From the NCBI RefSeq assembly GCF_003946885.1, contig NZ_RWKQ01000009.1, positions 3,856-67,855 of the forward strand: a stretch of DNA of 64,000 nucleotides. The letters run 5' to 3'. Below, one piece after another: positions 1 to 64,000 of this stretch. The notes beneath the pieces were generated by a model, which was given only the letters and a program-made list of their open reading frames with translations, was not told the DNA's origin and ran no database searches. The position numbers and the translations under genes are program-made. This DNA comes from Specibacter cremeus. Its GTDB lineage: Bacteria > Actinomycetota > Actinomycetes > Actinomycetales > Micrococcaceae. Within the stretch, counting starts at the first letter, position 1. Each line of letters starts with the position of its first letter.

Positions 1-43
1 TGGTCGAATACCACCCGCGCCGCGCCGGCTGAACCCGTGCGGC

Positions 44-115
44 GGTGGTTGAGCCCGTCGAAACCGTCGGTGGTTGAGCCCGTCGAAACCCCCGGTGGTT
101 GAGCCCGTCGAAACC
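44..115. repeat. three tandem copies of the dispersed palindromic repeat
   Basis: Three identical 22-nt copies lie at 44-65, 69-90 and 94-115 with a 25-nt period. Their core is GGTTGAGCCCGTCGAAACC. All point the same way, so this array does not fold as one hairpin; it is the tandem form of the element that recurs across the window. A degenerate piece also sits at the left edge (about 1-15). The array ends 8 nt before the stop codon of the SDR gene that reads leftward. Confidence 0.9.
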
Positions 116-122
116 CCGCCGT

Positions 123-926
123 TCAGGCCTTCTTAGTGGATGGCTTCCGCACGAAGGAGGCCACCCCGGCCAGCCGGCCGCCGTCGACCGGCAGCACGGT
201 GCCGGTGACGAACGACGACGCGTCCGACACCAGCCACAGCGCGGCCCGGGCCACGTCGTCGACCTGGCCCAGTCGGCCCAATGGCACGGCCGCCGCAGCC
301 CCGGCCTGCGCCGCCGGACCGGCCGCGGCCAGGGCGTCGGTCAGGATGGGCCCGGGCGCGATGGCGTTGACCCGGATCCCGGCGTCGGCGTAGTCGAGGG
401 CGGCCACGCGGGTGAGTCCCCCGACGCCATATTTGGCGGACACGTAGCCGGCCAGCCCCGAGACGCCCTGCTCGCCGGCCGTGGAGGACAGGTTGACGAT
501 GGCGCCGCCGGCCGGGTTGTCCAGCATGAGTTCGATCTCGTACTTCAGCGACAGGAACACACCGCGCAGCGTCACGGCCAGGGAGCTGTCGAAGTCGGCG
601 CTATCCCATTGGGCCAGCGGGGTGGGCGGCCGCCCGCCGCCGGCGGCGTTGTTGACGGCGATGTCCAACCTGCCGAACGTGTCCCGGATGCCGGCCAGCA
701 AGGCCCGCATGGAGTCCTCACCGGTGACATCGGCGGTCACGGCCGTGGCGTCACCTCCGGCAGCGTTGATGGTGGCAACGTTCTTCTCCAGCGCCGGCCG
801 GTCCCGGGCGGCGAGCACCACGCGGGCGCCCTCCTGCGCGAACGTCTGGGCGATGGCGGCCCCGATCCCCCGGCTGGCGCCGACCACCACCGCAATCTTG
901 CCCTCCAGTTGACCCGCACCGTTCAT
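123..926 (-). CDS. SDR family NAD(P)-dependent oxidoreductase
   Basis: A 267-residue classical short-chain dehydrogenase. The dinucleotide-binding motif is GASRGIG at residues 16-22 (the usual leading Thr is Gly), followed by NNAA, a catalytic Ser in LSSTA, and YVSAK with Tyr and Lys near residues 160 and 164. The protein is presumably cytoplasmic and oxidises or reduces a hydroxyl/keto group; the substrate cannot be read from sequence. I chose the ATG at 926 because GGAAGG precedes it at good spacing. The open frame continues upstream to 989, but that part is only translation of the palindromic repeat at 941-962 and is not protein-like. No cofactor preference is assigned. Confidence 0.88.
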   Translation of the reverse strand: MNGAGQLEGKIAVVVGASRGIGAAIAQTFAQEGARVVLAARDRPALEKNVATINAAGGDATAVTADVTGEDSMRALLAGIRDTFGRLDIAVNNAAGGGRPPTPLAQWDSADFDSSLAVTLRGVFLSLKYEIELMLDNPAGGAIVNLSSTAGEQGVSGLAGYVSAKYGVGGLTRVAALDYADAGIRVNAIAPGPILTDALAAAGPAAQAGAAAAVPLGRLGQVDDVARAALWLVSDASSFVTGTVLPVDGGRLAGVASFVRKPSTKKA

Positions 927-940
927 GGGCACTTCCTTCC

Positions 941-1018
941 GGTGATTGAGCCCGTCGAAATCACGCTGGGTCTCGACAAGCTCGACCACCGCAACCGGTG
1001 ATTGAGCCCGTCGAAATC
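941..1018. repeat. dispersed palindromic repeat cluster, three copies
   Basis: Copies at 941-962 and 997-1018 read GGTGATTGAGCC...GAAATC. An inverted copy at 969-990 reads GGTCTCGACAAG...GACCACC. The inverted pair can form a hairpin. The cluster lies between the divergent starts of the SDR gene (926) and the TetR gene (1129), so here it sits upstream of two genes instead of after a stop codon. Confidence 0.9.
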
Positions 1019-1092
1019 ACGCTCCCCAAGAAATCATTCGGCCCCGAGACACTCGCGTCAACCCTTAACAAGCGCACAACGCGATCCAATAG

Positions 1093-1122
1093 TTGCCTTG
1101 AGTGCAAAGTTGCACTTAGTGT
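1093..1122 (+). promoter_or_regulatory. promoter with perfect palindromic TetR operator in the spacer
   Basis: The palindrome AGTGCAA-AG-TTGCACT (1101-1116) is perfect on both arms. It lies between a -35-like TTGCCT (1093-1098) and a -10-like TAGTGT (1117-1122), which starts 12 nt before the TetR ATG. An operator filling the promoter spacer is the usual arrangement for autorepression, so the TetR protein encoded next probably binds here and controls itself and the exporter gene behind it. The promoter boxes are inferred by eye; the palindrome is directly visible. Confidence 0.65.
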
Positions 1123-1128
1123 AGAGGC

Positions 1129-1740
1129 ATGTCGACAGTCTCCACCCCGTCCCGCCGTGAACTGAACAAGACGGCCACACGGGACGCGATCGCCCAAGCG
1201 GCGCTGGACTTCCTGCGCACCCGGGACCTGAAGGATTTCACCGTCGACGACGTCGCCAACGCCGCGGGCGTCTCGCGGCGCACGTTCTTCAACTACTTCA
1301 GCTCCGTCGAGGCGGCCGTCGCCAGCTTCACGCAGCGATACCTCGACTCGGTCATCGTCGCGTTCGAGGCCCGGCCCGCCGACGAACCGATCCTGGTCTC
1401 CGCCCGGGCGGCGCTGAGCGAGGTGGACAACCCCCGCGACCTGGCGGTGCTGGCCGAGACGTTCACGCTGACCCACGACCCCCAGCTGGGCCGGTTCCAG
1501 CTCCAGGCGTGGGAGGAGTGCAGCCAGAAGATCACGGCGCTGGCCCGCACACGACTGCCGGCCGGCACCGGCGAACTCTACCTGAACGTGCTCGTCGGCG
1601 CGGTGATCGGCGGCTGCCGGTCCGCCGTCCTGGTGTGGTTCGCCGAACATGGAAGCGACACCTCCCCGGCCTCCCTGGCCCGCCTGCGCGGGCTCCTCGG
1701 CGAGGCCGTTTCCCTGCTCCAGCGCGGCTTCGCGGACTAG
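1129..1740 (+). CDS. TetR family transcriptional regulator
   Basis: 203 residues. The N-terminal helix-turn-helix is typical: TVDDVANAAGVSRRTFFNYF at about residues 38-57, ahead of a variable ligand-binding C-terminal domain. The gene is followed after 31 nt by an MMPL exporter on the same strand, so it is probably the local repressor of that pump. A perfect 7-2-7 palindrome at 1101-1116 inside its own promoter supports autoregulation. A -10-like TAGTGT six nucleotides before the ATG suggests a leaderless or very short-leader mRNA, although AGAGG could also act as a ribosome-binding site. The ligand is unknown. Confidence 0.9.
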   Translation: MSTVSTPSRRELNKTATRDAIAQAALDFLRTRDLKDFTVDDVANAAGVSRRTFFNYFSSVEAAVASFTQRYLDSVIVAFEARPADEPILVSARAALSEVDNPRDLAVLAETFTLTHDPQLGRFQLQAWEECSQKITALARTRLPAGTGELYLNVLVGAVIGGCRSAVLVWFAEHGSDTSPASLARLRGLLGEAVSLLQRGFAD

Positions 1741-1771
1741 ACCCCTCCCGGCACCACACGAACGGATCCCC

Positions 1772-4282
1772 ATGGCACTGTTGCTCCACCGGCTCGGCCG
1801 CTTCTCCGCCCACAAGCCCTGGCTCATCATCACCATCTGGGCGCTCATCCTGGGCATCGTTGGCGGTTCGGCCGCCCTGTTCCACGGCCAGATGTCCAAC
1901 AACTTCCAGATCCCCGGCACCGAGACCCAGCAGATGGCCGACAAGCTGAAGGCCGACCTGCCGGACGCCTCCGGCGGCACGGGCACGGTCGTGTTCACCA
2001 CGAAGGACGGCAAACCGTTCACGCCGGCCCAGGAGAAGGCCGTCACGACCGCCCTGGACAACGTCAGGTCCGTGCCAAGCGTGCGCGGCGTGATCGACCC
2101 GTTCATCACGCAGGCCGGCATCGACAAAGGCCTGGCCACCGTGGCGGGCAAGAAGACCCAGCTGGCCCAGGGCGAGCAGGCGATCACCGCCGGCCAGGCA
2201 CAGCTCGATGCCCAGAAGGCGCAGCTCGCGACCCTGCCGGCGGGCTCCCCCCAGGCCCAGGCCGGGCAGGCGCAACTGGGCGCCGGGCAGGCCCAGCTCG
2301 ACGCCAAGAAGGCCGAGCTGCTGAAGGGCCGGGCCGCGCTGGCCACCGGGGAACGCACCGCGCGGGCATCCTCCGGCGTCCGGTTCGTGTCGCAGAACGG
2401 ACAGGCCGCGATCGCACAGCTCCAGTTCACCGTCGCGGTCAACGCCGTCACCCCCGCCGAGCGCCAGCACGTGCAGGACGTCATCAACAAGGCCACGGAC
2501 GCCGGCGTCACGGTGAACTACAGCAAGGACATCACCGAGGACGTCTCGGCCCTGTTCGGCTTCGCCGAGGTCGCCGGGGTGGTGGTCGCCGCCGTCGTGC
2601 TGCTGATCATGCTCGGCACGCTCGTGGCCGTCGGCCTCCCGCTGCTCATGGCGCTGATCGGCGTGGGCGTGGGCGTCGGCGGCACGTTCGCGCTGACCGG
2701 CGTCATCGACATGTCCTCCATCTCCCCCATGCTGGCGCTCATGCTGGGCCTGGCCGTCGGCATCGACTACTCGCTGTTCATCATCAACCGGCACCGCCAG
2801 CAGCTGCTCGCCGGCAAGGACGTCAAGGAGTCGATCGCGCTCGCCACCGGCACATCCGGCAACGCCGTCCTGTTCGCCGGCCTGACGGTGGTCATCGCAC
2901 TGGCCGCACTGGCCGTGACCGGCCTGCCGTTCCTGGCCGTACTGGGACTGGCCGCGGCCGCCACGGTCGCCGTCGCCGTCGTCATCGCCCTGACCCTGAC
3001 CCCGGCCCTGCTCTCGCTGATCGGCCCGCGCATCATCTCCAGGCGCAAATGGTTGGCCACCGCGCAGCGCCAGGACAGGAACGACGACGGCGAGCCCGCC
3101 TCCGCGGGGCATCTCACCGCCGCCGGCGGCTCGGGCCGCGGCTGGGGGCGCTTCGTCACCAGGCGCCCGGTGCTGACACTGGTGGTGGCGGTCGCGGCAC
3201 TGGCCGCCATCGCGATCCCGGCCGGCGGCCTGCGCCTGGCGCTGCCCGACGGCGGGTCCGAGCCGGTGGCCTCGAGCGCGTTCAAGGCGTATTCGCTCAC
3301 CGGCAAGAACTTCGGCGCGGGCATGAACGGGCCGGTCATCGTGGTCGGCTCCCTGCCGGCCGGGCTCACGGCCGCGCAGGCAACGACCACGAACCTCGAC
3401 GTGGCCGACTCGCTGCGTGCGATCCCGAACGTCGTGGCGGCCGTGCCCGTGGCGGTCAGTGCGGATCACCGCACGGCCGTGTACCAGGTCATCCCGGCCG
3501 AGGGCCCGGCCAGCGCCAGCACCGTCCAGGTCGTCAACGACCTGCGGGCCCGGGCGGCCGGCATCAAGAACGCCACGGGTGTGCAGATCGGCCTGACCGG
3601 CCAAACGGCGGCCAACGTCGACGTCTCCGCCAAGCTGGGAGCGGCGCTGCCGCCCTACCTGGCCATCGTCGTCGGGCTTTCCCTGCTGCTGCTGGTCCTC
3701 GTGTTCCGCTCCATCCTGGTGCCGGTGCTGGCGACGGCCGGGTTCCTGCTCTCGCTGGCGGCCTCGTTCGGCGCGGTCGTGGCCGTGTACCAGTGGGGTT
3801 GGCTGGGTGGCGTGTTCGGCGTGGAGAACCCGGCCGCCGTGCTCAGCTTCCTGCCCATCATCCTGATCGGGGTGCTGTTCGGGCTGGCCATGGACTACCA
3901 GGTGTTCATCGCCTCGGGCATGCGGGAGGCGCATGTGCACGGACAGGACGCGCGGACGGCCGTGCGGACCGGGTTCCGCCATGCCGCGCCGGTGGTGACG
4001 GCGGCCGCCATCATCATGACGAGCGTTTTCTCCGGCTTCATCTTCTCCCACCTGACCATGGTCCGTCCGCTCGGTTTCGCGCTGGCGTTCGGCGTGCTCA
4101 TCGACGCGTTCGTGGTGCGCATGACGATCGTGCCGGCCGCCATGCACCTGCTCGGCGCCTCGGCCTGGTGGCTGCCGAAGTGGCTGGAGCGCATCCTGCC
4201 GGATGTGGACGTCGAGGGCGCCAGGCTGACGGCGCCGGCCGGCGAACCTGAACCCGAGGCCGAGGCGGTCCCCACGCGCTGA
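1772..4282 (+). CDS. MMPL/RND family transporter
   Basis: 836-residue membrane exporter of the MMPL branch of the RND superfamily, expected to use the proton gradient to export lipids or drugs. It has the family plan: one N-terminal helix (about 10-30), an extracytoplasmic loop, a block of membrane helices, then a second loop and helix block. The Asp-Tyr signatures occur in both halves, GIDYSLF near residue 332 and AMDYQVF near 708. The first loop carries an Ala/Gln/Leu-rich repeat (AQLDAQKAQL ... AQLDAKKAEL, about residues 150-185), probably helical or coiled coil. The frame is open upstream of 1772, but that region overlaps the TetR gene, and the protein proper begins MALLLHRLGRF. Likely co-transcribed with the TetR gene. 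Confidence 0.9.
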   Translation: MALLLHRLGRFSAHKPWLIITIWALILGIVGGSAALFHGQMSNNFQIPGTETQQMADKLKADLPDASGGTGTVVFTTKDGKPFTPAQEKAVTTALDNVRSVPSVRGVIDPFITQAGIDKGLATVAGKKTQLAQGEQAITAGQAQLDAQKAQLATLPAGSPQAQAGQAQLGAGQAQLDAKKAELLKGRAALATGERTARASSGVRFVSQNGQAAIAQLQFTVAVNAVTPAERQHVQDVINKATDAGVTVNYSKDITEDVSALFGFAEVAGVVVAAVVLLIMLGTLVAVGLPLLMALIGVGVGVGGTFALTGVIDMSSISPMLALMLGLAVGIDYSLFIINRHRQQLLAGKDVKESIALATGTSGNAVLFAGLTVVIALAALAVTGLPFLAVLGLAAAATVAVAVVIALTLTPALLSLIGPRIISRRKWLATAQRQDRNDDGEPASAGHLTAAGGSGRGWGRFVTRRPVLTLVVAVAALAAIAIPAGGLRLALPDGGSEPVASSAFKAYSLTGKNFGAGMNGPVIVVGSLPAGLTAAQATTTNLDVADSLRAIPNVVAAVPVAVSADHRTAVYQVIPAEGPASASTVQVVNDLRARAAGIKNATGVQIGLTGQTAANVDVSAKLGAALPPYLAIVVGLSLLLLVLVFRSILVPVLATAGFLLSLAASFGAVVAVYQWGWLGGVFGVENPAAVLSFLPIILIGVLFGLAMDYQVFIASGMREAHVHGQDARTAVRTGFRHAAPVVTAAAIIMTSVFSGFIFSHLTMVRPLGFALAFGVLIDAFVVRMTIVPAAMHLLGASAWWLPKWLERILPDVDVEGARLTAPAGEPEPEAEAVPTR

Positions 4283-4349
4283 CGCGGGCCCGGGCAGCCC
4301 GGCGGCTATACTGTGAGCCACCGCACACCTCGGCCTTCCGGAGCTGCCC

Positions 4350-5606
4350 GTGTCCACCATGCACACGTCCTTGCACCGGCACGGCACAGACCTGCCGCGG
4401 CCGCTGATCCGGGATTCCTGGCAGCGGTCGCTGCGGTCGCTGCCCGCGCCGGACGCCGTCGTGCCGCCCTTCATCTGGGACCACCGGGACCTGCACGACG
4501 TGCGCCGGGCGCACCCGCTGGCGCCCATCCTGCCCGTGGTCGAACGCCTGCTCGTCGTGCCCAGCCTCGACACGGGGCTGCTCGTGGCCGTCGGCGACGA
4601 ACACGGCCGGCTGCTCTGGGTGGAGGGCGACGCGTCCGCGCGCCGGCACGGCGAGAGCATCAACTTCATCGAGGGCACCGACTGGTCCGAATCGGTGGTC
4701 GGCACGAGCGCCCCGGGCACCGCCCTGGTGCTCGGGGGCAGCGTCCAGGTCGCCGGAACCGAGCACTTCAACCCGGCCGTGCACTCGTGGAGCTGCACTG
4801 CCGTACCCGTGCACGACCCGGATTCCGGCGGCATCCTGGGCATTGTGGACATCACCGGCGGCCCGGAGGCGGTCGGCGACAACACGATGCTGCTGGTGCA
4901 GGCCACGGTGGCGGCCGCCGAGGCGCAGCTGCGCATCGAGCGGCTCGAGCGGCGGGCGGCCGCGACCGGCCGCCGGCGCACGGCACGGCCGCCCGGCCCG
5001 GTAACCGCGCCGAAGCCGCTGTACCGGGACAGCCTGCAGGTGCTCGGCCGCGAGGTCGGGCTGCTGCACGCGGCCGGCCGGTCGCTGGAGCTCAGCGAGC
5101 GGCACACCGAGATCATGGCCATGCTGGCGTTGCACCCCGGCGGGCTCAGCGCCGAGTCGCTCACCGGCATGGTGTACCCGGACGGCACGTCGCTGACCAG
5201 CATCCGCGCCGAAATGGTGCGGCTGCGCCGGCTGCTGCAGAAGCACGCGCCAACCCTGGTGCCGGAGTCCAGACCGTACCGACTCCCCCGCCCGCTGCTG
5301 GTCGACGCCGCACAGGTGCTCTCCCACCTGGACCGCGGCGCGCACAGGCAGGCGCTGAACATCTACCGGGGCGAGGTCCTGCCGCGGTCGGAGGCGCCCG
5401 AGGTCATCGTGCTGCGCAACCGCGTCGGGGCGCTGCTGCGCGAGGCGCTCCTGACCGACGCGGGGCCGGACGCGCTGCTGGCCTACCTGCAGTTGCCGGA
5501 GGCCGCGGACGACGACGAGGCCTGGCGCAGTGCCCTGCGCGTCCTGCCGCCGCGCTCACCGCGGCGGGCCGCCGTCGTCGCGCATCTGGAGGCACTCGGG
5601 GCCTGA
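4350..5606 (+). CDS. GAF domain-containing transcriptional regulator (AcoR-like, without AAA+ domain)
   Basis: 418 residues. The N-terminal 80 residues include RDSWQRSL, common in regulators of alcohol and acetoin catabolism. A GAF-like sensor follows (about 85-200, including NFIEGTDWSESVVGTSAPGT and WSCTAVPVHDP), and the C-terminal half (about 245-418) looks like a winged-helix/BTAD-type output region. The sigma-54 AAA+ module of AcoR is absent. In relatives, genes like this sit beside an ExaC-type aldehyde dehydrogenase, AdhP and DUF779; here those enzymes lie 2.9 kb downstream behind a TetR-MFS pair. The GTG at 4350 is used; an ATG at 4359 is equally possible. A TATACT box at 4307-4312 may be its -10 element. 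Confidence 0.72.
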   Translation: MSTMHTSLHRHGTDLPRPLIRDSWQRSLRSLPAPDAVVPPFIWDHRDLHDVRRAHPLAPILPVVERLLVVPSLDTGLLVAVGDEHGRLLWVEGDASARRHGESINFIEGTDWSESVVGTSAPGTALVLGGSVQVAGTEHFNPAVHSWSCTAVPVHDPDSGGILGIVDITGGPEAVGDNTMLLVQATVAAAEAQLRIERLERRAAATGRRRTARPPGPVTAPKPLYRDSLQVLGREVGLLHAAGRSLELSERHTEIMAMLALHPGGLSAESLTGMVYPDGTSLTSIRAEMVRLRRLLQKHAPTLVPESRPYRLPRPLLVDAAQVLSHLDRGAHRQALNIYRGEVLPRSEAPEVIVLRNRVGALLREALLTDAGPDALLAYLQLPEAADDDEAWRSALRVLPPRSPRRAAVVAHLEALGA

Positions 5607-5630
5607 AGCCGGCTCCGACCAGTCGATCGG

Positions 5631-6167
5631 TCAGTCGATGATGCCTTGGACCAGGGCGCCGTATTGCTGGACCAGCTGCTCCTCGGCAATCTCCTCCGGG
5701 CCCAGCAGGCCCAGCGTGCGCACCCCTGCCGCCAGGCCCATGACGGCGCACACCACGAGTTGCGACTTTTGCCGGTCCGGGCTGGTGTCGTGGATCTGCC
5801 CGGCGATCCAGGACACGTATCGTTGCCGCAGATCCCTCCGGGCCGCGGCCGGCTCCGGTGAATCCTGGACCAGCAGGGGCACCATGGCCCAGGGCTCGGA
5901 TTCGTCCGCCTGGCGCCGGGCCAGGATCCGGCGGATCAAGGTGAACCCGATCGGTTCGTCCATGCCGTGAGGGAATTCCGACGTCGGCAGGTCGGGTGCC
6001 GCTGCCGCATAGAGTTTGGCCTTGCTGCCCATGACCTTCATCACCATGGCCGGGGAATAGCCGGCCCGGGTGGCGACGTCCTTGATGGTGACGGCGCTGT
6101 AGCCGCGTTCGCCGAACAGGTGCCGGCCCGCCTCGATGATGGCGTCGCGGGTGCTGGGCTCGTTCAC
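5631..6167 (-). CDS. TetR family transcriptional regulator
   Basis: 178-residue TetR regulator. The HTH is TIKDVATRAGYSPAMVMKVMGS at about residues 22-43. It starts with GTG, and the start overlaps the stop codon of the upstream MFS gene by 4 nt (GTGA), so the two are translationally coupled. In this order the pump gene comes first and its regulator second. The twin GTGAAC/GTTCAC palindromes in front of the pump gene (8275-8315) are the obvious operators. The gene converges on the GAF regulator, whose stop is 25 nt away. The inducing ligand is unknown. Confidence 0.9.
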   Translation of the reverse strand: MNEPSTRDAIIEAGRHLFGERGYSAVTIKDVATRAGYSPAMVMKVMGSKAKLYAAAAPDLPTSEFPHGMDEPIGFTLIRRILARRQADESEPWAMVPLLVQDSPEPAAARRDLRQRYVSWIAGQIHDTSPDRQKSQLVVCAVMGLAAGVRTLGLLGPEEIAEEQLVQQYGALVQGIID

Positions 6168-8254
6168 GGGACGGCCACCCGGGACCCGCCGGTCTGCGCG
6201 CCGGAACCTTCGAAACTGAAATCCATCACGGTCGAGTGTCCAGTGATCACCATCTGCCGGGACTGGGACGCCGCACCCCCCGGTTCCAGGCAGGTGAGGA
6301 TGTAGCGGCCGGCCGGGGGCAGCGGCACCTCGTAGTGTCCGGTGGCGGCCGTGGACGCGGAGACCACGAACTCGCCGGTCGGCCGGGTGAGCGTCACCAG
6401 GGCGCCGGGCAGGGCCCGGCCGGAGCCCTGGACGCTTCCTGACAGCGTGAGCCGCTGGGCGAGCCGGATCTGCTGGGCGCTGGAGGAATCGGCGAATTCC
6501 AGCACCTGGGAGGTGGGTTGCCAGCCGTCGGCGCTGGAAATCACCAGATACCGTCCCGGAGCGGGCAAAACGAGCGAGTAGTGCCCGTCGTTGTCCGCCC
6601 GGCTCCAGTCCGCCGGTTCGCCGTTGATGTGCAGGGCATTGACCACCGCGTGCCGGATGGGCCGGAGGTCTTCGCGCACCACGGTTCCGCTGACCACGAT
6701 CTCGTCGTCGGTGGGGGTGCGCACCTCCTCGGTGACACGAATCGGGGCGGCGGCGGTCGCCATCGCACGTTCCGGCGAGGGCACGCCGGCCACGGATCCC
6801 GCAACCTTGGTGGCCGCCTGCAACCGTGGGATGAACACGGACACGCCGATGGACAGCAGGGCCGCGATGGCCGCGTACCAGAACACCTCCTTGAAGGCGT
6901 CCACGGTGGGCAACGCCACCGGACCCACATGGACCACGGTCGAGGTCAGGACCGCCGCCACCACGGCCGACATGGTGGAGGTGCCCACCGCCCGCAGCAG
7001 CGAGTTCAACCCGTTGGCCGAGGCGGTTTCGGTGATCGGGACCGACCGCATGATCAGTGTGGGCATCGCGGCGTAGGCGATTGCCGTACCCATGGAAACC
7101 ACCGTGGCGCCCAGAATCACCATCCAGATTTCACCGGTGAGGAAGACGCGGGCCACATACGCCACGGCCAGGACCAGGGATCCCACAATCAACGTGATCT
7201 TGGCGCCGTACCGCTTGGTGATCATGGCCGAGACGGGTGCCAGGGCCACCATGGCCAGACCGGACGGAACCATGCACAGGCCGGCCACCACCACGCTGAG
7301 CTCGAAACCATAGCCGCCGATCTTGGGCAACTGGAGCTGTTGGGTGGTGCTGAGCATGTTGGCGTACATGGAGAAGCCGACCAGGATGGAGGCGATGTTG
7401 GTCAACAGCACCGGCCGGCGGGCGGAGGTGCGCAGGTCCACCATGGGCTGGCTGACCCGCAATTCGTATGGGAACCAGACGCCCAGGAAGACCACCGTGC
7501 CAATGAAGAGCAGAATGACCGGTTCACTGCTCCAGCCCCAGTCCCCGCCCTTGGAAATGGCCAGCAACAGCGATGTCAGTGCGGCCGTCAGCAGGAGCGC
7601 GCCGACGACGTCGAACGTGCCTTTGGTGCGCACGGACGACTCCGGGACAATCGCCAGGACGGCAATGATCAGCAGCACGCCGATGCCCGCGGAAATCCAG
7701 AAGATGGCCTGCCAGCCCAGGGACTCGTAGATCAGGCCCGCCAGGGGCAGGCCCAACGCGCTGCCGATGCCGAGGGTGGCGCTCATCAACGCCACCGCCG
7801 AGGCCACCTTCTCCCGCGGGAGTTCGTCGCGCATGATGCTGATGCCGACGGGGATCAGGGACGCGGCCAAGCCCTGGAACGCGCGTCCCACCAACAGCGT
7901 GAACAGGGTTCCGCCGACGGCCGCGATCACCGAGCCGATGACCATCGTCACCATGGCCACAACCATCATCCGCCGCTTGCCGAACATGTCCGCCAGCCGG
8001 GAGACGATGGGCGTGGCCACCGCGCTTGTCAGCAGCGTGACCGTCACCAGCCACGACGCGTTGTCCGCCGACGTGTTCAGGATCTTGGGAAAGTCGGGCA
8101 GCAGCGGCACCACCATGGTCTGCTGCAGAGCCACCACGGTCCCCGCCAGGCACAAGATGGTGACCACGAGGGTGGTCCGTTGCGGGTTGGCGGCGTTCCC
8201 GGCCTGCCGTGTGGCACGGCGCGGCGCGGTGGGGGTGGCCAGATGTGACGGCAC
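6164..8254 (-). CDS. MFS transporter (DHA2-like) with two C-terminal carboxypeptidase-regulatory-like domains
   Basis: 696 residues. Residues about 25-470 form a drug:H+ antiporter-type MFS domain with the loop motif RLADMFGKRRMM and a helix-5 region like antiporter motif C (ATLGIGSALGLPLAGLI). A linker follows, then two beta-sandwich modules resembling carboxypeptidase regulatory domains (about 520-590 and 595-680), each with an A-x-V-x-x-L core and a G-x-Y-x-V/L-P-x-P-G-R-Y end. These tails are soluble and probably cytoplasmic given the even helix count. The start is GTG 8254, which has GAAGGAAG just upstream; upstream codons to 8308 run through the operators. Co-transcribed with the TetR gene that overlaps its stop. 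Confidence 0.85.
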   Translation of the reverse strand: MPSHLATPTAPRRATRQAGNAANPQRTTLVVTILCLAGTVVALQQTMVVPLLPDFPKILNTSADNASWLVTVTLLTSAVATPIVSRLADMFGKRRMMVVAMVTMVIGSVIAAVGGTLFTLLVGRAFQGLAASLIPVGISIMRDELPREKVASAVALMSATLGIGSALGLPLAGLIYESLGWQAIFWISAGIGVLLIIAVLAIVPESSVRTKGTFDVVGALLLTAALTSLLLAISKGGDWGWSSEPVILLFIGTVVFLGVWFPYELRVSQPMVDLRTSARRPVLLTNIASILVGFSMYANMLSTTQQLQLPKIGGYGFELSVVVAGLCMVPSGLAMVALAPVSAMITKRYGAKITLIVGSLVLAVAYVARVFLTGEIWMVILGATVVSMGTAIAYAAMPTLIMRSVPITETASANGLNSLLRAVGTSTMSAVVAAVLTSTVVHVGPVALPTVDAFKEVFWYAAIAALLSIGVSVFIPRLQAATKVAGSVAGVPSPERAMATAAAPIRVTEEVRTPTDDEIVVSGTVVREDLRPIRHAVVNALHINGEPADWSRADNDGHYSLVLPAPGRYLVISSADGWQPTSQVLEFADSSSAQQIRLAQRLTLSGSVQGSGRALPGALVTLTRPTGEFVVSASTAATGHYEVPLPPAGRYILTCLEPGGAASQSRQMVITGHSTVMDFSFEGSGAQTGGSRVAVP

Positions 8255-8274
8255 GGGCTTCCTTCGTCGAGAAC

Positions 8275-8315
8275 TGGTGAACGGGCGTTCACCAAACAAG
8301 TGAACCACCGTTCAC
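8275..8315. promoter_or_regulatory. twin palindromic operators upstream of the MFS-TetR operon
   Basis: Two related inverted repeats lie side by side. The first is TGGTGAACG-GG-CGTTCACCA (8275-8294, perfect 9-2-9). The second is GTGAAC-CACC-GTTCAC (8300-8315, perfect 6-4-6). Their centres are 23 bp apart, about two helical turns, which would place two dimers on the same face of the DNA. They lie 21-61 nt upstream of the MFS start codon. This is the typical layout for a TetR repressor, so the gene at 5631-6167 is the likely binder. Confidence 0.75.
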
Positions 8316-8379
8316 CGGGTCGGGTCAATTTGGCCGGGCCGGGTCGCCGCAGGCTGAGACGCCTGTGCGGCGTCCATCA

Positions 8380-8401
8380 TGCAACCTGGGTGCAACGTTG
8401 C
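8380..8401 (+). promoter_or_regulatory. candidate activator site upstream of exaC
   Basis: TGCAAC occurs twice as a direct repeat (8380-8385 and 8391-8396, 11 nt apart, one helical turn). The second copy forms the palindrome GCAACGTTGC (8392-8401). It lies 61-82 nt before the aldehyde dehydrogenase ATG, a sensible place for a regulator site. The GAF-domain regulator at 4350-5606 is a candidate binder, by inference from gene context only. Confidence 0.35.
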
Positions 8402-8461
8402 CCCGCGTAGGCTCTGGCGGCAAGGACATCGAGGTCCTTCCCGTGCAAAGGAGTTTTGGCA

Positions 8462-9985
<1,524 letters not shown>

Positions 9986-9991
9986 ACCGCG

Positions 9992-10126
9992 TTGGTCGAG
10001 CCTGGGCCCACGGCGGCGAGGGTCCCGCTGCGAGCTTGCGAGCAGTGGGAGCCGCTGGGGAGCGAGACCCAGCCATCGGTGGTCGAGCCTGCCGAGACCC
10101 AGTTGATTTCGACAGGCTCAATCACC
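9992..10126. repeat. dispersed repeat cluster: one extended element and two short copies
   Basis: The extended element at about 9992-10069 has the short element's ends (GGTCGAGCCTG ... GAGCGAGACC) with about 50 nt of extra sequence between them, including CGAGCTTGCGAG. It is followed by a short copy (10078-10099) and an inverted short copy (10105-10126), which together form a hairpin. The cluster fills most of the 226-nt gap between exaC and adhP and may act as a terminator or mRNA-stabilising structure. Confidence 0.88.
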
Positions 10127-10211
10127 GCCGGGCACCGGCCTTCCGTGCCCGGCGTGCCCATTGAAGCAGGCACCACCCAAACCAAGCACCATTCTCAAAG
10201 AGGAGAATTTC

Positions 10212-11231
10212 ATGACAACGATGCAAGCAGCAGTAGTAAAGGAATTCGGCGCGGGCCTCAGCATTGAGGACTACCCGGTTCCGACGCCCGGCCCCGGCCA
10301 GGCGCTGGTCAAACTCATTGCCAGTGGCGTCTGCCACACGGACCTGCACGCCGCCGAAGGCGACTGGCCGGTCAAGCCCAGCCCGCCGTTCGTGCCCGGC
10401 CACGAGGGTGTCGGTGAGGTGGTTGCCGTGGGCGACGGCGTCACGTCGCTCGCCGTGGGCAACCGCGTGGGCAATGCCTGGCTGTGGACCGCCTGCGGCG
10501 ACTGCGAATACTGCCGCACCGGCTGGGAGACGCTCTGCGAATCCCAGCAGAATGGCGGCTACAGCGTGGACGGGTCCTTTGGCCAGTACATGCTGGTGGA
10601 CGCGGAATTCGCCCCGCGCATCCCCGAGGGCGCGGACCCCATCGAGGTGGCTCCCGTCCTGTGCGCCGGCGTCACGGTGTACAAGGGCCTGAAGATGACG
10701 GAGGCCAGCCCCGGTCAGTGGGTGGTCATCTCCGGCATTGGCGGGCTGGGCCATATCGCCGTCCAGTACGCCGTCGCCATGGGCCTGCGTGTTGCCGCGG
10801 TCGACGTGGCCGACGACAAACTGGCCCTGGCCCGCAAGCACGGGGCCGAAGTCACTGTTAATGCGCTGATCGAAGATCCGGTGGCGGCCATCCAGCGCCA
10901 GACCGGCGGGGTCCACGGTGTCCTGGTCACGGCCGTCCACCCGGCGGCGTTCGGCCAGGCCATCGGCATGACCCGCCGGGGTGGGACGATCGTGTTCAAC
11001 GGCCTGCCGCCGGGCAATTTCCCGGCGCCGATTTTCGAGATCGTGCTCAAGGGCCTCACCGTCCGCGGCTCGATTGTCGGCACCCGGCAGGATATGGAGG
11101 AAGCGCTGGACTTCTACGCCCGCGGCCTGATCCACCCCACGGTCTCCACCCGGAGCCTGGGCGAGATCAACACCGTCTTCGAGGAGATGAAGCAAGGGGC
11201 GATCGACGGCCGCGTCGTCATCGAATACTAG
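10212..11231 (+). CDS. adhP: zinc-dependent alcohol dehydrogenase AdhP
   Basis: 339-residue medium-chain, zinc-dependent alcohol dehydrogenase that converts primary alcohols such as ethanol to aldehydes with NAD. Catalytic-zinc ligands are seen in GVCHTDLH (Cys about 40) and GHEGVGEVV (His about 63). The four structural-zinc cysteines lie in CGDCEYCRTGWETLC (about 95-109). The Rossmann motif is GIGGLGH near 176. The ATG at 10212 follows AGAGGAG; an upstream in-frame start at 10161 would place the ribosome-binding site inside the coding region. It pairs metabolically with exaC just upstream and is followed after 36 nt by DUF779. Confidence 0.94.
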   Translation: MTTMQAAVVKEFGAGLSIEDYPVPTPGPGQALVKLIASGVCHTDLHAAEGDWPVKPSPPFVPGHEGVGEVVAVGDGVTSLAVGNRVGNAWLWTACGDCEYCRTGWETLCESQQNGGYSVDGSFGQYMLVDAEFAPRIPEGADPIEVAPVLCAGVTVYKGLKMTEASPGQWVVISGIGGLGHIAVQYAVAMGLRVAAVDVADDKLALARKHGAEVTVNALIEDPVAAIQRQTGGVHGVLVTAVHPAAFGQAIGMTRRGGTIVFNGLPPGNFPAPIFEIVLKGLTVRGSIVGTRQDMEEALDFYARGLIHPTVSTRSLGEINTVFEEMKQGAIDGRVVIEY

Positions 11232-11267
11232 AATCCGTTCGCGCACCACGGTGAATCGAGCCCTGAC

Positions 11268-11669
11268 ATGCCTGACGTCCTGGCCGCGGCCGTGACGGTC
11301 GCCGGGGAGGATTTCTCCCGCGTGGCCCTCACCGGCTCCGCCATCGAACTACTGCAGAAACTGTGGGGCATCCACGGTCCGCTGATGTTCCACCAGTCGG
11401 GCGGCTGCTGTGACGGATCCTCGCCCATGTGCTACCCGGCGGGCGAATTCGTCACGGCGGAGGCGGACGTCCTGCTCGGGTTGTTCGACCTGCCCGGCTG
11501 CGGGCCGCTGGAATTCTGGATGTCGCGCGAGCAGTTCGCCTACTGGTCCCACACCCACCTGACCGTGGATGTGGTGCCCGGTCGCGGCAGCGGATTCTCC
11601 GTCGAGGCGCCCGAGGGCAAGCGGTTCCTGATCCGGCCCCGCCTCGTGGACGGGTTCGGTACCGAATAG
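11268..11669 (+). CDS. DUF779 domain-containing protein
   Basis: 133 residues matching the DUF779 family, known mainly from its position next to acetaldehyde dehydrogenase genes. A Cys-rich segment HQSGGCCDGSSPMC sits at about residues 45-58 and could bind metal, though no activity has been established that I can cite. It lies 36 nt behind adhP on the same strand and completes the exaC-adhP-DUF779 set, suggesting an accessory role in alcohol/aldehyde oxidation. It ends at the repeat cluster 11679-11853. Confidence 0.85.
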   Translation: MPDVLAAAVTVAGEDFSRVALTGSAIELLQKLWGIHGPLMFHQSGGCCDGSSPMCYPAGEFVTAEADVLLGLFDLPGCGPLEFWMSREQFAYWSHTHLTVDVVPGRGSGFSVEAPEGKRFLIRPRLVDGFGTE

Positions 11670-11678
11670 TCCCCTCCG

Positions 11679-11853
11679 GTGGTCGAGCCCGTCGGCGGTC
11701 GAGCCCGTCGAGACCCTTTGATTTCGACAGGCTCAATCACCGGTGGCCCGTCGAGACCCTTTGATTTCGACAGGCTCAATCACCGGCGGTCGAGCCTGGG
11801 CCCACGGCCACGAGGGGCCCCGACCGAGCTTGCGAGGGCGGGGAGCGAGACCC
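11679..11853. repeat. dispersed repeat cluster with one extended element
   Basis: This gap holds a partial copy (11679-11696), a short copy, two inverted short copies (GATTTCGACAGGCTCAATCA) separated by a partial copy, and an extended element (about 11789-11853) with the CGAGCTTGCGAG core. It fills nearly all of the space between DUF779 and maf and ends a few nucleotides before the maf promoter box. The mixture of orientations suggests repeated insertion or rearrangement at one site. Confidence 0.87.
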
Positions 11854-11872
11854 CCGTCATAGGCTGGATGCC

Positions 11873-12487
11873 ATGACTGCACCGACCTTCATCCTGGCCT
11901 CCGCCTCCCCCGCCCGCACCAAGTTGCTCACCGACGCCGGCATTGGCCACCGCGTCATCGTCTCCGATGTGGACGAGGACGCGGTGACCGCGGCGGCGGG
12001 CGCTCCCTCCCCGGCCCGGATGGCGATGCTGCTCGCCCAGGCCAAAGCCGAGGCGGTCGCGGCGACCCCGTCTGCCGCCGGCGCGCTGGTGCTCGGCTGC
12101 GATTCGGTGTTCGAGTTCGACGGCGTCGCGTACGGCAAGCCGTGGGAGCCGGACGTGGCCCGGGAGCGATGGCGACTCATGCGCGGCCGCACCGGGCTGC
12201 TGCACACCGGGCACTGGCTCGTCGACGGCCGGGGCGCTGCCGCCGGTGCCGGGGAGGTGACCAGCGCCGAGGTAACCTTCGCCGATGTGTCCGACGCCGA
12301 GATCGACGCCTACGTGGCCAGCGGGGAACCGCTGCAGGTGGCCGGGGCGTTCACGATCGACGGCCGGGCCGGGGCGTTCATCACCTCCGTCGCCGGCGAC
12401 CCGCACACCGTCATCGGCCTGTCCGTTTCGACGCTGCGGCGCCTGCTGGCAGCCCGGGAGGTGCCGATCACTGACCTCTGGGTATAG
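11873..12487 (+). CDS. maf: Maf family nucleotide pyrophosphatase
   Basis: 204 residues. Maf proteins hydrolyse non-canonical or methylated nucleoside triphosphates to monophosphates in the cytoplasm. The family's opening motif is present as LASASPARTKLL at about residues 8-19. The catalytic Asp region appears as LGCDSVFEFDG near 74-84, followed by GKPWEP. A TAGGCT box seven nucleotides before the ATG suggests a leaderless transcript beginning right after the repeat cluster. The next gene starts about 45 nt downstream and may be co-transcribed. Confidence 0.9.
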   Translation: MTAPTFILASASPARTKLLTDAGIGHRVIVSDVDEDAVTAAAGAPSPARMAMLLAQAKAEAVAATPSAAGALVLGCDSVFEFDGVAYGKPWEPDVARERWRLMRGRTGLLHTGHWLVDGRGAAAGAGEVTSAEVTFADVSDAEIDAYVASGEPLQVAGAFTIDGRAGAFITSVAGDPHTVIGLSVSTLRRLLAAREVPITDLWV

Positions 12488-12531
12488 GCCGTCCCGTGGA
12501 CACCGCGGAGGCGACCACGCAGACTGGGGGC

Positions 12532-13608
12532 ATGAAGGCGACCGGCGACCAGGTGCTGCGTTATCGAGTCCATGCCCAACAATTGGACCGGGATCCCGCC
12601 GCCGAGCACGCCGACACCGCCCTCCTCGACCTGGGCGTGCAGGACACCGGCAACACGGGCAGCGCTTGGGCGCTCGCCCTGCGCGGCGTCCGGTTCGATT
12701 CGCGCGAACATTTCATCGCCTGGACGCTGCGCGGCGCACCCGCCGCGTATCGCCGGGTGCAGGCGGCGCAGATCACGGCCGCCACGGCACCCTACGACGA
12801 GGCGGACGCCGCCAAGCGGGTGTTCGACGCGTCGAAGCCGTTGCAGGCCGCCGGAATCCCCGTGCGCGACGCGCTCGCCGTCGTCGGTGGCCATCTGCGC
12901 GAGATCGCGAGTACACCGGTCGTGAAGGGCGAGGCATCCAGCCGACTCACGGCGGACCTCCCTGACCCCTACCTGAGATACTGCCGGCCGTGCAACGCGA
13001 TCCACAGCTACGAGCAGACCTTCCGGCTTGCGGCCCTCCCCGCCGGGCTGGAACTCGAACCCGGCACCTCTCCCCCAGTGCTGCGGCGGATCCCCGGCTG
13101 GTCCGGTCCCGCGGCCCGGGTGCCCGCCGCGCTCGACCCCGTGCGGGCGTGCCTGCACCTGTTCGGCCCGCTCACCCCGAAGCTCGTCGCGGGGTACCTC
13201 GACGCCTCCATTGCTGCCGTCAAACGGCACTGGCCCGACGACGTCGAGGGGGTCGAGGTCGACGGCGAACGGCGCGACGTCCTCCTGGCCGATGTCCCCC
13301 TGCTCGAGGACCCGCCGACGGGCGACGCCGTGCGGCTGCTCGGCTCGCACGACCTCTTTCTGCAGGCGCGCGACCGCGAGCTCATCCTCGGCGACGAGTC
13401 CCGGCGACGGGGCATGTGGCCCGTCCTGGGGCGGCCAGGCGGTGTGCTGCACGGTCACAGGCTGGTGGGGACGTGGCGCCCCCGCTCGTCCGGGAAGAAG
13501 CTCGCCTTGGCGGTCGAAACGTGGGGAAGGGTGCCGCGGCGCGAGCTGGAAGCCGAGGCGGCGCGACTGGCCGCCCACCGCGGCCAGGAGTTCACCGGAC
13601 TGGCGTGA
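12532..13608 (+). CDS. winged-helix DNA-binding domain protein, AlkZ-like
   Basis: 358 residues resembling the winged-helix (DUF1006/AlkZ-like) proteins, a family that includes DNA glycosylases acting on bulky or cross-linked bases. Visible family-like parts are the N-terminal VLRYRVHAQQLDR and the C-terminal GVLHGHRLVGTWRPR and AEAARLAAHRGQ. Whether it is a glycosylase or a non-catalytic relative is not decided by sequence alone. I use the ATG at 12532, preceded by GGGGG; a GTG at 12496 is also in frame but gives a non-conserved extension. It lies in the same direction as maf with a short gap. Confidence 0.7.
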   Translation: MKATGDQVLRYRVHAQQLDRDPAAEHADTALLDLGVQDTGNTGSAWALALRGVRFDSREHFIAWTLRGAPAAYRRVQAAQITAATAPYDEADAAKRVFDASKPLQAAGIPVRDALAVVGGHLREIASTPVVKGEASSRLTADLPDPYLRYCRPCNAIHSYEQTFRLAALPAGLELEPGTSPPVLRRIPGWSGPAARVPAALDPVRACLHLFGPLTPKLVAGYLDASIAAVKRHWPDDVEGVEVDGERRDVLLADVPLLEDPPTGDAVRLLGSHDLFLQARDRELILGDESRRRGMWPVLGRPGGVLHGHRLVGTWRPRSSGKKLALAVETWGRVPRRELEAEAARLAAHRGQEFTGLA

Positions 13609-13645
13609 TCGCCGGCCCCCGGAAATACGTGATCCGAGCAGGGGC

Positions 13646-13690
13646 TTGACGTGGGCGACTTAAAACAAGAAACTATTCTCATATGTGAGT
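13646..13690 (+). promoter_or_regulatory. promoter with box 1 of the shared TATTCTCA motif
   Basis: GAAACTATTCTCATAT (13669-13684) is repeated exactly at 17822-17837, and its core TATTCTCA recurs inverted at 20575-20582. A TTGAC sequence (13646-13650) precedes it at exactly the distance seen at the second site. The box continues into CTCA-TATG-TGAG (13678-13689), a partial palindrome. It lies about 140 nt before the MHS transporter gene and is a candidate operator for the TetR regulator at 19941-20522. Confidence 0.6.
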
Positions 13691-13778
13691 GCGATCTCAT
13701 TCTCGGATCGCCCTTCCGACAGCACCCGATCCCCAGGGAGTACCCCTGGAACCAGTCCAACCGCAGTCCGCGGCAACC

Positions 13779-13798
13779 CCCGAGCCCCTGGGCTCGGG
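13779..13798 (+). other. 5' leader hairpin upstream of the MHS transporter
   Basis: CCCGAGCCC-CT-GGGCTCGGG is a perfect 9-nt inverted repeat in the leader of the transporter mRNA, about 30 nt before the ATG and just ahead of the ribosome-binding site AGAGG. There is no T tract after it, so a rho-independent terminator is unlikely. It could slow ribosome entry or stabilise the message. Confidence 0.5.
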
Positions 13799-13826
13799 TG
13801 CCCGGCCTAGAATCAAGAGGTACCCA

Positions 13827-15176
13827 ATGGCTTCAAGGGAAGCGGCATCAGTGGAACTGAACACCGCAGCGATCAAGGTGGTCACGGCCGACGGCAAGGT
13901 GGTCCGCCGGGCCACCGTGGCCGGTGCCATGGGCTCGTTCGTGGAGTGGTACGACTACGGCATCTACGGCCTGCTGACCACCTACATCGCCGTGAACATG
14001 ATGGGCTCCAAGGACCTGGGCTCGCTGTTCCTGACGAACGTCGGTTTCCTGGTCAGCTTCCTCGCCCGCCCGTTCGGCAGCGTCATCTGCGGCTACCTCG
14101 GGGACAAGATGGGCCGGAAAAACCTCCTGGCGTTCCTGCTGCTGATGATCTCCGGCGCCACCGCCGCCATCGGCCTGATCCCGTCGCACCAGGTCATCGG
14201 CGTCGCCGCACCGGTCCTGCTGATCGCGTTGCGCGTGCTGCAGGGCTTCTCCGCGGGCGGCGAGGTGGCAGGCGCCATGGCGTTCGTGGGCGAGTATGCG
14301 CACAACAAGACGCGCAACTTCGCCATGAGCTTCATCGCCGTCGGCTCCTTCGCCGCCCTTTTCTTCGGCAGCGCGGTCTCGGCGGGGCTCATCACCGTCC
14401 TGGGCGACGCCACGATGGGTGCGTGGGCCTGGCGGGTGCCCTTCCTGCTGGCCGTGCCGCTTGGCCTCATCGGTTTCTACATCCGCACCCGGTTGGAGGA
14501 CACCCCGCATTTCGCCGCCCTCCGGGAACGCAACACGGTGGAGAGCAACCCGCTGCGCGCCGTGTTCACGTCCCGTCGGCACATCTCCGCAATCGTCCTG
14601 ACGATCTTCCTGCCCGCCCTCAACGGTCCGGGGTACTACCTGCTCTTCGCCTACATGCCTACGTACCTCAAGACCAGCCTGGGACGGGATCACAACTTCT
14701 CCATGCTGCAGGCGCTGATCGTGACGGCCTGCTCCCTGGTCGCCATCATCATCGCGATCCCGCTGATGGCCCGGCTGTCCGACCGGATCGGCCGCAAGCC
14801 CGTCTTGGCCATCTCCTCGATCGCCATGGCCGCGGTCTCGTTCCCGATGTTCGCACTCATCACCACGGGCAACATGGGGCCGGCGTGCCTGGCCACCGTC
14901 GTCCTGGCGATCGCCTTCTCGGGGCACGCCGCCGTCGTCCATACCGTGCTGACCGAGCTGTTCCCCACCTCCGTGCGCTACAGCGCCTACAGCATCGGCT
15001 TCTCCATCTCCACCATCATCTTCGGCGGCAGCGCCCCCTTGGTCATGACCGAGATCATCAAGGCCACCGGCAACCCGATGGTGCCCGCGTACGCCTCCAT
15101 CATCACCGCGTTGATCACCCTGGCCACGGTCTTCCTGCTCAAGGAAACCAAGGGCCAGGAACTGCGCAGCGCCTGA
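13827..15176 (+). CDS. MFS transporter, metabolite:H+ symporter (MHS) family
   Basis: 449 residues with about 12 membrane helices. The MHS hallmarks are SFVEWYDYGIYG (about 33-44), RPFGSVICGYLGDKMGRK in the first cytoplasmic loop, RVLQGFSAGGEVAGA, and LSDRIGRKP in the central loop. Such carriers import organic acids, betaines or similar small molecules with protons. The ATG at 13827 follows AGAGG; upstream in-frame codons are leader. It heads an operon-like run with the PxpA/B/C-like genes, so it probably imports their substrate. Its promoter carries the shared TATTCTCA box. Confidence 0.9.
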   Translation: MASREAASVELNTAAIKVVTADGKVVRRATVAGAMGSFVEWYDYGIYGLLTTYIAVNMMGSKDLGSLFLTNVGFLVSFLARPFGSVICGYLGDKMGRKNLLAFLLLMISGATAAIGLIPSHQVIGVAAPVLLIALRVLQGFSAGGEVAGAMAFVGEYAHNKTRNFAMSFIAVGSFAALFFGSAVSAGLITVLGDATMGAWAWRVPFLLAVPLGLIGFYIRTRLEDTPHFAALRERNTVESNPLRAVFTSRRHISAIVLTIFLPALNGPGYYLLFAYMPTYLKTSLGRDHNFSMLQALIVTACSLVAIIIAIPLMARLSDRIGRKPVLAISSIAMAAVSFPMFALITTGNMGPACLATVVLAIAFSGHAAVVHTVLTELFPTSVRYSAYSIGFSISTIIFGGSAPLVMTEIIKATGNPMVPAYASIITALITLATVFLLKETKGQELRSA

Positions 15177-15206
15177 CCCCATCCAGCAACCACCCCAGGA
15201 GTCAAC

Positions 15207-16013
15207 ATGGGAATCAACAAAGTGGCCGTCGTGGCCGACCTCGGCGAAAGCTTCGGCAACTACACCATCGGCGACGACGACGCCCTGCTGGGCCTGGTCA
15301 CCGCCTCCAACATCGCCTGCGGCTTCCATGCCGGCGACCCCCGCGTCATGGACGCGACCGTCGCCGCGTGCGTGGCGCGCGGCATCGAGCTCGGCGCCCA
15401 CCCCGGCTACCCGGATCTGGTGGGTTTCGGCCGGCGCCTGATCGAGGCCAGCGAGGAGGAGATCCGCACCGACGTGCTGTACCAGATCGGGGCGCTGGAC
15501 GCCTTCGCCCGCGTGCACGGCGGAACCATCAGCCACGTGGCCCCGCACGGCCGGATGGGCTCGATCGCCCAGACCGACGCCAAGCATGCGCGTGCCATCA
15601 CCGACGCAATCGCCGCGTACAACAAGGATTACGTGGTCATCTGCCAGAACGGACTGCTCGCCGACGAGTCGCGCAAGCGCGGACTGGCCGTCGGGTACGT
15701 GTTTCTGGCCGACCGCGGCTACGGCGACGACGGCATGCCGGTGGCCCGCTCGCACGCCGGCGGGCTGCTCCACGACCCGGCGGAGATCGGCCGGCGCGTC
15801 GTGCAGGTCGTCACCGAGGGCACCGTGACGAGCGTGGACGGCAACACGGTGCCGCTGGGCCACGATTGCGACGTCGTCCTGCTTCACGGGGACCATCCAC
15901 AGGTGCTGGAGAACGGCACGGCCCTGCGCAGGGCACTGGACGCGGCCGGCATCAAGGCGACCGGGCTGCGCGACGTGCTGGCCGAGAAGTCCGCCGCCGC
16001 GACCCCCGCCTGA
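15207..16013 (+). CDS. divergent PxpA-like (LamB/YcsF family) subunit
   Basis: 268 residues of the LamB/YcsF family; the studied member PxpA is a subunit of the ATP-dependent 5-oxoprolinase. Clear family segments are ASNIACGFHAGDP, LGAHPGYPD, VLYQIGALDAFAR and FLADRGYGDDG. Two signature sites differ from the canonical protein: the N-terminal DLNADLGE is VVADLGES here, and the VKPHG(A/M)LYN motif reads VAPHGRMGS, losing the Lys. It lies 30 nt after the transporter and 29 nt before the PxpB-like gene, in the standard A-B-C order. I infer a ring-opening hydrolase subunit whose substrate may not be 5-oxoproline. Confidence 0.82.
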   Translation: MGINKVAVVADLGESFGNYTIGDDDALLGLVTASNIACGFHAGDPRVMDATVAACVARGIELGAHPGYPDLVGFGRRLIEASEEEIRTDVLYQIGALDAFARVHGGTISHVAPHGRMGSIAQTDAKHARAITDAIAAYNKDYVVICQNGLLADESRKRGLAVGYVFLADRGYGDDGMPVARSHAGGLLHDPAEIGRRVVQVVTEGTVTSVDGNTVPLGHDCDVVLLHGDHPQVLENGTALRRALDAAGIKATGLRDVLAEKSAAATPA

Positions 16014-16042
16014 GCCGCCACCACCACGACCGCAAGCGAGCC

Positions 16043-16801
16043 ATGACCTCACCCCCTGCATTCGAGCCGACGCTGACCCCCTACGGGGACAGCGCCCTGA
16101 TGATCGCCGCCACCGACCCCGATCCGGCCGGGCGCCGGCGGACCATGGGCGCCGCGCGACGGGCCGTGGAGACGCGGCGCCCGCACGGCGTGGTGGACCT
16201 TGTGGCCGGGCTGGAATCACTCCTGGTCGAATTCGACCCCCTTGAGGTGAGCACGGAGGCCCTGGCGACGCTGTTGCGCCTGACGCTCGACGCGCACCAG
16301 CCCGACGCCGGACCGGACGCCACCGCGCCGACCCACTTCACCATCCCGGTGTTGTTCGACGACGCCGTCGCCCCCGACCTGGCCGAGGTGGCGGCCGAAC
16401 AGGGGCTGGACCAGGCGACCCTCGTCGAGCGCTTCGCGTCCTTCTCGCTGTCCATCTCGCTGCTTGCGGCGGCCATGGCCCCGATGATGGACGGCGCCGC
16501 GTTCGACACCCCCGTGAGCCGGTGCACGCTGCCGCGCACCGACGTGGCCGCCGGTTCCATCATGGTCGCCGGCGCCAACGCCATCATCCAGCCGTTCCCC
16601 GGCCCCACGGGCTGGAAGGTCATCGGCCGGACGCCGCTGCGCATCTGCGACATCGCCCGCACCCCGCCCACGTCGTACCGGCCCGGGGACACCGTCCGGT
16701 TCGTGCCAATCGACGCCCCGGAATACGACCGGCTGGCGGGCCGTTTCCTGACTGCGGATACGCCGGTGGCCGACGCCGCCGAAGGCGCGGGTGCGCCATG
16801 A
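16043..16801 (+). CDS. divergent PxpB/KipI-like subunit
   Basis: 252 residues aligning with KipI/PxpB (allophanate hydrolase subunit 1 family) through the N-terminal YGDSALMI, the middle FTIPVLFDDAVAPDLAEVAA, and the C-terminal PTGWKVIGRTPLRI. The hallmark segment G-F-x-P-G-F-P-Y-L-x-G is replaced by a stretch containing LLAAAMAPMMDGA, and the Q-T-G-I-Y-P site by NAIIQP, so active-site chemistry may differ. The stop overlaps the start of the PxpC-like gene by 4 nt (ATGA), as is usual for pxpB-pxpC. The ATG at 16043 begins MTSPPAFEP; the frame is open upstream but overlaps the PxpA-like gene there. Confidence 0.78.
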   Translation: MTSPPAFEPTLTPYGDSALMIAATDPDPAGRRRTMGAARRAVETRRPHGVVDLVAGLESLLVEFDPLEVSTEALATLLRLTLDAHQPDAGPDATAPTHFTIPVLFDDAVAPDLAEVAAEQGLDQATLVERFASFSLSISLLAAAMAPMMDGAAFDTPVSRCTLPRTDVAAGSIMVAGANAIIQPFPGPTGWKVIGRTPLRICDIARTPPTSYRPGDTVRFVPIDAPEYDRLAGRFLTADTPVADAAEGAGAP

Positions 16802-17784
16802 TCCGCACCGTGGCACTGCACGTGAGCGAGGCCGGCTGGCTCTCCACCTACCAGGACCTGGGACGCACCGGCGCGGAGGCGCTCGGTGTGCCGTGCGGCG
16901 GCGCCGCGGACCAGCACTCGGCCGCCGTCGCCAACATCCTCGTCGGCAACGCCCGGAACGCCACGTTGCTGGAGATCCTCGGCGGCACGTTCGCCTTCAC
17001 ACCCGACGCCGATGTGTTGGTGGCCGTCACGGGCACCGAAACGACACTTACCGTGGACGGGCTGCCGACACCCCTGTGGGAACCGGTCGTCGTCCCCGCC
17101 GGCTCGCGGGTTCGGCTCGGCCCGGCCACGGGCGGGCTCCGGTCCTATCTCGCGATCGGGGGCGAGCTGGCCGCGCCCCGCTTCCTGGGCAGCGCCGCAC
17201 CGGATGCGCGGATGCGCTTCCCCCAGCTGATCGCCCGGGGCGACACCCTGGGCGTCCACAGCGGGCCCGTCCCCGCGACGCATCCGGACTTCGGCGTGCC
17301 CCTGTACCGCTTCCCGGTCCCCCGGCTCCCGCTGCCGGAGGGGACGTGGACCCTGGACCTGGTCGAGGGCCCGGAGACGGCGGCGGTCCCCGGCATCCGC
17401 GAACTGCTCGCGACCAGCACCTACACCGTCGGACCCCAGTCGGATCGGGTGGGGCTTCGGCTTGATGGGCCGGTGCTGCACCCGCAGGGCCTCGGCGAGA
17501 TCGTCTCGCATGGCGTGCCCGTCGGGGCTCTGGAGATCCCGCATTCCGATGAATTGATCATCCTGGGCCGGTACCGCACCCTCACGGCGGGGTACCCGAT
17601 CGTCGCGTTCGTCACGACGGCCTGCCAGGACCTGCTCGGCCAGGCGGGCCCCGGCCGGACGATCGGCTTCCGCTGGGTCGACGAGGCTGCGGCCGTGCGG
17701 GGCTTGCGCGAGTCCCGGCAACGCCTGGACTTCCTCGAGGCGCGGGTCAAATCCGCGTACGCCGCGTGCGGCACCTCGCCGTGA
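16798..17784 (+). CDS. PxpC/KipA-like (allophanate hydrolase subunit 2 family) subunit
   Basis: 328 residues. The opening family motif is well kept (TYQDLGRTGAEALGVP, then AVANILVGNARNATLLEI, residues about 18-61), and the C-terminal half keeps VGPQSDRVGLRLDG and GEIVSHGVPVGALEIP. The usual S-G-A-M-D reads GGAAD, and the family's final G-G-Y-P segment appears as LTAGYPIVAFV. With the PxpB-like partner it should form the B-C complex that phosphorylates or activates the ring carbonyl. It ends the transporter-pxp operon; the next gene has its own promoter box at 17799-17837. Confidence 0.82.
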   Translation: MIRTVALHVSEAGWLSTYQDLGRTGAEALGVPCGGAADQHSAAVANILVGNARNATLLEILGGTFAFTPDADVLVAVTGTETTLTVDGLPTPLWEPVVVPAGSRVRLGPATGGLRSYLAIGGELAAPRFLGSAAPDARMRFPQLIARGDTLGVHSGPVPATHPDFGVPLYRFPVPRLPLPEGTWTLDLVEGPETAAVPGIRELLATSTYTVGPQSDRVGLRLDGPVLHPQGLGEIVSHGVPVGALEIPHSDELIILGRYRTLTAGYPIVAFVTTACQDLLGQAGPGRTIGFRWVDEAAAVRGLRESRQRLDFLEARVKSAYAACGTSP

Positions 17785-17798
17785 GGCCCGGGCCGGGC

Positions 17799-17840
17799 TT
17801 GTCCTTCGCGCAATAAAGTGCGAAACTATTCTCATATAAG
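17799..17840 (+). promoter_or_regulatory. promoter with box 2 of the shared TATTCTCA motif
   Basis: GAAACTATTCTCATAT (17822-17837) is identical to 13669-13684. TTGTCC (17799-17804) sits at the same spacing before it as TTGACG does in the first promoter. It lies 33 nt before the GTG of the SDR gene. TTCT-CATATA-AGAA (17830-17843) adds a partial palindrome. It is the presumed operator for the local TetR regulator, controlling the SDR-aminotransferase-TetR transcript. Confidence 0.6.
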
Positions 17841-17869
17841 AAATCAAACTCAACCCTGGAGATGGCAAC

Positions 17870-18676
17870 GTGGGACTACTTGACGGCAAGGTGGCGCTGG
17901 TGACGGGCGCAGGCACGGGCATGGGCGCCGCGAGCGCGGCCCTGCTCGCGGCGGACGGCGCGACCGTCGTGCTGGTGGGCCGGCGCCGGAAGATCCTGGA
18001 CGACGTGGCGGCGACCATCACCGCCCAAGGCGGCCACGCCGTCGTCCGGCCCGCCGACATCACCTCGCAGGAGCAAGTGACGGCCCTGGTCGACGGCGTG
18101 CGCCAGGACGTCGGCGGCATCGACATCCTGGTCAACAACGCCGGCAGCTCGTCGACGGTCCTCAACGCCCGCTGGATCAGCGAAGCGGAGTGGCGCCAGG
18201 TCATGGACGTGAACATGACCGCGGTCTTCCTGCTCAGCCAGGCGGTGCTGGGGGACATGATCGCCCGGGGCGAGGGCACGATCATCACGGTCTCCTCGCT
18301 GGCCGCCGTCAATCCGAACCTGCTCGGCGGGGCGGCGTACGGGGCCGCCAAGGCCGCGGCCCGCAATTTCATGACGTACCTGCACAACACCTTCCGCGGT
18401 GACGGCCTGCGCGCCATCACCATCCTGCCCGGGGAAACCGCCACCCCGATCCTGGACAACCGGGCCCGGCCGCCGCGGGAGGACGAACGGCTCGCCATGG
18501 TCCAACCGGAGGACGTGGCGCGGGCCGTTCACCTGGCCGCTTCCATGCCCGCCCGGACGGTCGTCCAGGAGCTCGTCATCGCCCCGACCCGACAGCGGGA
18601 CACCTCCGCGGACATCGAGATCAGCCGATGGGCCGGCGCGCCGGCCGGCGTCGGACCGAAACCCTCCGCCTCCTAG
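17870..18676 (+). CDS. SDR family oxidoreductase
   Basis: 268-residue short-chain dehydrogenase with cofactor motif TGAGTGMG (about 12-19), NNAG, a catalytic Ser in VSSLAA, and YGAAK as the active-site Tyr/Lys pair. It starts with GTG at 17870, with GGAGATGG just upstream. It is the first gene after the second shared promoter box, with an aminotransferase 27 nt behind it, so I place it in the same pathway as the PxpABC-like genes. A plausible role is oxidation of a hydroxyl group before or after ring opening. Substrate and cofactor are unassigned. Confidence 0.87.
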   Translation: MGLLDGKVALVTGAGTGMGAASAALLAADGATVVLVGRRRKILDDVAATITAQGGHAVVRPADITSQEQVTALVDGVRQDVGGIDILVNNAGSSSTVLNARWISEAEWRQVMDVNMTAVFLLSQAVLGDMIARGEGTIITVSSLAAVNPNLLGGAAYGAAKAAARNFMTYLHNTFRGDGLRAITILPGETATPILDNRARPPREDERLAMVQPEDVARAVHLAASMPARTVVQELVIAPTRQRDTSADIEISRWAGAPAGVGPKPSAS

Positions 18677-18703
18677 ACACCTCCCCCGATCGACAGGACC
18701 GAC

Positions 18704-19873
18704 ATGACCACTCTCCAACCCGCCCCCGCGGCCCTTCCGTTCCAAGCGGCCGACGCCGTTCGCCGCGTCGAACGCAACTCCCTGCGCGTCCAGCAGCCAC
18801 AGTCCAGCGGCGACATGGTGTCCCTGGCCATGGGGGAACCCGGGTTCGACACGCCCGTCCAGGTGCGGGAGGCCGCGGCCCGGGCGCTCGAGGAGGGCTA
18901 CACGCACTACTCGCCGCTGCTCGGGGAAGCGCCGTTGCGCGAGGAGCTGGCCGGCGTGATCGGAGGGCTCCGTGCCACGGAAACCCTCGCCACCGACGTC
19001 CTCATCACCCAGGGCGGGACGGCCGGGCTGTCCGCGGCCATGCTCTCGATCATCAACCCGGGTGATCGCGTCGCCATCCCCGACCCGACCTACTCGCTCT
19101 ACGCGGACCTGGTCTCGCTCGCCGGCGGCGTCACCGTGCCCGTGCCGCTGGGCGCCGACCTGCACTGGGACCTCGAGCGGCTGGCGGAGGCGCTGGCCGG
19201 GGCAAAGCTGTTCGTGTTCTGCAACCCGTCGAACCCGACCGGCATCGTGCACACGCGTGCCGAACTGGAGGCACTGGCCGACATGCTGAGCGGCACGGAC
19301 ACGATTGTGCTCTCGGATGAGGCGTACAGCGCCCTGGTCTACACGGCCGAGCCGTTCACCTCCGCCCTGTCCGTGCCGGGCCTGGAGGGCCGGACGGTCT
19401 ACTGCCAGACGTTCTCCAAGACCTATGCCATGACGGGCTGGCGCGTGGGCTACCTCTGGGGCCCGTCCGACATGATCCGCGCAGCCGCCCGCATGCACAA
19501 CACCTTCAACGGGTCCGTGAACACCGCCGTGCAGGTCGCTGCCCTGACCGCGCTGCGAACGGGCGCCCCCGACGTGGCACGGATGCACGCCGCCTACGCC
19601 GAGCGCCGCGACATCATGCGCGCGGGCCTGGCGGCCATCCCCCGCCTCAGCGTCGGCAACCCGGAGGGCGCGTTCTACCTGTTCCCGCGCTACGCGGCGG
19701 ACATCAGCAGCGCCGACCTCGTCGCGCACCTGCGCGGCTTCGGCGTGGCCGTGCGCCCCGGCAGCGAGTTCGGCCGCCACGGCGAGGGCCACCTCCGCCT
19801 GTCCTACGCGGCACCGGCGTCGTCCATCGCGGCCGGGGTCGAGCGCCTGGCCGCCGGCCTGCGGGCCCTCTGA
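18704..19873 (+). CDS. pyridoxal phosphate-dependent aminotransferase, class I/II
   Basis: 389-residue fold-type I aminotransferase related to aspartate/aromatic aminotransferases. The N-terminal VSLAMGEPGFDTP, CNPSNPTGIVH, LSDEAYSALVY and the PLP-lysine motif FSKTYAMTGWRVGY (Lys about residue 239) are all present, as is the C-terminal Arg segment GHLRLSYA. It would convert an amino acid, possibly the glutamate-like product of the PxpABC-like enzyme, into its 2-oxo acid. It lies between the SDR and the TetR gene on one apparent transcript. The amino donor and acceptor are not known. Confidence 0.9.
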   Translation: MTTLQPAPAALPFQAADAVRRVERNSLRVQQPQSSGDMVSLAMGEPGFDTPVQVREAAARALEEGYTHYSPLLGEAPLREELAGVIGGLRATETLATDVLITQGGTAGLSAAMLSIINPGDRVAIPDPTYSLYADLVSLAGGVTVPVPLGADLHWDLERLAEALAGAKLFVFCNPSNPTGIVHTRAELEALADMLSGTDTIVLSDEAYSALVYTAEPFTSALSVPGLEGRTVYCQTFSKTYAMTGWRVGYLWGPSDMIRAAARMHNTFNGSVNTAVQVAALTALRTGAPDVARMHAAYAERRDIMRAGLAAIPRLSVGNPEGAFYLFPRYAADISSADLVAHLRGFGVAVRPGSEFGRHGEGHLRLSYAAPASSIAAGVERLAAGLRAL

Positions 19874-19940
19874 GCCGATGCGCGCGATCGTCGCCACGCC
19901 ACGCGTTAGGGTGGACACGACACCCAAGGGGGGACGGACC

Positions 19941-20522
19941 ATGCGCAGCGACACCCAACGCAATCGCCGCCAGCTCGTGAAGGCCGCGGGCAGGCTCTTC
20001 GCGGGCACCACGGCCCCCATCAGCATGTCGGACCTCGCCAAGGCGGCGGAGATCTCCCCCGCCACCGCCTACCGGCACTTCGCCAGCGTCGAGGACGTCC
20101 TGGCCGAGTTCCGGTTCGGCGTGGGTGAAAAGCTACGCGACTTCAGCGTCAAGCAGAGCGCCTCCGGGCTCGACCTGCTGGACGCGGTCAGCCGCAAGTG
20201 GATCGCCTTGGTGGTACGGCATGGCGGCGCCATGGTCCACACCCGGTCCGGCGAGGGCTACCTGGCCCGCCTCGACGCCGGCGCCTACTACCTGACGATC
20301 CAGGCCGAAGCGCTCGAACGCCCCCTGACCGAGGCCTGCGACGAGCTGGGCATCGCCCACCTGGGCCGCGAGGCCATGTTCCTCTGGAACATCCTGTTCG
20401 ACCCGCGCGAGATCTTCGACCTGCGCGACACGCTGCACCTGGCGGAAGACCAGATCGGCACGCGCCTGCTGGCCGCACTCCGGGGCGCCCTGGGCGGATG
20501 GGCCGCGGCGCGCGGCGGCTGA
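19941..20522 (+). CDS. TetR family transcriptional regulator of the pxp-like island
   Basis: 193 residues. The HTH is SMSDLAKAAEISPATAYRHFAS, at about residues 29-50. The start at ATG 19941 is preceded by AAGGGGGGAC; an in-frame ATG at 19878 is only 5 nt after the aminotransferase stop and gives a non-conserved tail. It is the only transcription factor in the 13.6-21.3 kb island, so it is the best candidate to bind the TATTCTCA boxes in front of the transporter, SDR and aldolase genes. If so, it also controls its own transcript. The ligand is presumably an intermediate of the pathway. Confidence 0.88.
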   Translation: MRSDTQRNRRQLVKAAGRLFAGTTAPISMSDLAKAAEISPATAYRHFASVEDVLAEFRFGVGEKLRDFSVKQSASGLDLLDAVSRKWIALVVRHGGAMVHTRSGEGYLARLDAGAYYLTIQAEALERPLTEACDELGIAHLGREAMFLWNILFDPREIFDLRDTLHLAEDQIGTRLLAALRGALGGWAAARGG

Positions 20523-20560
20523 GCCCCTCCTCTTGCCTGCGGGCACCCGACCGGGCAGAC

Positions 20561-20590
20561 TTGACACCAAAATTTGAGAATACTATATCA
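20561..20590 (+). promoter_or_regulatory. promoter with inverted box 3 of the shared TATTCTCA motif
   Basis: A near-consensus promoter: TTGACA (20561-20566), a 17-nt spacer, and TATATC (20584-20589). The spacer contains TGAGAATA (20575-20582), the reverse complement of TATTCTCA in boxes 1 and 2. Placement between -35 and -10 fits repression. The predicted start site favours the ATG at 20627 with its ribosome-binding site over the in-frame ATG at 20600. Confidence 0.65.
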
Positions 20591-20626
20591 TTTGCGACTA
20601 TGCATTCACTTAGGAAAGAGGCTGGC

Positions 20627-21262
20627 ATGCCATCCGCAAACATCCGGGTCCGCGGCGACTGGACCCGCCCCGACCCGTCCCTGCTCGACGCCTTCCGGAC
20701 CCGGTCCGTGGCGAACCTCGGCGACGCGATGGACCGGCTCGGCATCGTCGACGGCGGCATCGAGCCGATCTGGGAGGGCGCCCGGGCCGTCGGGTCGGCC
20801 CTGCCGGTACTGACCGTCGCCGGCGACAACCTGGCCGTCATCGAGGCCTTGGAGCACATCCGCCCCGGCGACATCCTCATGATCAACGCCTTCGGGTACA
20901 ATGGCCGGGCGATCATGGGCGACAACCTCGCCCAGCGCTTCGAGCACTTCGGCGCGACCGGCGCGGTCCTCGACGGCTACGCCCGGGATCGCTCCATCAT
21001 CAGGGACCTCGGCTTCCCCGTTTTTGCCCGTGGGCTGACCCCGGCCGGGCCGTTCAAGCACGGCCCGGGCACCATCGGCGAACCCGTGGCGATCGGCGGG
21101 GTGGTCGTCAATGCCGGGGACATCGTCGTGGCCGACGACGACGGCGTGATCGTCATCCCCGTGGAACGCGCCCCGGAGGTGTTGGCCGAGGTGGTCAAGA
21201 TCGAGGAACTGGAAGCCAGCAAGGACGCCGAGGTCGCCGCGATGCGGGGACGGTCAACCTAG
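20627..21262 (+). CDS. RraA-like aldolase / demethylmenaquinone methyltransferase-like family protein
   Basis: 211 residues of the RraA-like fold. Characterised catalytic members are class II aldolases cleaving 4-hydroxy-4-methyl-2-oxoglutarate or 4-carboxy-4-hydroxy-2-oxoadipate to pyruvate; others (RraA) inhibit RNase E. Family residues are visible in GDNLAQRFEHFGATGAVLDG and ARDRSIIRDLGFPVFARG, the Gly-x-Asn/Arg-Asp surroundings of the metal and pyruvate site. The start ATG 20627 has AGGAAAGAGG upstream. The gene has its own TetR-box promoter but clearly belongs to the island, suggesting an aldol cleavage as the last step. Confidence 0.82.
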   Translation: MPSANIRVRGDWTRPDPSLLDAFRTRSVANLGDAMDRLGIVDGGIEPIWEGARAVGSALPVLTVAGDNLAVIEALEHIRPGDILMINAFGYNGRAIMGDNLAQRFEHFGATGAVLDGYARDRSIIRDLGFPVFARGLTPAGPFKHGPGTIGEPVAIGGVVVNAGDIVVADDDGVIVIPVERAPEVLAEVVKIEELEASKDAEVAAMRGRST

Positions 21263-21273
21263 CCGACGCCAGA

Positions 21274-21290
21274 TTGTAGGATTCCTACAA
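21274..21290. promoter_or_regulatory. perfect palindrome TTGTAGG-ATT-CCTACAA
   Basis: A 7-3-7 perfect inverted repeat in the gap between the aldolase and the carboxylase genes, 94 nt before the carboxylase start. Its length and symmetry suit a GntR/FadR-type repressor, but no such gene is in the window, so the binder would be encoded elsewhere. It lacks a T tract and is short for a terminator. Confidence 0.5.
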
Positions 21291-21383
21291 AAGATCCCCC
21301 GATTACACGCCGAAACGGCATGATGTTTGGGCGGGAACCTCCCAATCACGCTAGGCTCGAGCGGAGAATAGAAGGAGCCATTT

Positions 21384-23174
<1,791 letters not shown>

Positions 23175-23180
23175 GCCCTC

Positions 23181-23252
23181 CGGTGGTCGAGCCTGTCGAG
23201 ACCGCGGGTCTCGACAGGCTCGACCACCGATCCGGCTCGACCACCGATCCGG
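23181..23252. repeat. dispersed repeat forming a perfect 23-bp hairpin
   Basis: Positions 23181-23203 and 23207-23229 are exact reverse complements with a 3-nt GCG loop; the arms begin CGGTGGTCGAGCC. A partial copy (GGCTCGACCACCG) follows to about 23246. It lies between the convergent carboxylase and MHS transporter genes, 7 nt past the first stop codon, so it probably serves as a bidirectional terminator or 3' stabiliser. Confidence 0.92.
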
Positions 23253-24662
23253 TCAGCTCACGTTGGCGTCGTAGTCCAGGTCCTTGGTCTCCCTCATCAG
23301 GACCAGGGCGATGAGCGTCAGCACCGCCATGGCGGACAGGTACACGCCGACCAGGACCGGGCTGCCGTTCGCGGACTGCCACAGCGCGACGGCGATGAAC
23401 GGGGCCACGGCCGCGCCCAGGATGCTGGCGAGGTTGTAGCTGATCGCGGACCCGGTGTACCGGACGTTCGTCGGGAACAGCTCCGGTAGCAGCGCTCCCA
23501 TCGGCCCGAACGTGAGGCCCATCAGGATGAAGCCCACCACCAGCAGGCCCAGGACGCCCGCCGTGCCACCGGCGAACAGCGGCACGAAGGTGAAACCGAA
23601 CACGATGATGCCGATCGTGGTCCACAGGAGCATCTTGCGCCGGCCGAATTTCTCCGCCAGCGGCCCGGCCACCAGCGTGAACACGCCGAAGAACACCACA
23701 CCGATGATCAGCATGACCAGGAACTCGTTGCGGCCGTAGCCCAGGCCCGGGACCCACGCCTCGATGGCGGATGCCGACATCGGCTTGCCCTTGGCCGCGG
23801 CGGCCTTCTTCGCGGCCTCGATCGTGGCCGGTGCGGTGCCGAACGTCAGTGTGAACGTGGTCATCAGGTAGAACAGCACGTACGTGGCCAGCATGATGAA
23901 CGTGCCCAGGATCAGCGGACGCCAGCTCGTCTTGAACACGCGGCCCAGCGGCAGCTTGGACACCTCGCCGGCGTCGATGACCTTCTGGAACGCCGGGGTC
24001 TCCACCAGTTTCAGGCGCACCCACAGGCCGATGATCACCATGACGGCGGACAGCAGGAACGGCAGGCGCCAGCCCCACGCGGAGAACTGTGCCGGGGTCA
24101 GGGTCAGGTTCAGGATGAGGAACAGCCCGTTGGCCACGATGAACCCGATCGGGGCGCCCATCTGCGGGAACGTGCCGTAGATGGCGCGCTTGTTGGCCGG
24201 GGCGTTCTCGGTGGCCAGCAGCGCGGCGCCGCTCCACTCGCCGCCAAGCGCCAGGCCCTGCGCGAAACGCAGCAACACCAGCAGCGCCGGCGCCCAGAAC
24301 GACCACCCGGGCACCTGCGCGGTGGGCAGGACGCCGATCAGGAACGTGGCGATGCCCATGGTCAGCAGCGACGCGACGAGCGTGCCCTTGCGGCCGATCC
24401 GGTCGCCGAAGTGGCCGAAGACGATCGAGCCGAGCGGGCGGGCGACGAACGCCACGCCGAAGATCGCGAACGAGCTCAGCAGCTGCGTGGTGGCGTCGGC
24501 GTTCGGGAAGAACAGGGCCGGGAAGACCAGCACGGCGGCGGTGGCGTAGACATAGAAGTCGTAGAACTCGATGGTCGTGCCGATGAGACTGGCGACGACC
24601 ACCCGTCCGCGCGAGTTGGCTTGTGGAATGGCAACGCTGTCGGTTGCCGCGGGGGTGCTCAT
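23253..24662 (-). CDS. MFS transporter, metabolite:H+ symporter (MHS) family
   Basis: 469 residues with 12 predicted helices. MHS features are TTIEFYDFYVYATAA (about 30-44), ARPLGSIVFGHFGDRIGRK, RFAQGLALGGEWSGAALLATE, and LAEKFGRRKM. It is related to carriers for shikimate, proline/betaine and other organic acids; the substrate is not assigned. An Ala/Lys-rich extracytoplasmic or loop insertion (AAKKAAAAKGKP) lies around residues 287-300. It stands alone, convergent with the carboxylase gene and divergent from narK. Its stop codon directly follows the repeat hairpin region. Confidence 0.9.
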   Translation of the reverse strand: MSTPAATDSVAIPQANSRGRVVVASLIGTTIEFYDFYVYATAAVLVFPALFFPNADATTQLLSSFAIFGVAFVARPLGSIVFGHFGDRIGRKGTLVASLLTMGIATFLIGVLPTAQVPGWSFWAPALLVLLRFAQGLALGGEWSGAALLATENAPANKRAIYGTFPQMGAPIGFIVANGLFLILNLTLTPAQFSAWGWRLPFLLSAVMVIIGLWVRLKLVETPAFQKVIDAGEVSKLPLGRVFKTSWRPLILGTFIMLATYVLFYLMTTFTLTFGTAPATIEAAKKAAAAKGKPMSASAIEAWVPGLGYGRNEFLVMLIIGVVFFGVFTLVAGPLAEKFGRRKMLLWTTIGIIVFGFTFVPLFAGGTAGVLGLLVVGFILMGLTFGPMGALLPELFPTNVRYTGSAISYNLASILGAAVAPFIAVALWQSANGSPVLVGVYLSAMAVLTLIALVLMRETKDLDYDANVS

Positions 24663-24847
24663 GGATGCGACTTTCTAGGCTGGTGGCCGGGCACGGCGCA
24701 GCCGCGGCCCGGTCCACGGAGTGAGTGATTTCCCGCCAATCCTACGCGAATCCGTCCACGTGACGGACTCAAAATCTCACCATCCGGACTCAAGTCCGCT
24801 GTGATTTCCATCGCCTCACCGGGTCGCGGACGCAAGGTCAGGCAAAT

Positions 24848-24885
24848 GTCACAGCCCGTTTACACCGCGCGCGACTGCCGGAAAC
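24848..24885 (+). promoter_or_regulatory. candidate GlnR-type site upstream of narK
   Basis: GTCAC-AGCCCG-TTTAC (24848-24863) partly fits the actinobacterial GlnR pattern gTnAc-n6-GaAAc, and 22 nt further a second 16-nt window ends in CCGGAAAC (24881-24885 is GAAAC). The first half of that second window does not match. The nirB promoter has a similar GCCGGAAAC. Suggestive only; nitrate genes are known GlnR targets in this phylum. Confidence 0.3.
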
Positions 24886-24939
24886 GGCCGCATCCTAGCG
24901 TTGAAGGCAGCCAAGATCCCCCGCACCCTGGAGGTACCG

Positions 24940-26322
24940 ATGAGCGTTGACAGAATCGCAGGACCGGACACCACACTTCCCGCCGCCCGGGCCGGCCGCT
25001 GGCTGGACCACTGGGACGCCGAGGACACGGCGCAGTGGGAGGCGGCCGGCCGCACGATCGCCCGGCGCAACCTGGCCTGGTCCATCGCCTGCGAGTTCCT
25101 CGGCTTCGTGGTCTGGCAGCTGTGGTCGATCGTCGTCGTGTTCCTGCCCGCGGCCGGGTTCCACTACACGCCCTCGCAACTGTTCTGGCTGATCTCGCTG
25201 CCGTCGCTGGTCGGCGCCACGCTGCGCATCCCGTACACGTTCATGGTGGCCCGGTTCGGCGGGCGCAACTGGACCATCGTCTCGGCGCTGCTCCTCCTGC
25301 TCCCGGCCGTGGGGCTGGCCGTCTGCGTCGGCAACCCGGCCACCCCCTTCGGTGTCATGGTGGCCGTGTCGGCCCTGGCCGGGCTCGGCGGCGGCAACTT
25401 CGCCAGTTCCATGGCCAACATCACCTACTTCTTCCCGGCCCGGGAGAAGGGGTGGGCGCTGGGGCTGAACGCCGCCGGCGGCAACCTGGGCGCCGCCGTC
25501 GCCCAATTCGTCGTCCCCGTCGTGGTGACCCTGCTCGGCGCCGGGGCGCTGCACCTGCCGCTGGCCGGGCTGATCTGGATCCCGCTCATCCTGGCCGCGG
25601 CCTGGGGCGCATGGAAGTACATGGACAACCTGTCCAGCGCGAAATCCGACCTCGCCGGGTCCCTCGCGGCCGTGCGCGAACCGCACCTGTGGATCCTGGC
25701 GCTGCTCTACGTGGGCACGTTTGGATCGTTCATCGGCTTTTCGGCCGTATTCCCGAAGCTGCTGGCGGACACGTTCGGGCCATCCACCGGCTTCCACCTC
25801 GGCGCCGCCACGATCTCGCTGGCGTTCCTCGGCGCCCTGACCGGCTCCCTCGCCCGCCCCTACGGCGGCCGGCTGGCGGACCGCTGGGGCGGGGCCCGCG
25901 TCACGGTCGCCTGCTTCGCCGTGCTGGCCGCGACGGCCCTGGCCCAGCTGTGGACGCTGCCGCTGCACAACGTCTGGCTGTTCCTGGGCCTGTTCCTGGT
26001 CCTCTTCGCCGCGGCCGGGGCCGGCAACGGCTCCACGTACCGCATGATCCCGGCCGTGTTCGCCCTGCGGGCATCCGGCAAGGCAAACGGGGACGCGCAG
26101 ATCGGCGCGGGCCGGCTGGCCGCCGCCGCGCTCGGCATCATCTCCGCCATCGGCGCCTACGGCGGGTTCGTCGTCCCCCAGGTGCTCAACGCCTCCCGGC
26201 TCGCCACCGGCGGGTACGGCCCCGCGTTCCTGGGCTTCGTGGCCGGGTACCTGGTGCTCATGGCGGTGACGTGGGGCGCTTACCTGCGGCCGTCGTCGTC
26301 CACGTCACTGGGCGGCGTGTGA
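24940..26322 (+). CDS. narK: nitrate/nitrite transporter, NarK/NNP family
   Basis: 460 residues. The nitrate-nitrite porter signatures are present twice as Gly-rich stretches: ALAGLGGGNFASSMANITYFFP (about 145-166) and AAAGAGNGSTYRMIP (about 361-375). About 12 helices span the membrane. It should bring nitrate in and possibly release nitrite. The ATG at 24940 follows GGAGG at suitable spacing. Its stop overlaps the start of the nitrate reductase gene by 1 nt (TGATG), so transport and reduction are translationally linked. Confidence 0.92.
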   Translation: MSVDRIAGPDTTLPAARAGRWLDHWDAEDTAQWEAAGRTIARRNLAWSIACEFLGFVVWQLWSIVVVFLPAAGFHYTPSQLFWLISLPSLVGATLRIPYTFMVARFGGRNWTIVSALLLLLPAVGLAVCVGNPATPFGVMVAVSALAGLGGGNFASSMANITYFFPAREKGWALGLNAAGGNLGAAVAQFVVPVVVTLLGAGALHLPLAGLIWIPLILAAAWGAWKYMDNLSSAKSDLAGSLAAVREPHLWILALLYVGTFGSFIGFSAVFPKLLADTFGPSTGFHLGAATISLAFLGALTGSLARPYGGRLADRWGGARVTVACFAVLAATALAQLWTLPLHNVWLFLGLFLVLFAAAGAGNGSTYRMIPAVFALRASGKANGDAQIGAGRLAAAALGIISAIGAYGGFVVPQVLNASRLATGGYGPAFLGFVAGYLVLMAVTWGAYLRPSSSTSLGGV

Positions 26323-28451
26323 TGCCCAGCCAGACGACACCGACACACTGCCCCTACTGCGCGCTGCAATGCGCCATGACGGTCACGGAATCGGACGGCG
26401 CCGTGCGGATCGCCCCGCGCGACTTCCCCACGAACCGTGGCGGGCTGTGCCGGAAGGGCTGGACGGCGGCGGCGCTGCTGGGACACCCGGAGCGGCTCAC
26501 CGCCCCGCTGCTGCGGATGGACGACGGCGTGCTTCGCCCGGTGGGCTGGGACGTGGCACTGGACGTCGTGGCCGGGAGGGTGCGCCGCACGGGCGCGCAA
26601 TACGGGGCGGACGCGGTGGGGGTTTTCGGCGGCGGCGGGCTGACGAACGAGAAGGCGTACCAGCTGGGCAAGTTCGCCCGGCTGGCACTGGGCACCTCGC
26701 GCATCGACTACAACGGGCGGTTCTGCATGGCGTCCGCGGCGGCCGCCGGCAACCGGGCGTTCGGCGTGGACCGGGGGTTGCCGTTCCCCGTCACGGACCT
26801 GGACGCGGCCCGGGCCATCCTGCTGCTGGGCTCCAATGTGGCCGAGACCATGCCGCCGTTCGTGACGCATTTGCAGGGCGCCCGCGATGCCGGCGGGCTC
26901 ATCGTGGTGGACCCGCGCCGCACCGCGACCGCGGACTTCACGGCCGACGGCGCCGGCCTCCACCTGCAACCCGCCCCGGCCACCGACCTGGCCCTGCTGC
27001 TGGGGCTGTGCCACATCGTGATCCACGACGGCCTGGCCGACACCGCCTACGTCCGGGAGCGCACCACCGGCTACGGCGCCCTGGCCCGCAGCGTGGCGCC
27101 GTGGTGGCCCGAACGCGTCCAGTCGGTCACGGGCGTCCCGGCGGCGCAGCTTCGGCGGACCGCCCACCTGCTGGCCGAGGCGGCCCGCACGGGCGGCGCC
27201 TACATCCTTTCCGGCCGCGGCGTGGAGCAGCACACGGACGGCACGGCCACGGCCACGGCCGCCATCAACCTGGCCCTGCTGCTGGGCCTGCCGGGGACGC
27301 CCGGGTGCGGCTACGGCACCCTGACCGGGCAGGGCAACGGGCAGGGCGGGCGCGAGCACGGGCAGAAGGCCGACCAGCTGCCCGGCTACCGCAAGATCAC
27401 CGACCCCGCCGCCCGGGCCCACGTCGCCGCCGTCTGGGGCGTGGCCGAGTCCGCGATCCCGGGCCCCGGGCTGCCCGCCGTGGAGCTGCTGGCCTCGCTG
27501 GGCCGGCCCGGCGGGGTGCGCACGCTGTTCGTGCACGGCGCGAACGTCGCCGTGTCCGCGCCGGACTCGACCCGGGTGGTGGAGGGGCTGGGACGGCTTG
27601 ACTGCCTGGTGGTCGCCGACTTCGTGCTCTCCGAGACCGCGGCCCTGGCCGATGTGGTGCTGCCGGTGCTGCAGTGGGCCGAGGAGGACGGCACGGTCAC
27701 GAACCTGGAGGGCCGGGTGCTGCGCCGCCGCGCCGCCGTCGCTCCCCCGCCCGGGGCCCGGTCCGAGCTGTGGATCATGGCAGAACTGGCCCGCCGGCTG
27801 GACGCCCCGTCCACGTTCAGCGCCGACCCGCAGACGGTGTTCACGGAGCTGCGTGCGGCCTCCGCCGGCGGCCTGGCCGACTACTCCGGCATCGACTACG
27901 AACTGCTGGACACCGGGGCCGCGGCGTACTGGCCATACCCGGCCGGGAGCGCGGGCACACCTCGGCTGTTCCGGGACCGGTTCGCCCACCCGGACGGCCG
28001 CGCCGTGCTGGTGCCCGTCTCCCCCGCCGCCACGGGACGGGACGCGCTGTTCAAGGCCGGCACGCTCGTCCTGGCCACGGGGCGCCTGCTGGAGCATTAC
28101 CAGTCCGGGGCCCAGACCCGGCGGGTGCCGGAGCTGGCCGCGGCCGTGCCGGCACCCCGGCTGCTCATCCATCCGGTCGCCGCCGCCGCGCACGGCATTG
28201 ACGACGGCGGCCCCGTCACGGTCGCGAACGACCGCGGCACGGTGCGGTGCACCGCCGAATACAGCACCTCGATCCGTTCGGATACCGTGTTCCTGCCCTT
28301 CCATTTCCCCGGCGGGCAGAACGCGAACGCGCTCACGTCCGCCGCCACGGACCCGGTCTCCGGCATGCCGGAGTTCAAGACGAGCGCCGTCACGGTGACC
28401 GCCGACGCGGTACCGGACACGGCCACCGCCCGATTCCCGGAGGCCTCATGA
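26322..28451 (+). CDS. nasA: assimilatory nitrate reductase catalytic subunit (molybdopterin oxidoreductase)
   Basis: 709 residues. It reduces nitrate to nitrite in the cytoplasm using a Mo-bis-MGD centre and one [4Fe-4S] cluster. The cluster cysteines are CPYCALQC (residues 10, 13, 17) and GGLCRKG. The Mo-ligand Cys lies in YNGRFCMASA near residue 135. Other conserved pieces are DPRRTATADFTADG, GQGNGQGGREHG, and the C-terminal dinucleotide-binding segment LPFHFPGGQNANALT. Unlike larger NasA proteins it has no C-terminal [2Fe-2S] domain; that domain is on the next gene. It overlaps narK by 1 nt and nasB by 4 nt. Confidence 0.92.
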   Translation: MPSQTTPTHCPYCALQCAMTVTESDGAVRIAPRDFPTNRGGLCRKGWTAAALLGHPERLTAPLLRMDDGVLRPVGWDVALDVVAGRVRRTGAQYGADAVGVFGGGGLTNEKAYQLGKFARLALGTSRIDYNGRFCMASAAAAGNRAFGVDRGLPFPVTDLDAARAILLLGSNVAETMPPFVTHLQGARDAGGLIVVDPRRTATADFTADGAGLHLQPAPATDLALLLGLCHIVIHDGLADTAYVRERTTGYGALARSVAPWWPERVQSVTGVPAAQLRRTAHLLAEAARTGGAYILSGRGVEQHTDGTATATAAINLALLLGLPGTPGCGYGTLTGQGNGQGGREHGQKADQLPGYRKITDPAARAHVAAVWGVAESAIPGPGLPAVELLASLGRPGGVRTLFVHGANVAVSAPDSTRVVEGLGRLDCLVVADFVLSETAALADVVLPVLQWAEEDGTVTNLEGRVLRRRAAVAPPPGARSELWIMAELARRLDAPSTFSADPQTVFTELRAASAGGLADYSGIDYELLDTGAAAYWPYPAGSAGTPRLFRDRFAHPDGRAVLVPVSPAATGRDALFKAGTLVLATGRLLEHYQSGAQTRRVPELAAAVPAPRLLIHPVAAAAHGIDDGGPVTVANDRGTVRCTAEYSTSIRSDTVFLPFHFPGGQNANALTSAATDPVSGMPEFKTSAVTVTADAVPDTATARFPEAS

Positions 28452-30025
28452 CCGATCGACGCGTGATCGATGGGCGGGTGCCGCGCATCGTCGTGGTCGG
28501 CTTCGGCCCGGTCGCCGCCCGCCTCGTGGACGAACTGCTGCCCGCCGTGCGTGCCGGGCGGCTGGCGTTGACCGTGCTCGGCGAGGAAGCGCACGCCGCG
28601 TACAACCGTGTGCTCGTGGCCGATCTCGGCGTCGGGCGCACCACCGTCGACGCCATGATGCTGGCCGAGCCCGCCGAGCTGGCCGCGGCCGGCGTCGACG
28701 TCCGGCTCCGCACGGCGGTGCGGCACGTGGACCGGGCCCGGAAGCTGGTCCGGCTCGAGGACGGGACGGCGGTGGGCTACGACCGGCTGGTGTTCGCGAC
28801 CGGCGCCCGCGCCGTCGTGCCGAACCTGCATGGGCTCAACCCGGACCCGCACACCGACCCCGGGCTGCCGGCCGGCGTCATCGCGTTGCGCGACGTCGCC
28901 GACGCGGCGGTGCTGCGCCGCGCCGTCACGGGCGGGCACCGCATCGTCGTGCTCGGCGGCGGCATCCTGGGCCTGGAGGCGGCGCTGGCCGCCGCGGACG
29001 AGGGCGCCGAGGTCACGATCGTCCACCACGGGCCGCACACGCTGGCCCGCAGCATCGACGCCGGCGCCGGGCACGTCCTGTCCGCCACGTTGCGCGCCCG
29101 CGGGGTGCGAATCGTCGCGGACGCCCGCTCCACTGCGGTGACGCTGCGCGCCAGCGGTGACGGGACGGCGTCGTTCGCGGCCCTGAAACTCGACGACGGA
29201 CAGGAGATCCCCGGCGACCTGCTGCTGCTCTCCTGCGGCGTGCGCCCGCGCATCGAACTGGCCGAGGGAGCGGGCCTGGCCACCGACCGCGGCATCCTCG
29301 TCGACCACGGGCTGGCCGCCCACCACGACGAGGACGTGTTTGCGATCGGCGACTGCGCAGAGATCCGGTGCCTGGCGGCCGGCTGCGCCGAATGTGCCGC
29401 CGCGCCGAGCCCCTCCGGGCTGATCGGGCCCGGCTGGCGGCAGGCCGAGCACCTGGCCGCGCGGCTGCTGCGCCCGGTGTCATCCGTGCAGGCGTTGCCG
29501 GCCGAGCCGGCACCGGTCATGCTCTTGAAGGCGCGCGGCGTGGACGTGGCGGCGGCCGGGGACGTCACGGCCGGCCCGTTCGACGACGCCTGTCTCGACG
29601 GTGGCCCGCTCCGGGTCAGCCAGTGGGCCGACCCCGAGCACGGGCGCTACGTCAAGATGGTGACGCGCGGCGGCGTGCTGGCCGGGTTGGTGTGCGTGGG
29701 CCTGCCGCGCACGGCCGCCGAACTGGTGTTGCTGTACGAGCGCGGCGCGGAACTGCCGGCGGACCGGTCGGTGCTGCTGCGCCTGGACGGGCCGGACCGG
29801 CCGCCGGCCGGTGCGGCGACCGCCGGCGCCGCGGATCCGGCCCGCACCGTGTGCCGGTGCGCCGGGGTCGGCGGCGCGGCGATCGACGCCGCCGTCGCCG
29901 ACGGCTGTGCCAGCGTGGCGGACGTGGCGGCCCGGACCCGGGCGGGCACCGGCTGCGGCGGCTGCCACGGCGACATCCGGGCCCGGATCGAGGCGCACTT
30001 CCAGCCGGCCGTTGCGCCGAGGTAG
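28448..30025 (+). CDS. nasB: nitrate reductase electron-transfer subunit: FAD/NAD oxidoreductase with C-terminal [2Fe-2S] BFD-like domain
   Basis: 525 residues. The N-terminal part resembles the FAD/NAD(P)H-binding half of NirB (IVVVGFGPVAARLVDEL, then the second dinucleotide motif VVLGGGILGLEAALAAA near residue 168). The C-terminal 60 residues form a bacterioferritin-associated-ferredoxin-like [2Fe-2S] domain with CRCAG and CGGCHGD. It probably passes electrons from NADH to NasA. ATGA overlap with nasA indicates coupling. The stop codon is embedded in the left arm of a long inverted repeat (30014-30090). Confidence 0.86.
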   Translation: MTDRRVIDGRVPRIVVVGFGPVAARLVDELLPAVRAGRLALTVLGEEAHAAYNRVLVADLGVGRTTVDAMMLAEPAELAAAGVDVRLRTAVRHVDRARKLVRLEDGTAVGYDRLVFATGARAVVPNLHGLNPDPHTDPGLPAGVIALRDVADAAVLRRAVTGGHRIVVLGGGILGLEAALAAADEGAEVTIVHHGPHTLARSIDAGAGHVLSATLRARGVRIVADARSTAVTLRASGDGTASFAALKLDDGQEIPGDLLLLSCGVRPRIELAEGAGLATDRGILVDHGLAAHHDEDVFAIGDCAEIRCLAAGCAECAAAPSPSGLIGPGWRQAEHLAARLLRPVSSVQALPAEPAPVMLLKARGVDVAAAGDVTAGPFDDACLDGGPLRVSQWADPEHGRYVKMVTRGGVLAGLVCVGLPRTAAELVLLYERGAELPADRSVLLRLDGPDRPPAGAATAGAADPARTVCRCAGVGGAAIDAAVADGCASVADVAARTRAGTGCGGCHGDIRARIEAHFQPAVAPR

Positions 30026-30090
30026 CGTCATCGCGTCGAAGTAGCGGAACATATGCCGACCCCGTCGGCGGTTTGACGCTACCTCGGCGC
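30014..30090. terminator. bidirectional terminator: 16-bp inverted repeat enclosing a second hairpin
   Basis: GCGCCGAGGTAGCGTC (30014-30029) and its exact reverse complement (30075-30090) flank 45 nt that contain a smaller perfect hairpin, GCCGAC-CCC-GTCGGC (30055-30069). It lies between the converging nasB and lpdA genes and covers the nasB stop codon. There is no clear T tract, so termination mechanism is uncertain. Confidence 0.7.
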
Positions 30091-30120
30091 GTTATGGGTT
30101 TCCACGGGCTCGCGCGTGGC

Positions 30121-31542
30121 CTACATGTGCACGTGCAGGCGGCGGGCGGCCTCGGAGATGGACCCGGACAGCGACGGGTAGACGGTGAACGTGTTGGCCA
30201 CGTCGTCGACATGCAGGTTCTGTGTCACGGCCATGGCGATCGGGAAGATCAGCTCGGACGCGCCCGCGCCGACCACCACCCCACCGATCACCGTGCCCGA
30301 GCCCTTGCGGGCGATGATCTTGACGAACCCGTCCTTGAAGTTGCGCATCTTCGCCCGGGCGTTCGTGTGCAGGGACAGCTTCACCACGTCGCCCTGGTAC
30401 CGGCCGGCCGCCAGGTCGGCCTCGGACACGCCGACGGACGCGATCTCCGGGGACGTGAAGATGTTCGATGACACCCGGTTCAGGATCAGCGGCTGGACGC
30501 GGTCGCCGAGCAGGTGCGCCACGGCGATGCGGCCCTGCATGGCCGCCACGGACGCCAGTGCCAGCACGCCGGTGCAGTCGCCGGCGGCGTAGACGTTCGG
30601 CGCGCTGGTGCGGGAGACGCCGTCGACCTTGATGTGGCCGCTGGGCGTCAGGTCGACGCCGGCAGCCTCCAGCCCCAGGTTCGTCGTGTTCGGGATGGAG
30701 CCCACGCAGACCAGGCAATGCGTGCCGGCGACCCGGCGCCCATCGCCCAGGGTGACGACGACGCCGTCGTCCGTGCGTTCCACCGACTGTGCCCGCGAAC
30801 GCGCCAGCACCGTCATGCCGCGCCGTTCAAACACGCCCTCGAGGACGGCGGCGGCGTCGGAGTCCTCGCCGGGCAGCACCTGGTCGCGGCTGGAGATGAG
30901 CGTGACCTTCGAGCCCAGGCCGTTGTAGGCGGAGGCGAACTCCGCGCCGGTGACCCCGGAGCCGACGACGATCAGCTCCCGGGGCAGTTCCTTCAGGTCG
31001 TAGATCTGCGCCCAGTTCAGGATGCGTTCGCCGTCCGGCTGGGCCGTGGCGAGTTCGCGCGGGTGCGCGCCGACGGACACCAGGATGGCATCGGCCCTGA
31101 CGATCTCCCGCGTCTCGCCGCGGTCCACGTCGATGGTGTGGTTGTCCAGCAGGGTCCCGTGGCCGATGATGATGCGCACGCCCATGCGCTCGAGGCCCTC
31201 GCGGATGTCCGCCGACTGGTCCCGGGCCAGGCCGAGCAGGCGCTCGTTGACCATCTTCAGGTCCGCGTGCATGAGCGGCTGGCCCTCGCCGGCGCTGAAG
31301 TGGACGCCCAGCTCGGCCAGGTCCAGGCTGCGGGTCATGGCGTCCGCCGTGGCGATGAGCGTCTTGGACGGGACCACGTCGCTGAGCACGGCCGAACCGC
31401 CCAGTCCGGCCCGCTCGATGATCGTCACCCGCGAGCCGAGGGAGGCGGCGACCATGGCGGCCTCGTAGCCGCCGGGGCCGCCGCCGAGGATCGCAAGGCT
31501 GGGTACGGCGAGGGAGTTGGAAAGTTCCTGTTGGGTCGTCAC
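30121..31542 (-). CDS. lpdA: NAD(P)H-quinone dehydrogenase, LpdA-like flavoprotein disulfide reductase family
   Basis: 473 residues. It is built like dihydrolipoamide dehydrogenase: FAD motif [14 protein letters not shown], second nucleotide motif [18 protein letters not shown] segment [10 protein letters not shown], and an interface domain. The redox-active disulfide is missing: the usual G-G-T-C-x4-C-x-P-S-K reads [13 protein letters not shown]. That pattern fits mycobacterial LpdA (Rv3303c), a quinone reductase, not lipoamide dehydrogenase. It starts with GTG 31542 and is divergent from deoD, with pmmB beyond, the same neighbourhood as in mycobacteria. Confidence 0.88.
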
Positions 31543-31597
31543 AATTGAACATTCTCGCCTATCGCACCGCGCGGCTCCAACCCGCTACGTTGGTCCA

Positions 31598-32440
31598 ATG
31601 AACTCTTTGCCCGACACCAGTGACATGCCCGCCGGACAGGGCGCGGCCGACCCCTTCGAGCTGGCCGGCACCGCGGCCGCGCACATCGCCGGGGCCACCG
31701 GCGTGGCCGCGCACGACATCGCCCTGGTGTTGGGCTCCGGCTGGGGCGCGGCGGCCGAGCTGATCGGCGAGACGACGGCCACCCTGGACGCCGCCGGCAT
31801 CCCCGGCTTCGCTGCCCCCGCCGTGGCCGGCCACGTCGGCACGATCCGGTCCGTGCTGACCGCCGGCGGCAAGCACGCCCTGGTGCTCGGCGCGCGCACC
31901 CACTACTACGAGGGCAAGGGGGTGCGCGCCGTGGTCCACGGGGTGCGCACCGCCGCCGCCGCCGGCGCGAAGACGCTCGTACTCACGAACGGCTGCGGCG
32001 GGTTGAACCCGGACTGGACGCCCGGCACGCCCGTGCTCATCAGCGACCACATCAACCTGACGGCCGCATCCCCGCTGGAGGGCGCCACGTTCGTGGACCT
32101 CACCGACCTGTACTCGTCCCGGCTGCGCACCCTGGCCCGCGGCATCGACCCGACCCTGGCCGAGGGCGTGTACGCGCAGTTCACCGGCCCGCACTACGAA
32201 ACCCCCGCCGAGGTCCGGTACGCAAAGCGGATCGGCGCGGACCTGGTCGGCATGTCCACGGCGTTGGAGGCCATTGCGGCCCGGCACACCGGCATGGAGG
32301 TGTTCGGCATCTCGCTCGTGACGAACCTGGCCGCCGGCATCAGCCCCGTCCCGCTCAGCCACGCCGAGGTCCTCGAGGCCGGGCAGGCGGCCGGGCCGCG
32401 CATCTCCCGCCTGCTCGCCGACATCATCGCGAAACTGTAG
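31598..32440 (+). CDS. deoD: purine nucleoside phosphorylase
   Basis: 280-residue trimeric-type (family II) purine nucleoside phosphorylase, which splits inosine and guanosine with phosphate into base and ribose-1-phosphate. Visible motifs are LVLGSGWG, the phosphate/ribose site [33 protein letters not shown] and [16 protein letters not shown] box six nucleotides before the ATG suggests a leaderless transcript. It is followed 8 nt later by pmmB, whose mutase activity can convert the ribose-1-phosphate product, making a salvage pair. Confidence 0.93.
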
Positions 32441-32448
32441 GGCATGCC

Positions 32449-34266
32449 ATGACGGACGTTCACGAAACAGCCCGGCAGTGGGCGGCCAACGACCCGGACC
32501 CGGCCACCGCGGCCGCGCTGCGCGCCCTCGTCGGGGCCGCGCAGTCCGGCCACGCGGCGGCCGCCGCGGAGCTGGCCGACAGTTTTGCCGGGCCCCTGGC
32601 GTTCGGCACGGCCGGGCTGCGCGCAGCGCTGGGTCCGGGCCCGCACCGGATGAACCGGGTGGTCGTGCGCCGGGCCGCCGCGGGCGTGGCGGCTCACCTT
32701 TGGGCGTTGGCGGCAGCGGACGACGGCGGCGCCTCCTACGTGCCGCGGGCGGTGGTCGGGTACGACGCACGGCACAATTCGGACGTGTTCGCGCGGGAGA
32801 GCGCGGCCATCTTCACGGCCGCCGGGATCGAGACGTTCCTGCTGTCGGCCGCGCTGCCCACACCGGTGCTGGCCTACGCGGTGCGGGCGCTCGGCTGTGA
32901 GGCCGGCGTCATGGTCACGGCCAGCCACAACCCGCCGGCCGACAACGGCTACAAGGTGTACCTGGGCGGGCGGGCCGTGGAAGACGCGGCCCGCGGCGTG
33001 CAGATCGTCGCCCCGCACGATTCCGCCATCGCCGCACACATCGCGGCCGTGTCGGACACGGCGAGCGCCGGCGACGTCTCCGCCATTGCGCTGGCCGCGG
33101 ACGGCTGGACCGTAGTGGGCGGCGACCTGGTCGCGGACTACCGGGCCGCCGTCGTCCGCCTGGCCGACCGGGCCGCGCATCCGGCCCGGGACCTGCGGAT
33201 CGTGCACACGTCCATGCACGGGGTGGGCGGCGAGACCGCACCGGCCATCCTGCGCGCGGCCGGTTTCACGGACGTGGCGGTGGTGCCCGCACAGGCCGAT
33301 CCCGACCCCGACTTCCCCACCGTCGCATTCCCCAACCCGGAGGAGCCCGGCGCGCTGGATCTGGCCCTGGCGCTGGCCGCCGAGGTAGGGGCGGACATCG
33401 TGCTGGCCAACGACCCCGACGCGGACCGCGTCGCCGTGGCCGCCTGCGACCCGGCGACGGGCGCCTGGCGGGTGCTGCGCGGCGACGAGGTGGGCGCGCT
33501 GCTGGGCGTGCACCTCGCCGCCTCGGCCCGGGTGTCGGCGCAGCCGGGCGCCGTGTTCGCGAACTCGATCGTGTCCTCGCGGCTGCTGGGCAAGGTCGCC
33601 GCGGCGCGCGGGATCGCGCACGCGCAGACGCTGACCGGGTTCAAGTGGATCTCACGCGTGCCGGGGCTGGCGTTCGGGTACGAGGAGGCGCTGGGCTACT
33701 GCGTGGCGCCCGAGCTGGTCCGGGACAAGGACGGCATGTCCGCCGGGCTGCTCGTGGCCGAGCTGGCCGCCGAATTGAAGGCCTGCGGCCGCACGCTGTT
33801 CGACGTGCTGGACGACCTGGCGCTGGCCCACGGCCTGCACGCGGGCGAGCCGCTCAGCGTGCGGGTGGCCGGCTTGGACGTCCTCGGCACCCTGATGTCG
33901 CGGCTGCGCCGGGCCGGCCCGGCGTCGCTGGACGGGGCGCCCATCGCACGGTTCACCGATCTGTCGGCGGGATCGGACGCGTTGCCGCCCACCGATGGCT
34001 TGCTGTACGAGAGCGCCCATGGCGCCCGGGTCATCGTCCGGCCCAGCGGCACCGAGCCCAAGCTCAAGTGCTACCTGGAGGTCGTGGTCCCCGTGGCGTC
34101 CCGGGCCGGGCTGCCGGCTGCCAAGGCGGAGGCGCAGCGCCAACTGGCCGCCGTCGCGGCCGATGTGCGCGCCGCCCTGGGTGGGGCCGGGGACTTGCGA
34201 GCAGCGCGAGGCCGTCCGGGTCAGAGCGCGACCTCGACGACGCCGTCCACGACGCGCACCCGGTAG
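32449..34266 (+). CDS. pmmB: phospho-sugar mutase (phosphomannomutase/phosphopentomutase type)
   Basis: 605 residues of the alpha-D-phosphohexomutase family. The phosphoserine site is TASHNPPADNGYK (Ser about 159), the Mg2+ loop NDPDADRVAVA, the sugar-binding loop EEALGYCV, and the phosphate-binding RPSGTEPKLK near the C terminus. In this neighbourhood it is usually called PmmB; with deoD it may act on ribose-1-phosphate. The last about 25 residues are low-complexity (Thr/Ser/Arg-rich) and run 46 nt into the converging nirD gene, so the original stop may have been lost. Confidence 0.9.
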   Translation: MTDVHETARQWAANDPDPATAAALRALVGAAQSGHAAAAAELADSFAGPLAFGTAGLRAALGPGPHRMNRVVVRRAAAGVAAHLWALAAADDGGASYVPRAVVGYDARHNSDVFARESAAIFTAAGIETFLLSAALPTPVLAYAVRALGCEAGVMVTASHNPPADNGYKVYLGGRAVEDAARGVQIVAPHDSAIAAHIAAVSDTASAGDVSAIALAADGWTVVGGDLVADYRAAVVRLADRAAHPARDLRIVHTSMHGVGGETAPAILRAAGFTDVAVVPAQADPDPDFPTVAFPNPEEPGALDLALALAAEVGADIVLANDPDADRVAVAACDPATGAWRVLRGDEVGALLGVHLAASARVSAQPGAVFANSIVSSRLLGKVAAARGIAHAQTLTGFKWISRVPGLAFGYEEALGYCVAPELVRDKDGMSAGLLVAELAAELKACGRTLFDVLDDLALAHGLHAGEPLSVRVAGLDVLGTLMSRLRRAGPASLDGAPIARFTDLSAGSDALPPTDGLLYESAHGARVIVRPSGTEPKLKCYLEVVVPVASRAGLPAAKAEAQRQLAAVAADVRAALGGAGDLRAARGRPGQSATSTTPSTTRTR

Positions 34267-34589
34267 GTGCCCAGCGCCAGGTCCGGGGCGCCGAAGCACT
34301 CCCCCGTGGCCAGGTTGTACACCTCCTTGTGCAGCGGGGACGCGATGGTGGGCGCGTGGCCGCGGGAACCGACGATGCCACGCGCCATGACGTGCGCGTG
34401 CGTCGCCGGATCGGCCTGGGCGACGGCGAACACGTCGTCGGCCCCCACCCGGAACAGGGCGACCTGGCGGCCGCCGACGAGTGCCGCCTCGCCCCACGAG
34501 TCGGTCAGCTCGGCGAGCCGGCAGACACGGTGCCAGCGGGGCGCATCCGTCGCGGCGGCGTGCGGTGATTGGATGGCGAGTGCCTGCAT
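34221..34589 (-). CDS. nirD: nitrite reductase (NADH) small subunit
   Basis: 122 residues with the Rieske-like fold of NirD (VGGRQVALFRV, HAHVMARGIVGSRGHAPTIASPLHKEVYNLATGEC). The Cys/His cluster ligands of true Rieske proteins are absent, as is normal for NirD. It partners NirB in reducing nitrite to ammonium. Here it is divergent from nirB instead of following it, and its 3' end overlaps pmmB by 46 nt on the opposite strand. The ATG at 34589 has GGGAAG upstream. Confidence 0.9.
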   Translation of the reverse strand: MQALAIQSPHAAATDAPRWHRVCRLAELTDSWGEAALVGGRQVALFRVGADDVFAVAQADPATHAHVMARGIVGSRGHAPTIASPLHKEVYNLATGECFGAPDLALGTYRVRVVDGVVEVAL

Positions 34590-34606
34590 GGCGGCTTCCC
34601 TTCGAC

Positions 34607-34757
34607 GGTGGTTGAACCTTCACGAACGGTTTTCATGAACACCGGCCACGCTACGCACGCCGTGTTTCCGCCGGCGCGCCGGCTCGTGTCGGGCAGGTAA
34701 CACTTCCCTCACCGGGTTCCGCGACCGCCGGGAAGGGGAAAGTTAACCGCCGGAAAC
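34607..34757. promoter_or_regulatory. nirD-nirB divergent control region with candidate GlnR-type sites
   Basis: The gap between the divergent nirD and nirB starts contains GTAAC-ACTTCC-CTCAC (34697-34712) and GTTAA-CCGCCG-GAAAC (34742-34757). The second matches the GlnR pattern gTnAc-n6-GaAAc at all but one defined position. A decayed piece of the dispersed repeat (GGTGGTTGAACC, 34607-34618) lies near nirD. A HemD-type regulator related to NnaR (38324-39475) could act here together with GlnR. No footprint evidence is available. Confidence 0.38.
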
Positions 34758-34826
34758 ACTGGTGAAATGGCCGGGTAATGACCGGTCTCTAGGCTCAAGG
34801 GACCAGTCGATCGAAAGGCACCGACC

Positions 34827-37508
34827 ATGAGCCAGCCCCGGAACGCCGCCACCTTGCCTCATCCCGAAACGCCGCGGCGCGTCGTCGTGGCCGGCGGCGG
34901 CCCGGCCGCGCACCGCTTCGTCGAGGCCATGCATGCCCGCGGCCTGGCCGGGTGGGAGATCACGGTGCTGGCCGAGGAGGCCCACCGCCCGTATGACCGG
35001 GTCGCGTTGAGCCGGGCCCTGGCCGCCATGGACACCGACCTGACACTCGGCGACGCGGCGATGTGGGACCACGACGCGCTCACGCTGGCCGCCGGCACGC
35101 GCGCCACGGCCGTCGATCCGGGCGCCCGGGTGGTGCATGCGACGTCGGCGGACGGGCGCGCCACCAGCCACGCCTACGACCACCTGGTGCTGGCCACCGG
35201 GTCCGACGCGGCCCGGCTGACGATCCCGGGCGCCGAGCACGCGCACGTGTACCGGACCCTCGATGACGTGTGGTTTCTGAACGCCGAGGTGGCCCGGCTC
35301 ACCGAGGTCCTGGGCCGGCAGGTCCGCACGGCCGTGATCGGCGGCGGGCTGCTCGGGCTGGAGGCGGCCGCCGGATTGATCGCACTCGGCGCCACCTCGG
35401 TCGTCATCAACGGCGCCGGCTGGCTCATGAACGCCCAGCTGGACGAGGGCGCCGGCCAGGCGCTGGGCCGGCTGGTCGCCGCCAAGGGGATGTCCGCGAC
35501 CGCGGGCGTGTACCCGGCCCGGATCCAGACGGACGACGCCGGCATGGTCACCGGGGTGCTGATGGCCGACGCCGCGGTGGTCGCCGCCGACCTCGTGGTG
35601 GCCGCCGTCGGCGTGCGGCCGCGCGACGAGCTGGCGCGAACGGCCGACGGTGGCGCCGCGCACGGGTTTGAGCTGGGCCCGCGCGGCGGCGTCGTCATTT
35701 CCGACAGCTGCGCGACCGGCGTCCCCGGCGTGTGGGCCATTGGCGAGGTCGCCAACTTCGACGGCAGGTGCCTGGGCCTGATCGCCCCCGCGAACACCAT
35801 GGCCGAGATCGTCGCCGACCGGCTGCACGGCGGCGACGCCACGTTCCCCGGCTTCGACACGGCGACGAAACTGAAGCTCTCCGGCGTGGACGTGGCCAGT
35901 TTCGGCGACGCGTTCGCCCGCACCGAGCACAGCCTGGAGGTGGTGTACGCGGACCCGGCACGCGGCGTCTACCAGAAGATCGTCACGAGCCCGGATGCGA
36001 GGACGCTGCTCGGGGGCATCTTCGTCGGCGACGCCACCCCGTACACGTCGTTGCGTCCGCTGCTGGGCCGGACGCTGCCGGCCGAGCCCGGCGCGTTCCT
36101 GTCGGCGGCCGGCGGCGGCGCGCCGGAGACCGAGCTGCCGGACGAGGCGATCCTCTGTTCGTGCAACAACGTCCCGGCCGGCGCCATCCGGGACGCGGTG
36201 CACGCCCGCGGCGGCTGCGATGGTTCGGAGCCCGTCCGCGACCTGCCGGAGCTGAAAGCGTGCACCCGGGCAGGCACGCAGTGCGGATCCTGCGTACCCT
36301 TGTTGAAGAAACTGCTCGAGGGGGAACTGACCAAATCCGGCATCGCGGTCTCCAAGGCGTTGTGCGAACACTTCGCCATGTCCCGGGCCGAACTGTTCGA
36401 GGCCGTCCAGGCGCTGGAACTGGCCGGCTTCGAGGACATCCTGGCCCGCTTCGGCACCGACGAGACGGCCCGGACCGGGCGCGGCTGCGACATCTGCAAG
36501 CCGACCGTGGCCTCCATCCTGGCCAGCCAGCGCGGCGAGTACGTGCTCGACGCCGGGCGCGGCACGCTGCAGGACACGAACGACCGCGCCCTGGCCAACA
36601 TGCAGAAGGACGGCACCTACTCGGTGGTGCCGCGCATCCCGGGCGGGGAGATCACCCCGGACAAGCTGGCCGTCATCGCCCAGGTCGCCCGGGACTTCGG
36701 GCTGTACACGAAGATCACCGGCGGCCAGCGGATCGACCTGTTCGGCGCCCGGCTGGAGCAGCTGCCGCAGATCTGGAAGATCCTGGTCGACGCCGGCATG
36801 GAGTCCGGCCAGGCCTACGGGAAGTCCCTGCGCACGGTGAAGTCGTGCGTCGGCTCCACCTGGTGCCGGTTCGGCGTGCAGGACTCGGTGGCCATGGCCA
36901 TCACCCTGGAGCTGCGGTACCGCGGCCTGCGCAGCCCGCACAAGCTCAAGCTCGGCGTGTCCGGCTGCGCCCGCGAATGCGCCGAGGCGCGCGGCAAGGA
37001 CGTGGGCGTCATCGCCACGGCCGACGGCTGGAACCTGTACGTCGGCGGCAACGGCGGCGCCACCCCGGCGCATGCCCAGCTGCTCGCCAAGGACCTCGAC
37101 GACGCCACGCTCATCAGCTACATCGACCGGTATCTCATGTACTACATCCGCACGGCCGACCGGCTGCAACGCACGGCGCGCTGGCAGGAGGAGCTCCGCG
37201 GCGGGCTGGCGCACGTCGTCGACGTGGTCGTCAACGACTCGCTCGGCATCGCCGCCGACCTGGAGTCCGCCATGGCCCGGCACGTGGACGGCTACGAGGA
37301 CGAATGGGCGGCCACGCTGGCCGACCCGGACCGGCTGCGCCGCTTCCGCTCCTTCGTCAACGCCCCCGACACGGCCGACGATTCGATCGCGTTCGTGCCC
37401 GAGCGCGGCCAGATCCGTCCGGCCACGGCGGCCGAGAAGGCGGACCGCGACGGGCGCGTGCTGTTCCCGGCGACCATCGGCGTCCGGCCCGCGGACGCAG
37501 CGGACTGA
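34827..37508 (+). CDS. nirB: nitrite reductase (NADH) large subunit
   Basis: 893 residues. It reduces nitrite to ammonium with NADH, FAD, [2Fe-2S], [4Fe-4S] and siroheme. In order: FAD/NAD domain (VVVAGGGPAAHRFVEAM; AVIGGGLLGLEAAAGL), a BFD-like [2Fe-2S] domain (CSCNN near 443 and CTRAGTQCGSC), then the siroheme domain with the cluster cysteines CVGSTWC near 674 and CAREC near 713. Length is at the long end of the usual range. The start ATG 34827 has GAAAGG upstream. cobA follows 17 nt later and supplies the siroheme precursor. Confidence 0.95.
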   Translation: MSQPRNAATLPHPETPRRVVVAGGGPAAHRFVEAMHARGLAGWEITVLAEEAHRPYDRVALSRALAAMDTDLTLGDAAMWDHDALTLAAGTRATAVDPGARVVHATSADGRATSHAYDHLVLATGSDAARLTIPGAEHAHVYRTLDDVWFLNAEVARLTEVLGRQVRTAVIGGGLLGLEAAAGLIALGATSVVINGAGWLMNAQLDEGAGQALGRLVAAKGMSATAGVYPARIQTDDAGMVTGVLMADAAVVAADLVVAAVGVRPRDELARTADGGAAHGFELGPRGGVVISDSCATGVPGVWAIGEVANFDGRCLGLIAPANTMAEIVADRLHGGDATFPGFDTATKLKLSGVDVASFGDAFARTEHSLEVVYADPARGVYQKIVTSPDARTLLGGIFVGDATPYTSLRPLLGRTLPAEPGAFLSAAGGGAPETELPDEAILCSCNNVPAGAIRDAVHARGGCDGSEPVRDLPELKACTRAGTQCGSCVPLLKKLLEGELTKSGIAVSKALCEHFAMSRAELFEAVQALELAGFEDILARFGTDETARTGRGCDICKPTVASILASQRGEYVLDAGRGTLQDTNDRALANMQKDGTYSVVPRIPGGEITPDKLAVIAQVARDFGLYTKITGGQRIDLFGARLEQLPQIWKILVDAGMESGQAYGKSLRTVKSCVGSTWCRFGVQDSVAMAITLELRYRGLRSPHKLKLGVSGCARECAEARGKDVGVIATADGWNLYVGGNGGATPAHAQLLAKDLDDATLISYIDRYLMYYIRTADRLQRTARWQEELRGGLAHVVDVVVNDSLGIAADLESAMARHVDGYEDEWAATLADPDRLRRFRSFVNAPDTADDSIAFVPERGQIRPATAAEKADRDGRVLFPATIGVRPADAAD

Positions 37509-37525
37509 CCAGGAGGACCCCCATC

Positions 37526-38314
37526 ATGACCACTGAACACTGCTCCGGCGGCATCACGCTCGTCGGCGGCGGGCCGGGTCCCGCCGACCTGCTCACGGTG
37601 CGTGCCGTCACCGCGCTCCGGCGCGCCGACGTCGTCTATTTCGACCGGCTGGGTCCCACCGACGACCTCGCCGCGCTGGCCCCGTCCGCCACCTTCGTCG
37701 ACGTCGGCAAGACGCCCGGGTGCCATAAGGTGCCCCAGGAGGAGATCCAGGCCCGCATGGTGGCCGACGCCCGGGCCGGGCTGGCCGTGGTCCGGCTGAA
37801 GGGCGGGGACCCGTTCGTGTTCGGCCGCGGCGGCGAGGAGGTGGCGGCGGCCGTGGCGGCCGGCATCCCGGTCACGGTGGTGCCGGGCGTGTCCAGCGCC
37901 GTCGCCGTGCCGGGTGCGGCCGGCATCCCCGTCACGCACCGGCAGGTCAGCCGGCTGTTCACGGTCGTGTCCGGGCATGCGCCATTGTCGCCCGCCGAGT
38001 ACACGCACCTGGCCGGGCTGGGCGGCACCGTCGTCGTGCTCATGGGCATCGGCACACTGCCGGCCCTGGCCGCCGGGCTGGCCGCGGCAGGGCTGCAGCC
38101 GCACACGCCGGTGGCCGTCGTCGAGCGCGGCTTCAGCGACACCCAACGCACGACGACGGCGACACTGGGTACGATTGTCAGCGCGGCCGCGACGTGCCGC
38201 AATCCCGCGGTCATCGTGATCGGGGCCGTCGTGGGCCTGTCGCTTTTCGACGCGGACGGCCCCGGCGGCCTGCCGGTTGACGTGTTCGCGCCTACCGGCC
38301 TGCAACCAGCGTAA
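37526..38314 (+). CDS. cobA: uroporphyrinogen-III C-methyltransferase
   Basis: 262 residues. It transfers two methyl groups from S-adenosylmethionine to uroporphyrinogen III, giving precorrin-2, the precursor of the siroheme that NirB needs. Motifs are LVGGGPGPADLLT at the N terminus, RLKGGDPFVFGRGGEE, and VVPGVSSAVAVPG. It is the short, methyltransferase-only form: no dehydrogenase/chelatase domain as in CysG, so ring oxidation and iron insertion are done by another gene. AGGAGG precedes the ATG. It sits between nirB and the HemD-type regulator, 9 nt before the latter. Confidence 0.93.
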   Translation: MTTEHCSGGITLVGGGPGPADLLTVRAVTALRRADVVYFDRLGPTDDLAALAPSATFVDVGKTPGCHKVPQEEIQARMVADARAGLAVVRLKGGDPFVFGRGGEEVAAAVAAGIPVTVVPGVSSAVAVPGAAGIPVTHRQVSRLFTVVSGHAPLSPAEYTHLAGLGGTVVVLMGIGTLPALAAGLAAAGLQPHTPVAVVERGFSDTQRTTTATLGTIVSAAATCRNPAVIVIGAVVGLSLFDADGPGGLPVDVFAPTGLQPA

Positions 38315-38323
38315 GGGGACCCC

Positions 38324-39475
38324 ATGACCGACTACCCGGACATTGCCGGACCCGTCGCGGCCGGGACCCCGCCGCTGGCCGGTTTCCGGATCGGCGTGAC
38401 CGCGCACCGGCGGGCCTCCGACCTGATCGAGGCGCTGGAGCGGCGCGGCGCCGAGGTGCTGCATGCACCGGCACTGAGGATCGCCCCGGTGGCCGATGAC
38501 AACGCCCTGTTGGAGGACACCCGCCGGGTGATCGCCACCCGGCCGAACATCGTCATGGTCACGACCGCCTACGGCATGCGCCGCTGGTGCGAGGCAGCCG
38601 ACGCGGCCGGCCTGGGCGAGGACCTGCTGGAGGTGCTGGAGCGGGCCCGGATCTTCGTGCGCGGGCCCAAGGCGCGTGGCGCGGTGCGTGCGGCCGGGCT
38701 GTCCGACGCCGGCATCAGCAGCGACGAGACGACGGCGACGTTGACGAACCTGGTCATCGCCGCCGGCGTGCGCGGCCACACGACGGCCGTGCAGGTGCAC
38801 GGGTACACGGACGTCACCCAGCTCGACCGGCTGCGTGCCGCGGGCGCCGAGGTGCTGACCGTGACCCCCTACCGGTGGGTGAGCGCGCAGGAGGACGACC
38901 GGCTGCCGCAGCTCATCGACGCCGTGTGCCGGCGGGAGCTGGACGTGCTGACGTTCACCAGTGCCCCGGCCGTGGACGCCATGTTGAGCACGGCGGCCGA
39001 GGCCGGCCGGCGGGACGAGTTCCTGGCCGCCCTGGGCGCCGGGGCCGGTGACGGGCCGGCCGTGGCGACCGCCGTCGTCGGACCCGTGACGGGGGCCCCG
39101 CTGCTGGCGGCCGGCGTCACGCCGCTGGTGCCGGCGCGGTTCCGGATGGGTGCGCTGATCCGGCTGGTGTGCGAGCACCTGGAGGCGACGGCAGTGGCGC
39201 GGCTGCAGACCCGCGACGGGCTCGTGGAGGTGCGCGGCCGGGCCGTGCGGATCGACGGCAACGCCGTACCGCTGGCCCCGGCGCCGCTGGCCTTGTTGCG
39301 CGAGCTCATGGCGGCGGACGGCGCCGTGCTGTCCCGCGAGGCATTGTGTTCCGGGCTGGGGCTGGGCGAGTCCGACAACGCGCTGCACATGGCCGTCAGC
39401 CGGCTGCGCGCCGCCCTGCCCGACCCCGGCCTCGTCGAAACGGTGGTCAAGCGCGGCTACCGGCTGCGGATCTGA
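38324..39475 (+). CDS. nnaR: HemD-like (uroporphyrinogen-III synthase) protein fused to an OmpR-type winged helix, NnaR-like
   Basis: 383 residues. Residues about 15-275 follow the uroporphyrinogen-III synthase fold (IGVTAHRRASDLIEALERRGAEV, TTAYGMRRW, LTFTSAPAVDAML). Residues about 290-383 are an OmpR/PhoB-type DNA-binding domain (LALLRELMAADGAVLSREAL ... VETVVKRGYRLRI). This architecture is that of NnaR, described in Streptomyces and mycobacteria as a GlnR co-activator of nitrate/nitrite assimilation. Its place behind nirB-cobA fits. It may have lost or kept synthase activity; a second hemD elsewhere in the genome would favour a regulatory role. Confidence 0.85.
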   Translation: MTDYPDIAGPVAAGTPPLAGFRIGVTAHRRASDLIEALERRGAEVLHAPALRIAPVADDNALLEDTRRVIATRPNIVMVTTAYGMRRWCEAADAAGLGEDLLEVLERARIFVRGPKARGAVRAAGLSDAGISSDETTATLTNLVIAAGVRGHTTAVQVHGYTDVTQLDRLRAAGAEVLTVTPYRWVSAQEDDRLPQLIDAVCRRELDVLTFTSAPAVDAMLSTAAEAGRRDEFLAALGAGAGDGPAVATAVVGPVTGAPLLAAGVTPLVPARFRMGALIRLVCEHLEATAVARLQTRDGLVEVRGRAVRIDGNAVPLAPAPLALLRELMAADGAVLSREALCSGLGLGESDNALHMAVSRLRAALPDPGLVETVVKRGYRLRI

Positions 39476-39480
39476 GATCC

Positions 39481-39540
39481 GGCGGTCGAGCCCGTCGGTG
39501 ATTGAGCCCGTCGAAATCGGGTCTCGATGCTCAATCACCG
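39481..39540. repeat. dispersed repeat hairpin overlapping the LysR stop codon
   Basis: A partial copy (39481-39496) precedes a copy at 39497-39518 and an imperfect inverted copy ending 39539. The outer 11 nt of each arm (GGTGATTGAGC and GCTCAATCACC) pair perfectly. The LysR gene stop codon (39531-39533) and its last two codons lie within the right arm. It is the shared 3' region of two convergent genes and may terminate both. Confidence 0.88.
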
Positions 39541-40451
39541 AGACGGTAGCGCGGCGCCCCGAACGACTGCGCCACGTTGACGAGGTCCCCGGCGGGTCCG
39601 TGCAGCACCCTGCCGCCGGTCCACACGGCCCGCATGCGCCGGGTCAGGTCAAGCCCGGAGACGGGCACCTCCACGAGCTCCCCGGCGGCGAGCGCGGGCC
39701 CGACGGCCAGGTCGCTGAGCACGGCCGCGCCGGCGCCGGACGCGACGGCGATCCGCACGGCCGCATTCGAGGTCAGCTCCAATACCGGCGGCACGGGGTC
39801 GAGGCCGCGCAGGGCCGTATCCAGCGTGACCCGCGTGCCGGAGCCCGGCTCACGGACCACAAGGGGCGCAGCGGCCAGCTCCGAAGGCGTCAACGCCCGG
39901 CCCAGCCCCGCCCACGGATGCCCCGGCGCCACGACCACCACGAGCCGGTCGACGGCGACGTCGAGCCGGTGGAACCCGGCCGGCACGTCGGGCGATTCGA
40001 CGAAGCCGACGTCGACGGCGCCGCGGGACAATCGTTCGAACACGACCGTGGAGTTCTCCACCTCCAGCGCCACCCGCACGTCCGGCGATTCACGGCGCAG
40101 CGCCGCCAGCCACCCGGGCATGAGGTAGTCGCCCACCGTCAGGCTGGCCGCCACCGCCACGTGCCGGCCCTGCTCGGGCCCGAGCTCGCGCGCGGCCAGC
40201 AGCAACCCGCGGGCCGCCTCGAGCGTGGCGCGGGCATGGCCGACGACGACCTCGCCCTCGGCCGTGAGCCGGGACCCGGCGGGGCGGCGGTCGAGCAGCC
40301 GCACGCCCAGGTCGTGTTCGAGCCGGTTCATCAGGCGCGTGGCATTGGGCTGGGCCATGCCGAGGGCCCGGGCCGCCGCACCCAGGCTGCCGCGTTCGGT
40401 GACGGCGACGAGCAGTTCCAGTACGCCCAGTTCGGGCCACGGCGTGGTCAT
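39531..40451 (-). CDS. LysR family transcriptional regulator
   Basis: 306 residues. The N-terminal winged HTH is LELLVAVTERGSLGAAARALGMAQPNATRLMNRLE (about 10-44), with a periplasmic-binding-protein-like effector domain after it (GDYLMPGWLAALRRESPDV, VVVREPGSGTR). It is divergent from a YeiH-type exporter, a common LysR-YeiH pairing, so it likely controls that gene. The ATG at 40451 overlaps a small inverted repeat (40450-40465). The final codons Gly-Asp-stop are made of the palindromic repeat at 39497-39539. Confidence 0.9.
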   Translation of the reverse strand: MTTPWPELGVLELLVAVTERGSLGAAARALGMAQPNATRLMNRLEHDLGVRLLDRRPAGSRLTAEGEVVVGHARATLEAARGLLLAARELGPEQGRHVAVAASLTVGDYLMPGWLAALRRESPDVRVALEVENSTVVFERLSRGAVDVGFVESPDVPAGFHRLDVAVDRLVVVVAPGHPWAGLGRALTPSELAAAPLVVREPGSGTRVTLDTALRGLDPVPPVLELTSNAAVRIAVASGAGAAVLSDLAVGPALAAGELVEVPVSGLDLTRRMRAVWTGGRVLHGPAGDLVNVAQSFGAPRYRLGD

Positions 40452-40465
40452 ATCAAAAACGATAT
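40450..40465. promoter_or_regulatory. inverted repeat ATATC-AAAAAC-GATAT at the LysR start
   Basis: A perfect 5-6-5 inverted repeat in an otherwise GC-rich gap. It overlaps the LysR start codon and lies 58 nt before the YeiH start. LysR proteins commonly bind such A/T-rich dyads between divergent genes, so it is a candidate autoregulatory site. TATATC on the minus strand may also be a -10 element. Confidence 0.45.
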
Positions 40466-40522
40466 ACCCCGTTGCGCAAGTGCCGGCTACCGGCGCCGGC
40501 GCACCCGCGAAACGATGGATCC

Positions 40523-41629
40523 ATGACACCAGACATCGCGACAGTCCAGACCCCGGCCACCCGCACGCCCTCCCGTGTCGCGACGTACCGGGCGTCCGCC
40601 CGGGGCTTCATCTCCTCGTGGGGCCCGACCCGGGTGAGGTCGCTGGCGCCAGGACTCGCGGTGTGCGCGTTGGCCGCGGCCGCCTCGTTGACCGTCGGTG
40701 CCGTCTGGCCGGGCACGAGCACCATGCTCGTCGCCATCGTCATCGGCGCCCTGCTGCGCAACCTCGTCCCGCTGCCGGCCGCCCTGGCGCCCGGATTCAA
40801 CTACGCGGCCAAGACCCTGCTGCGCGCCGGCGTCGTGCTCCTGGGCTTCCAGTTGCTGCCGGCCGACGTGCTGGGACTGGGGCCGGGCATGATCGCCGTC
40901 GTCGTCGCCATCGTGGGGCTGGGCATCTCCGGCACGCTGTTGATGGGTCGCTGGCTGGGGCTCAGCCCCACCCAGCGGCTGCTGATCGCCTGCGGGTTCT
41001 CCATCTGCGGCGCGGCCGCCGTGGCCGCCGTCGACGGGGTGATCGAGACGAAGGACCGCCGTGAGGTGCTGACCGCCGTCGCCCTCGTGGTCATCTTCGG
41101 CACGGCCATGATCCCGCTGTTGCCGGCGGCCGCGGCGGCGCTGGGCCTGTCCTCGCACACGTCCGGGCTGTGGGCCGGCGGCGCTATCCACGAGGTCGCC
41201 CAGGTCGTCGCGGCCGGCGGCACCATCGGCGGCGCCGCCCTCGGCGTGGCCGTGATCGTGAAACTGGCCAGGGTGCTCATGCTGGCCCCCGTCATGACGA
41301 TCGTGAGCCTGCAGCAGCGCCGCGCCCTGCGCCTGGCGGACGGCGGGCGGACCAACAGCACCTCGCGCCGGCCGCCCATCATGCCGTTGTTCGTGTTCTC
41401 ATTCATCCTGATGATGACCCTGCGCGCCACAGGCTGGCTGCCGGCCGGCGCCCTGGACTGGGCCAAGACCGGGGAGGGCGCGCTGCTGGCCGCCGCCATG
41501 TTCGCGCTGGGCACCGGCGTGCACGTGAAGTCACTGCTGGCGGTCGGCGTCCGGCCCTTCATCCTGGCCGCCGGCGCCACCATCCTGGTGGCCGGGATCG
41601 CCCTGGCCGGGGTGCTCCTCGCGGGCTGA
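40523..41629 (+). CDS. YeiH/YadS-like family putative sulfate exporter
   Basis: 368 residues with about 10 hydrophobic helices of the YeiH family (annotated as putative sulfate exporters; substrate not firmly known). Conserved family stretches are [39 protein letters not shown], and [14 protein letters not shown]. It is divergent from a LysR regulator, the usual neighbour. The ATG at 40523 begins [11 protein letters not shown]; the frame upstream overlaps the control region. It is followed by deoC after 49 nt, probably as an independent gene. Confidence 0.85.
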
Positions 41630-41678
41630 GCGCGCTGTGGCACGATTGGGCGTAAGACTCCTACCGGAAGGCCGCACC

Positions 41679-42386
41679 ATGACCTCTCACACCGATTCCC
41701 GGGACGCCGGCACCACCCCCGACCTGGCCCGCTACATCGACCACACGCTGCTGGCGCCCGAAGCCAGCGAGGCGGACATCCTGCGCCTGTGCGCCGAGGC
41801 CGCCGAGCACCACTTCAAGTCCGTGTGCGTGAACCCCGTGTGGGTGCGCACGGCGCACCGGGCCCTGAGGGGCACCGGCGTGCTCACCTGCACGGTGGTC
41901 GGGTTCCCGCTCGGGGCCACCAACACGGATGTGAAGGTGTTCGAGGCCCGCAGCGCCACCATGGACGGCGCCGACGAGGTCGACATGGTCATCAACATCG
42001 CCGCCGCCCGGGCGCTGGACAACGAGACGCTCGTGGAGGACATCTCCGCCGTCGCCGACGTCGTCCACGGCGCCGACTCGCTGCTGAAGGTCATCATCGA
42101 GACGTCCCTGCTCAGCGACGACGAAAAGGTCTTCGCCTGCCAGGCCGCCGTCGAGGCCGGCGCAGACTTCGTCAAGACGTCCACCGGTTTCAACGGGGGT
42201 GGGGCGACGACGGCCGACGTCGCCCTCATGCGCCGCACCGTCGGGCCGGACGTCGGGGTGAAGGCCTCCGGCGGGGTGCGCAGCCGCGAGGACGCGCTGG
42301 CCATGATCGACGCCGGCGCCACCCGCATCGGCGCCAGTTCCGGCATCGCCATCGTCACCGGCGGCACGGGCGCCTCCGCCTACTGA
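41679..42386 (+). CDS. deoC: deoxyribose-phosphate aldolase
   Basis: 235 residues. It cleaves 2-deoxyribose-5-phosphate to acetaldehyde and glyceraldehyde-3-phosphate. The family motifs include YIDHTLL near the start, the Schiff-base Lys in FVKTSTGF (about residue 165) and the second catalytic Lys in VKASGGVR (about 194). Start ATG 41679 follows GGAAGG. The acetaldehyde product could feed exaC in the same window, though they are 31 kb apart. No pentose kinase or regulator adjoins it. Confidence 0.94.
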
Positions 42387-42470
42387 TCCATACTAAGATC
42401 GAAGGCGATACCAGCGCGCCGGACCCCGGTGCATTCGTCGTGAGTCCCCGGTACGGGGCGAGGAGGAACC

Positions 42471-42683
42471 ATGTCCGACATCGGATACCAGCGTGAGCAC
42501 AACCTGGGCCAGACCGTCATCCTGTTCATCATCTTCTTGGCCCTGTTCCTGGGCGGCATCTTCGCGTTCAGCTTCTGGTCGCTGTTGAACGTGTGGCCGG
42601 GTGTCATCGGCATCGGCCTGTGCTTCCTGTCGCTGGTCATCCCGATGACCTGGATGGGCCGCTCAGACTCCGCCGGGGAGTAA
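42471..42683 (+). CDS. small membrane protein, two helices
   Basis: 70 residues. Two hydrophobic helices (about 15-35 and 42-60) are separated by SLLNVWP, with a charged C-terminal tail (RSDSAGE). A strong ribosome-binding site (GAGGAGG) precedes the ATG. I do not recognise a characterised family. It is separated by 84 nt from deoC and ends before the repeat cluster at 42698-42830. Confidence 0.75.
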   Translation: MSDIGYQREHNLGQTVILFIIFLALFLGGIFAFSFWSLLNVWPGVIGIGLCFLSLVIPMTWMGRSDSAGE

Positions 42684-42697
42684 CCGGCACCGGCCCC

Positions 42698-42830
42698 GGT
42701 GATTGAGCCCGTCGAAATCACCAGGTCTCGACAGGCTCGACCCCCGGCCCCGGTCTCGCTCCCCAGCCGCTCCCACTGCTCGCAAGCTCGCAGCGGGTCC
42801 CTCGCGGCCGTGGGCCCAGGCTCGACCACC
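42698..42830. repeat. dispersed repeat cluster with inverted extended element
   Basis: A short copy (42698-42719), an inverted short copy (42724-42745), and an inverted extended element (42752-42830) whose middle contains CTCGCAAGCTCG. It fills the gap between the small membrane protein gene and the mfd stop codon (42835-42837), only 4 nt away, so it lies at the 3' ends of both genes. Confidence 0.9.
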
Positions 42831-42834
42831 GGCG

Positions 42835-45800
42835 TCAGGCGGGCACCGGAGAAACGTCGAAGATGGCCTCCAGCACGCCGCCGGCCCACGTAAGCACCGC
42901 GGCGTCGGCCAGGTCGCGCCCGCCCACGCGGGCCGTCTTCGGCTTGGGCACCAGCACCGCGTTCAGCGCCGGCTTCACCATGGCGCCCGGGTACATCCGG
43001 TTCAGCCGCATGACCTTGGACTCGGGCAGGTCGGCGGGGGCGAACTTGATGAAGTTGCCTTGCATGGCCACGTCGGTCAGCCCGGCCGCCCGGGCCCGCA
43101 CCTTGAACCGGGCCACCGCCAGCAGGTTCTCCACGGCGGCCGGCGGCTCCCCGTAGCGGTCCACGAGCTCGTCCCGGATCTCGTCGATCGCGGTGTCCGT
43201 GACCGCGGCGGCCAGCTTCCGGTAGGCTTCCAGCCGCAACCGCTCCCCCGGCACGTAGTCGTGCGGCAGGTGCGCGTTGACCGGCAGCTCGATCTTCATC
43301 TCGGCGGCCCGTTCCTCGCCGTCGCCGCGGTATTCGGCCACGGCCTCGCCCACCAGCCGGATGTACAGGTCGAACCCGACGCCCTGGATGTGCCCCGACT
43401 GTTCCCCGCCGAGCAGGTTGCCGGCGCCGCGGATCTCCAGATCCTTCATGGCCAGCTGCATGCCGGCGCCCAGCTCATTGTGGGCGGCCACGGCCTTCAG
43501 CCGCTCCAGCGCCACCTCGCCCAGCGGCTTCTCGGCCGGGTACAGGAAGTATGCGTACGCCCGTTCCCGGCCGCGGCCCACGCGCCCGCGCAGCTGGTGC
43601 AGCTGGGACAGCCCGTAGTTGTTGGCCCGGTCAACGATCAGCGTGTTGGCGTTGGAGATGTCCAGGCCGGTCTCGATGATGGTGGTGCACACGAGCACGT
43701 CGAAGCGCCGCTCCCAGAAATCGACGATCATCTGCTCCAGCCGGGACTCGCTCATCTGGCCATGGGCGACGGCGATGCGCGCCTCCGGGACGAGCTTGGC
43801 GATGTCGGCGGCCGTCCGCTCGATGGTGGACACCCGGTTGTGCACGAAGAACACCTGGCCCTCGCGCATGAGCTCGCGCCGGATGGCCGCCGTGACCTGC
43901 TTGTCCGTGTAGGCGCCGACATAGGTGAGGACGGGGTGGCGTTCCTCGGGAGGGGTGGCCAGCGTGGACGTCTCGCGGATGCCCGTCATGGACATCTCGA
44001 GCGTGCGCGGGATCGGCGTGGCGCTCATGGCCAGCACGTCGACGTTGGTGCGCATCTTCTTCAGCGCCTCCTTGTGCTCGACGCCGAAACGCTGCTCCTC
44101 ATCCACGATGACCAGGCCCAGGTCCTTGAACCGCACGTCCGTGGACAGCAGCCGGTGGGTGCCGATGACGACATCGACGGAACCGGTGCGCACGCCCTCC
44201 ATGGTGTCCTTCGCCTCCTTGCCGCTCTGGAACCGGGAGAGCGCCTTGACCCGGATGGGGAAGCCGGAGAATCGTTCGTTGAACGTCTCGAAGTGCTGCT
44301 GGGCCAGCAGCGTGGTGGGCACCAGCACGGCGACCTGCTTGCCGTCCTGCACGGCCTTGAACGCGGCGCGCACGGCGATCTCGGTCTTGCCGTAACCGAC
44401 GTCGCCGGAGATCAGCCGATCCATGGGGACCTCCTTCTCCATGTCCGCCTTGACCTCGTTGATGGCGGTGAGCTGGTCGGGCGTCTCGACGTACGGGAAC
44501 GCCTCCTCCAGCTCGCGCTGCCAGGGCGTGTCCGGGCCGAACGCGTGCCCCCGGCTGGCCATGCGCGCCGAGTACAGCCGGATCAGTTCCCCGGCGATCT
44601 CCTTGACGGCCTTGCGCGCCTTGTTCTTCGTGTTCGACCAGTCGGAGCCGCCCATCTTCGACAGCGCCGGCGCGTCACCGCCCACATAGGCGGTGATCTG
44701 GTCCAGCTGGTCGGTGGGCACGAACAGCCGGTCGCCGGGCGCGCCGCGCTTCGACGGCGCGTATTCGAGCACCAGGTACTCGCGCAGGCCCGTGGTCGAG
44801 CCGCCCCCGGTGGCCGAGCCTGTTGAGACCTTGCGCGCGATCAGCTCGACGAACTTGCCGATGCCGTGCTGTTCGTGCACCACGAAGTCGCCGGCGTGCA
44901 ACTGGAGGGGGTCGACGGCGTTGCGCCGTTTCGAGGGCAGCTTGCGCATGTCGCGGGTCGAGGCGGCGGAGGCCCGGCCGAGCAGATCCGCCTCGGTGAG
45001 CAGGCCCAGCTTGAGCCCGTCGAGCACGAATCCGCGGCCTGCGTCGGCCGTCGTCACCTCGATCAGCCCCGGCGTGGGCGGGTCCTGGAGACTGCCGACG
45101 CGGGCGGCAGGGATGTCGGCGTCGTGGAACAGCTCGGCCAGCCGTTGGGCTGGGCCGGGCCCCTCGGTGGCGACGACGATCCGCCACTGGTCCCGCACGC
45201 GGGAGCCGATGAACTCAAGCATCTCCGCGACGTCGCCCTGGTAGCCGCGGGGTTCGCGGGCGGGCAGGTTGATCACGTCGACGTCGGGCAGTTCCGCGTC
45301 CTGGGTCAGCGAGGTGATGGACCACCAGCCAACCCCGTGGGCCAGCGCCGCGCCGCGCGTGTCCGCCAACGATGTGAAGCTGGCGGCGTCCAGGTCGACG
45401 CCGAGTGTCGCCAGGTCGAGCGGGGCGGCGCCGCCGTCGGATGCCGTCGACCAGGCGGCCTCGAGGAACTCGTCGTTCGTGGCCTCCAGGTCGTGGGCGC
45501 GGGAGCGCACCTTCTCCGGTTCCAGCACGACGGCGATCGACCCGGCCGGGAACAGCGAGGCAAGCGGCACCATGGCGTCCACGAGTGCGGGGGCGAGCGA
45601 TTCCATGCCCTCCACGGCGATGCCGCCGGCGATCTTCTCCAGCATGCCGGCCGCGGCGGGCATGGCGTCCTTGAGCTTCGCGGCCCGGCCCATGACCGAC
45701 GGCGTGATGAGGATTTCCCGGCACGGCGGGGCGTACAGCTCGGTCGGGCCGGTGGTCGAGCCTCCGGCGGTCGAGCTTGTCGAGACCCCGGTGGTCGAGA

Positions 45801-46488
45801 CCAGCGAACGCTGGTCCGCCACGGCGAACCAGCGCATGGACTCCACCTCGTCGCCGAAGAACTCGATGCGCACCGGATGGTTGTCGGTGGGCGCGAACAC
45901 GTCCAGGATGCCGCCGCGCACGGCGAACTCGCCGCGCCGGGTGACCATGTCGACGCGCGTGTACGCGGCGTCCGCGAGCCGCCGCACGACGTCGTCGAAC
46001 GGCGCCTCGTCGCCCACACGCAGCCGGACCGGGACGAGCTCGCCCAGGCCGGCCACGACGGGCTGGACCACCGCGCGCACGGGTGCGACGACGACGCGAA
46101 GGTGCGTGCCGCCGTCGTGCTCGGGGTGTGCCAGCCGGCGCAGCACGGCGAGCCGGCGGCCCACCGTGTCGGAGCGCGGCGACAGGCGCTCGTGCGGCAG
46201 CGTCTCCCAGCTGGGGAACTCGGCGACGGCCTCCGCGGGCAGGTAAGCGCGCAGCGCGGCGACCGTGTCCTCCGCCTCCCGGCCCGTCGCGGTGACGGCG
46301 AGCACGACGCCGTCATCCGTTGCGGCCAGCCCGTCGGCGATCTCGGCGAGCAGGGCCGCGCGCAGACCGGCCGGGGCGCCGAATTGCAGGTCGTCGCAGC
46401 GATCCGCGGGCGCGAGCGCGGCCTGGCGGCGGACGCGGGCGAACACCGGATCCTCGGACAGGGCGGTGCGCAGGCCGTGAAGACTCAT
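42835..46488 (-). CDS. mfd: transcription-repair coupling factor Mfd
   Basis: 1217 residues. Mfd removes RNA polymerase stalled at lesions and recruits UvrA. In order: UvrB-like N-terminal module, the polymerase-interacting (CarD-like) domain beginning FVVHEQHGIGKFVEL near residue 536, the translocase motor with Walker A GDVGYGKTE (about 690) and DEEQRFG, then the C-terminal TRCF domain. Two Ser/Thr/Gly-rich insertions, at about residues 229-247 and 553-567, are in-frame copies of the dispersed repeat; relatives have short loops there. The ATG at 46488 has AAGGAG 10 nt upstream. A hairpin with a T-rich tail lies about 75 nt before the start. Confidence 0.95.
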   Translation of the reverse strand: MSLHGLRTALSEDPVFARVRRQAALAPADRCDDLQFGAPAGLRAALLAEIADGLAATDDGVVLAVTATGREAEDTVAALRAYLPAEAVAEFPSWETLPHERLSPRSDTVGRRLAVLRRLAHPEHDGGTHLRVVVAPVRAVVQPVVAGLGELVPVRLRVGDEAPFDDVVRRLADAAYTRVDMVTRRGEFAVRGGILDVFAPTDNHPVRIEFFGDEVESMRWFAVADQRSLVSTTGVSTSSTAGGSTTGPTELYAPPCREILITPSVMGRAAKLKDAMPAAAGMLEKIAGGIAVEGMESLAPALVDAMVPLASLFPAGSIAVVLEPEKVRSRAHDLEATNDEFLEAAWSTASDGGAAPLDLATLGVDLDAASFTSLADTRGAALAHGVGWWSITSLTQDAELPDVDVINLPAREPRGYQGDVAEMLEFIGSRVRDQWRIVVATEGPGPAQRLAELFHDADIPAARVGSLQDPPTPGLIEVTTADAGRGFVLDGLKLGLLTEADLLGRASAASTRDMRKLPSKRRNAVDPLQLHAGDFVVHEQHGIGKFVELIARKVSTGSATGGGSTTGLREYLVLEYAPSKRGAPGDRLFVPTDQLDQITAYVGGDAPALSKMGGSDWSNTKNKARKAVKEIAGELIRLYSARMASRGHAFGPDTPWQRELEEAFPYVETPDQLTAINEVKADMEKEVPMDRLISGDVGYGKTEIAVRAAFKAVQDGKQVAVLVPTTLLAQQHFETFNERFSGFPIRVKALSRFQSGKEAKDTMEGVRTGSVDVVIGTHRLLSTDVRFKDLGLVIVDEEQRFGVEHKEALKKMRTNVDVLAMSATPIPRTLEMSMTGIRETSTLATPPEERHPVLTYVGAYTDKQVTAAIRRELMREGQVFFVHNRVSTIERTAADIAKLVPEARIAVAHGQMSESRLEQMIVDFWERRFDVLVCTTIIETGLDISNANTLIVDRANNYGLSQLHQLRGRVGRGRERAYAYFLYPAEKPLGEVALERLKAVAAHNELGAGMQLAMKDLEIRGAGNLLGGEQSGHIQGVGFDLYIRLVGEAVAEYRGDGEERAAEMKIELPVNAHLPHDYVPGERLRLEAYRKLAAAVTDTAIDEIRDELVDRYGEPPAAVENLLAVARFKVRARAAGLTDVAMQGNFIKFAPADLPESKVMRLNRMYPGAMVKPALNAVLVPKPKTARVGGRDLADAAVLTWAGGVLEAIFDVSPVPA
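44789..44830. repeat. dispersed repeat inserted in frame in mfd (RNA polymerase-interacting domain)
   Basis: The plus strand shows GTGGTCGAGCC ... GCCGAGCCTGTTGAGACC, a degenerate two-part copy of the element. On the mfd strand it encodes STGSATGGGSTTG in a loop of the CarD-like domain, between FVELIARKV and REYLVLEYA. Its 42 nt is a multiple of three, so the frame is kept. Confidence 0.85.
45749..45802. repeat. dispersed repeat inserted in frame in mfd (UvrB-like module)
   Basis: The plus strand reads GGTGGTCGAGCC, then GCGGTCGAGCTTGTCGAGACC with a further half copy. On the mfd strand it encodes STTGVSTSSTAGGSTTG following FAVADQRSLV and ahead of PTELYAPP. Its 54 nt is a multiple of three. 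Confidence 0.88.
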
Positions 46489-46563
46489 TGACGCTTGACT
46501 CCTTACATTGAACGACGCGCCCATGACCGCACTGGTTTGAACGACACTGGTTGGCACGGGGAC

Positions 46564-46597
46564 AGCACAAAAGCCCGGAATTCGCGCGAATCCCGGG
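46564..46597 (-). terminator. hairpin with T-rich tail upstream of mfd
   Basis: CCCGGAATTCG and CGAATCCCGGG (46574-46597) form a near-perfect stem. Read on the minus strand it is followed by CTTTTGT, the form of a rho-independent terminator. It lies between the mfd start (46488) and the divergent DUF2505 gene (46691), so it would stop leftward transcripts before mfd, either as an attenuator or as the end of a short RNA. Function is inferred. Confidence 0.5.
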
Positions 46598-46690
46598 ACG
46601 GGACCAGCTTACTCCGCCGACTCGCTGGGGCATCACCACCAGCCCGTCACGGTATCGTAGAGTGCTGTCCCACAACTTTTCGGAGGAACC

Positions 46691-47194
46691 ATGGCGCTGA
46701 GCGCATCGACCATCCTGCCCGCCGACGTCCAGCGTGTCACGGACGTTTTCACGAACCAGGAATTCATCGCCCACACGTCCTTCACGGTCGGTGGCGAACT
46801 GAAGTCGTTCGAGATCAGCGGGCCGACCACGGGGGCGTTCACCACGAAGACTGTCCGCACGCTGCCGACCGACCGCATGCCGGACATCGCCCGCAAGGTG
46901 GTCGGCGCCACGCTGACCGTGACCCAGCTGGAGGAGTGGAACGCCCCGGAGGCCGACGGGTCCCGCACGGCGGCCGTGAAGCTGTCCGTGGCCGGCGCCC
47001 CGCTGGATGTGACGGCCACGCAGCGGCTCGTGGCCAACGGCGCGTCCACAACGGTGGAGCTGACCGGCGAGGTCAAGTCGTCCATCCCGTTCCTGGGCGG
47101 CAAGATCGCCAACGCGGCCGAACCGGTCGTCGGCAAGGCGCTGAACATCCAGGCCTCGCTCGCGCAGGCGTGGCTCGAGTCCCACCCGGCCTAG
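46691..47194 (+). CDS. DUF2505 domain-containing protein
   Basis: 167 residues matching the actinobacterial DUF2505 family (SRPBCC/START-like fold expected): an N-terminal VTDVFTNQEFIAHTSFTVGG, an Arg/Thr central strand, and a C-terminal amphipathic helix with PVVGKALNIQASLAQAWL. It is probably cytosolic and may bind a lipid-like ligand; no enzymatic residues can be named. GGAGGAACC precedes the ATG. It is divergent from mfd and followed by the tandem repeat at 47201. Confidence 0.85.
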   Translation: MALSASTILPADVQRVTDVFTNQEFIAHTSFTVGGELKSFEISGPTTGAFTTKTVRTLPTDRMPDIARKVVGATLTVTQLEEWNAPEADGSRTAAVKLSVAGAPLDVTATQRLVANGASTTVELTGEVKSSIPFLGGKIANAAEPVVGKALNIQASLAQAWLESHPA

Positions 47195-47200
47195 CCCCGC

Positions 47201-47415
47201 CGCGGTGGTTGAGCCCGTCGAAACCGGCCCGGATCTCGACAAGCTCGATCACCGCGGTGGTTGAGCCTGTCGAAACCGGCCCGGATCTCGACAAGCTCGA
47301 TCACCGCGGTGGTTGAGCCCGTCGAAACCGGCCCGGATCTCACTCCCCAGCCGCTCCCCGCCCTCGCAAGCTCGGTCGGGCCCCTCGCGGCCGTGGGCCC
47401 AAGCTCGATCACCGC
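47201..47415. repeat. tandem array of a 52-bp compound repeat, last unit with extended element
   Basis: Units start at 47201, 47253 and 47305, period exactly 52. Each has a direct copy (GGTTGAGCC[C/T]GTCGAAACC) followed by CGGCCCGGAT and an inverted copy (CTCGACAAGCTCGATCACC), so each unit folds as a hairpin. The third unit carries the long core of the extended element (CTCGCAAGCTCGG) before closing. It occupies almost the whole gap between DUF2505 and the SCO4848-like gene. Confidence 0.92.
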
Positions 47416-47439
47416 GGTCCCTACACTGGAGATTTCATA

Positions 47440-47661
47440 ATGCAGCTTCCCGCAGCCCTGTCCTGGGTGTTGATCGTCGCCGGCGTGTGGTCGCTGGTCG
47501 TCTGGCCGCAGTTCCTGCGCCGCGCCATGAAGGACCCGCGGTCCCGCGACGCGTCCGGGGCGGCCAGCCGGTTCCTGACCGTGCACGTGATGCTTGCCTC
47601 GATCTCGATGATCCTGGGCCTGGCCACGGCTGTCGTCGGCGTCCGCACCCTCGTCGCCTGA
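47440..47661 (+). CDS. SCO4848 family small membrane protein
   Basis: 73 residues with two membrane helices (about 5-25 and 48-70) joined by a conserved cytoplasmic loop WPQFLRRAMKDPRSRD, as in the SCO4848 family of Actinobacteria. No function is established. The ATG at 47440 is preceded by GGAG, and TACACT twelve nucleotides upstream may be its -10 box, directly after the repeat array. It converges on the GH18 gene and shares the terminator at 47666-47725. Confidence 0.85.
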   Translation: MQLPAALSWVLIVAGVWSLVVWPQFLRRAMKDPRSRDASGAASRFLTVHVMLASISMILGLATAVVGVRTLVA

Positions 47662-47665
47662 TCCC

Positions 47666-47725
47666 AACTGCGGCGCGGTTAAGCACCATTCCGCGCCCGG
47701 ATTGGTGCTTGACTGCGCCGTAGTT
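47666..47725. terminator. bidirectional terminator, long interrupted hairpin
   Basis: AACTGCGGCGC pairs with GCGCCGTAGTT, and inside it TTAAGCACCA pairs with TGGTGCTTGA, each with one mismatch, around a small TCCG-CGCC-CGGA loop. It lies between two convergent genes. Its nested two-stem plan resembles the element at 30014-30090, though the sequences differ. Confidence 0.7.
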
Positions 47726-47729
47726 TCGC

Positions 47730-49307
47730 CTATCCGGTCTTCTTGTCCTTGAGCAGCTGCTCGACGGCGTCATTCTTCAGCTTCAGCCAGGGCGAGTCGG
47801 CCGAGCCCTGCAGCGCCGCCTCCGGGCTGTCCGTCCGGGTCCACCACTTCGCCTCGAAAACATGCCCGTCGAACAGGATCCTCTCGCCTTGGCGGTAGAC
47901 CTTGTCCGCGCTCCATTCGGGGTAGGTCCCGGCCGGGACCGTGACCTCCGGGAGGGGGCGGTCGCCGGGCAGGACGGGGCCGATGAGCCGCCAAGGCGTG
48001 CTGGCGCCGGCGAGCACCGGATTGTCCGGGACGTCGCCGCGGGTCCACCACTTGGCCTCGTACACGTTGCGCCGCCACACGGCCCGGTCCTGCGCGACGT
48101 AGGCGTTCGTTTCGTTCCAGATCGGATACGGGCTCGTGGCCGGATCGTCGACGACGGCGGTGGCGGTGCCCGTGGATGTCGCCGTCGCGTCGGGGCCGGG
48201 CAGCGGGGCGCTATCCAGCCCGGCGCCGAGAACCCGTGAAAACAGGGCCCCGCCCTGCTCGACACCGCTGCAACCGTCGGAAACCCGGGTGACGTCGGGA
48301 TAGTTGGGGCTGCACGTCGCGTCCCGGTTCAGCGACCACATGGACATCCGGCCCACGCCCTTGGCGGCCGCGAATTGCTGCAGGCCCCGGGCGTCCGCCA
48401 ACGTGAAGACCTCGCCCTGGACGTCGTTCTGCCCGATCATCGGGGTCAACCCGATCTTGCGCCACAGCGTTTCGTCGCCCAGCGTCCGGCCCCGGGACTG
48501 GTAGGCGCCGGCCAGTTGGGCGTGGGTCGCCGCCGCGGCGGCGGTGGATGCCTGGAGCATGCCCTGCCCGGGAGCCCGGCTGCCGCCGAAGTCCATGGTC
48601 ATGACGTTGGCCCCGGTCAGATCGACGCCGGCATCCAGCATGGATCCCACCGCCGCCACACCCTCCGCGGTGAGCCCGGACGGCGCCACAGGCAGCGTCA
48701 GCCAGACGGACAGCGGCTTGCCGGCGGCGGCACGGTCCTTCTGCAGGGCAGCGATCGCCGCCGCCCGGCGTTCCAGCGACGGGCCGTCGGCCAGCGCCGC
48801 ACCCTCGATGTCCAGGTCGATGCCGGTGAGGTCGTAACGGTCCACGACCTCCGCGTAGGCCGACTTCAGCTTGGCGGGGTCCGTGCAGACCGTGGCCAGC
48901 TCGTCGTTCACCTGGCCGCCGAACGAGACCGACACCCGCCCGCCCTGCTGCACCAGGCGGGCGATCCTCCGGTCCAGGTCCAGCGCCTGGCCGGCGGCCG
49001 GCAGGTCATAGGCCGAACCCCAACTCGGCCGGCAGCGATCGGTCTTGTCCGCCACGATGAAGGACAGCACCACGGACTTTGCCGGATCGGACACCGGTGA
49101 CTCGAACGCGTAGGTGGGTGTTGCGGTCACATCCACATAGCCGGCGAAGATCGACGGCGACGCTGACGCCGCCCGGGCGTCCTGGAAACGACTCCACGCC
49201 ACGAAACCGGCACCGGCGACGACGGCGAAAGCCAGCACCATGACCCCGAGACGGACCATGGACAGCTTTCGTCCCGGGAAACGCTTGGACACAAATACCC
49301 CCCGCAT
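47730..49307 (-). CDS. GH18 chitinase-like protein with two carbohydrate-binding modules
   Basis: 525 residues. An N-terminal membrane anchor or signal (about 17-40) leads outside the cell. The GH18 domain (about 53-340) has the catalytic D-x-x-D-x-D-x-E motif as LTGIDLDIEG, Glu near residue 169. A Ser/Thr/Ala linker follows, then two chitin-binding type 3 (CBM5/12) modules ending in EAKWWTR at about residues 395-430 and 462-505. It may cut a beta-linked amino-sugar polymer at the cell surface. It is divergent from a GT2 synthase, which suggests it trims that product. A GTG at 49292 behind GGGGGG is an alternative start. Confidence 0.87.
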   Translation of the reverse strand: MRGVFVSKRFPGRKLSMVRLGVMVLAFAVVAGAGFVAWSRFQDARAASASPSIFAGYVDVTATPTYAFESPVSDPAKSVVLSFIVADKTDRCRPSWGSAYDLPAAGQALDLDRRIARLVQQGGRVSVSFGGQVNDELATVCTDPAKLKSAYAEVVDRYDLTGIDLDIEGAALADGPSLERRAAAIAALQKDRAAAGKPLSVWLTLPVAPSGLTAEGVAAVGSMLDAGVDLTGANVMTMDFGGSRAPGQGMLQASTAAAAATHAQLAGAYQSRGRTLGDETLWRKIGLTPMIGQNDVQGEVFTLADARGLQQFAAAKGVGRMSMWSLNRDATCSPNYPDVTRVSDGCSGVEQGGALFSRVLGAGLDSAPLPGPDATATSTGTATAVVDDPATSPYPIWNETNAYVAQDRAVWRRNVYEAKWWTRGDVPDNPVLAGASTPWRLIGPVLPGDRPLPEVTVPAGTYPEWSADKVYRQGERILFDGHVFEAKWWTRTDSPEAALQGSADSPWLKLKNDAVEQLLKDKKTG

Positions 49308-49463
49308 TGTTCTTTCGGTCGACCATGATTCGAGAACCGGGTTCCCTGATTGTCGCCGCCTGACGACCGCGCCGTAGACCTATTGCGCGGCTGTTGCCGA
49401 CCGGCGGCTGGAACTGTTCAACGTGCATTATCATAAGGGCAAGAACCGGGACATTTTTCCACT

Positions 49464-49488
49464 GCGGTGAAATGACAGCGGTGAAATG
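49464..49488. promoter_or_regulatory. direct repeat GCGGTGAAATG x2 in the GH18-GT2 divergent gap
   Basis: GCGGTGAAATG occurs at 49464-49474 and 49478-49488 (14-nt period) in the centre of the 238-nt control region. GACATTT (49450-49456) and AAATGTC (49484-49490) also form an inverted pair around it. It is unusually A/T-rich for this genome and is a plausible binding site for a factor controlling both genes. Confidence 0.45.
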
Positions 49489-49545
49489 TCTGTGATGACG
49501 CGCCCTGGCGCCCGATGCGCCGCGCCTTTAAGTTTGTGGGGGGAA

Positions 49546-51885
49546 ATGCCTGAACTATTGCTCACTGCCGAGCCTGCGATGGCCGCACCGGACGGGGCCG
49601 CACCGGCAGCGGCGCGTAGGAACCAATGGGGTTCCGAACGGCGCTCGGAACCCCTGTCGATCGTGCACCCGAGACCTTCGGAGCGGAAAATCACGCTGGG
49701 GCGGCTCGGAATCGCCGTCACCATCGCGGCCTGGATTGCCTACATTATCTCCACGGTGCTCAAGCAGTTGGCCGACAACCCCAATTCCGGCTTTCGGTTC
49801 CGGTTTGAAACCGCTTCCTACGTCACCGTCGTAACATTCCTGACTTTCTCGGCGTTGATGTATCTTGTGGCCCGACAGGGCGCAATGTATCGATTCCGGG
49901 ACCACCGGCGGGTGCCCCGCGGCGAACTGGACCGGCACTTTGCCGAGTACGGGGAAGCCGTCACGGTCTTGGTCCCGTCGTACGCCGAGGAGCCAAACGT
50001 CGTGCGAGCCACGTTGTGGTCGGCGGCGCTGCAGGAATTCCCGGACCTGTCGCTCGTGCTGTTGGTGGACGACCCGCCGAACCCGTCGGAGCCGGACACC
50101 GCCGCCCGCCTGGCCGCAACCCGCGCGCTGGCCGGCGATATTGCCGACGCCCTGGCCGCCCCGGCGGCGCGCGCCAACGCCGCCCTCGACGCGTTTCGCC
50201 GGCGGAGTACGCCCCGGTCCACCCCCGGCACCGCGGACCTCGTCCAGCTCATCGACGAGTATGAGGCCGCCGCCGGCTGGCTGGAGGCCATGGCCGAGGC
50301 CGAGCGGGTCGAGGACCACGTGGACGAATTCTTCGTGGACCTGGTCATCATGGGGCTGGCCCGGGAACTGCGGCTGGTCCTGCTGGCGCTGAGGTCAGCC
50401 CTGGCCCAGGACGAGGTCCCAGACCATGCCCGACTGGGCCAGCTCTATGCCCGGCTGACCTGGATCTTCAATGTCAAGACCAGGACATTCGAGCGGAAGA
50501 AGTACGCCGGCCTGTCGCATGAGGCCAACAAGGCCATGAACCTCAACGCCTACATCTCGCTCATGGGGCGGCGTTGGCGTCCCGAGGACACCGCTGGATC
50601 CGTTGTGCTCCGCCCCGTGGACGAGCCCGGGGACGCGGCCGAAACGGACCTCGACATCCCGGACAGCGCCTACCTGCTGACGCTGGACGCCGATTCGCTG
50701 CTGCTGCGCGACTATTGCCTGCGGCTGGTCTACTTCCTCGAATCCTCCGGGAACGAGCGGGTCGCGGTCACCCAGACCCCGTATTCCTCGTTCCGGGGCG
50801 CCCCGACCCGGATCGAACGCGTCGCCGGCGCCACGACCGACATCCAACATATCCTGCACCAGGGCATGACGTACTACGGTGCCACGTTCTGGGTCGGCGC
50901 CAACGCGGTCATCCGGAAGCGGGCCCTCGAGGACATCGTCGAGGTCGAGACGGTCGGCGGATTCGAGATCCGCACCTACATCCAGGACCGCACGGTCATC
51001 GAGGACACCGAGTCCAGCATTGACCTGGGCACCCACGGCTGGACACTGTCGAACTACCCCGAACGGCTCAGCTACAGTGCCACACCGCCCGATTTCGGCG
51101 CCCTGGTGGTGCAGCGCCGGCGCTGGGCGAACGGCGGGCTGCTGATCCTGCCGAAGCTGTGGACGCAGCTGCGCACCCGCCACCACTTGCGCCAGCGGAT
51201 CCCCGGGCGCGAAGTGCTGCTTCGCGTGAACTACATGGCGTCCATCGCCTGGGCCAGTTTCGGATTGCTGTTCCTGTTGGCCTACCCGTACGACAGCCGT
51301 CTGCTCAGCCCGGTGGTCTTCCTGGCGGCGCTCCCCTATTTCCTGGCCATGGGCAGCGACCTGCGCGACTGCGGGCACCGTTTCAGCGACATCTTCCGCA
51401 TCTATGGCTTCAACCTGGTGCTGCTGCCGGTGAACCTCGCCGGCGTGTTCAAGTCCCTCCAGCAGGCCTTCACCGGCGACAAGATCCCGTTCGTGCGCAC
51501 GCCCAAGGTCAAGGACCGCACCGCGGCGCCGGCCGTCTATGTGCTGGTCCCCTACGCCATCGTCGCGTTCTCGCTGTTCACCATGTGGCGGGACGCGTCC
51601 CACGGCAACTGGGGGAACGTTGCCTTTGCCGGGCTCAACGCCGTCCTGGCGGCCGGCGCCATCCGGGCGTACGTGGGCATCCGGAACTCCGCCGTGGACA
51701 TCTTCCTCGGGGCCCTGAACTGGCTGTACGTGAAGCCGAGGGAACCGGCCCGGCAGTCCGCCGTCGTCGTTCCCAAGACACCGGACGAGGTCGACTGGCA
51801 GTCCATCCTCTACCACGGCGACCGCAGGCTCAATCGCGACCTGCGCGGCGGCAATGACCGCCGGCGCCGGGTGTCGGTGCGATGA
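49546..51885 (+). CDS. cellulose synthase-like glycosyltransferase family 2
   Basis: 779 residues. Two membrane helices (about 52-95), a large cytosolic GT2 domain, then several helices (about 560-700). The catalytic signatures of processive beta-synthases are present: VLVPSYAEEP, the DxD in TLDADSLLL, the acceptor motif as VIEDTESS, and QRRRWANGG (QxxRW, Gln about 523). There is no PilZ domain. About 120 residues rich in Ala/Glu interrupt the early GT2 region (about 180-300). Likely makes and exports a cell-surface polysaccharide. ATG 49546 follows GGGGGG. It overlaps the next gene by 4 nt (ATGA). Confidence 0.87.
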   Translation: MPELLLTAEPAMAAPDGAAPAAARRNQWGSERRSEPLSIVHPRPSERKITLGRLGIAVTIAAWIAYIISTVLKQLADNPNSGFRFRFETASYVTVVTFLTFSALMYLVARQGAMYRFRDHRRVPRGELDRHFAEYGEAVTVLVPSYAEEPNVVRATLWSAALQEFPDLSLVLLVDDPPNPSEPDTAARLAATRALAGDIADALAAPAARANAALDAFRRRSTPRSTPGTADLVQLIDEYEAAAGWLEAMAEAERVEDHVDEFFVDLVIMGLARELRLVLLALRSALAQDEVPDHARLGQLYARLTWIFNVKTRTFERKKYAGLSHEANKAMNLNAYISLMGRRWRPEDTAGSVVLRPVDEPGDAAETDLDIPDSAYLLTLDADSLLLRDYCLRLVYFLESSGNERVAVTQTPYSSFRGAPTRIERVAGATTDIQHILHQGMTYYGATFWVGANAVIRKRALEDIVEVETVGGFEIRTYIQDRTVIEDTESSIDLGTHGWTLSNYPERLSYSATPPDFGALVVQRRRWANGGLLILPKLWTQLRTRHHLRQRIPGREVLLRVNYMASIAWASFGLLFLLAYPYDSRLLSPVVFLAALPYFLAMGSDLRDCGHRFSDIFRIYGFNLVLLPVNLAGVFKSLQQAFTGDKIPFVRTPKVKDRTAAPAVYVLVPYAIVAFSLFTMWRDASHGNWGNVAFAGLNAVLAAGAIRAYVGIRNSAVDIFLGALNWLYVKPREPARQSAVVVPKTPDEVDWQSILYHGDRRLNRDLRGGNDRRRRVSVR

Positions 51886-52316
51886 CCACGGACACCTCCG
51901 CGGCGACATTGGCCCGGGACGACGCCTCGGGACCGGACACCGCCCTGGTCAGCGACGGCGGGATCCGGGTGTGGCTGGAGCCGCCGGGCATCCTGCGCGT
52001 CACCCTGCCCGAGAATGCCGCGGTCACCGGCGCCCACGCGGAGTCCGTGGCCGACCTGGTCCGGCAGCTCGCCGCGGACCGGCGGTATCCGCTGCTTCTT
52101 GACCTGACCGGGGCAACCTCGGTGAGCCGGGAGGCGCGAAAAGTGTATTGCCGCGCCGCGTCCGTCTGCGCCTACGCCCTGCTCGGGCACAGCCCGGTCG
52201 ACCGGGTCCTGGCCCACTTCTTCCTGGGCACGGAGAGGCCAATGCTGCCGTCGAAGTTCTTCACCTCCGAGGCCGAGGCACTGGCCTGGCTGGAACGTCA
52301 TGCCTGCCTCGACTGA
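51882..52316 (+). CDS. STAS/SpoIIAA-like small protein
   Basis: 144 residues. The body (VWLEPPGILRVTLPENAAVTGAHAESVADLVRQL, YPLLLDLTGATSVSREAR, FFTSEAEALAWL) has the alternating beta/alpha pattern of STAS-like proteins, as in small actinobacterial SpoIIAA-like proteins. The N-terminal 30 residues are probably disordered. Translational coupling to the GT2 upstream (ATGA overlap) and a 17-nt overlap with the GGDEF-EAL gene downstream make it part of the same unit; it may be a regulatory adaptor. Assignment rests on pattern, not on strong motif identity. Confidence 0.6.
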   Translation: MTTDTSAATLARDDASGPDTALVSDGGIRVWLEPPGILRVTLPENAAVTGAHAESVADLVRQLAADRRYPLLLDLTGATSVSREARKVYCRAASVCAYALLGHSPVDRVLAHFFLGTERPMLPSKFFTSEAEALAWLERHACLD

Positions 52317-53847
52317 CGCGCTGGACCCGCGGCTGGGACGCCTGGTGGAGGGCATTGTGCAGCTGGCCGGTGGGGACCTGACCACCCGGATCGAGCCGTC
52401 CCCCGCCAGGGACGACATCGACGCCGTCATCATCGGGTTCAACCTGATGGCCGAGGAACTGCGCGCCGCCAACGCCGAACTCGAAAGGCGGGTGGAAAAC
52501 CGGACCGCGCTGCTCCAGCAGGCACACCACCAGATGGAACGCATGTCGCTGACGGATCCGTTGACGAACGTGTACAACCGGCGCGCGCTGGTGATGTCCC
52601 TGGACCGGGCGATAACCGATGCCGTGGAGACTGCGGAGCCGCCGGCCGTGCTCCTGCTTGACCTGGATTCGTTCAAGGGTGTCAATGACAGCCTGGGGCA
52701 CGGTGCCGGGGACCTGGTGTTGAAGATCGTCGCCCAGCGCATCCTGCACGCCGTGCGCGAGGGTGACATCGTGGCACGGCTCGGCGGTGACGAATTCGCC
52801 GTCCTGCTGCCGGCCACCTCCACCGCCCAGGCCAGGGTCGTGGCCGCCCGCATCGTGGAGTCCCTCAGCCAGAGCGTGACGGTTGATGACCGGCGGTTCA
52901 ATTTCGGCGCCAGCGTCGGCATCGCGAGCCCCGAGGGAACGGACTCCGCCGAGTACCTGCTGGTCAAGGCGGATACGGCCATGTACGCCGCCAAGCGTGA
53001 TGAGAATTCGAGCATCATGGCGTTCGACCCGGTCCTGCTGTATGCCCGCCAACGGCGCAGCCAGCTGGTCTCGGAGCTGCGCTCGGCAATCGACGCCGGC
53101 CAGCTGGTGCTCCACTACCAGCCCGTCGTCGAATTGGCCACCGGCCGGATCGAGGGTGTGGAGGCGCTGGTCCGGTGGAATCACCCGACGCGCGGCCTGC
53201 TCATGCCCGACGACTTCATCCCGTTGGCCGAGGAATCCGGGTCCATCGTCGACCTGGACGGTTGGGTGCTGCGTGCGGGCCTCGCCCAGCTGCGCCAATG
53301 GCAGACCACGCTGGAGTTGGACGATCGCTTCACCTTGCGGGTGAACATCTCGGCCGCGGAGCTCCAGCGGCTGGAGTTCGTCGACGACGTCCGCGCGGCC
53401 CTGGCGGCGGCGACCGTGGATCCGGCACACCTGGTGCTGGAGTTGACGGAGTCGAAACTGGTGACCGGCACCGACCTGGAACAGTACTCGCTGCGCGGTC
53501 TGCGCAACCTGGGTGTGGGACTGGACATCGACGACTTCGGCACGGGCTATTCGTCGCTCGCGTACCTGCGGAACCTGCCCATGGACGTCGTCAAGGTGGA
53601 CCGGTCGCTGATCGGGGACGTGGCCACGGACGCCCGCCAGCAGCGATTCGTCGTGGCCTTGCTCGAGTTGATTCGCGCGTGCGGGATGGAGGCCGTCTTC
53701 GAGGGGGTGGAGACCCGGGACCAGGCGGAGATGTTGCGGAGCCTGGGCTGCACCAACGGCCAGGGGTTTTATTTCGGCCGGCCGGTCCCCGCCGGAGAGA
53801 TCGAGGCGGTGCTGGCCGGCGCCGGCGGCCACCACCCGGTAAACTGA
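52300..53847 (+). CDS. GGDEF and EAL domain protein (c-di-GMP synthesis/breakdown)
   Basis: 515 residues, soluble. A HAMP-like and coiled-coil N-terminal part (about 10-80) precedes a GGDEF domain with intact [11 protein letters not shown] (about 163-173), then an EAL domain with [32 protein letters not shown] and EGVET all present. Both enzymatic activities therefore look possible. It overlaps the STAS-like gene by 17 nt and is probably coupled to the GT2. It may set local c-di-GMP for polysaccharide synthesis, although the GT2 has no PilZ domain, so the receptor is unknown. Confidence 0.93.
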
Positions 53848-53911
53848 ACCCAGGTGCGCCGGGAAGTCTGGTCGGCAAGTATATTTTCCGTACCCGCGAA
53901 ACTGGAGACCC

Positions 53912-55189
53912 ATGAAGCGCATCGAACGTCCCCACACCCTGCAACGCGGCAGCTACCCCGAATTCGTGCGCATCAGCGCCATCCTCCGCTCCGAGACCGT
54001 GGGCGGGGCCCTGCTGCTGGCGGCCACCGTCATCGCCCTGGCCTGGGCCAACTCGCCATGGTCGGCCGGGTACTTCTCGCTGCGGGACGCGACGATCGGG
54101 CCGGCCGCCCTGCATCTGGACCTGAGCCTTGGCACGTGGGCCGCCGACGGGCTGCTGGCCATCTTCTTCTTCGTCGCCGGGCTGGAGCTCAAGCGCGAAT
54201 TCGTGGCCGGCGACCTGCGCAGCCCGGCCCGCGCGATCGTCCCGATCGCGGCGGCCGTTGGCGGGGTGGCCGTCCCGGCGCTGGTCTTCACGCTGGTCAA
54301 CCTCACCGCCGGGCCGGGGGTGCTGCGCGGCTGGGCCATTCCGACGGCCACCGACATCGCCTTCGCGCTGGCCGTGCTGGCCGTGATCAGCACCCACCTG
54401 CCCGGGGCGTTGCGCACGTTCCTGCTCACGCTGGCCGTCGTGGACGACCTGCTCGCGATCGCCATCATCGCCGTGTTCTACCCGGGTGAGATGCACCTGC
54501 AATACCTGGCCCTCGCGCTCGCGCCGTTGGCGGCGTTCACCTGGCTGGTGCAGCGGCGGGTGCGCAGCTGGTACCTGCTGCTGCCGCTGGCGTTCGCCGC
54601 GTGGGCCCTGGTGCACGCCTCGGGCATCCACGCGACGGTGGCCGGGGTGCTGCTGGGCTTTGCCGTGCCGGTGCTGCGGTCGGCCCGCGGTGGCGGCCCC
54701 GGTGCCGGTCCCGGCCTTGCCGAACACTTCGAGCACCGCTTCCGGCCCTTGTCGGCCGGGGTGGCGGTGCCGCTGTTCGCGTTCTTCTCGGCGGGCGTGG
54801 CGGTGGGCGGTGCGGCGGGGCTGCGTTCGGCCCTGTCCGATTCGGTGGCCCTGGGCATCGTGGCTGCGCTCGTGGCGGGCAAGTTCGTCGGCGTGCTCGG
54901 CGCCACGTACGTCGTGACGAAGTCGACGCGAGCGTCACTGGCCGCCGGCCTGGCCTGGATCGACGTCGCCGGGTTGGCCCTGTTGGCCGGCGTCGGGTTC
55001 ACCGTGTCGCTGCTCATCAGCGAGCTCGCGTTCGGTCACGACAGTCCGCACACCGACCATGCGAAGGTGGCCATCCTGGCCGGGTCGTTGATTTCCGCGC
55101 TGCTGGCGGCCGTCGTGCTGCGCGCCCGCAACCGGCACTACCGCCGGATTGAAGCACTGGAACGGGCCGACGACGGCGGCGTGCCGTGA
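53912..55189 (+). CDS. nhaA: Na+/H+ antiporter NhaA
   Basis: 425 residues with about 12 helices. The family's essential region is present: [17 protein letters not shown] (with its conserved Asp) and the following [17 protein letters not shown], where the Asp pair lies. It exports sodium (or lithium) in exchange for protons and helps pH and salt balance. ATG 53912 is preceded by CTGGAG. A GTG start of vanZ overlaps its stop by 4 nt, so the two are co-transcribed. Confidence 0.94.
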
Positions 55190-55611
55190 GCACATCCGCG
55201 CGCCGAGTGGTCCTTGTCCTGGCCGTGCTGTATCTCGTGGCCCTGGCCGGCATCGCCTTTTGGCCCTCCCCCGTCGACAGACCAATCGACGGGGCGCTGA
55301 TGCGCGTCCTGGACTGGCTGCATGGCTACGGCCTGCCGGCGTGGTTCATCGGTTACCGCAAGGTGGAGTTCGCCGCGAACATCGTTCTGTTCATCCCGTT
55401 CGGCATGCTGGCCACGCTGCTGCTGCCGGCCCGGCGCTGGTGGTTGGCCGTGGTGGCCGCCGCCGCCGTGTCCGGCGGCATCGAGACCACGCAGGGGCTG
55501 TTGCTGCCGGCACGGGTCGCCAGCTGGAGCGACCTCGTGGCGAACACGTCCGGTGCGCTGGCCGGCGCCGCGGCCATGGCGCTCATGCTGGCCCGGCTGC
55601 GCCGGGTCTGA
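55186..55611 (+). CDS. VanZ family protein
   Basis: 141 residues, four membrane helices. It carries the VanZ family pattern ([41 protein letters not shown]). VanZ in enterococci raises teicoplanin resistance by an unknown mechanism; housekeeping relatives have no set function. GTG start, coupled to nhaA (GTGA). The final codon and the stop (GTC TGA) lie inside a decayed copy of the dispersed repeat (from 55605), so its 3' end appears to come from the element. Confidence 0.87.
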
Positions 55612-55697
55612 CAAGCTCGACCGCCGCCGGCGATTGAGCCCGTCGAAATCCCGGGTCTCGACGAGTTCGACCACCGGTGATTGAGCCTGTCGAAATC
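55605..55697. repeat. dispersed repeat cluster at the vanZ/sufU 3' ends
   Basis: Four copies: partial (55605-55622), direct (55629-55650), inverted (55654-55675) and direct (55676-55697). The stop codon of vanZ lies inside the first and that of sufU (55696-55698) overlaps the last by 2 nt. The paired inverted and direct copies can fold as a hairpin between the convergent genes. Confidence 0.9.
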
Positions 55698-56184
55698 ACA
55701 CGGCCTGCCTGAGCGCGTCCTCGGCCGCCACCCAGGCGAGCATGGCGCACTTGACCCGGGCGGGGAACTTGGCGACGCCGGACAGCGCCGCGGCGTCCCC
55801 CAACACGTCCTCGTCGCCGACCACGGCGCCCCGCGACCGCATGACCACGCGGAACTGCTCGATCAACCCGGCCAGCTCCTCCGGCGTCATGCCGACGGCC
55901 AGTTCCGCCAGGATGGACGCCGAGGCCATCGAGATCGAGCAGCCGTCCCCCGACCACAGCAGCTCGCCCACCCGGGCACTTGCGGGCGTGCCGCCGTCGT
56001 CCGCGTTTTCCACCACGAGCCGCAACGTGATCTCGTCGCCGCAGACCGGGTTGAGCTGGTGGCACTGGCCGGTGCCGGCGGGCAGGTGGACGGCGGCCGC
56101 CTGGTCGTCGGTCAGCGTGGCGCCGTGCCGGGCCTTCGCCTGTTCCAGGATGATCTGCTGGTACAGCGAATCCAGGGCGCTCAC
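55696..56184 (-). CDS. sufU: Fe-S cluster assembly protein SufU
   Basis: 162 residues of the NifU/SufU type. Its three conserved cysteines are visible in NPVCGDE, DGCSISMASAS and RVKCAML. SufU is a zinc-dependent sulfur acceptor that takes persulfide sulfur from SufS. It starts with GTG directly after the SufS stop (TAG GTG, no gap), so the two are translationally linked. Its stop codon overlaps the dispersed repeat. SufB, SufC and SufD are not in the window. Confidence 0.93.
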   Translation of the reverse strand: MSALDSLYQQIILEQAKARHGATLTDDQAAAVHLPAGTGQCHQLNPVCGDEITLRLVVENADDGGTPASARVGELLWSGDGCSISMASASILAELAVGMTPEELAGLIEQFRVVMRSRGAVVGDEDVLGDAAALSGVAKFPARVKCAMLAWVAAEDALRQAV

Positions 56185-57492
56185 CTAGGCCACCCCGAAG
56201 TAGCCGCGGACGCCGGCGACCGCGTCGAGGAACGCGTCGACGTCGTCGGTGGTGTTGTACAGGTAGGCGCTGGCACGGGTGGACGCGCTCAGCCCGAGCC
56301 GCCGGTGCAGCGGCTGGGCGCAGTGATGGCCCACCCGCACGGCGATGCCGGCCGCGTCGAGGAACTGGCCCACATCGTGGGCGTGCACGCCGGCCACCTC
56401 GAACGCGGCCAGCCCGGCCCGTTCCACCCCGGCGGCCGGACCCAGCACGCGGATGCCGTCGATCGCCTCCAGCCCGGCGACCAGGCGCTGGCCCAGTTGC
56501 GCCTCCCAGGCGTGGATGCGGCCCATGCCCGTCTCGTGCAGGTAGCGTGCGGCGGCGGCGAGCGCCACGGCCTGGGAGATCGGCTGCGTGCCGGCCTCGA
56601 AACGCTGCGGTGAGGGCAGGTATTCGGCCCGCTCCAGCGTGACCGTGGTGATCATCGAGCCGCCGGCCAGGAACGGGGGCAGCGCGTCGAGCAGCTCCGC
56701 CCGCCCGTAGAGGGCCCCGATGCCGGTGGGGCCCAGCATCTTGTGCCCGGAGAACGCGGCGAAGTCGACGCCCAGGGCCTTCACGTCCAACGGCAGGTGC
56801 GGGGCCGACTGGCACGCGTCCAGCACGACGAACGCGCCGGCCGCATGCCCCAGCGCCGCCAGTTCGGCGACCGGGTTGATGACGCCCAGGACGTTGGAGA
56901 CGTGTGTGAAGGCCAGGATCCTGGTTCGCGCGCCGATGATGGACGCCGCCGCGTCGAGGTCCAGGGTGCCGTCGTCGAGGATGGGAATGTGCCGCAGCGT
57001 CGCACCGGTGCGCCGGCACAATTCCTGCCACGGGATGAGGTTGGCGTGGTGTTCCATCTCGGTCACCACGATCTCGTCGCCGGGGCCCAGCGCGAACTGC
57101 CGGGCATCCGCGCCGGTGTCGCCGACGCTGGCGTTCGAGAAGGCGTAGGCCAGCAGGTTCAGCCCGGCGGTGGCGTTGGCCGTCCAGACAAGTTCCCGGT
57201 CCGTGGCGCCGATGAACGCGGCCACCGTGGCGCGGGCGTCCTCGAACGCGTCGGTCGCGTCGACGGCCAGCGTGTGGGCGCCCCGGTGCACGGCGGAGTT
57301 GCGCTGCTCGTAGAACTCCTGCTCGGCCTCGAGCACGCAGGTCGGGTTCTGCGACGTGGCGCCGGAATCCAGGTACACGAGCGGGTGGCCGTTGACCCGT
57401 TGGCCGAGGATGGGGAAGTCATTGCGGATGCGGCGCACTTCGGCGTTCGTCAGCTCTGGGGTGTGGTCATGCGGGGCGGTAAGGGTCACCAC
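56185..57492 (-). CDS. sufS: cysteine desulfurase SufS
   Basis: 435 residues, a PLP-dependent enzyme that takes sulfur from cysteine for Fe-S cluster building. It has VYLDSGATSQNP, HRGAHTLA, EMEHHANLIPW, the PLP-Lys motif FSGHKMLGPTGIG, and the active-site Cys in RVGHHCAQP. I choose the GTG at 57492, which has AAGGAG 9 nt upstream; a GTG at 57489 is equivalent, and an in-frame ATG at 57537 lacks a ribosome-binding site. It sits with sufU but apart from a sufBCD cluster. Confidence 0.93.
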   Translation of the reverse strand: MVTLTAPHDHTPELTNAEVRRIRNDFPILGQRVNGHPLVYLDSGATSQNPTCVLEAEQEFYEQRNSAVHRGAHTLAVDATDAFEDARATVAAFIGATDRELVWTANATAGLNLLAYAFSNASVGDTGADARQFALGPGDEIVVTEMEHHANLIPWQELCRRTGATLRHIPILDDGTLDLDAAASIIGARTRILAFTHVSNVLGVINPVAELAALGHAAGAFVVLDACQSAPHLPLDVKALGVDFAAFSGHKMLGPTGIGALYGRAELLDALPPFLAGGSMITTVTLERAEYLPSPQRFEAGTQPISQAVALAAAARYLHETGMGRIHAWEAQLGQRLVAGLEAIDGIRVLGPAAGVERAGLAAFEVAGVHAHDVGQFLDAAGIAVRVGHHCAQPLHRRLGLSASTRASAYLYNTTDDVDAFLDAVAGVRGYFGVA

Positions 57493-57560
57493 GGTGCGCG
57501 CTCCTTGCAGGTTGCTTGCATGCTGTGCGCCGGGCATTAGGTCATGCCTGACTTCCCTAA

Positions 57561-59482
<1,922 letters not shown>

Positions 59483-59498
59483 GAAGGACGGATCGAGC

Positions 59499-60926
59499 AT
59501 GGAGTACGCCAAACCCCTGGCCGCCCACCGCACGGCGATCGACGGGCTGCTGCTCTTCGACGTGCCCGTGCACGGGGACAACCGCGGCTGGTTCAAGGAG
59601 AACTGGCAGCGGGAGAAGATGCTCGCCGCCGGGCTGGCCGATTTCGGGCCGGTGCAGAACAACATCTCCTTCAACGCCGCAACCGGCACCACCCGCGGCA
59701 TCCACGCCGAACCGTGGGACAAGTACATCTCCGTGGCGACCGGCACGGTCTTCGGCGCCTGGGTCGACCTGCGCGAGGGCCCGGGCTTCGGCACCCTGGT
59801 CACCGCCGAATTGGACCCGGCCACCGCCGTGTTCGTCCCGGCCGGGGTCGGCAACGCGTTCCAAACCCTGGCCGACGGCACCGCCTACACGTACCTGGTC
59901 AACGCCCACTGGTCCCCGGACGCCGCGTACAGTTTCCTGAACCTGGCCGACCCCACCGTCAACGTGCCCTGGCCCATCCCGCTGGCGCACGCCGAGCTCT
60001 CCGAGAAGGACAAGAACCACCCGTTCCTGGCCGACGTCACCCCGGTGCGCGGGAAGAAGACCCTGGTGCTCGGGGCCGGCGGCCAGCTCGGCCGCGCCCT
60101 GGCCGACGCGTACGACGGCGACCCGCGGGTCGAGTTCGCCCCGCGCCGCACGCTGGACCTCGCCGGCCCGGACGCGTTCGACGCCATCGACTGGACCGGC
60201 TACGACACCGTCATCAACGCCGCCGCCTACACCTCCGTCGACGCCGCCGAGACCCCGGCGGGCCGGGCCGCGGCCTGGGCCGTGAACGCCACCGCCGTCG
60301 CCGCCCTGGCCCGGGCCTGCACCGCGCACCGCATCACCCTGGTGCATCTCTCCAGCGACTACGTCTTCGACGGCACCGTCCCCGTCCACGGCGAGGACGA
60401 ACCCCTCTCCCCGCTGGGCGTGTACGGCCAGGCGAAGGCCGCCGGCGACACCGCCGCGGCCACCGTGCCCCGGCACTACCTGGTCCGCACCTCCTGGGTC
60501 ATCGGCGACGGCAACAACTTCGTCAAAACCATGGCCGGCCTGGCCGCCCGCGGCATCCGGCCCGCCGTGGTCAACGACCAGCACGGGCGGCTCACGTTCG
60601 CCACCGACCTCGCCCACGGCATCCGCCACCTGCTCGACGCGAACGCGCCATACGGCACCTACAACCTCACCAACGACGGCCCCGCCCAGACCTGGGCGGA
60701 CATCGCCGCCGACGTCTACGAGCTCCTCGGCCACCCCCGCACGTCCGTCACCGGCACCAGCACCGCCGAGTACTTCGCCGGCAAACCCGACACCGCACCC
60801 CGCCCCCGCCACAGCACCCTGGACCTGGCCAAGATCACCGCCACCGGGTTCGCGCCACCACCCGCCGCGCGCCGGCTCGCCGAGTACCTCGACTCACTCA
60901 ACCACAACGCAGGGACCGGCGCGTGA
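59499..60926 (+). CDS. rmlCD: fused dTDP-4-dehydrorhamnose 3,5-epimerase / dTDP-4-dehydrorhamnose reductase
   Basis: 475 residues. Residues about 1-185 are an RmlC-type cupin (NRGWFKENWQR, TRGIHAEPWDKY, VPAGVGNAFQTL). Residues about 187-475 are an RmlD-type reductase (TLVLGAGGQLGRAL, VINAAAYTSVDAAE, SSDYVFDGT, catalytic YGQAK). Together they complete dTDP-L-rhamnose synthesis. The fused form occurs in several Actinobacteria. In the epimerase half the segment after the catalytic His (GIHAEPW) differs from the common G-L-H-x-Q form. AGAAGGA lies upstream of the ATG, and the stop overlaps the lhgO-like gene by 4 nt. Confidence 0.92.
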   Translation: MEYAKPLAAHRTAIDGLLLFDVPVHGDNRGWFKENWQREKMLAAGLADFGPVQNNISFNAATGTTRGIHAEPWDKYISVATGTVFGAWVDLREGPGFGTLVTAELDPATAVFVPAGVGNAFQTLADGTAYTYLVNAHWSPDAAYSFLNLADPTVNVPWPIPLAHAELSEKDKNHPFLADVTPVRGKKTLVLGAGGQLGRALADAYDGDPRVEFAPRRTLDLAGPDAFDAIDWTGYDTVINAAAYTSVDAAETPAGRAAAWAVNATAVAALARACTAHRITLVHLSSDYVFDGTVPVHGEDEPLSPLGVYGQAKAAGDTAAATVPRHYLVRTSWVIGDGNNFVKTMAGLAARGIRPAVVNDQHGRLTFATDLAHGIRHLLDANAPYGTYNLTNDGPAQTWADIAADVYELLGHPRTSVTGTSTAEYFAGKPDTAPRPRHSTLDLAKITATGFAPPPAARRLAEYLDSLNHNAGTGA

Positions 60927-62128
60927 GCGGCGTGCGGGCCGTCGTCGTCGGCGGCGGCATCATCGGCACGGCCGTGGCCCGGGAACTGCTGCACTCCGGC
61001 ACCGCCACCGAGGTCACGCTGTTCGAGAAGGAAGCCGCACTCTCCACGCACCAGACCGGGCACAACAGCGGGGTGGTGCACGCCGGGCTGTACTACGAAC
61101 CGGGCGGGCTGAAGGCGACGCTGTGCCGGCGCGGCGTCGGCCTGCTGCGCGAGCTGGCCGCCCGCCGCAACGTGCCGTTCGACGAATGCGGCAAGGTCGT
61201 CGTGGCCCGCGACGAGGCCGAACGCGGGCGCCTGCACGCCATCCATGCCCGGGCCGTCGCCAACGGCGTGCCGGGGGTGCGCCTCATCGACCGGGACGAA
61301 CTCGCCGTGCTGGAGCCGCATGCGCGCGGCATCGCGGCGCTGCACTCCCCCACGACCGCGATCATCGACTACCCCGCGGCCACCCGTGCGCTGGCCGCGG
61401 ACTTCACCGAGGCCGGCGGCACGGTGCGGCTCGGCACGCCGGTGCGCTCGCTGACGGACGACGGCGGGCGGGTCACCGTGGAGCTGGGGACGGCCCCGGA
61501 GGTTTTCGATCTGGCGGTCAACTGCACCGGCCTGCAGTCCGACCGGCTGGCCGCGCGTTCCGGGGACGGGCGCAGCCCCCGGATCGTGCCGTTCTTCGGC
61601 GCCTACTTCCTGCTGCGCCCTGAACGCCGGGCCATGGTCAACGGGCTGATCTACCCGGTGCCCGATCCGCGCTACCCGTTCCTGGGCGTGCACCTGACCC
61701 GGCGCATCGACGGGGAAGTCATGGTGGGCCCGAACGCGTTCCTGGCCGCCGGCCGGGAGGCGTACGGGCCGTGGCGGGCCTCGGCGCGGGATCTGGCCGA
61801 CGTGGCCGGCTTCGGCGGCTTCTGGCGGTTTGCGGCCGGCAACGTGCCGGCGGCGTTCCGGGAGGGCCGGACGGTGGCCAGCAAACGGGCGTTCGTGGCC
61901 GCGGCCCGCGCCTACGTCCCGGAGCTGCGGGTCGCCGACGTGGTGCCCGGGGGCCGCGGCATCCGCGCCCAGGCCATGAACGACGACGGCAGCCTGGTCG
62001 ACGACTTCGTCATCACCGGTTCCCGGCGCCTGCTCCACGTGCGCAACGCCCCGTCGCCTGGGGCGACGTCGTCCATGGCGATCGCCGAGCACATCGTGCG
62101 GCAGGCGGCGGAACGGTTGGCGGCATGA
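60923..62128 (+). CDS. lhgO: L-2-hydroxyglutarate oxidase-like FAD-dependent oxidoreductase
   Basis: 401 residues of the DAO/LhgO family: FAD motif VVVGGGIIGTAVAREL, HNSGVVHAGLYYEPGGLK, TAIIDYP, and the C-terminal APSPGATSSMAIAEHI. LhgO oxidises L-2-hydroxyglutarate to 2-oxoglutarate, a repair reaction. The gene is coupled to rmlCD by GTGA overlap although no link between this reaction and rhamnose synthesis is known. It may be a passenger in the operon or act on another substrate. Confidence 0.87.
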   Translation: MSGVRAVVVGGGIIGTAVARELLHSGTATEVTLFEKEAALSTHQTGHNSGVVHAGLYYEPGGLKATLCRRGVGLLRELAARRNVPFDECGKVVVARDEAERGRLHAIHARAVANGVPGVRLIDRDELAVLEPHARGIAALHSPTTAIIDYPAATRALAADFTEAGGTVRLGTPVRSLTDDGGRVTVELGTAPEVFDLAVNCTGLQSDRLAARSGDGRSPRIVPFFGAYFLLRPERRAMVNGLIYPVPDPRYPFLGVHLTRRIDGEVMVGPNAFLAAGREAYGPWRASARDLADVAGFGGFWRFAAGNVPAAFREGRTVASKRAFVAAARAYVPELRVADVVPGGRGIRAQAMNDDGSLVDDFVITGSRRLLHVRNAPSPGATSSMAIAEHIVRQAAERLAA

Positions 62129-62231
62129 GCGGGACGAATCCGTATTCGGCCTATGACCGGGGTGACAAATCAATGCACGGGAGATTGGAATTCGCCGCAC
62201 ATTTCCGCAATGCCGCCTGTAGGGTTTGACC

Positions 62232-64000
62232 ATGGGAGTAAATCGACATGACAAGGTCTCGCTCGGGGGAATCGACGTTGACCTGCTCGAATTCACGGAG
62301 GCCATAGCGACCATTTCCACCCGGGCCCGCTCGCGGGACGGGCGGCCCTTGGGCGTGGTCTCGGTGAATCTGGACCACATCCACCATTTTGGTCCCGGGC
62401 AGCGGTGGCATGGCACCCTCGTCGGCCCGGAATTCCTCTTCTTGCTTGACGGGGCTCCGCTGGTCGCCCAGGCGGCGCGCAAGACCGGCCGGACCTGGCC
62501 GCGCCTGGCCGGCAGCGACCTCATCGACCCGCTCCTGGACGAGGCCGAACGGCACGGCACCCGGGTGGGGTTCCTCGGCGGCACCTCCGAAACCCATGAA
62601 CTGCTCCGGGCGCGCCTGCGACAGGCGCGTCCCGACCTGCAGGTCTCGGGCTGGTGGGCCCCGGACCGGTCGGTCATCGCCGACCCCGCGGCGTCGACGG
62701 CCTTGGCGGAAGACATAAATCGCGCGGGGACCCAACTGCTGCTCGTGGGCCTGGGCAAGCCGCGGCAGGAGTTGTGGATGGCCCGCTACGGCCACCTGAC
62801 CGGTGCCGGCGCCCTGCTCGGCTTCGGCGCCGCCGTCGATTTCCTCGCCGGCCGGGTCGCCCGTGCACCGCGCTGGGTCAGCGACCGGGGCCTGGAGTGG
62901 GCGTGGCGGCTGTCCCGGGAACCGGTCCGGATGGGGCGGCGCTACCTTGTCGACGGACCGGTGTCGTACATCGCCGTGCGCCGTGACAAGTCCGGGCCCG
63001 GCGGAATCCCGCAACCGGTGCCACCGCCCAGGGCCGGCGCACCGGTGACGCCGGGCGTCTTCGCCGGACCCGACGACCATGCCGCCGTCACCGCCCTGAT
63101 CGTGACCTACAACAATGCCGGGGACGTGCCCCGCCTCATCGCCTCGCTCCGGGCGGAGACCGCCGACCAGCCGGTCCGCGTGATCGTGGCCGACAATTCC
63201 CCCGGAGACGACACCGTCCAGGCGCTGGCCGCCCACGACGACGTCACGACCATCCCGACAGGCGGCAACCTGGGGTACGCGGGCGGCATCAACATCGCCG
63301 CGGCGCACGCCGGCTCGACCGATGCGTTCCTGGTCCTCAACCCGGACCTGGCGGTCCAGCGGGGGGCGGTCAAGACGATGCTCCGGCGGCTCGAGGATTC
63401 CGCCGCCGCCGCCGTCGTCCCGTTGCTCCTGGACGAGGACGACGCCCTGTACCATTCGCTGCGGCGCGAGCCGACGCTGTCCCGGCAACTGGGCGACGCC
63501 GTCCTGGGTGCGCACCTGCCCTCGCGTCCGGGTTGGCTCTCGGAAATGGACACCGATGCCGAAAGCTACCAGCATCCGCACCCGGTGGATTGGGCCACCG
63601 GCGCCGCGGTGCTCGTCCGGGCCGACGCCGCCGCGGCCGCCGGGCCGTGGGATGAGAAATTCTTCCTCTACTCGGAGGAAACGGACTATTTCCACCGGCT
63701 GCGCAAGCTGGGCGGCAGCATCTGGTTCGAGCCCTCGGCCGCCATGCGCCATGCCCGCGGCGGGTCGGGGTCCTCGGCCGACCTCACGGCACTCATGGAG
63801 GTCAACCGTGTGCGCTACGCGGCAACCCACCACGCGCCGCCGTACGCGCTGGCCGTCCGCGCCATCACGGCGGCGGGCGCCATCGCGCGATGCGGGCAGC
63901 CGGGTCGGCGCCGTGCCGCGGCGGCGCTGCTGGGGCTGCGAGACTGGGATGACCTCCCCCGGGCCGTGCCCGCGACGGCAACGTCGGTCGCGCAGTCGCA
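62232..64000 (+). CDS. WecG/TagA/CpsF glycosyltransferase fused to a GT2 glycosyltransferase, partial at window end
   Basis: An open frame of at least 589 codons with no stop before the window edge. Residues about 1-235 form a WecG/TagA/CpsF transferase (GGIDVDLLEFTEAI, LDGAPLV, VGFLGGTSE, LLVGLGKPRQELWMAR, APRWVSDRGLEWAWRL). After a Pro-rich linker (about 255-275) comes a GT-A glycosyltransferase like rhamnosyl or galactofuranosyl transferases (TALIVTYNNAGDVPRLIASL, GYAGGINIA, LVLNPDLAV, DEKFFLYSEETDYFHRL). TAGGGT lies six nucleotides before the ATG. It probably uses dTDP-rhamnose made by the genes upstream in building a wall or capsule polymer. Confidence 0.85.
   Translation, partial: MGVNRHDKVSLGGIDVDLLEFTEAIATISTRARSRDGRPLGVVSVNLDHIHHFGPGQRWHGTLVGPEFLFLLDGAPLVAQAARKTGRTWPRLAGSDLIDPLLDEAERHGTRVGFLGGTSETHELLRARLRQARPDLQVSGWWAPDRSVIADPAASTALAEDINRAGTQLLLVGLGKPRQELWMARYGHLTGAGALLGFGAAVDFLAGRVARAPRWVSDRGLEWAWRLSREPVRMGRRYLVDGPVSYIAVRRDKSGPGGIPQPVPPPRAGAPVTPGVFAGPDDHAAVTALIVTYNNAGDVPRLIASLRAETADQPVRVIVADNSPGDDTVQALAAHDDVTTIPTGGNLGYAGGINIAAAHAGSTDAFLVLNPDLAVQRGAVKTMLRRLEDSAAAAVVPLLLDEDDALYHSLRREPTLSRQLGDAVLGAHLPSRPGWLSEMDTDAESYQHPHPVDWATGAAVLVRADAAAAAGPWDEKFFLYSEETDYFHRLRKLGGSIWFEPSAAMRHARGGSGSSADLTALMEVNRVRYAATHHAPPYALAVRAITAAGAIARCGQPGRRRAAAALLGLRDWDDLPRAVPATATSVAQS

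Follow-up and report, generated by a model that had tools for sequence, protein, structure and literature searches.

What does a set of PxpABC-like subunits act on when it is encoded beside an aminotransferase and a putative aldolase? In the window, the 64,000-nucleotide stretch of DNA from the soil actinobacterium Specibacter cremeus analysed here, open reading frames and Pfam matches define an eight-gene set at 13.8–21.3 kb, all on the + strand. The first-pass annotation had listed exactly these genes, and Pfam agrees on each. The features of the island and its downstream neighbor are as follows:

13673–13691, -: operator-like site 1, CTATTCTCATATGTGAGTG as read on +; 30.0 bits with a held-out matrix; 136 bp before the MHS start
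13827–15176, +: MHS-type (metabolite:H+ symporter) MFS transporter; Pfam Sugar_tr/MFS_1; present in 45/46 loci
15207–16013, +: PxpA-like (LamB/YcsF) subunit of a divergent subfamily; PF03746 LamB_YcsF, 254 bits
16043–16801, +: PxpB-like (CT_C_D) subunit without GFxPGFPYL; PF02682, 125 bits
16798–17784, +: PxpC-like (CT_A_B) subunit; PF02626, 208 bits; its start overlaps the PxpB stop
17826–17844, -: operator-like site 2, CTATTCTCATATAAGAAAT as read on +; 24.5 bits with a held-out matrix; between PxpC and SDR
17870–18676, +: SDR oxidoreductase with Ser-Tyr-Lys residues; PF00106 adh_short, 169 bits
18704–19873, +: class-I PLP aminotransferase; PF00155 Aminotran_1_2, 218 bits
19878–20522, +: TetR-family regulator; PF00440 TetR_N, 28 bits; present in 44/46 loci
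20627–21262, +: RraA-like protein with HMG/CHA-aldolase residues; PF03737, 138 bits
21384–23174, +: housekeeping biotin carboxylase-BCCP, outside the island; found in 22/22 other genomes of the genus at 81–86%

The transporter, which scores below the TIGR00883 cut-off (323.6 against 443 bits), probably starts at the ATG at 13827 and not near 13646, because a conserved operator-like site occupies 13673–13691. What the analysis shows is the gene complement, the changed residues, the trees, how far the set is conserved, the operator-like motif and the gene neighborhoods. Beyond this we propose, with middling confidence, a TetR-regulated module that would open a substituted lactam with ATP, transaminate the product and cleave it with the RraA-like protein, with a sugar-acid route probably attached in fuller versions.

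Distribution, operator-like motif and sugar-acid genes

The island genes recur in 46 loci of relatives among Micrococcaceae, Streptomyces, Microbacteriaceae and Rhodococcus. PxpA, PxpB and PxpC genes occur together at all 46, and gaps in the gene set are confined to three loci, all cut by contig ends. Neither an RraA nor an SDR gene was found in control PxpA loci (0/20). The eight-gene set is patchily distributed: many actinobacterial relatives have it, Arthrobacter and Streptomyces among them, and it has probably spread among actinobacteria by horizontal transfer. A second, distant island in the same genome, L070, has A, B, C, MHS and SDR genes of the same kinds, and a run of glyoxylate-reductase-like, RraA and AT genes lies 3–6 kb from its PxpA.

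The operator-like motif is new to this analysis and did not figure in the first-pass annotation. The scoring matrix is partly circular, having been trained on the loci under study, a good many of which are closely related; with it we found 108 sites above 14 bits in 0.91 Mb against 2–5 in five shuffles, and the window was held out when it was scored. Across the 4.3-Mb genome, the two-site pattern (at most two mismatches) matched only the island's two promoters. Sites above 14 bits lie upstream of RraA at 33/45 loci and of SDR at 33/46; the best site of the Rhodococcus locus (21.8 bits) lies upstream of AT, unlike the usual places. The TetR-family regulator is presumed to bind these sites. In some relatives the motif is also found ahead of genes for gluconokinase, a gluconate-5-dehydrogenase-like protein, D-2-hydroxyacid dehydrogenase, glutamate dehydrogenase and ABC transporters, with sites above 14 bits upstream of 5/20 IdnO-like, 4/4 GDH, 11/11 SBP and 5/11 gluconokinase genes. 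One type of D-2-hydroxyacid dehydrogenase gene has a site in 5/7 cases, the commoner type in 0/21; this last count and the small share of IdnO-like genes with a site of their own speak against the proposed pathway.

Genes for gluconokinase and for idonate/gluconate, D-2-hydroxyacid and glutamate dehydrogenases go with the island in some relatives, an association absent from the earlier description of this DNA. Together with the motif, they suggest that the second fragment released by cleavage is sugar-acid-like. Within the fetched flanks, 23 of the 46 loci have an IdnO-like gene, 21 an IdnD-like gene and 11 GntK, compared to 0, 2 and 0 of the 20 control loci; in the flanks of the other 23 loci no IdnO homologue was found. 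Scores of the IdnD and IdnO examples stay under the equivalog cut-offs (252 against 469 and 274 against 408 bits), so these proteins may act on other substrates. The genome from which the window comes does not show the link to sugar acids, since its idonate/gluconate cluster lies on a separate contig, has IclR and MHS genes to itself and lacks any operator-like site above 12 bits.

Could two functions merely be travelling together, a hydroxy-lactam pathway (4-hydroxypyroglutamate to pyruvate and glyoxylate, for example) and an independent idonate/gluconate pathway? The presence of IdnD/IdnO homologues in only 21–23 of the 46 loci, the separate idn cluster of the window's genome and the glyoxylate-reductase-like protein near RraA in L070 would all fit such a history. 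We nevertheless consider it unlikely, given that in some loci of the Arthrobacter group an operator-like site precedes IdnO, gluconokinase and a D-2-hydroxyacid dehydrogenase, and that Streptomyces, Microbacteriaceae, Micrococcaceae and Rhodococcus all have the neighborhood, its genes variously ordered.

Putative aldolase, aminotransferase and dehydrogenase

Aligned to the Pseudomonas putida aldolase structure 3noj, the RraA-like protein matches at the Asn, Asp, Arg-Asp and Lys residues and carries the pattern of metal/enolate residues (acidic-X20-Arg-Asp, Lys). The R, D and K residues are present at 45/45 loci, and the first acidic residue is Asp at 26 of these and Glu at 19. For the P. putida enzyme, Arg-123 is reported to be essential and Asp-124 to be a metal ligand, and the K147A change lowers kcat 1114-fold (PMC5065237). 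Counting along the 3noj alignment, Arg-195 of that enzyme corresponds to Ile in the window protein, which also scores below two equivalog cut-offs (141.0 against 179 bits, and 125.7 against 304.5 bits for ligK/PcmE).

The SDR has its S, Y and K residues at 46/46 loci, and the aminotransferase its Lys and Arg at 44/44. The best PDB match of the aminotransferase is 1j32, an aspartate aminotransferase; class-I enzymes usually act on alpha-amino acids. This last point bears on a different substrate, an iminosugar-type lactam (5-amino-5-deoxyhexonic acid lactam) that would be opened, lose its C5 amino group to give 5-ketogluconate and be reduced to gluconate. Such a route would account directly for IdnO, GntK and Gnd, but it calls on the aminotransferase for an unusual substrate and leaves no role for the conserved aldolase residues of RraA or for the D-2-hydroxyacid dehydrogenase, and we regard it as quite improbable.

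Residue changes and phylogeny of the three subunits

We compared 48 PxpA rows of the island subfamily (47 distinct, as L126 repeats L051) with 34 rows of other PxpA proteins. Five switches, N9V, K112A, Y118G, E165V and C225L, are present in 47–48 of the 48 rows, and the original residues are kept in 33–34 of the 34 others. At the DLN position, V occupies 48/48 subfamily rows and N 34/34 others; at the KPHG position, A is found in 47/48 (N in Rhodococcus) against K in 34/34; at the LYN position, G in 48/48 against Y in 33/34. The first-pass annotation had been right that PxpA lacks these signature residues, and the differences are fixed across the 48 rows and do not stem from an alignment shift. 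D11, G13, E14, H41, R76, H114, H227 and D229 are retained. The subfamily has exchanged several residues fixed in other members for different fixed ones, while keeping residues that are likely catalytic.

The reported loss of GFxPGFPYL from PxpB also holds: an AMAPMM-type stretch takes its place, and positions 145, 146 and 148 of the window's protein are M, A and M in at least 98% of the 48 rows and P, G and Y in at least 93% of others. PxpC is altered alongside them. In trees in which E. coli supplied the only named PxpABC, each subunit formed its own clade outside the E. coli proteins, with support of 100/93 (A), 100/99 (B) and 99/98 (C). Because the three subunits have diverged together and their clades lie outside E. 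coli PxpABC, neither clustering with the canonical proteins nor shifted alignments explain the differences, as far as tested.

An ordinary 5-oxoprolinase, for the L or D form, whose motifs had drifted is a reading that we do not favor and to which we assign a slender chance. The broad NCBIfam subfamily model "5-oxoprolinase subunit PxpA" does accept the window protein (273.8 bits, cut-off 226), but the PxpA changes are fixed and not drifting, the clades are separate, and conversion of 5-oxoproline to glutamate would make an aldolase superfluous. The genome also has four further LamB_YcsF genes, one near DUF969/DUF979 genes, which we take to encode 5-oxoproline transporter subunits; no NCBIfam match for these genes was found, so a 5-oxoproline locus elsewhere is not confirmed by that route. 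NCBIfam cut-offs were dropped as a sign of divergence, since several of them are likewise missed by other PxpA, PxpB and PxpC copies in this genome.

The biotin carboxylase-BCCP gene has maf within 1.5 kb in 18 of the 22 other genomes of the genus, and in two congeners compared at the DNA level the island-bearing segment is absent beside it. We rejected it as a partner of the island because it is a housekeeping gene and the segment is missing there. That the island encodes a biotin-dependent carboxylase akin to urea carboxylase, its biotin carboxylase supplied from next door or in trans, is very improbable: PxpB and PxpC do each correspond to one half of a carboxyltransferase domain, the biotin carboxylase gene lies directly downstream, and such genes occur near other PxpA genes (L067 and L068 of this genome; 7/20 control loci), but the adjoining gene is housekeeping and none was found in the flanks of the 47 PxpA-fetched loci.

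Proposed pathway and related systems

In the proposed module, the co-diverged PxpABC-like complex most likely opens a substituted, pyroglutamate-like lactam with ATP, and not 5-oxoproline. The aminotransferase would convert the ring-opened amino acid to a 4-hydroxy-2-oxo acid, which RraA would cleave to pyruvate and a second 2-oxo acid for reduction by the D-2-hydroxyacid dehydrogenase. In fuller versions this second acid is probably a 2-ketoaldonate, which would pass via idonate/5-ketogluconate dehydrogenases and gluconokinase to 6-phosphogluconate. The pathway as proposed assigns no step to the SDR. The first-pass annotation had sketched uptake, lactam opening, hydroxyl oxidation, transamination and aldol cleavage; subunit co-divergence, the gene set at 46 loci, the aldolase residues of RraA and the second island lend this scheme partial support. 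The lactam substrate, the use of ATP and the order of steps are inferred.

One explicit candidate substrate, tentative and itself rather unlikely, is a C9 lactam derived from a 4-hydroxyglutamate whose C4 bears a four-carbon polyol; it would combine a 2-ketohexonate with an alanine-like C3 unit. Ring opening would fall to the PxpABC-like complex, the aminotransferase would yield a 4-hydroxy-4-alkyl-2-oxoglutarate, and RraA would release pyruvate and 2-ketohexonate; D-2-hydroxyacid dehydrogenase, IdnD, IdnO and gluconokinase would then bring the hexonate to 6-phosphogluconate, and L070 would act likewise on a smaller side chain. If correct, this would reveal a general logic for 4-hydroxy-4-alkylpyroglutamate catabolism and imply that a class of natural compounds occurring in soil or on plants has gone unrecognised. 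We also considered agropinic-acid and nojirimycin routes, on which the literature search yielded nothing useful; nor did we recognise a published account of the operon in the literature searched, which took in few subscription papers. Comparison over four actinobacterial families leads to a concrete pathway proposal for an environmental nitrogen compound. It links a lactam-opening-type complex with a retro-aldolase and, in some of the relatives, with enzymes of sugar-acid metabolism, and it includes a PxpA that differs uniformly at several otherwise fixed residues yet falls under a model named for 5-oxoprolinase.

The L-idonate/ketogluconate pathway comprises IdnD, IdnO, 2-ketoaldonate reductase, GntK/IdnK and Gnd. 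In some of the relatives, homologues adjoin the island or have the operator-like site in common with it, and there they accompany a lactamase-like complex and an aldolase; in the window's genome they are unlinked. Urea carboxylase and KipI/KipA-type carboxyltransferase proteins have the domain families of PxpB and PxpC in common with the island, which unlike them has no dedicated biotin carboxylase. The P. putida F1 HMG/CHA aldolase (3noj; PMC5065237) belongs to the same family as the island RraA and shares the aligned residues, but the island protein sits in a lactam-type operon and has Glu as first acidic residue in 19/45 cases. The prokaryotic ATP-dependent 5-oxoprolinase PxpABC (E. coli pxpBCA, C. 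glutamicum pxpTABC) combines the three subunit families of the island and is likewise encoded with a transporter and a regulator. The C. glutamicum operon has an APC-type transporter, PxpT, and a GntR-type regulator, PxpR (PMC13274462), where the island has MHS and TetR proteins. The island clades are separate from PxpABC, N9, K112, Y118, E165 and C225 of PxpA and GFxPGFPYL of PxpB are replaced, and an aminotransferase, an SDR and an RraA-like protein are added.

Gene content and distribution of the module

Open reading frame and family searches place eight genes, which fill the following segment of the window:

13.8-21.3 kb, + strand: MHS transporter, PxpA-like, PxpB-like and PxpC-like subunits, SDR oxidoreductase, class-I aminotransferase, TetR regulator and RraA-like protein

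A contig scan with the window PxpA protein returned 47 loci. One from Thioclava (L059, PxpA 41%) has PxpA alone of the gene set and was dropped from later counts, leaving 46 loci in Arthrobacter and close genera, Streptomyces, Microbacteriaceae and Rhodococcus. PxpA, PxpB, PxpC and the SDR are each present in 46/46, MHS and RraA in 45/46, and the aminotransferase and TetR in 44/46; missing core genes are confined to L039, L043 and L050, all cut by contig ends. Relative loci share 77-89% identity with the window in PxpA (59% in Rhodococcus), 61-83% in MHS, 46-61% in PxpB and 52-63% in PxpC. The PxpA subfamily has a patchy distribution: with a cut-off of E 1e-100 it occurs in 1/22 other genomes of the genus and 1/196 other genomes sampled from the family. 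Many Arthrobacter-group loci (L016-L021, L023, L024 and others) carry a tandem TetR pair after the aminotransferase, at about 14.8 and 15.4 kb.

The controls were 20 of the 29 other-genome PxpA loci that a phylum search gave, taken with flanks of comparable length. These flanks contain no RraA, SDR, IdnO or GntK; one locus has both an aminotransferase (28%) and MHS (29-30%), and two have IdnD (32-33%).

DNA similarity between the window and two congener loci, L128 and L129, ends at ~12482 and starts again at ~21274, so that an AlkZ-like gene and the island sit in a segment absent from both. The AlkZ-like DNA glycosylase gene (12496-13608), inside this segment absent at maf, had no homologue at E 1e-5 among the congener and PxpA-fetched loci searched. 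In congeners, maf immediately precedes a biotin carboxylase gene and lies within the fetched 1.5 kb in 18/22 genomes, at about 1.2 kb in L128 and L129 and closer in some others. The biotin carboxylase gene is outside the module: it is found in 22/22 other genomes of the genus (81-86% identity), and in one genome with the island (G404) the two lie some 0.9 Mb apart. Elsewhere in the window, AT skew at 54001-56000 (-0.242) is the most extreme of the tabulated values.

Divergence of the PxpABC-like subunits and their paralogues

We aligned 48 subfamily PxpA rows (47 distinct, L126 repeating L051) with 34 other PxpA rows, mostly sampled actinobacteria plus E. coli and Thioclava, keeping the own-genome paralogue L070 apart. 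Residues N9, A55, K112, L117, E165 and C225 are found in 34/34 other rows and Y118 in 33/34; in 47-48/48 subfamily rows they are replaced (N9 to V, A55 to C, K112 to A, L117 to M, E165 to V, C225 to L, Y118 to G), and R116 is gained in 48/48. All PxpA rows retain D11, G13, E14, H41, R76, H114, H227 and D229. The first-pass annotation had described the PxpB-like protein as lacking GFxPGFPYL, which comparison across the subfamily bore out; the Y of the QTGVYP stretch is also missing. Fixed changes occur in PxpC as well; R209, for example, is H in 98% of rows, the window itself retaining R. The predicted complex is, on these alignments, divergent, not degenerate.

Trees comprised 45 PxpA, 38 PxpB and 39 PxpC rows, each including E. 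coli; 7 and 6 of the 26 other loci had no match for the PxpB and PxpC trees. Nineteen chosen subfamily rows form a single clade in all three (support 100/93, 100/99 and 99/98 for A, B and C), which L070 adjoins (100/99, 99/95 and 100/99), with a long-branch warning in the A tree that includes L070 and E. coli and an odd-composition warning in the C tree for E. coli and others.

The genome (4.3 Mb, 98 contigs) holds four more LamB_YcsF genes. One of its loci, L070, is a second island that matches the window at 52% (A), 42% (B), 42% (C), 48% (MHS) and 36% (SDR), and has a LysR gene. At a distance of 3-6 kb from the L070 PxpA lie a glyoxylate-reductase-like D-2-hydroxyacid dehydrogenase, RraA (31%) and aminotransferase (32%), which may form a unit of their own. 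Also near L070 (G000:C55:5000-23000) is a transthyretin/HIU-hydrolase-family gene, which suggests purine catabolism nearby. In two other loci of this genome a PxpA gene stands in a run with biotin carboxylase: L067 (G000:C2:20000-33000) has PxpA, a single ORF matching PxpB and PxpC, BC-BCCP, GntR, DUF969 and DUF979; L068 (G000:C2:58000-73000) has PxpA, biotin carboxylase, PxpB and PxpC. Biotin carboxylase also flanks 7/20 control loci, and a biotin-dependent lactam enzyme is possible at such loci. Three consecutive RraA-family genes occupy 7086-8911 of L132 (G000:C41:18000-34000).

Neighbouring genes and an operator-like motif

Neighbours were counted as homologues inside fetched flanks of up to 10 kb per side of the 46 loci, family names resting on one or two examples each. 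IdnO-like genes occur in 23/46 (20 at ≥45% identity, that is, at least 45%), IdnD-like in 21/46, one D-2-hydroxyacid dehydrogenase type in 23/46 (21 at at least 45%) and another in 8/46 (7), gluconokinase in 11/46, Gnd in 7/46 and an SBP_bac_5 ABC transporter in 11/46. In five loci from Microbacteriaceae, a glutamate dehydrogenase gene separates RraA from MHS; its homologues total 9 loci, including ~33% matches outside that position. In Streptomyces, RraA and D-2-hydroxyacid dehydrogenase, in some loci with IdnO, IdnD and Gnd, form a run divergent from MHS-A-B-C. In the window's genome an idn cluster lies on contig C42 (IdnO 69%, IdnD 70%, Gnd 57%, D-2-hydroxyacid dehydrogenase 49%).

Words common to the MHS and RraA upstream regions yielded a 19-base operator-like motif, whose matrix was built from 17 distinct relative sites with the window held out. 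Two places in the 64-kb window exceed 12 bits, 13673 (30.0) and 17826 (24.5), the latter also scoring 14.4 on the opposite strand one base on. With up to 2 mismatches, CTATTCTCATATRWGA matches the 4.3-Mb genome only at these two sites, a measure of rarity and not independent discovery, since the pattern was derived from them. Across the 46 loci, 108 sites on both strands exceed 14 bits, against 2-5 in five shuffles; the control maximum is 16.7 bits. No site exceeds 13.2 bits in L070 or 12 bits in the C42 idn cluster.

Counted from -300 to +60 relative to starts, sites accompany RraA in 33/45, MHS in 19/45, SDR in 33/46, the aminotransferase and TetR in 1/44 each, and PxpA, PxpB and PxpC in 0/46 each. 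Among neighbours they accompany glutamate dehydrogenase (4/4), SBP (11/11), gluconokinase (5/11), IdnO (5/20) and the rarer D-2-hydroxyacid dehydrogenase (5/7), with none at its commoner type (0/21), IdnD (0/21), Gnd (0/7) or ABC permease (0/11). Several of these counts reflect one divergent site common to two genes, as in glutamate dehydrogenase/MHS, seven SBP/RraA and gluconokinase/dehydrogenase pairs. Upstream of the window RraA there is a weak match alone (0.4 bits).

Proposed pathway

Counted along its alignment with 3noj, the window RraA retains Asn-71, Gly-101, Asp-102, Arg-123, Asp-124, Lys-147 and Glu-199, with Ile at Arg-195. None of R, D and K varies among the RraA proteins of 45 loci; at the first acidic position 26 have D and 19 have E. 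This residue motif goes by the name D-X20-R-D. According to PMC5065237, Arg-123 is essential, Asp-124 and Glu-199 bind metal, and N71A and K147A each lower kcat more than 1000-fold.

From gene content, the PxpABC-like complex would act before the aminotransferase, opening a pyroglutamate-like lactam. HMG/CHA aldolases convert a 4-hydroxy-2-oxo acid to pyruvate and another 2-oxo acid, and RraA may be an aldolase of this type, splitting such an acid into pyruvate and a second 2-oxo acid. This chemistry is consistent with the module aminotransferase, with a D-2-hydroxyacid dehydrogenase and with the glutamate dehydrogenase that adjoins the module in some loci; gluconokinase and the idonate/gluconate dehydrogenases fit a 2-ketoaldonate as second product. 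As inferred from sequence, the chain would probably run through lactam opening, transamination, aldol cleavage and, in fuller versions of the module, 2-ketoaldonate use; the SDR is given no step in it. Neither the subfamily, the eight-gene module nor the operator link to idonate/gluconokinase genes was recognised in the literature searched, weak evidence of absence with subscription journals mostly uncovered. The enzyme kinds of the module are themselves already known.
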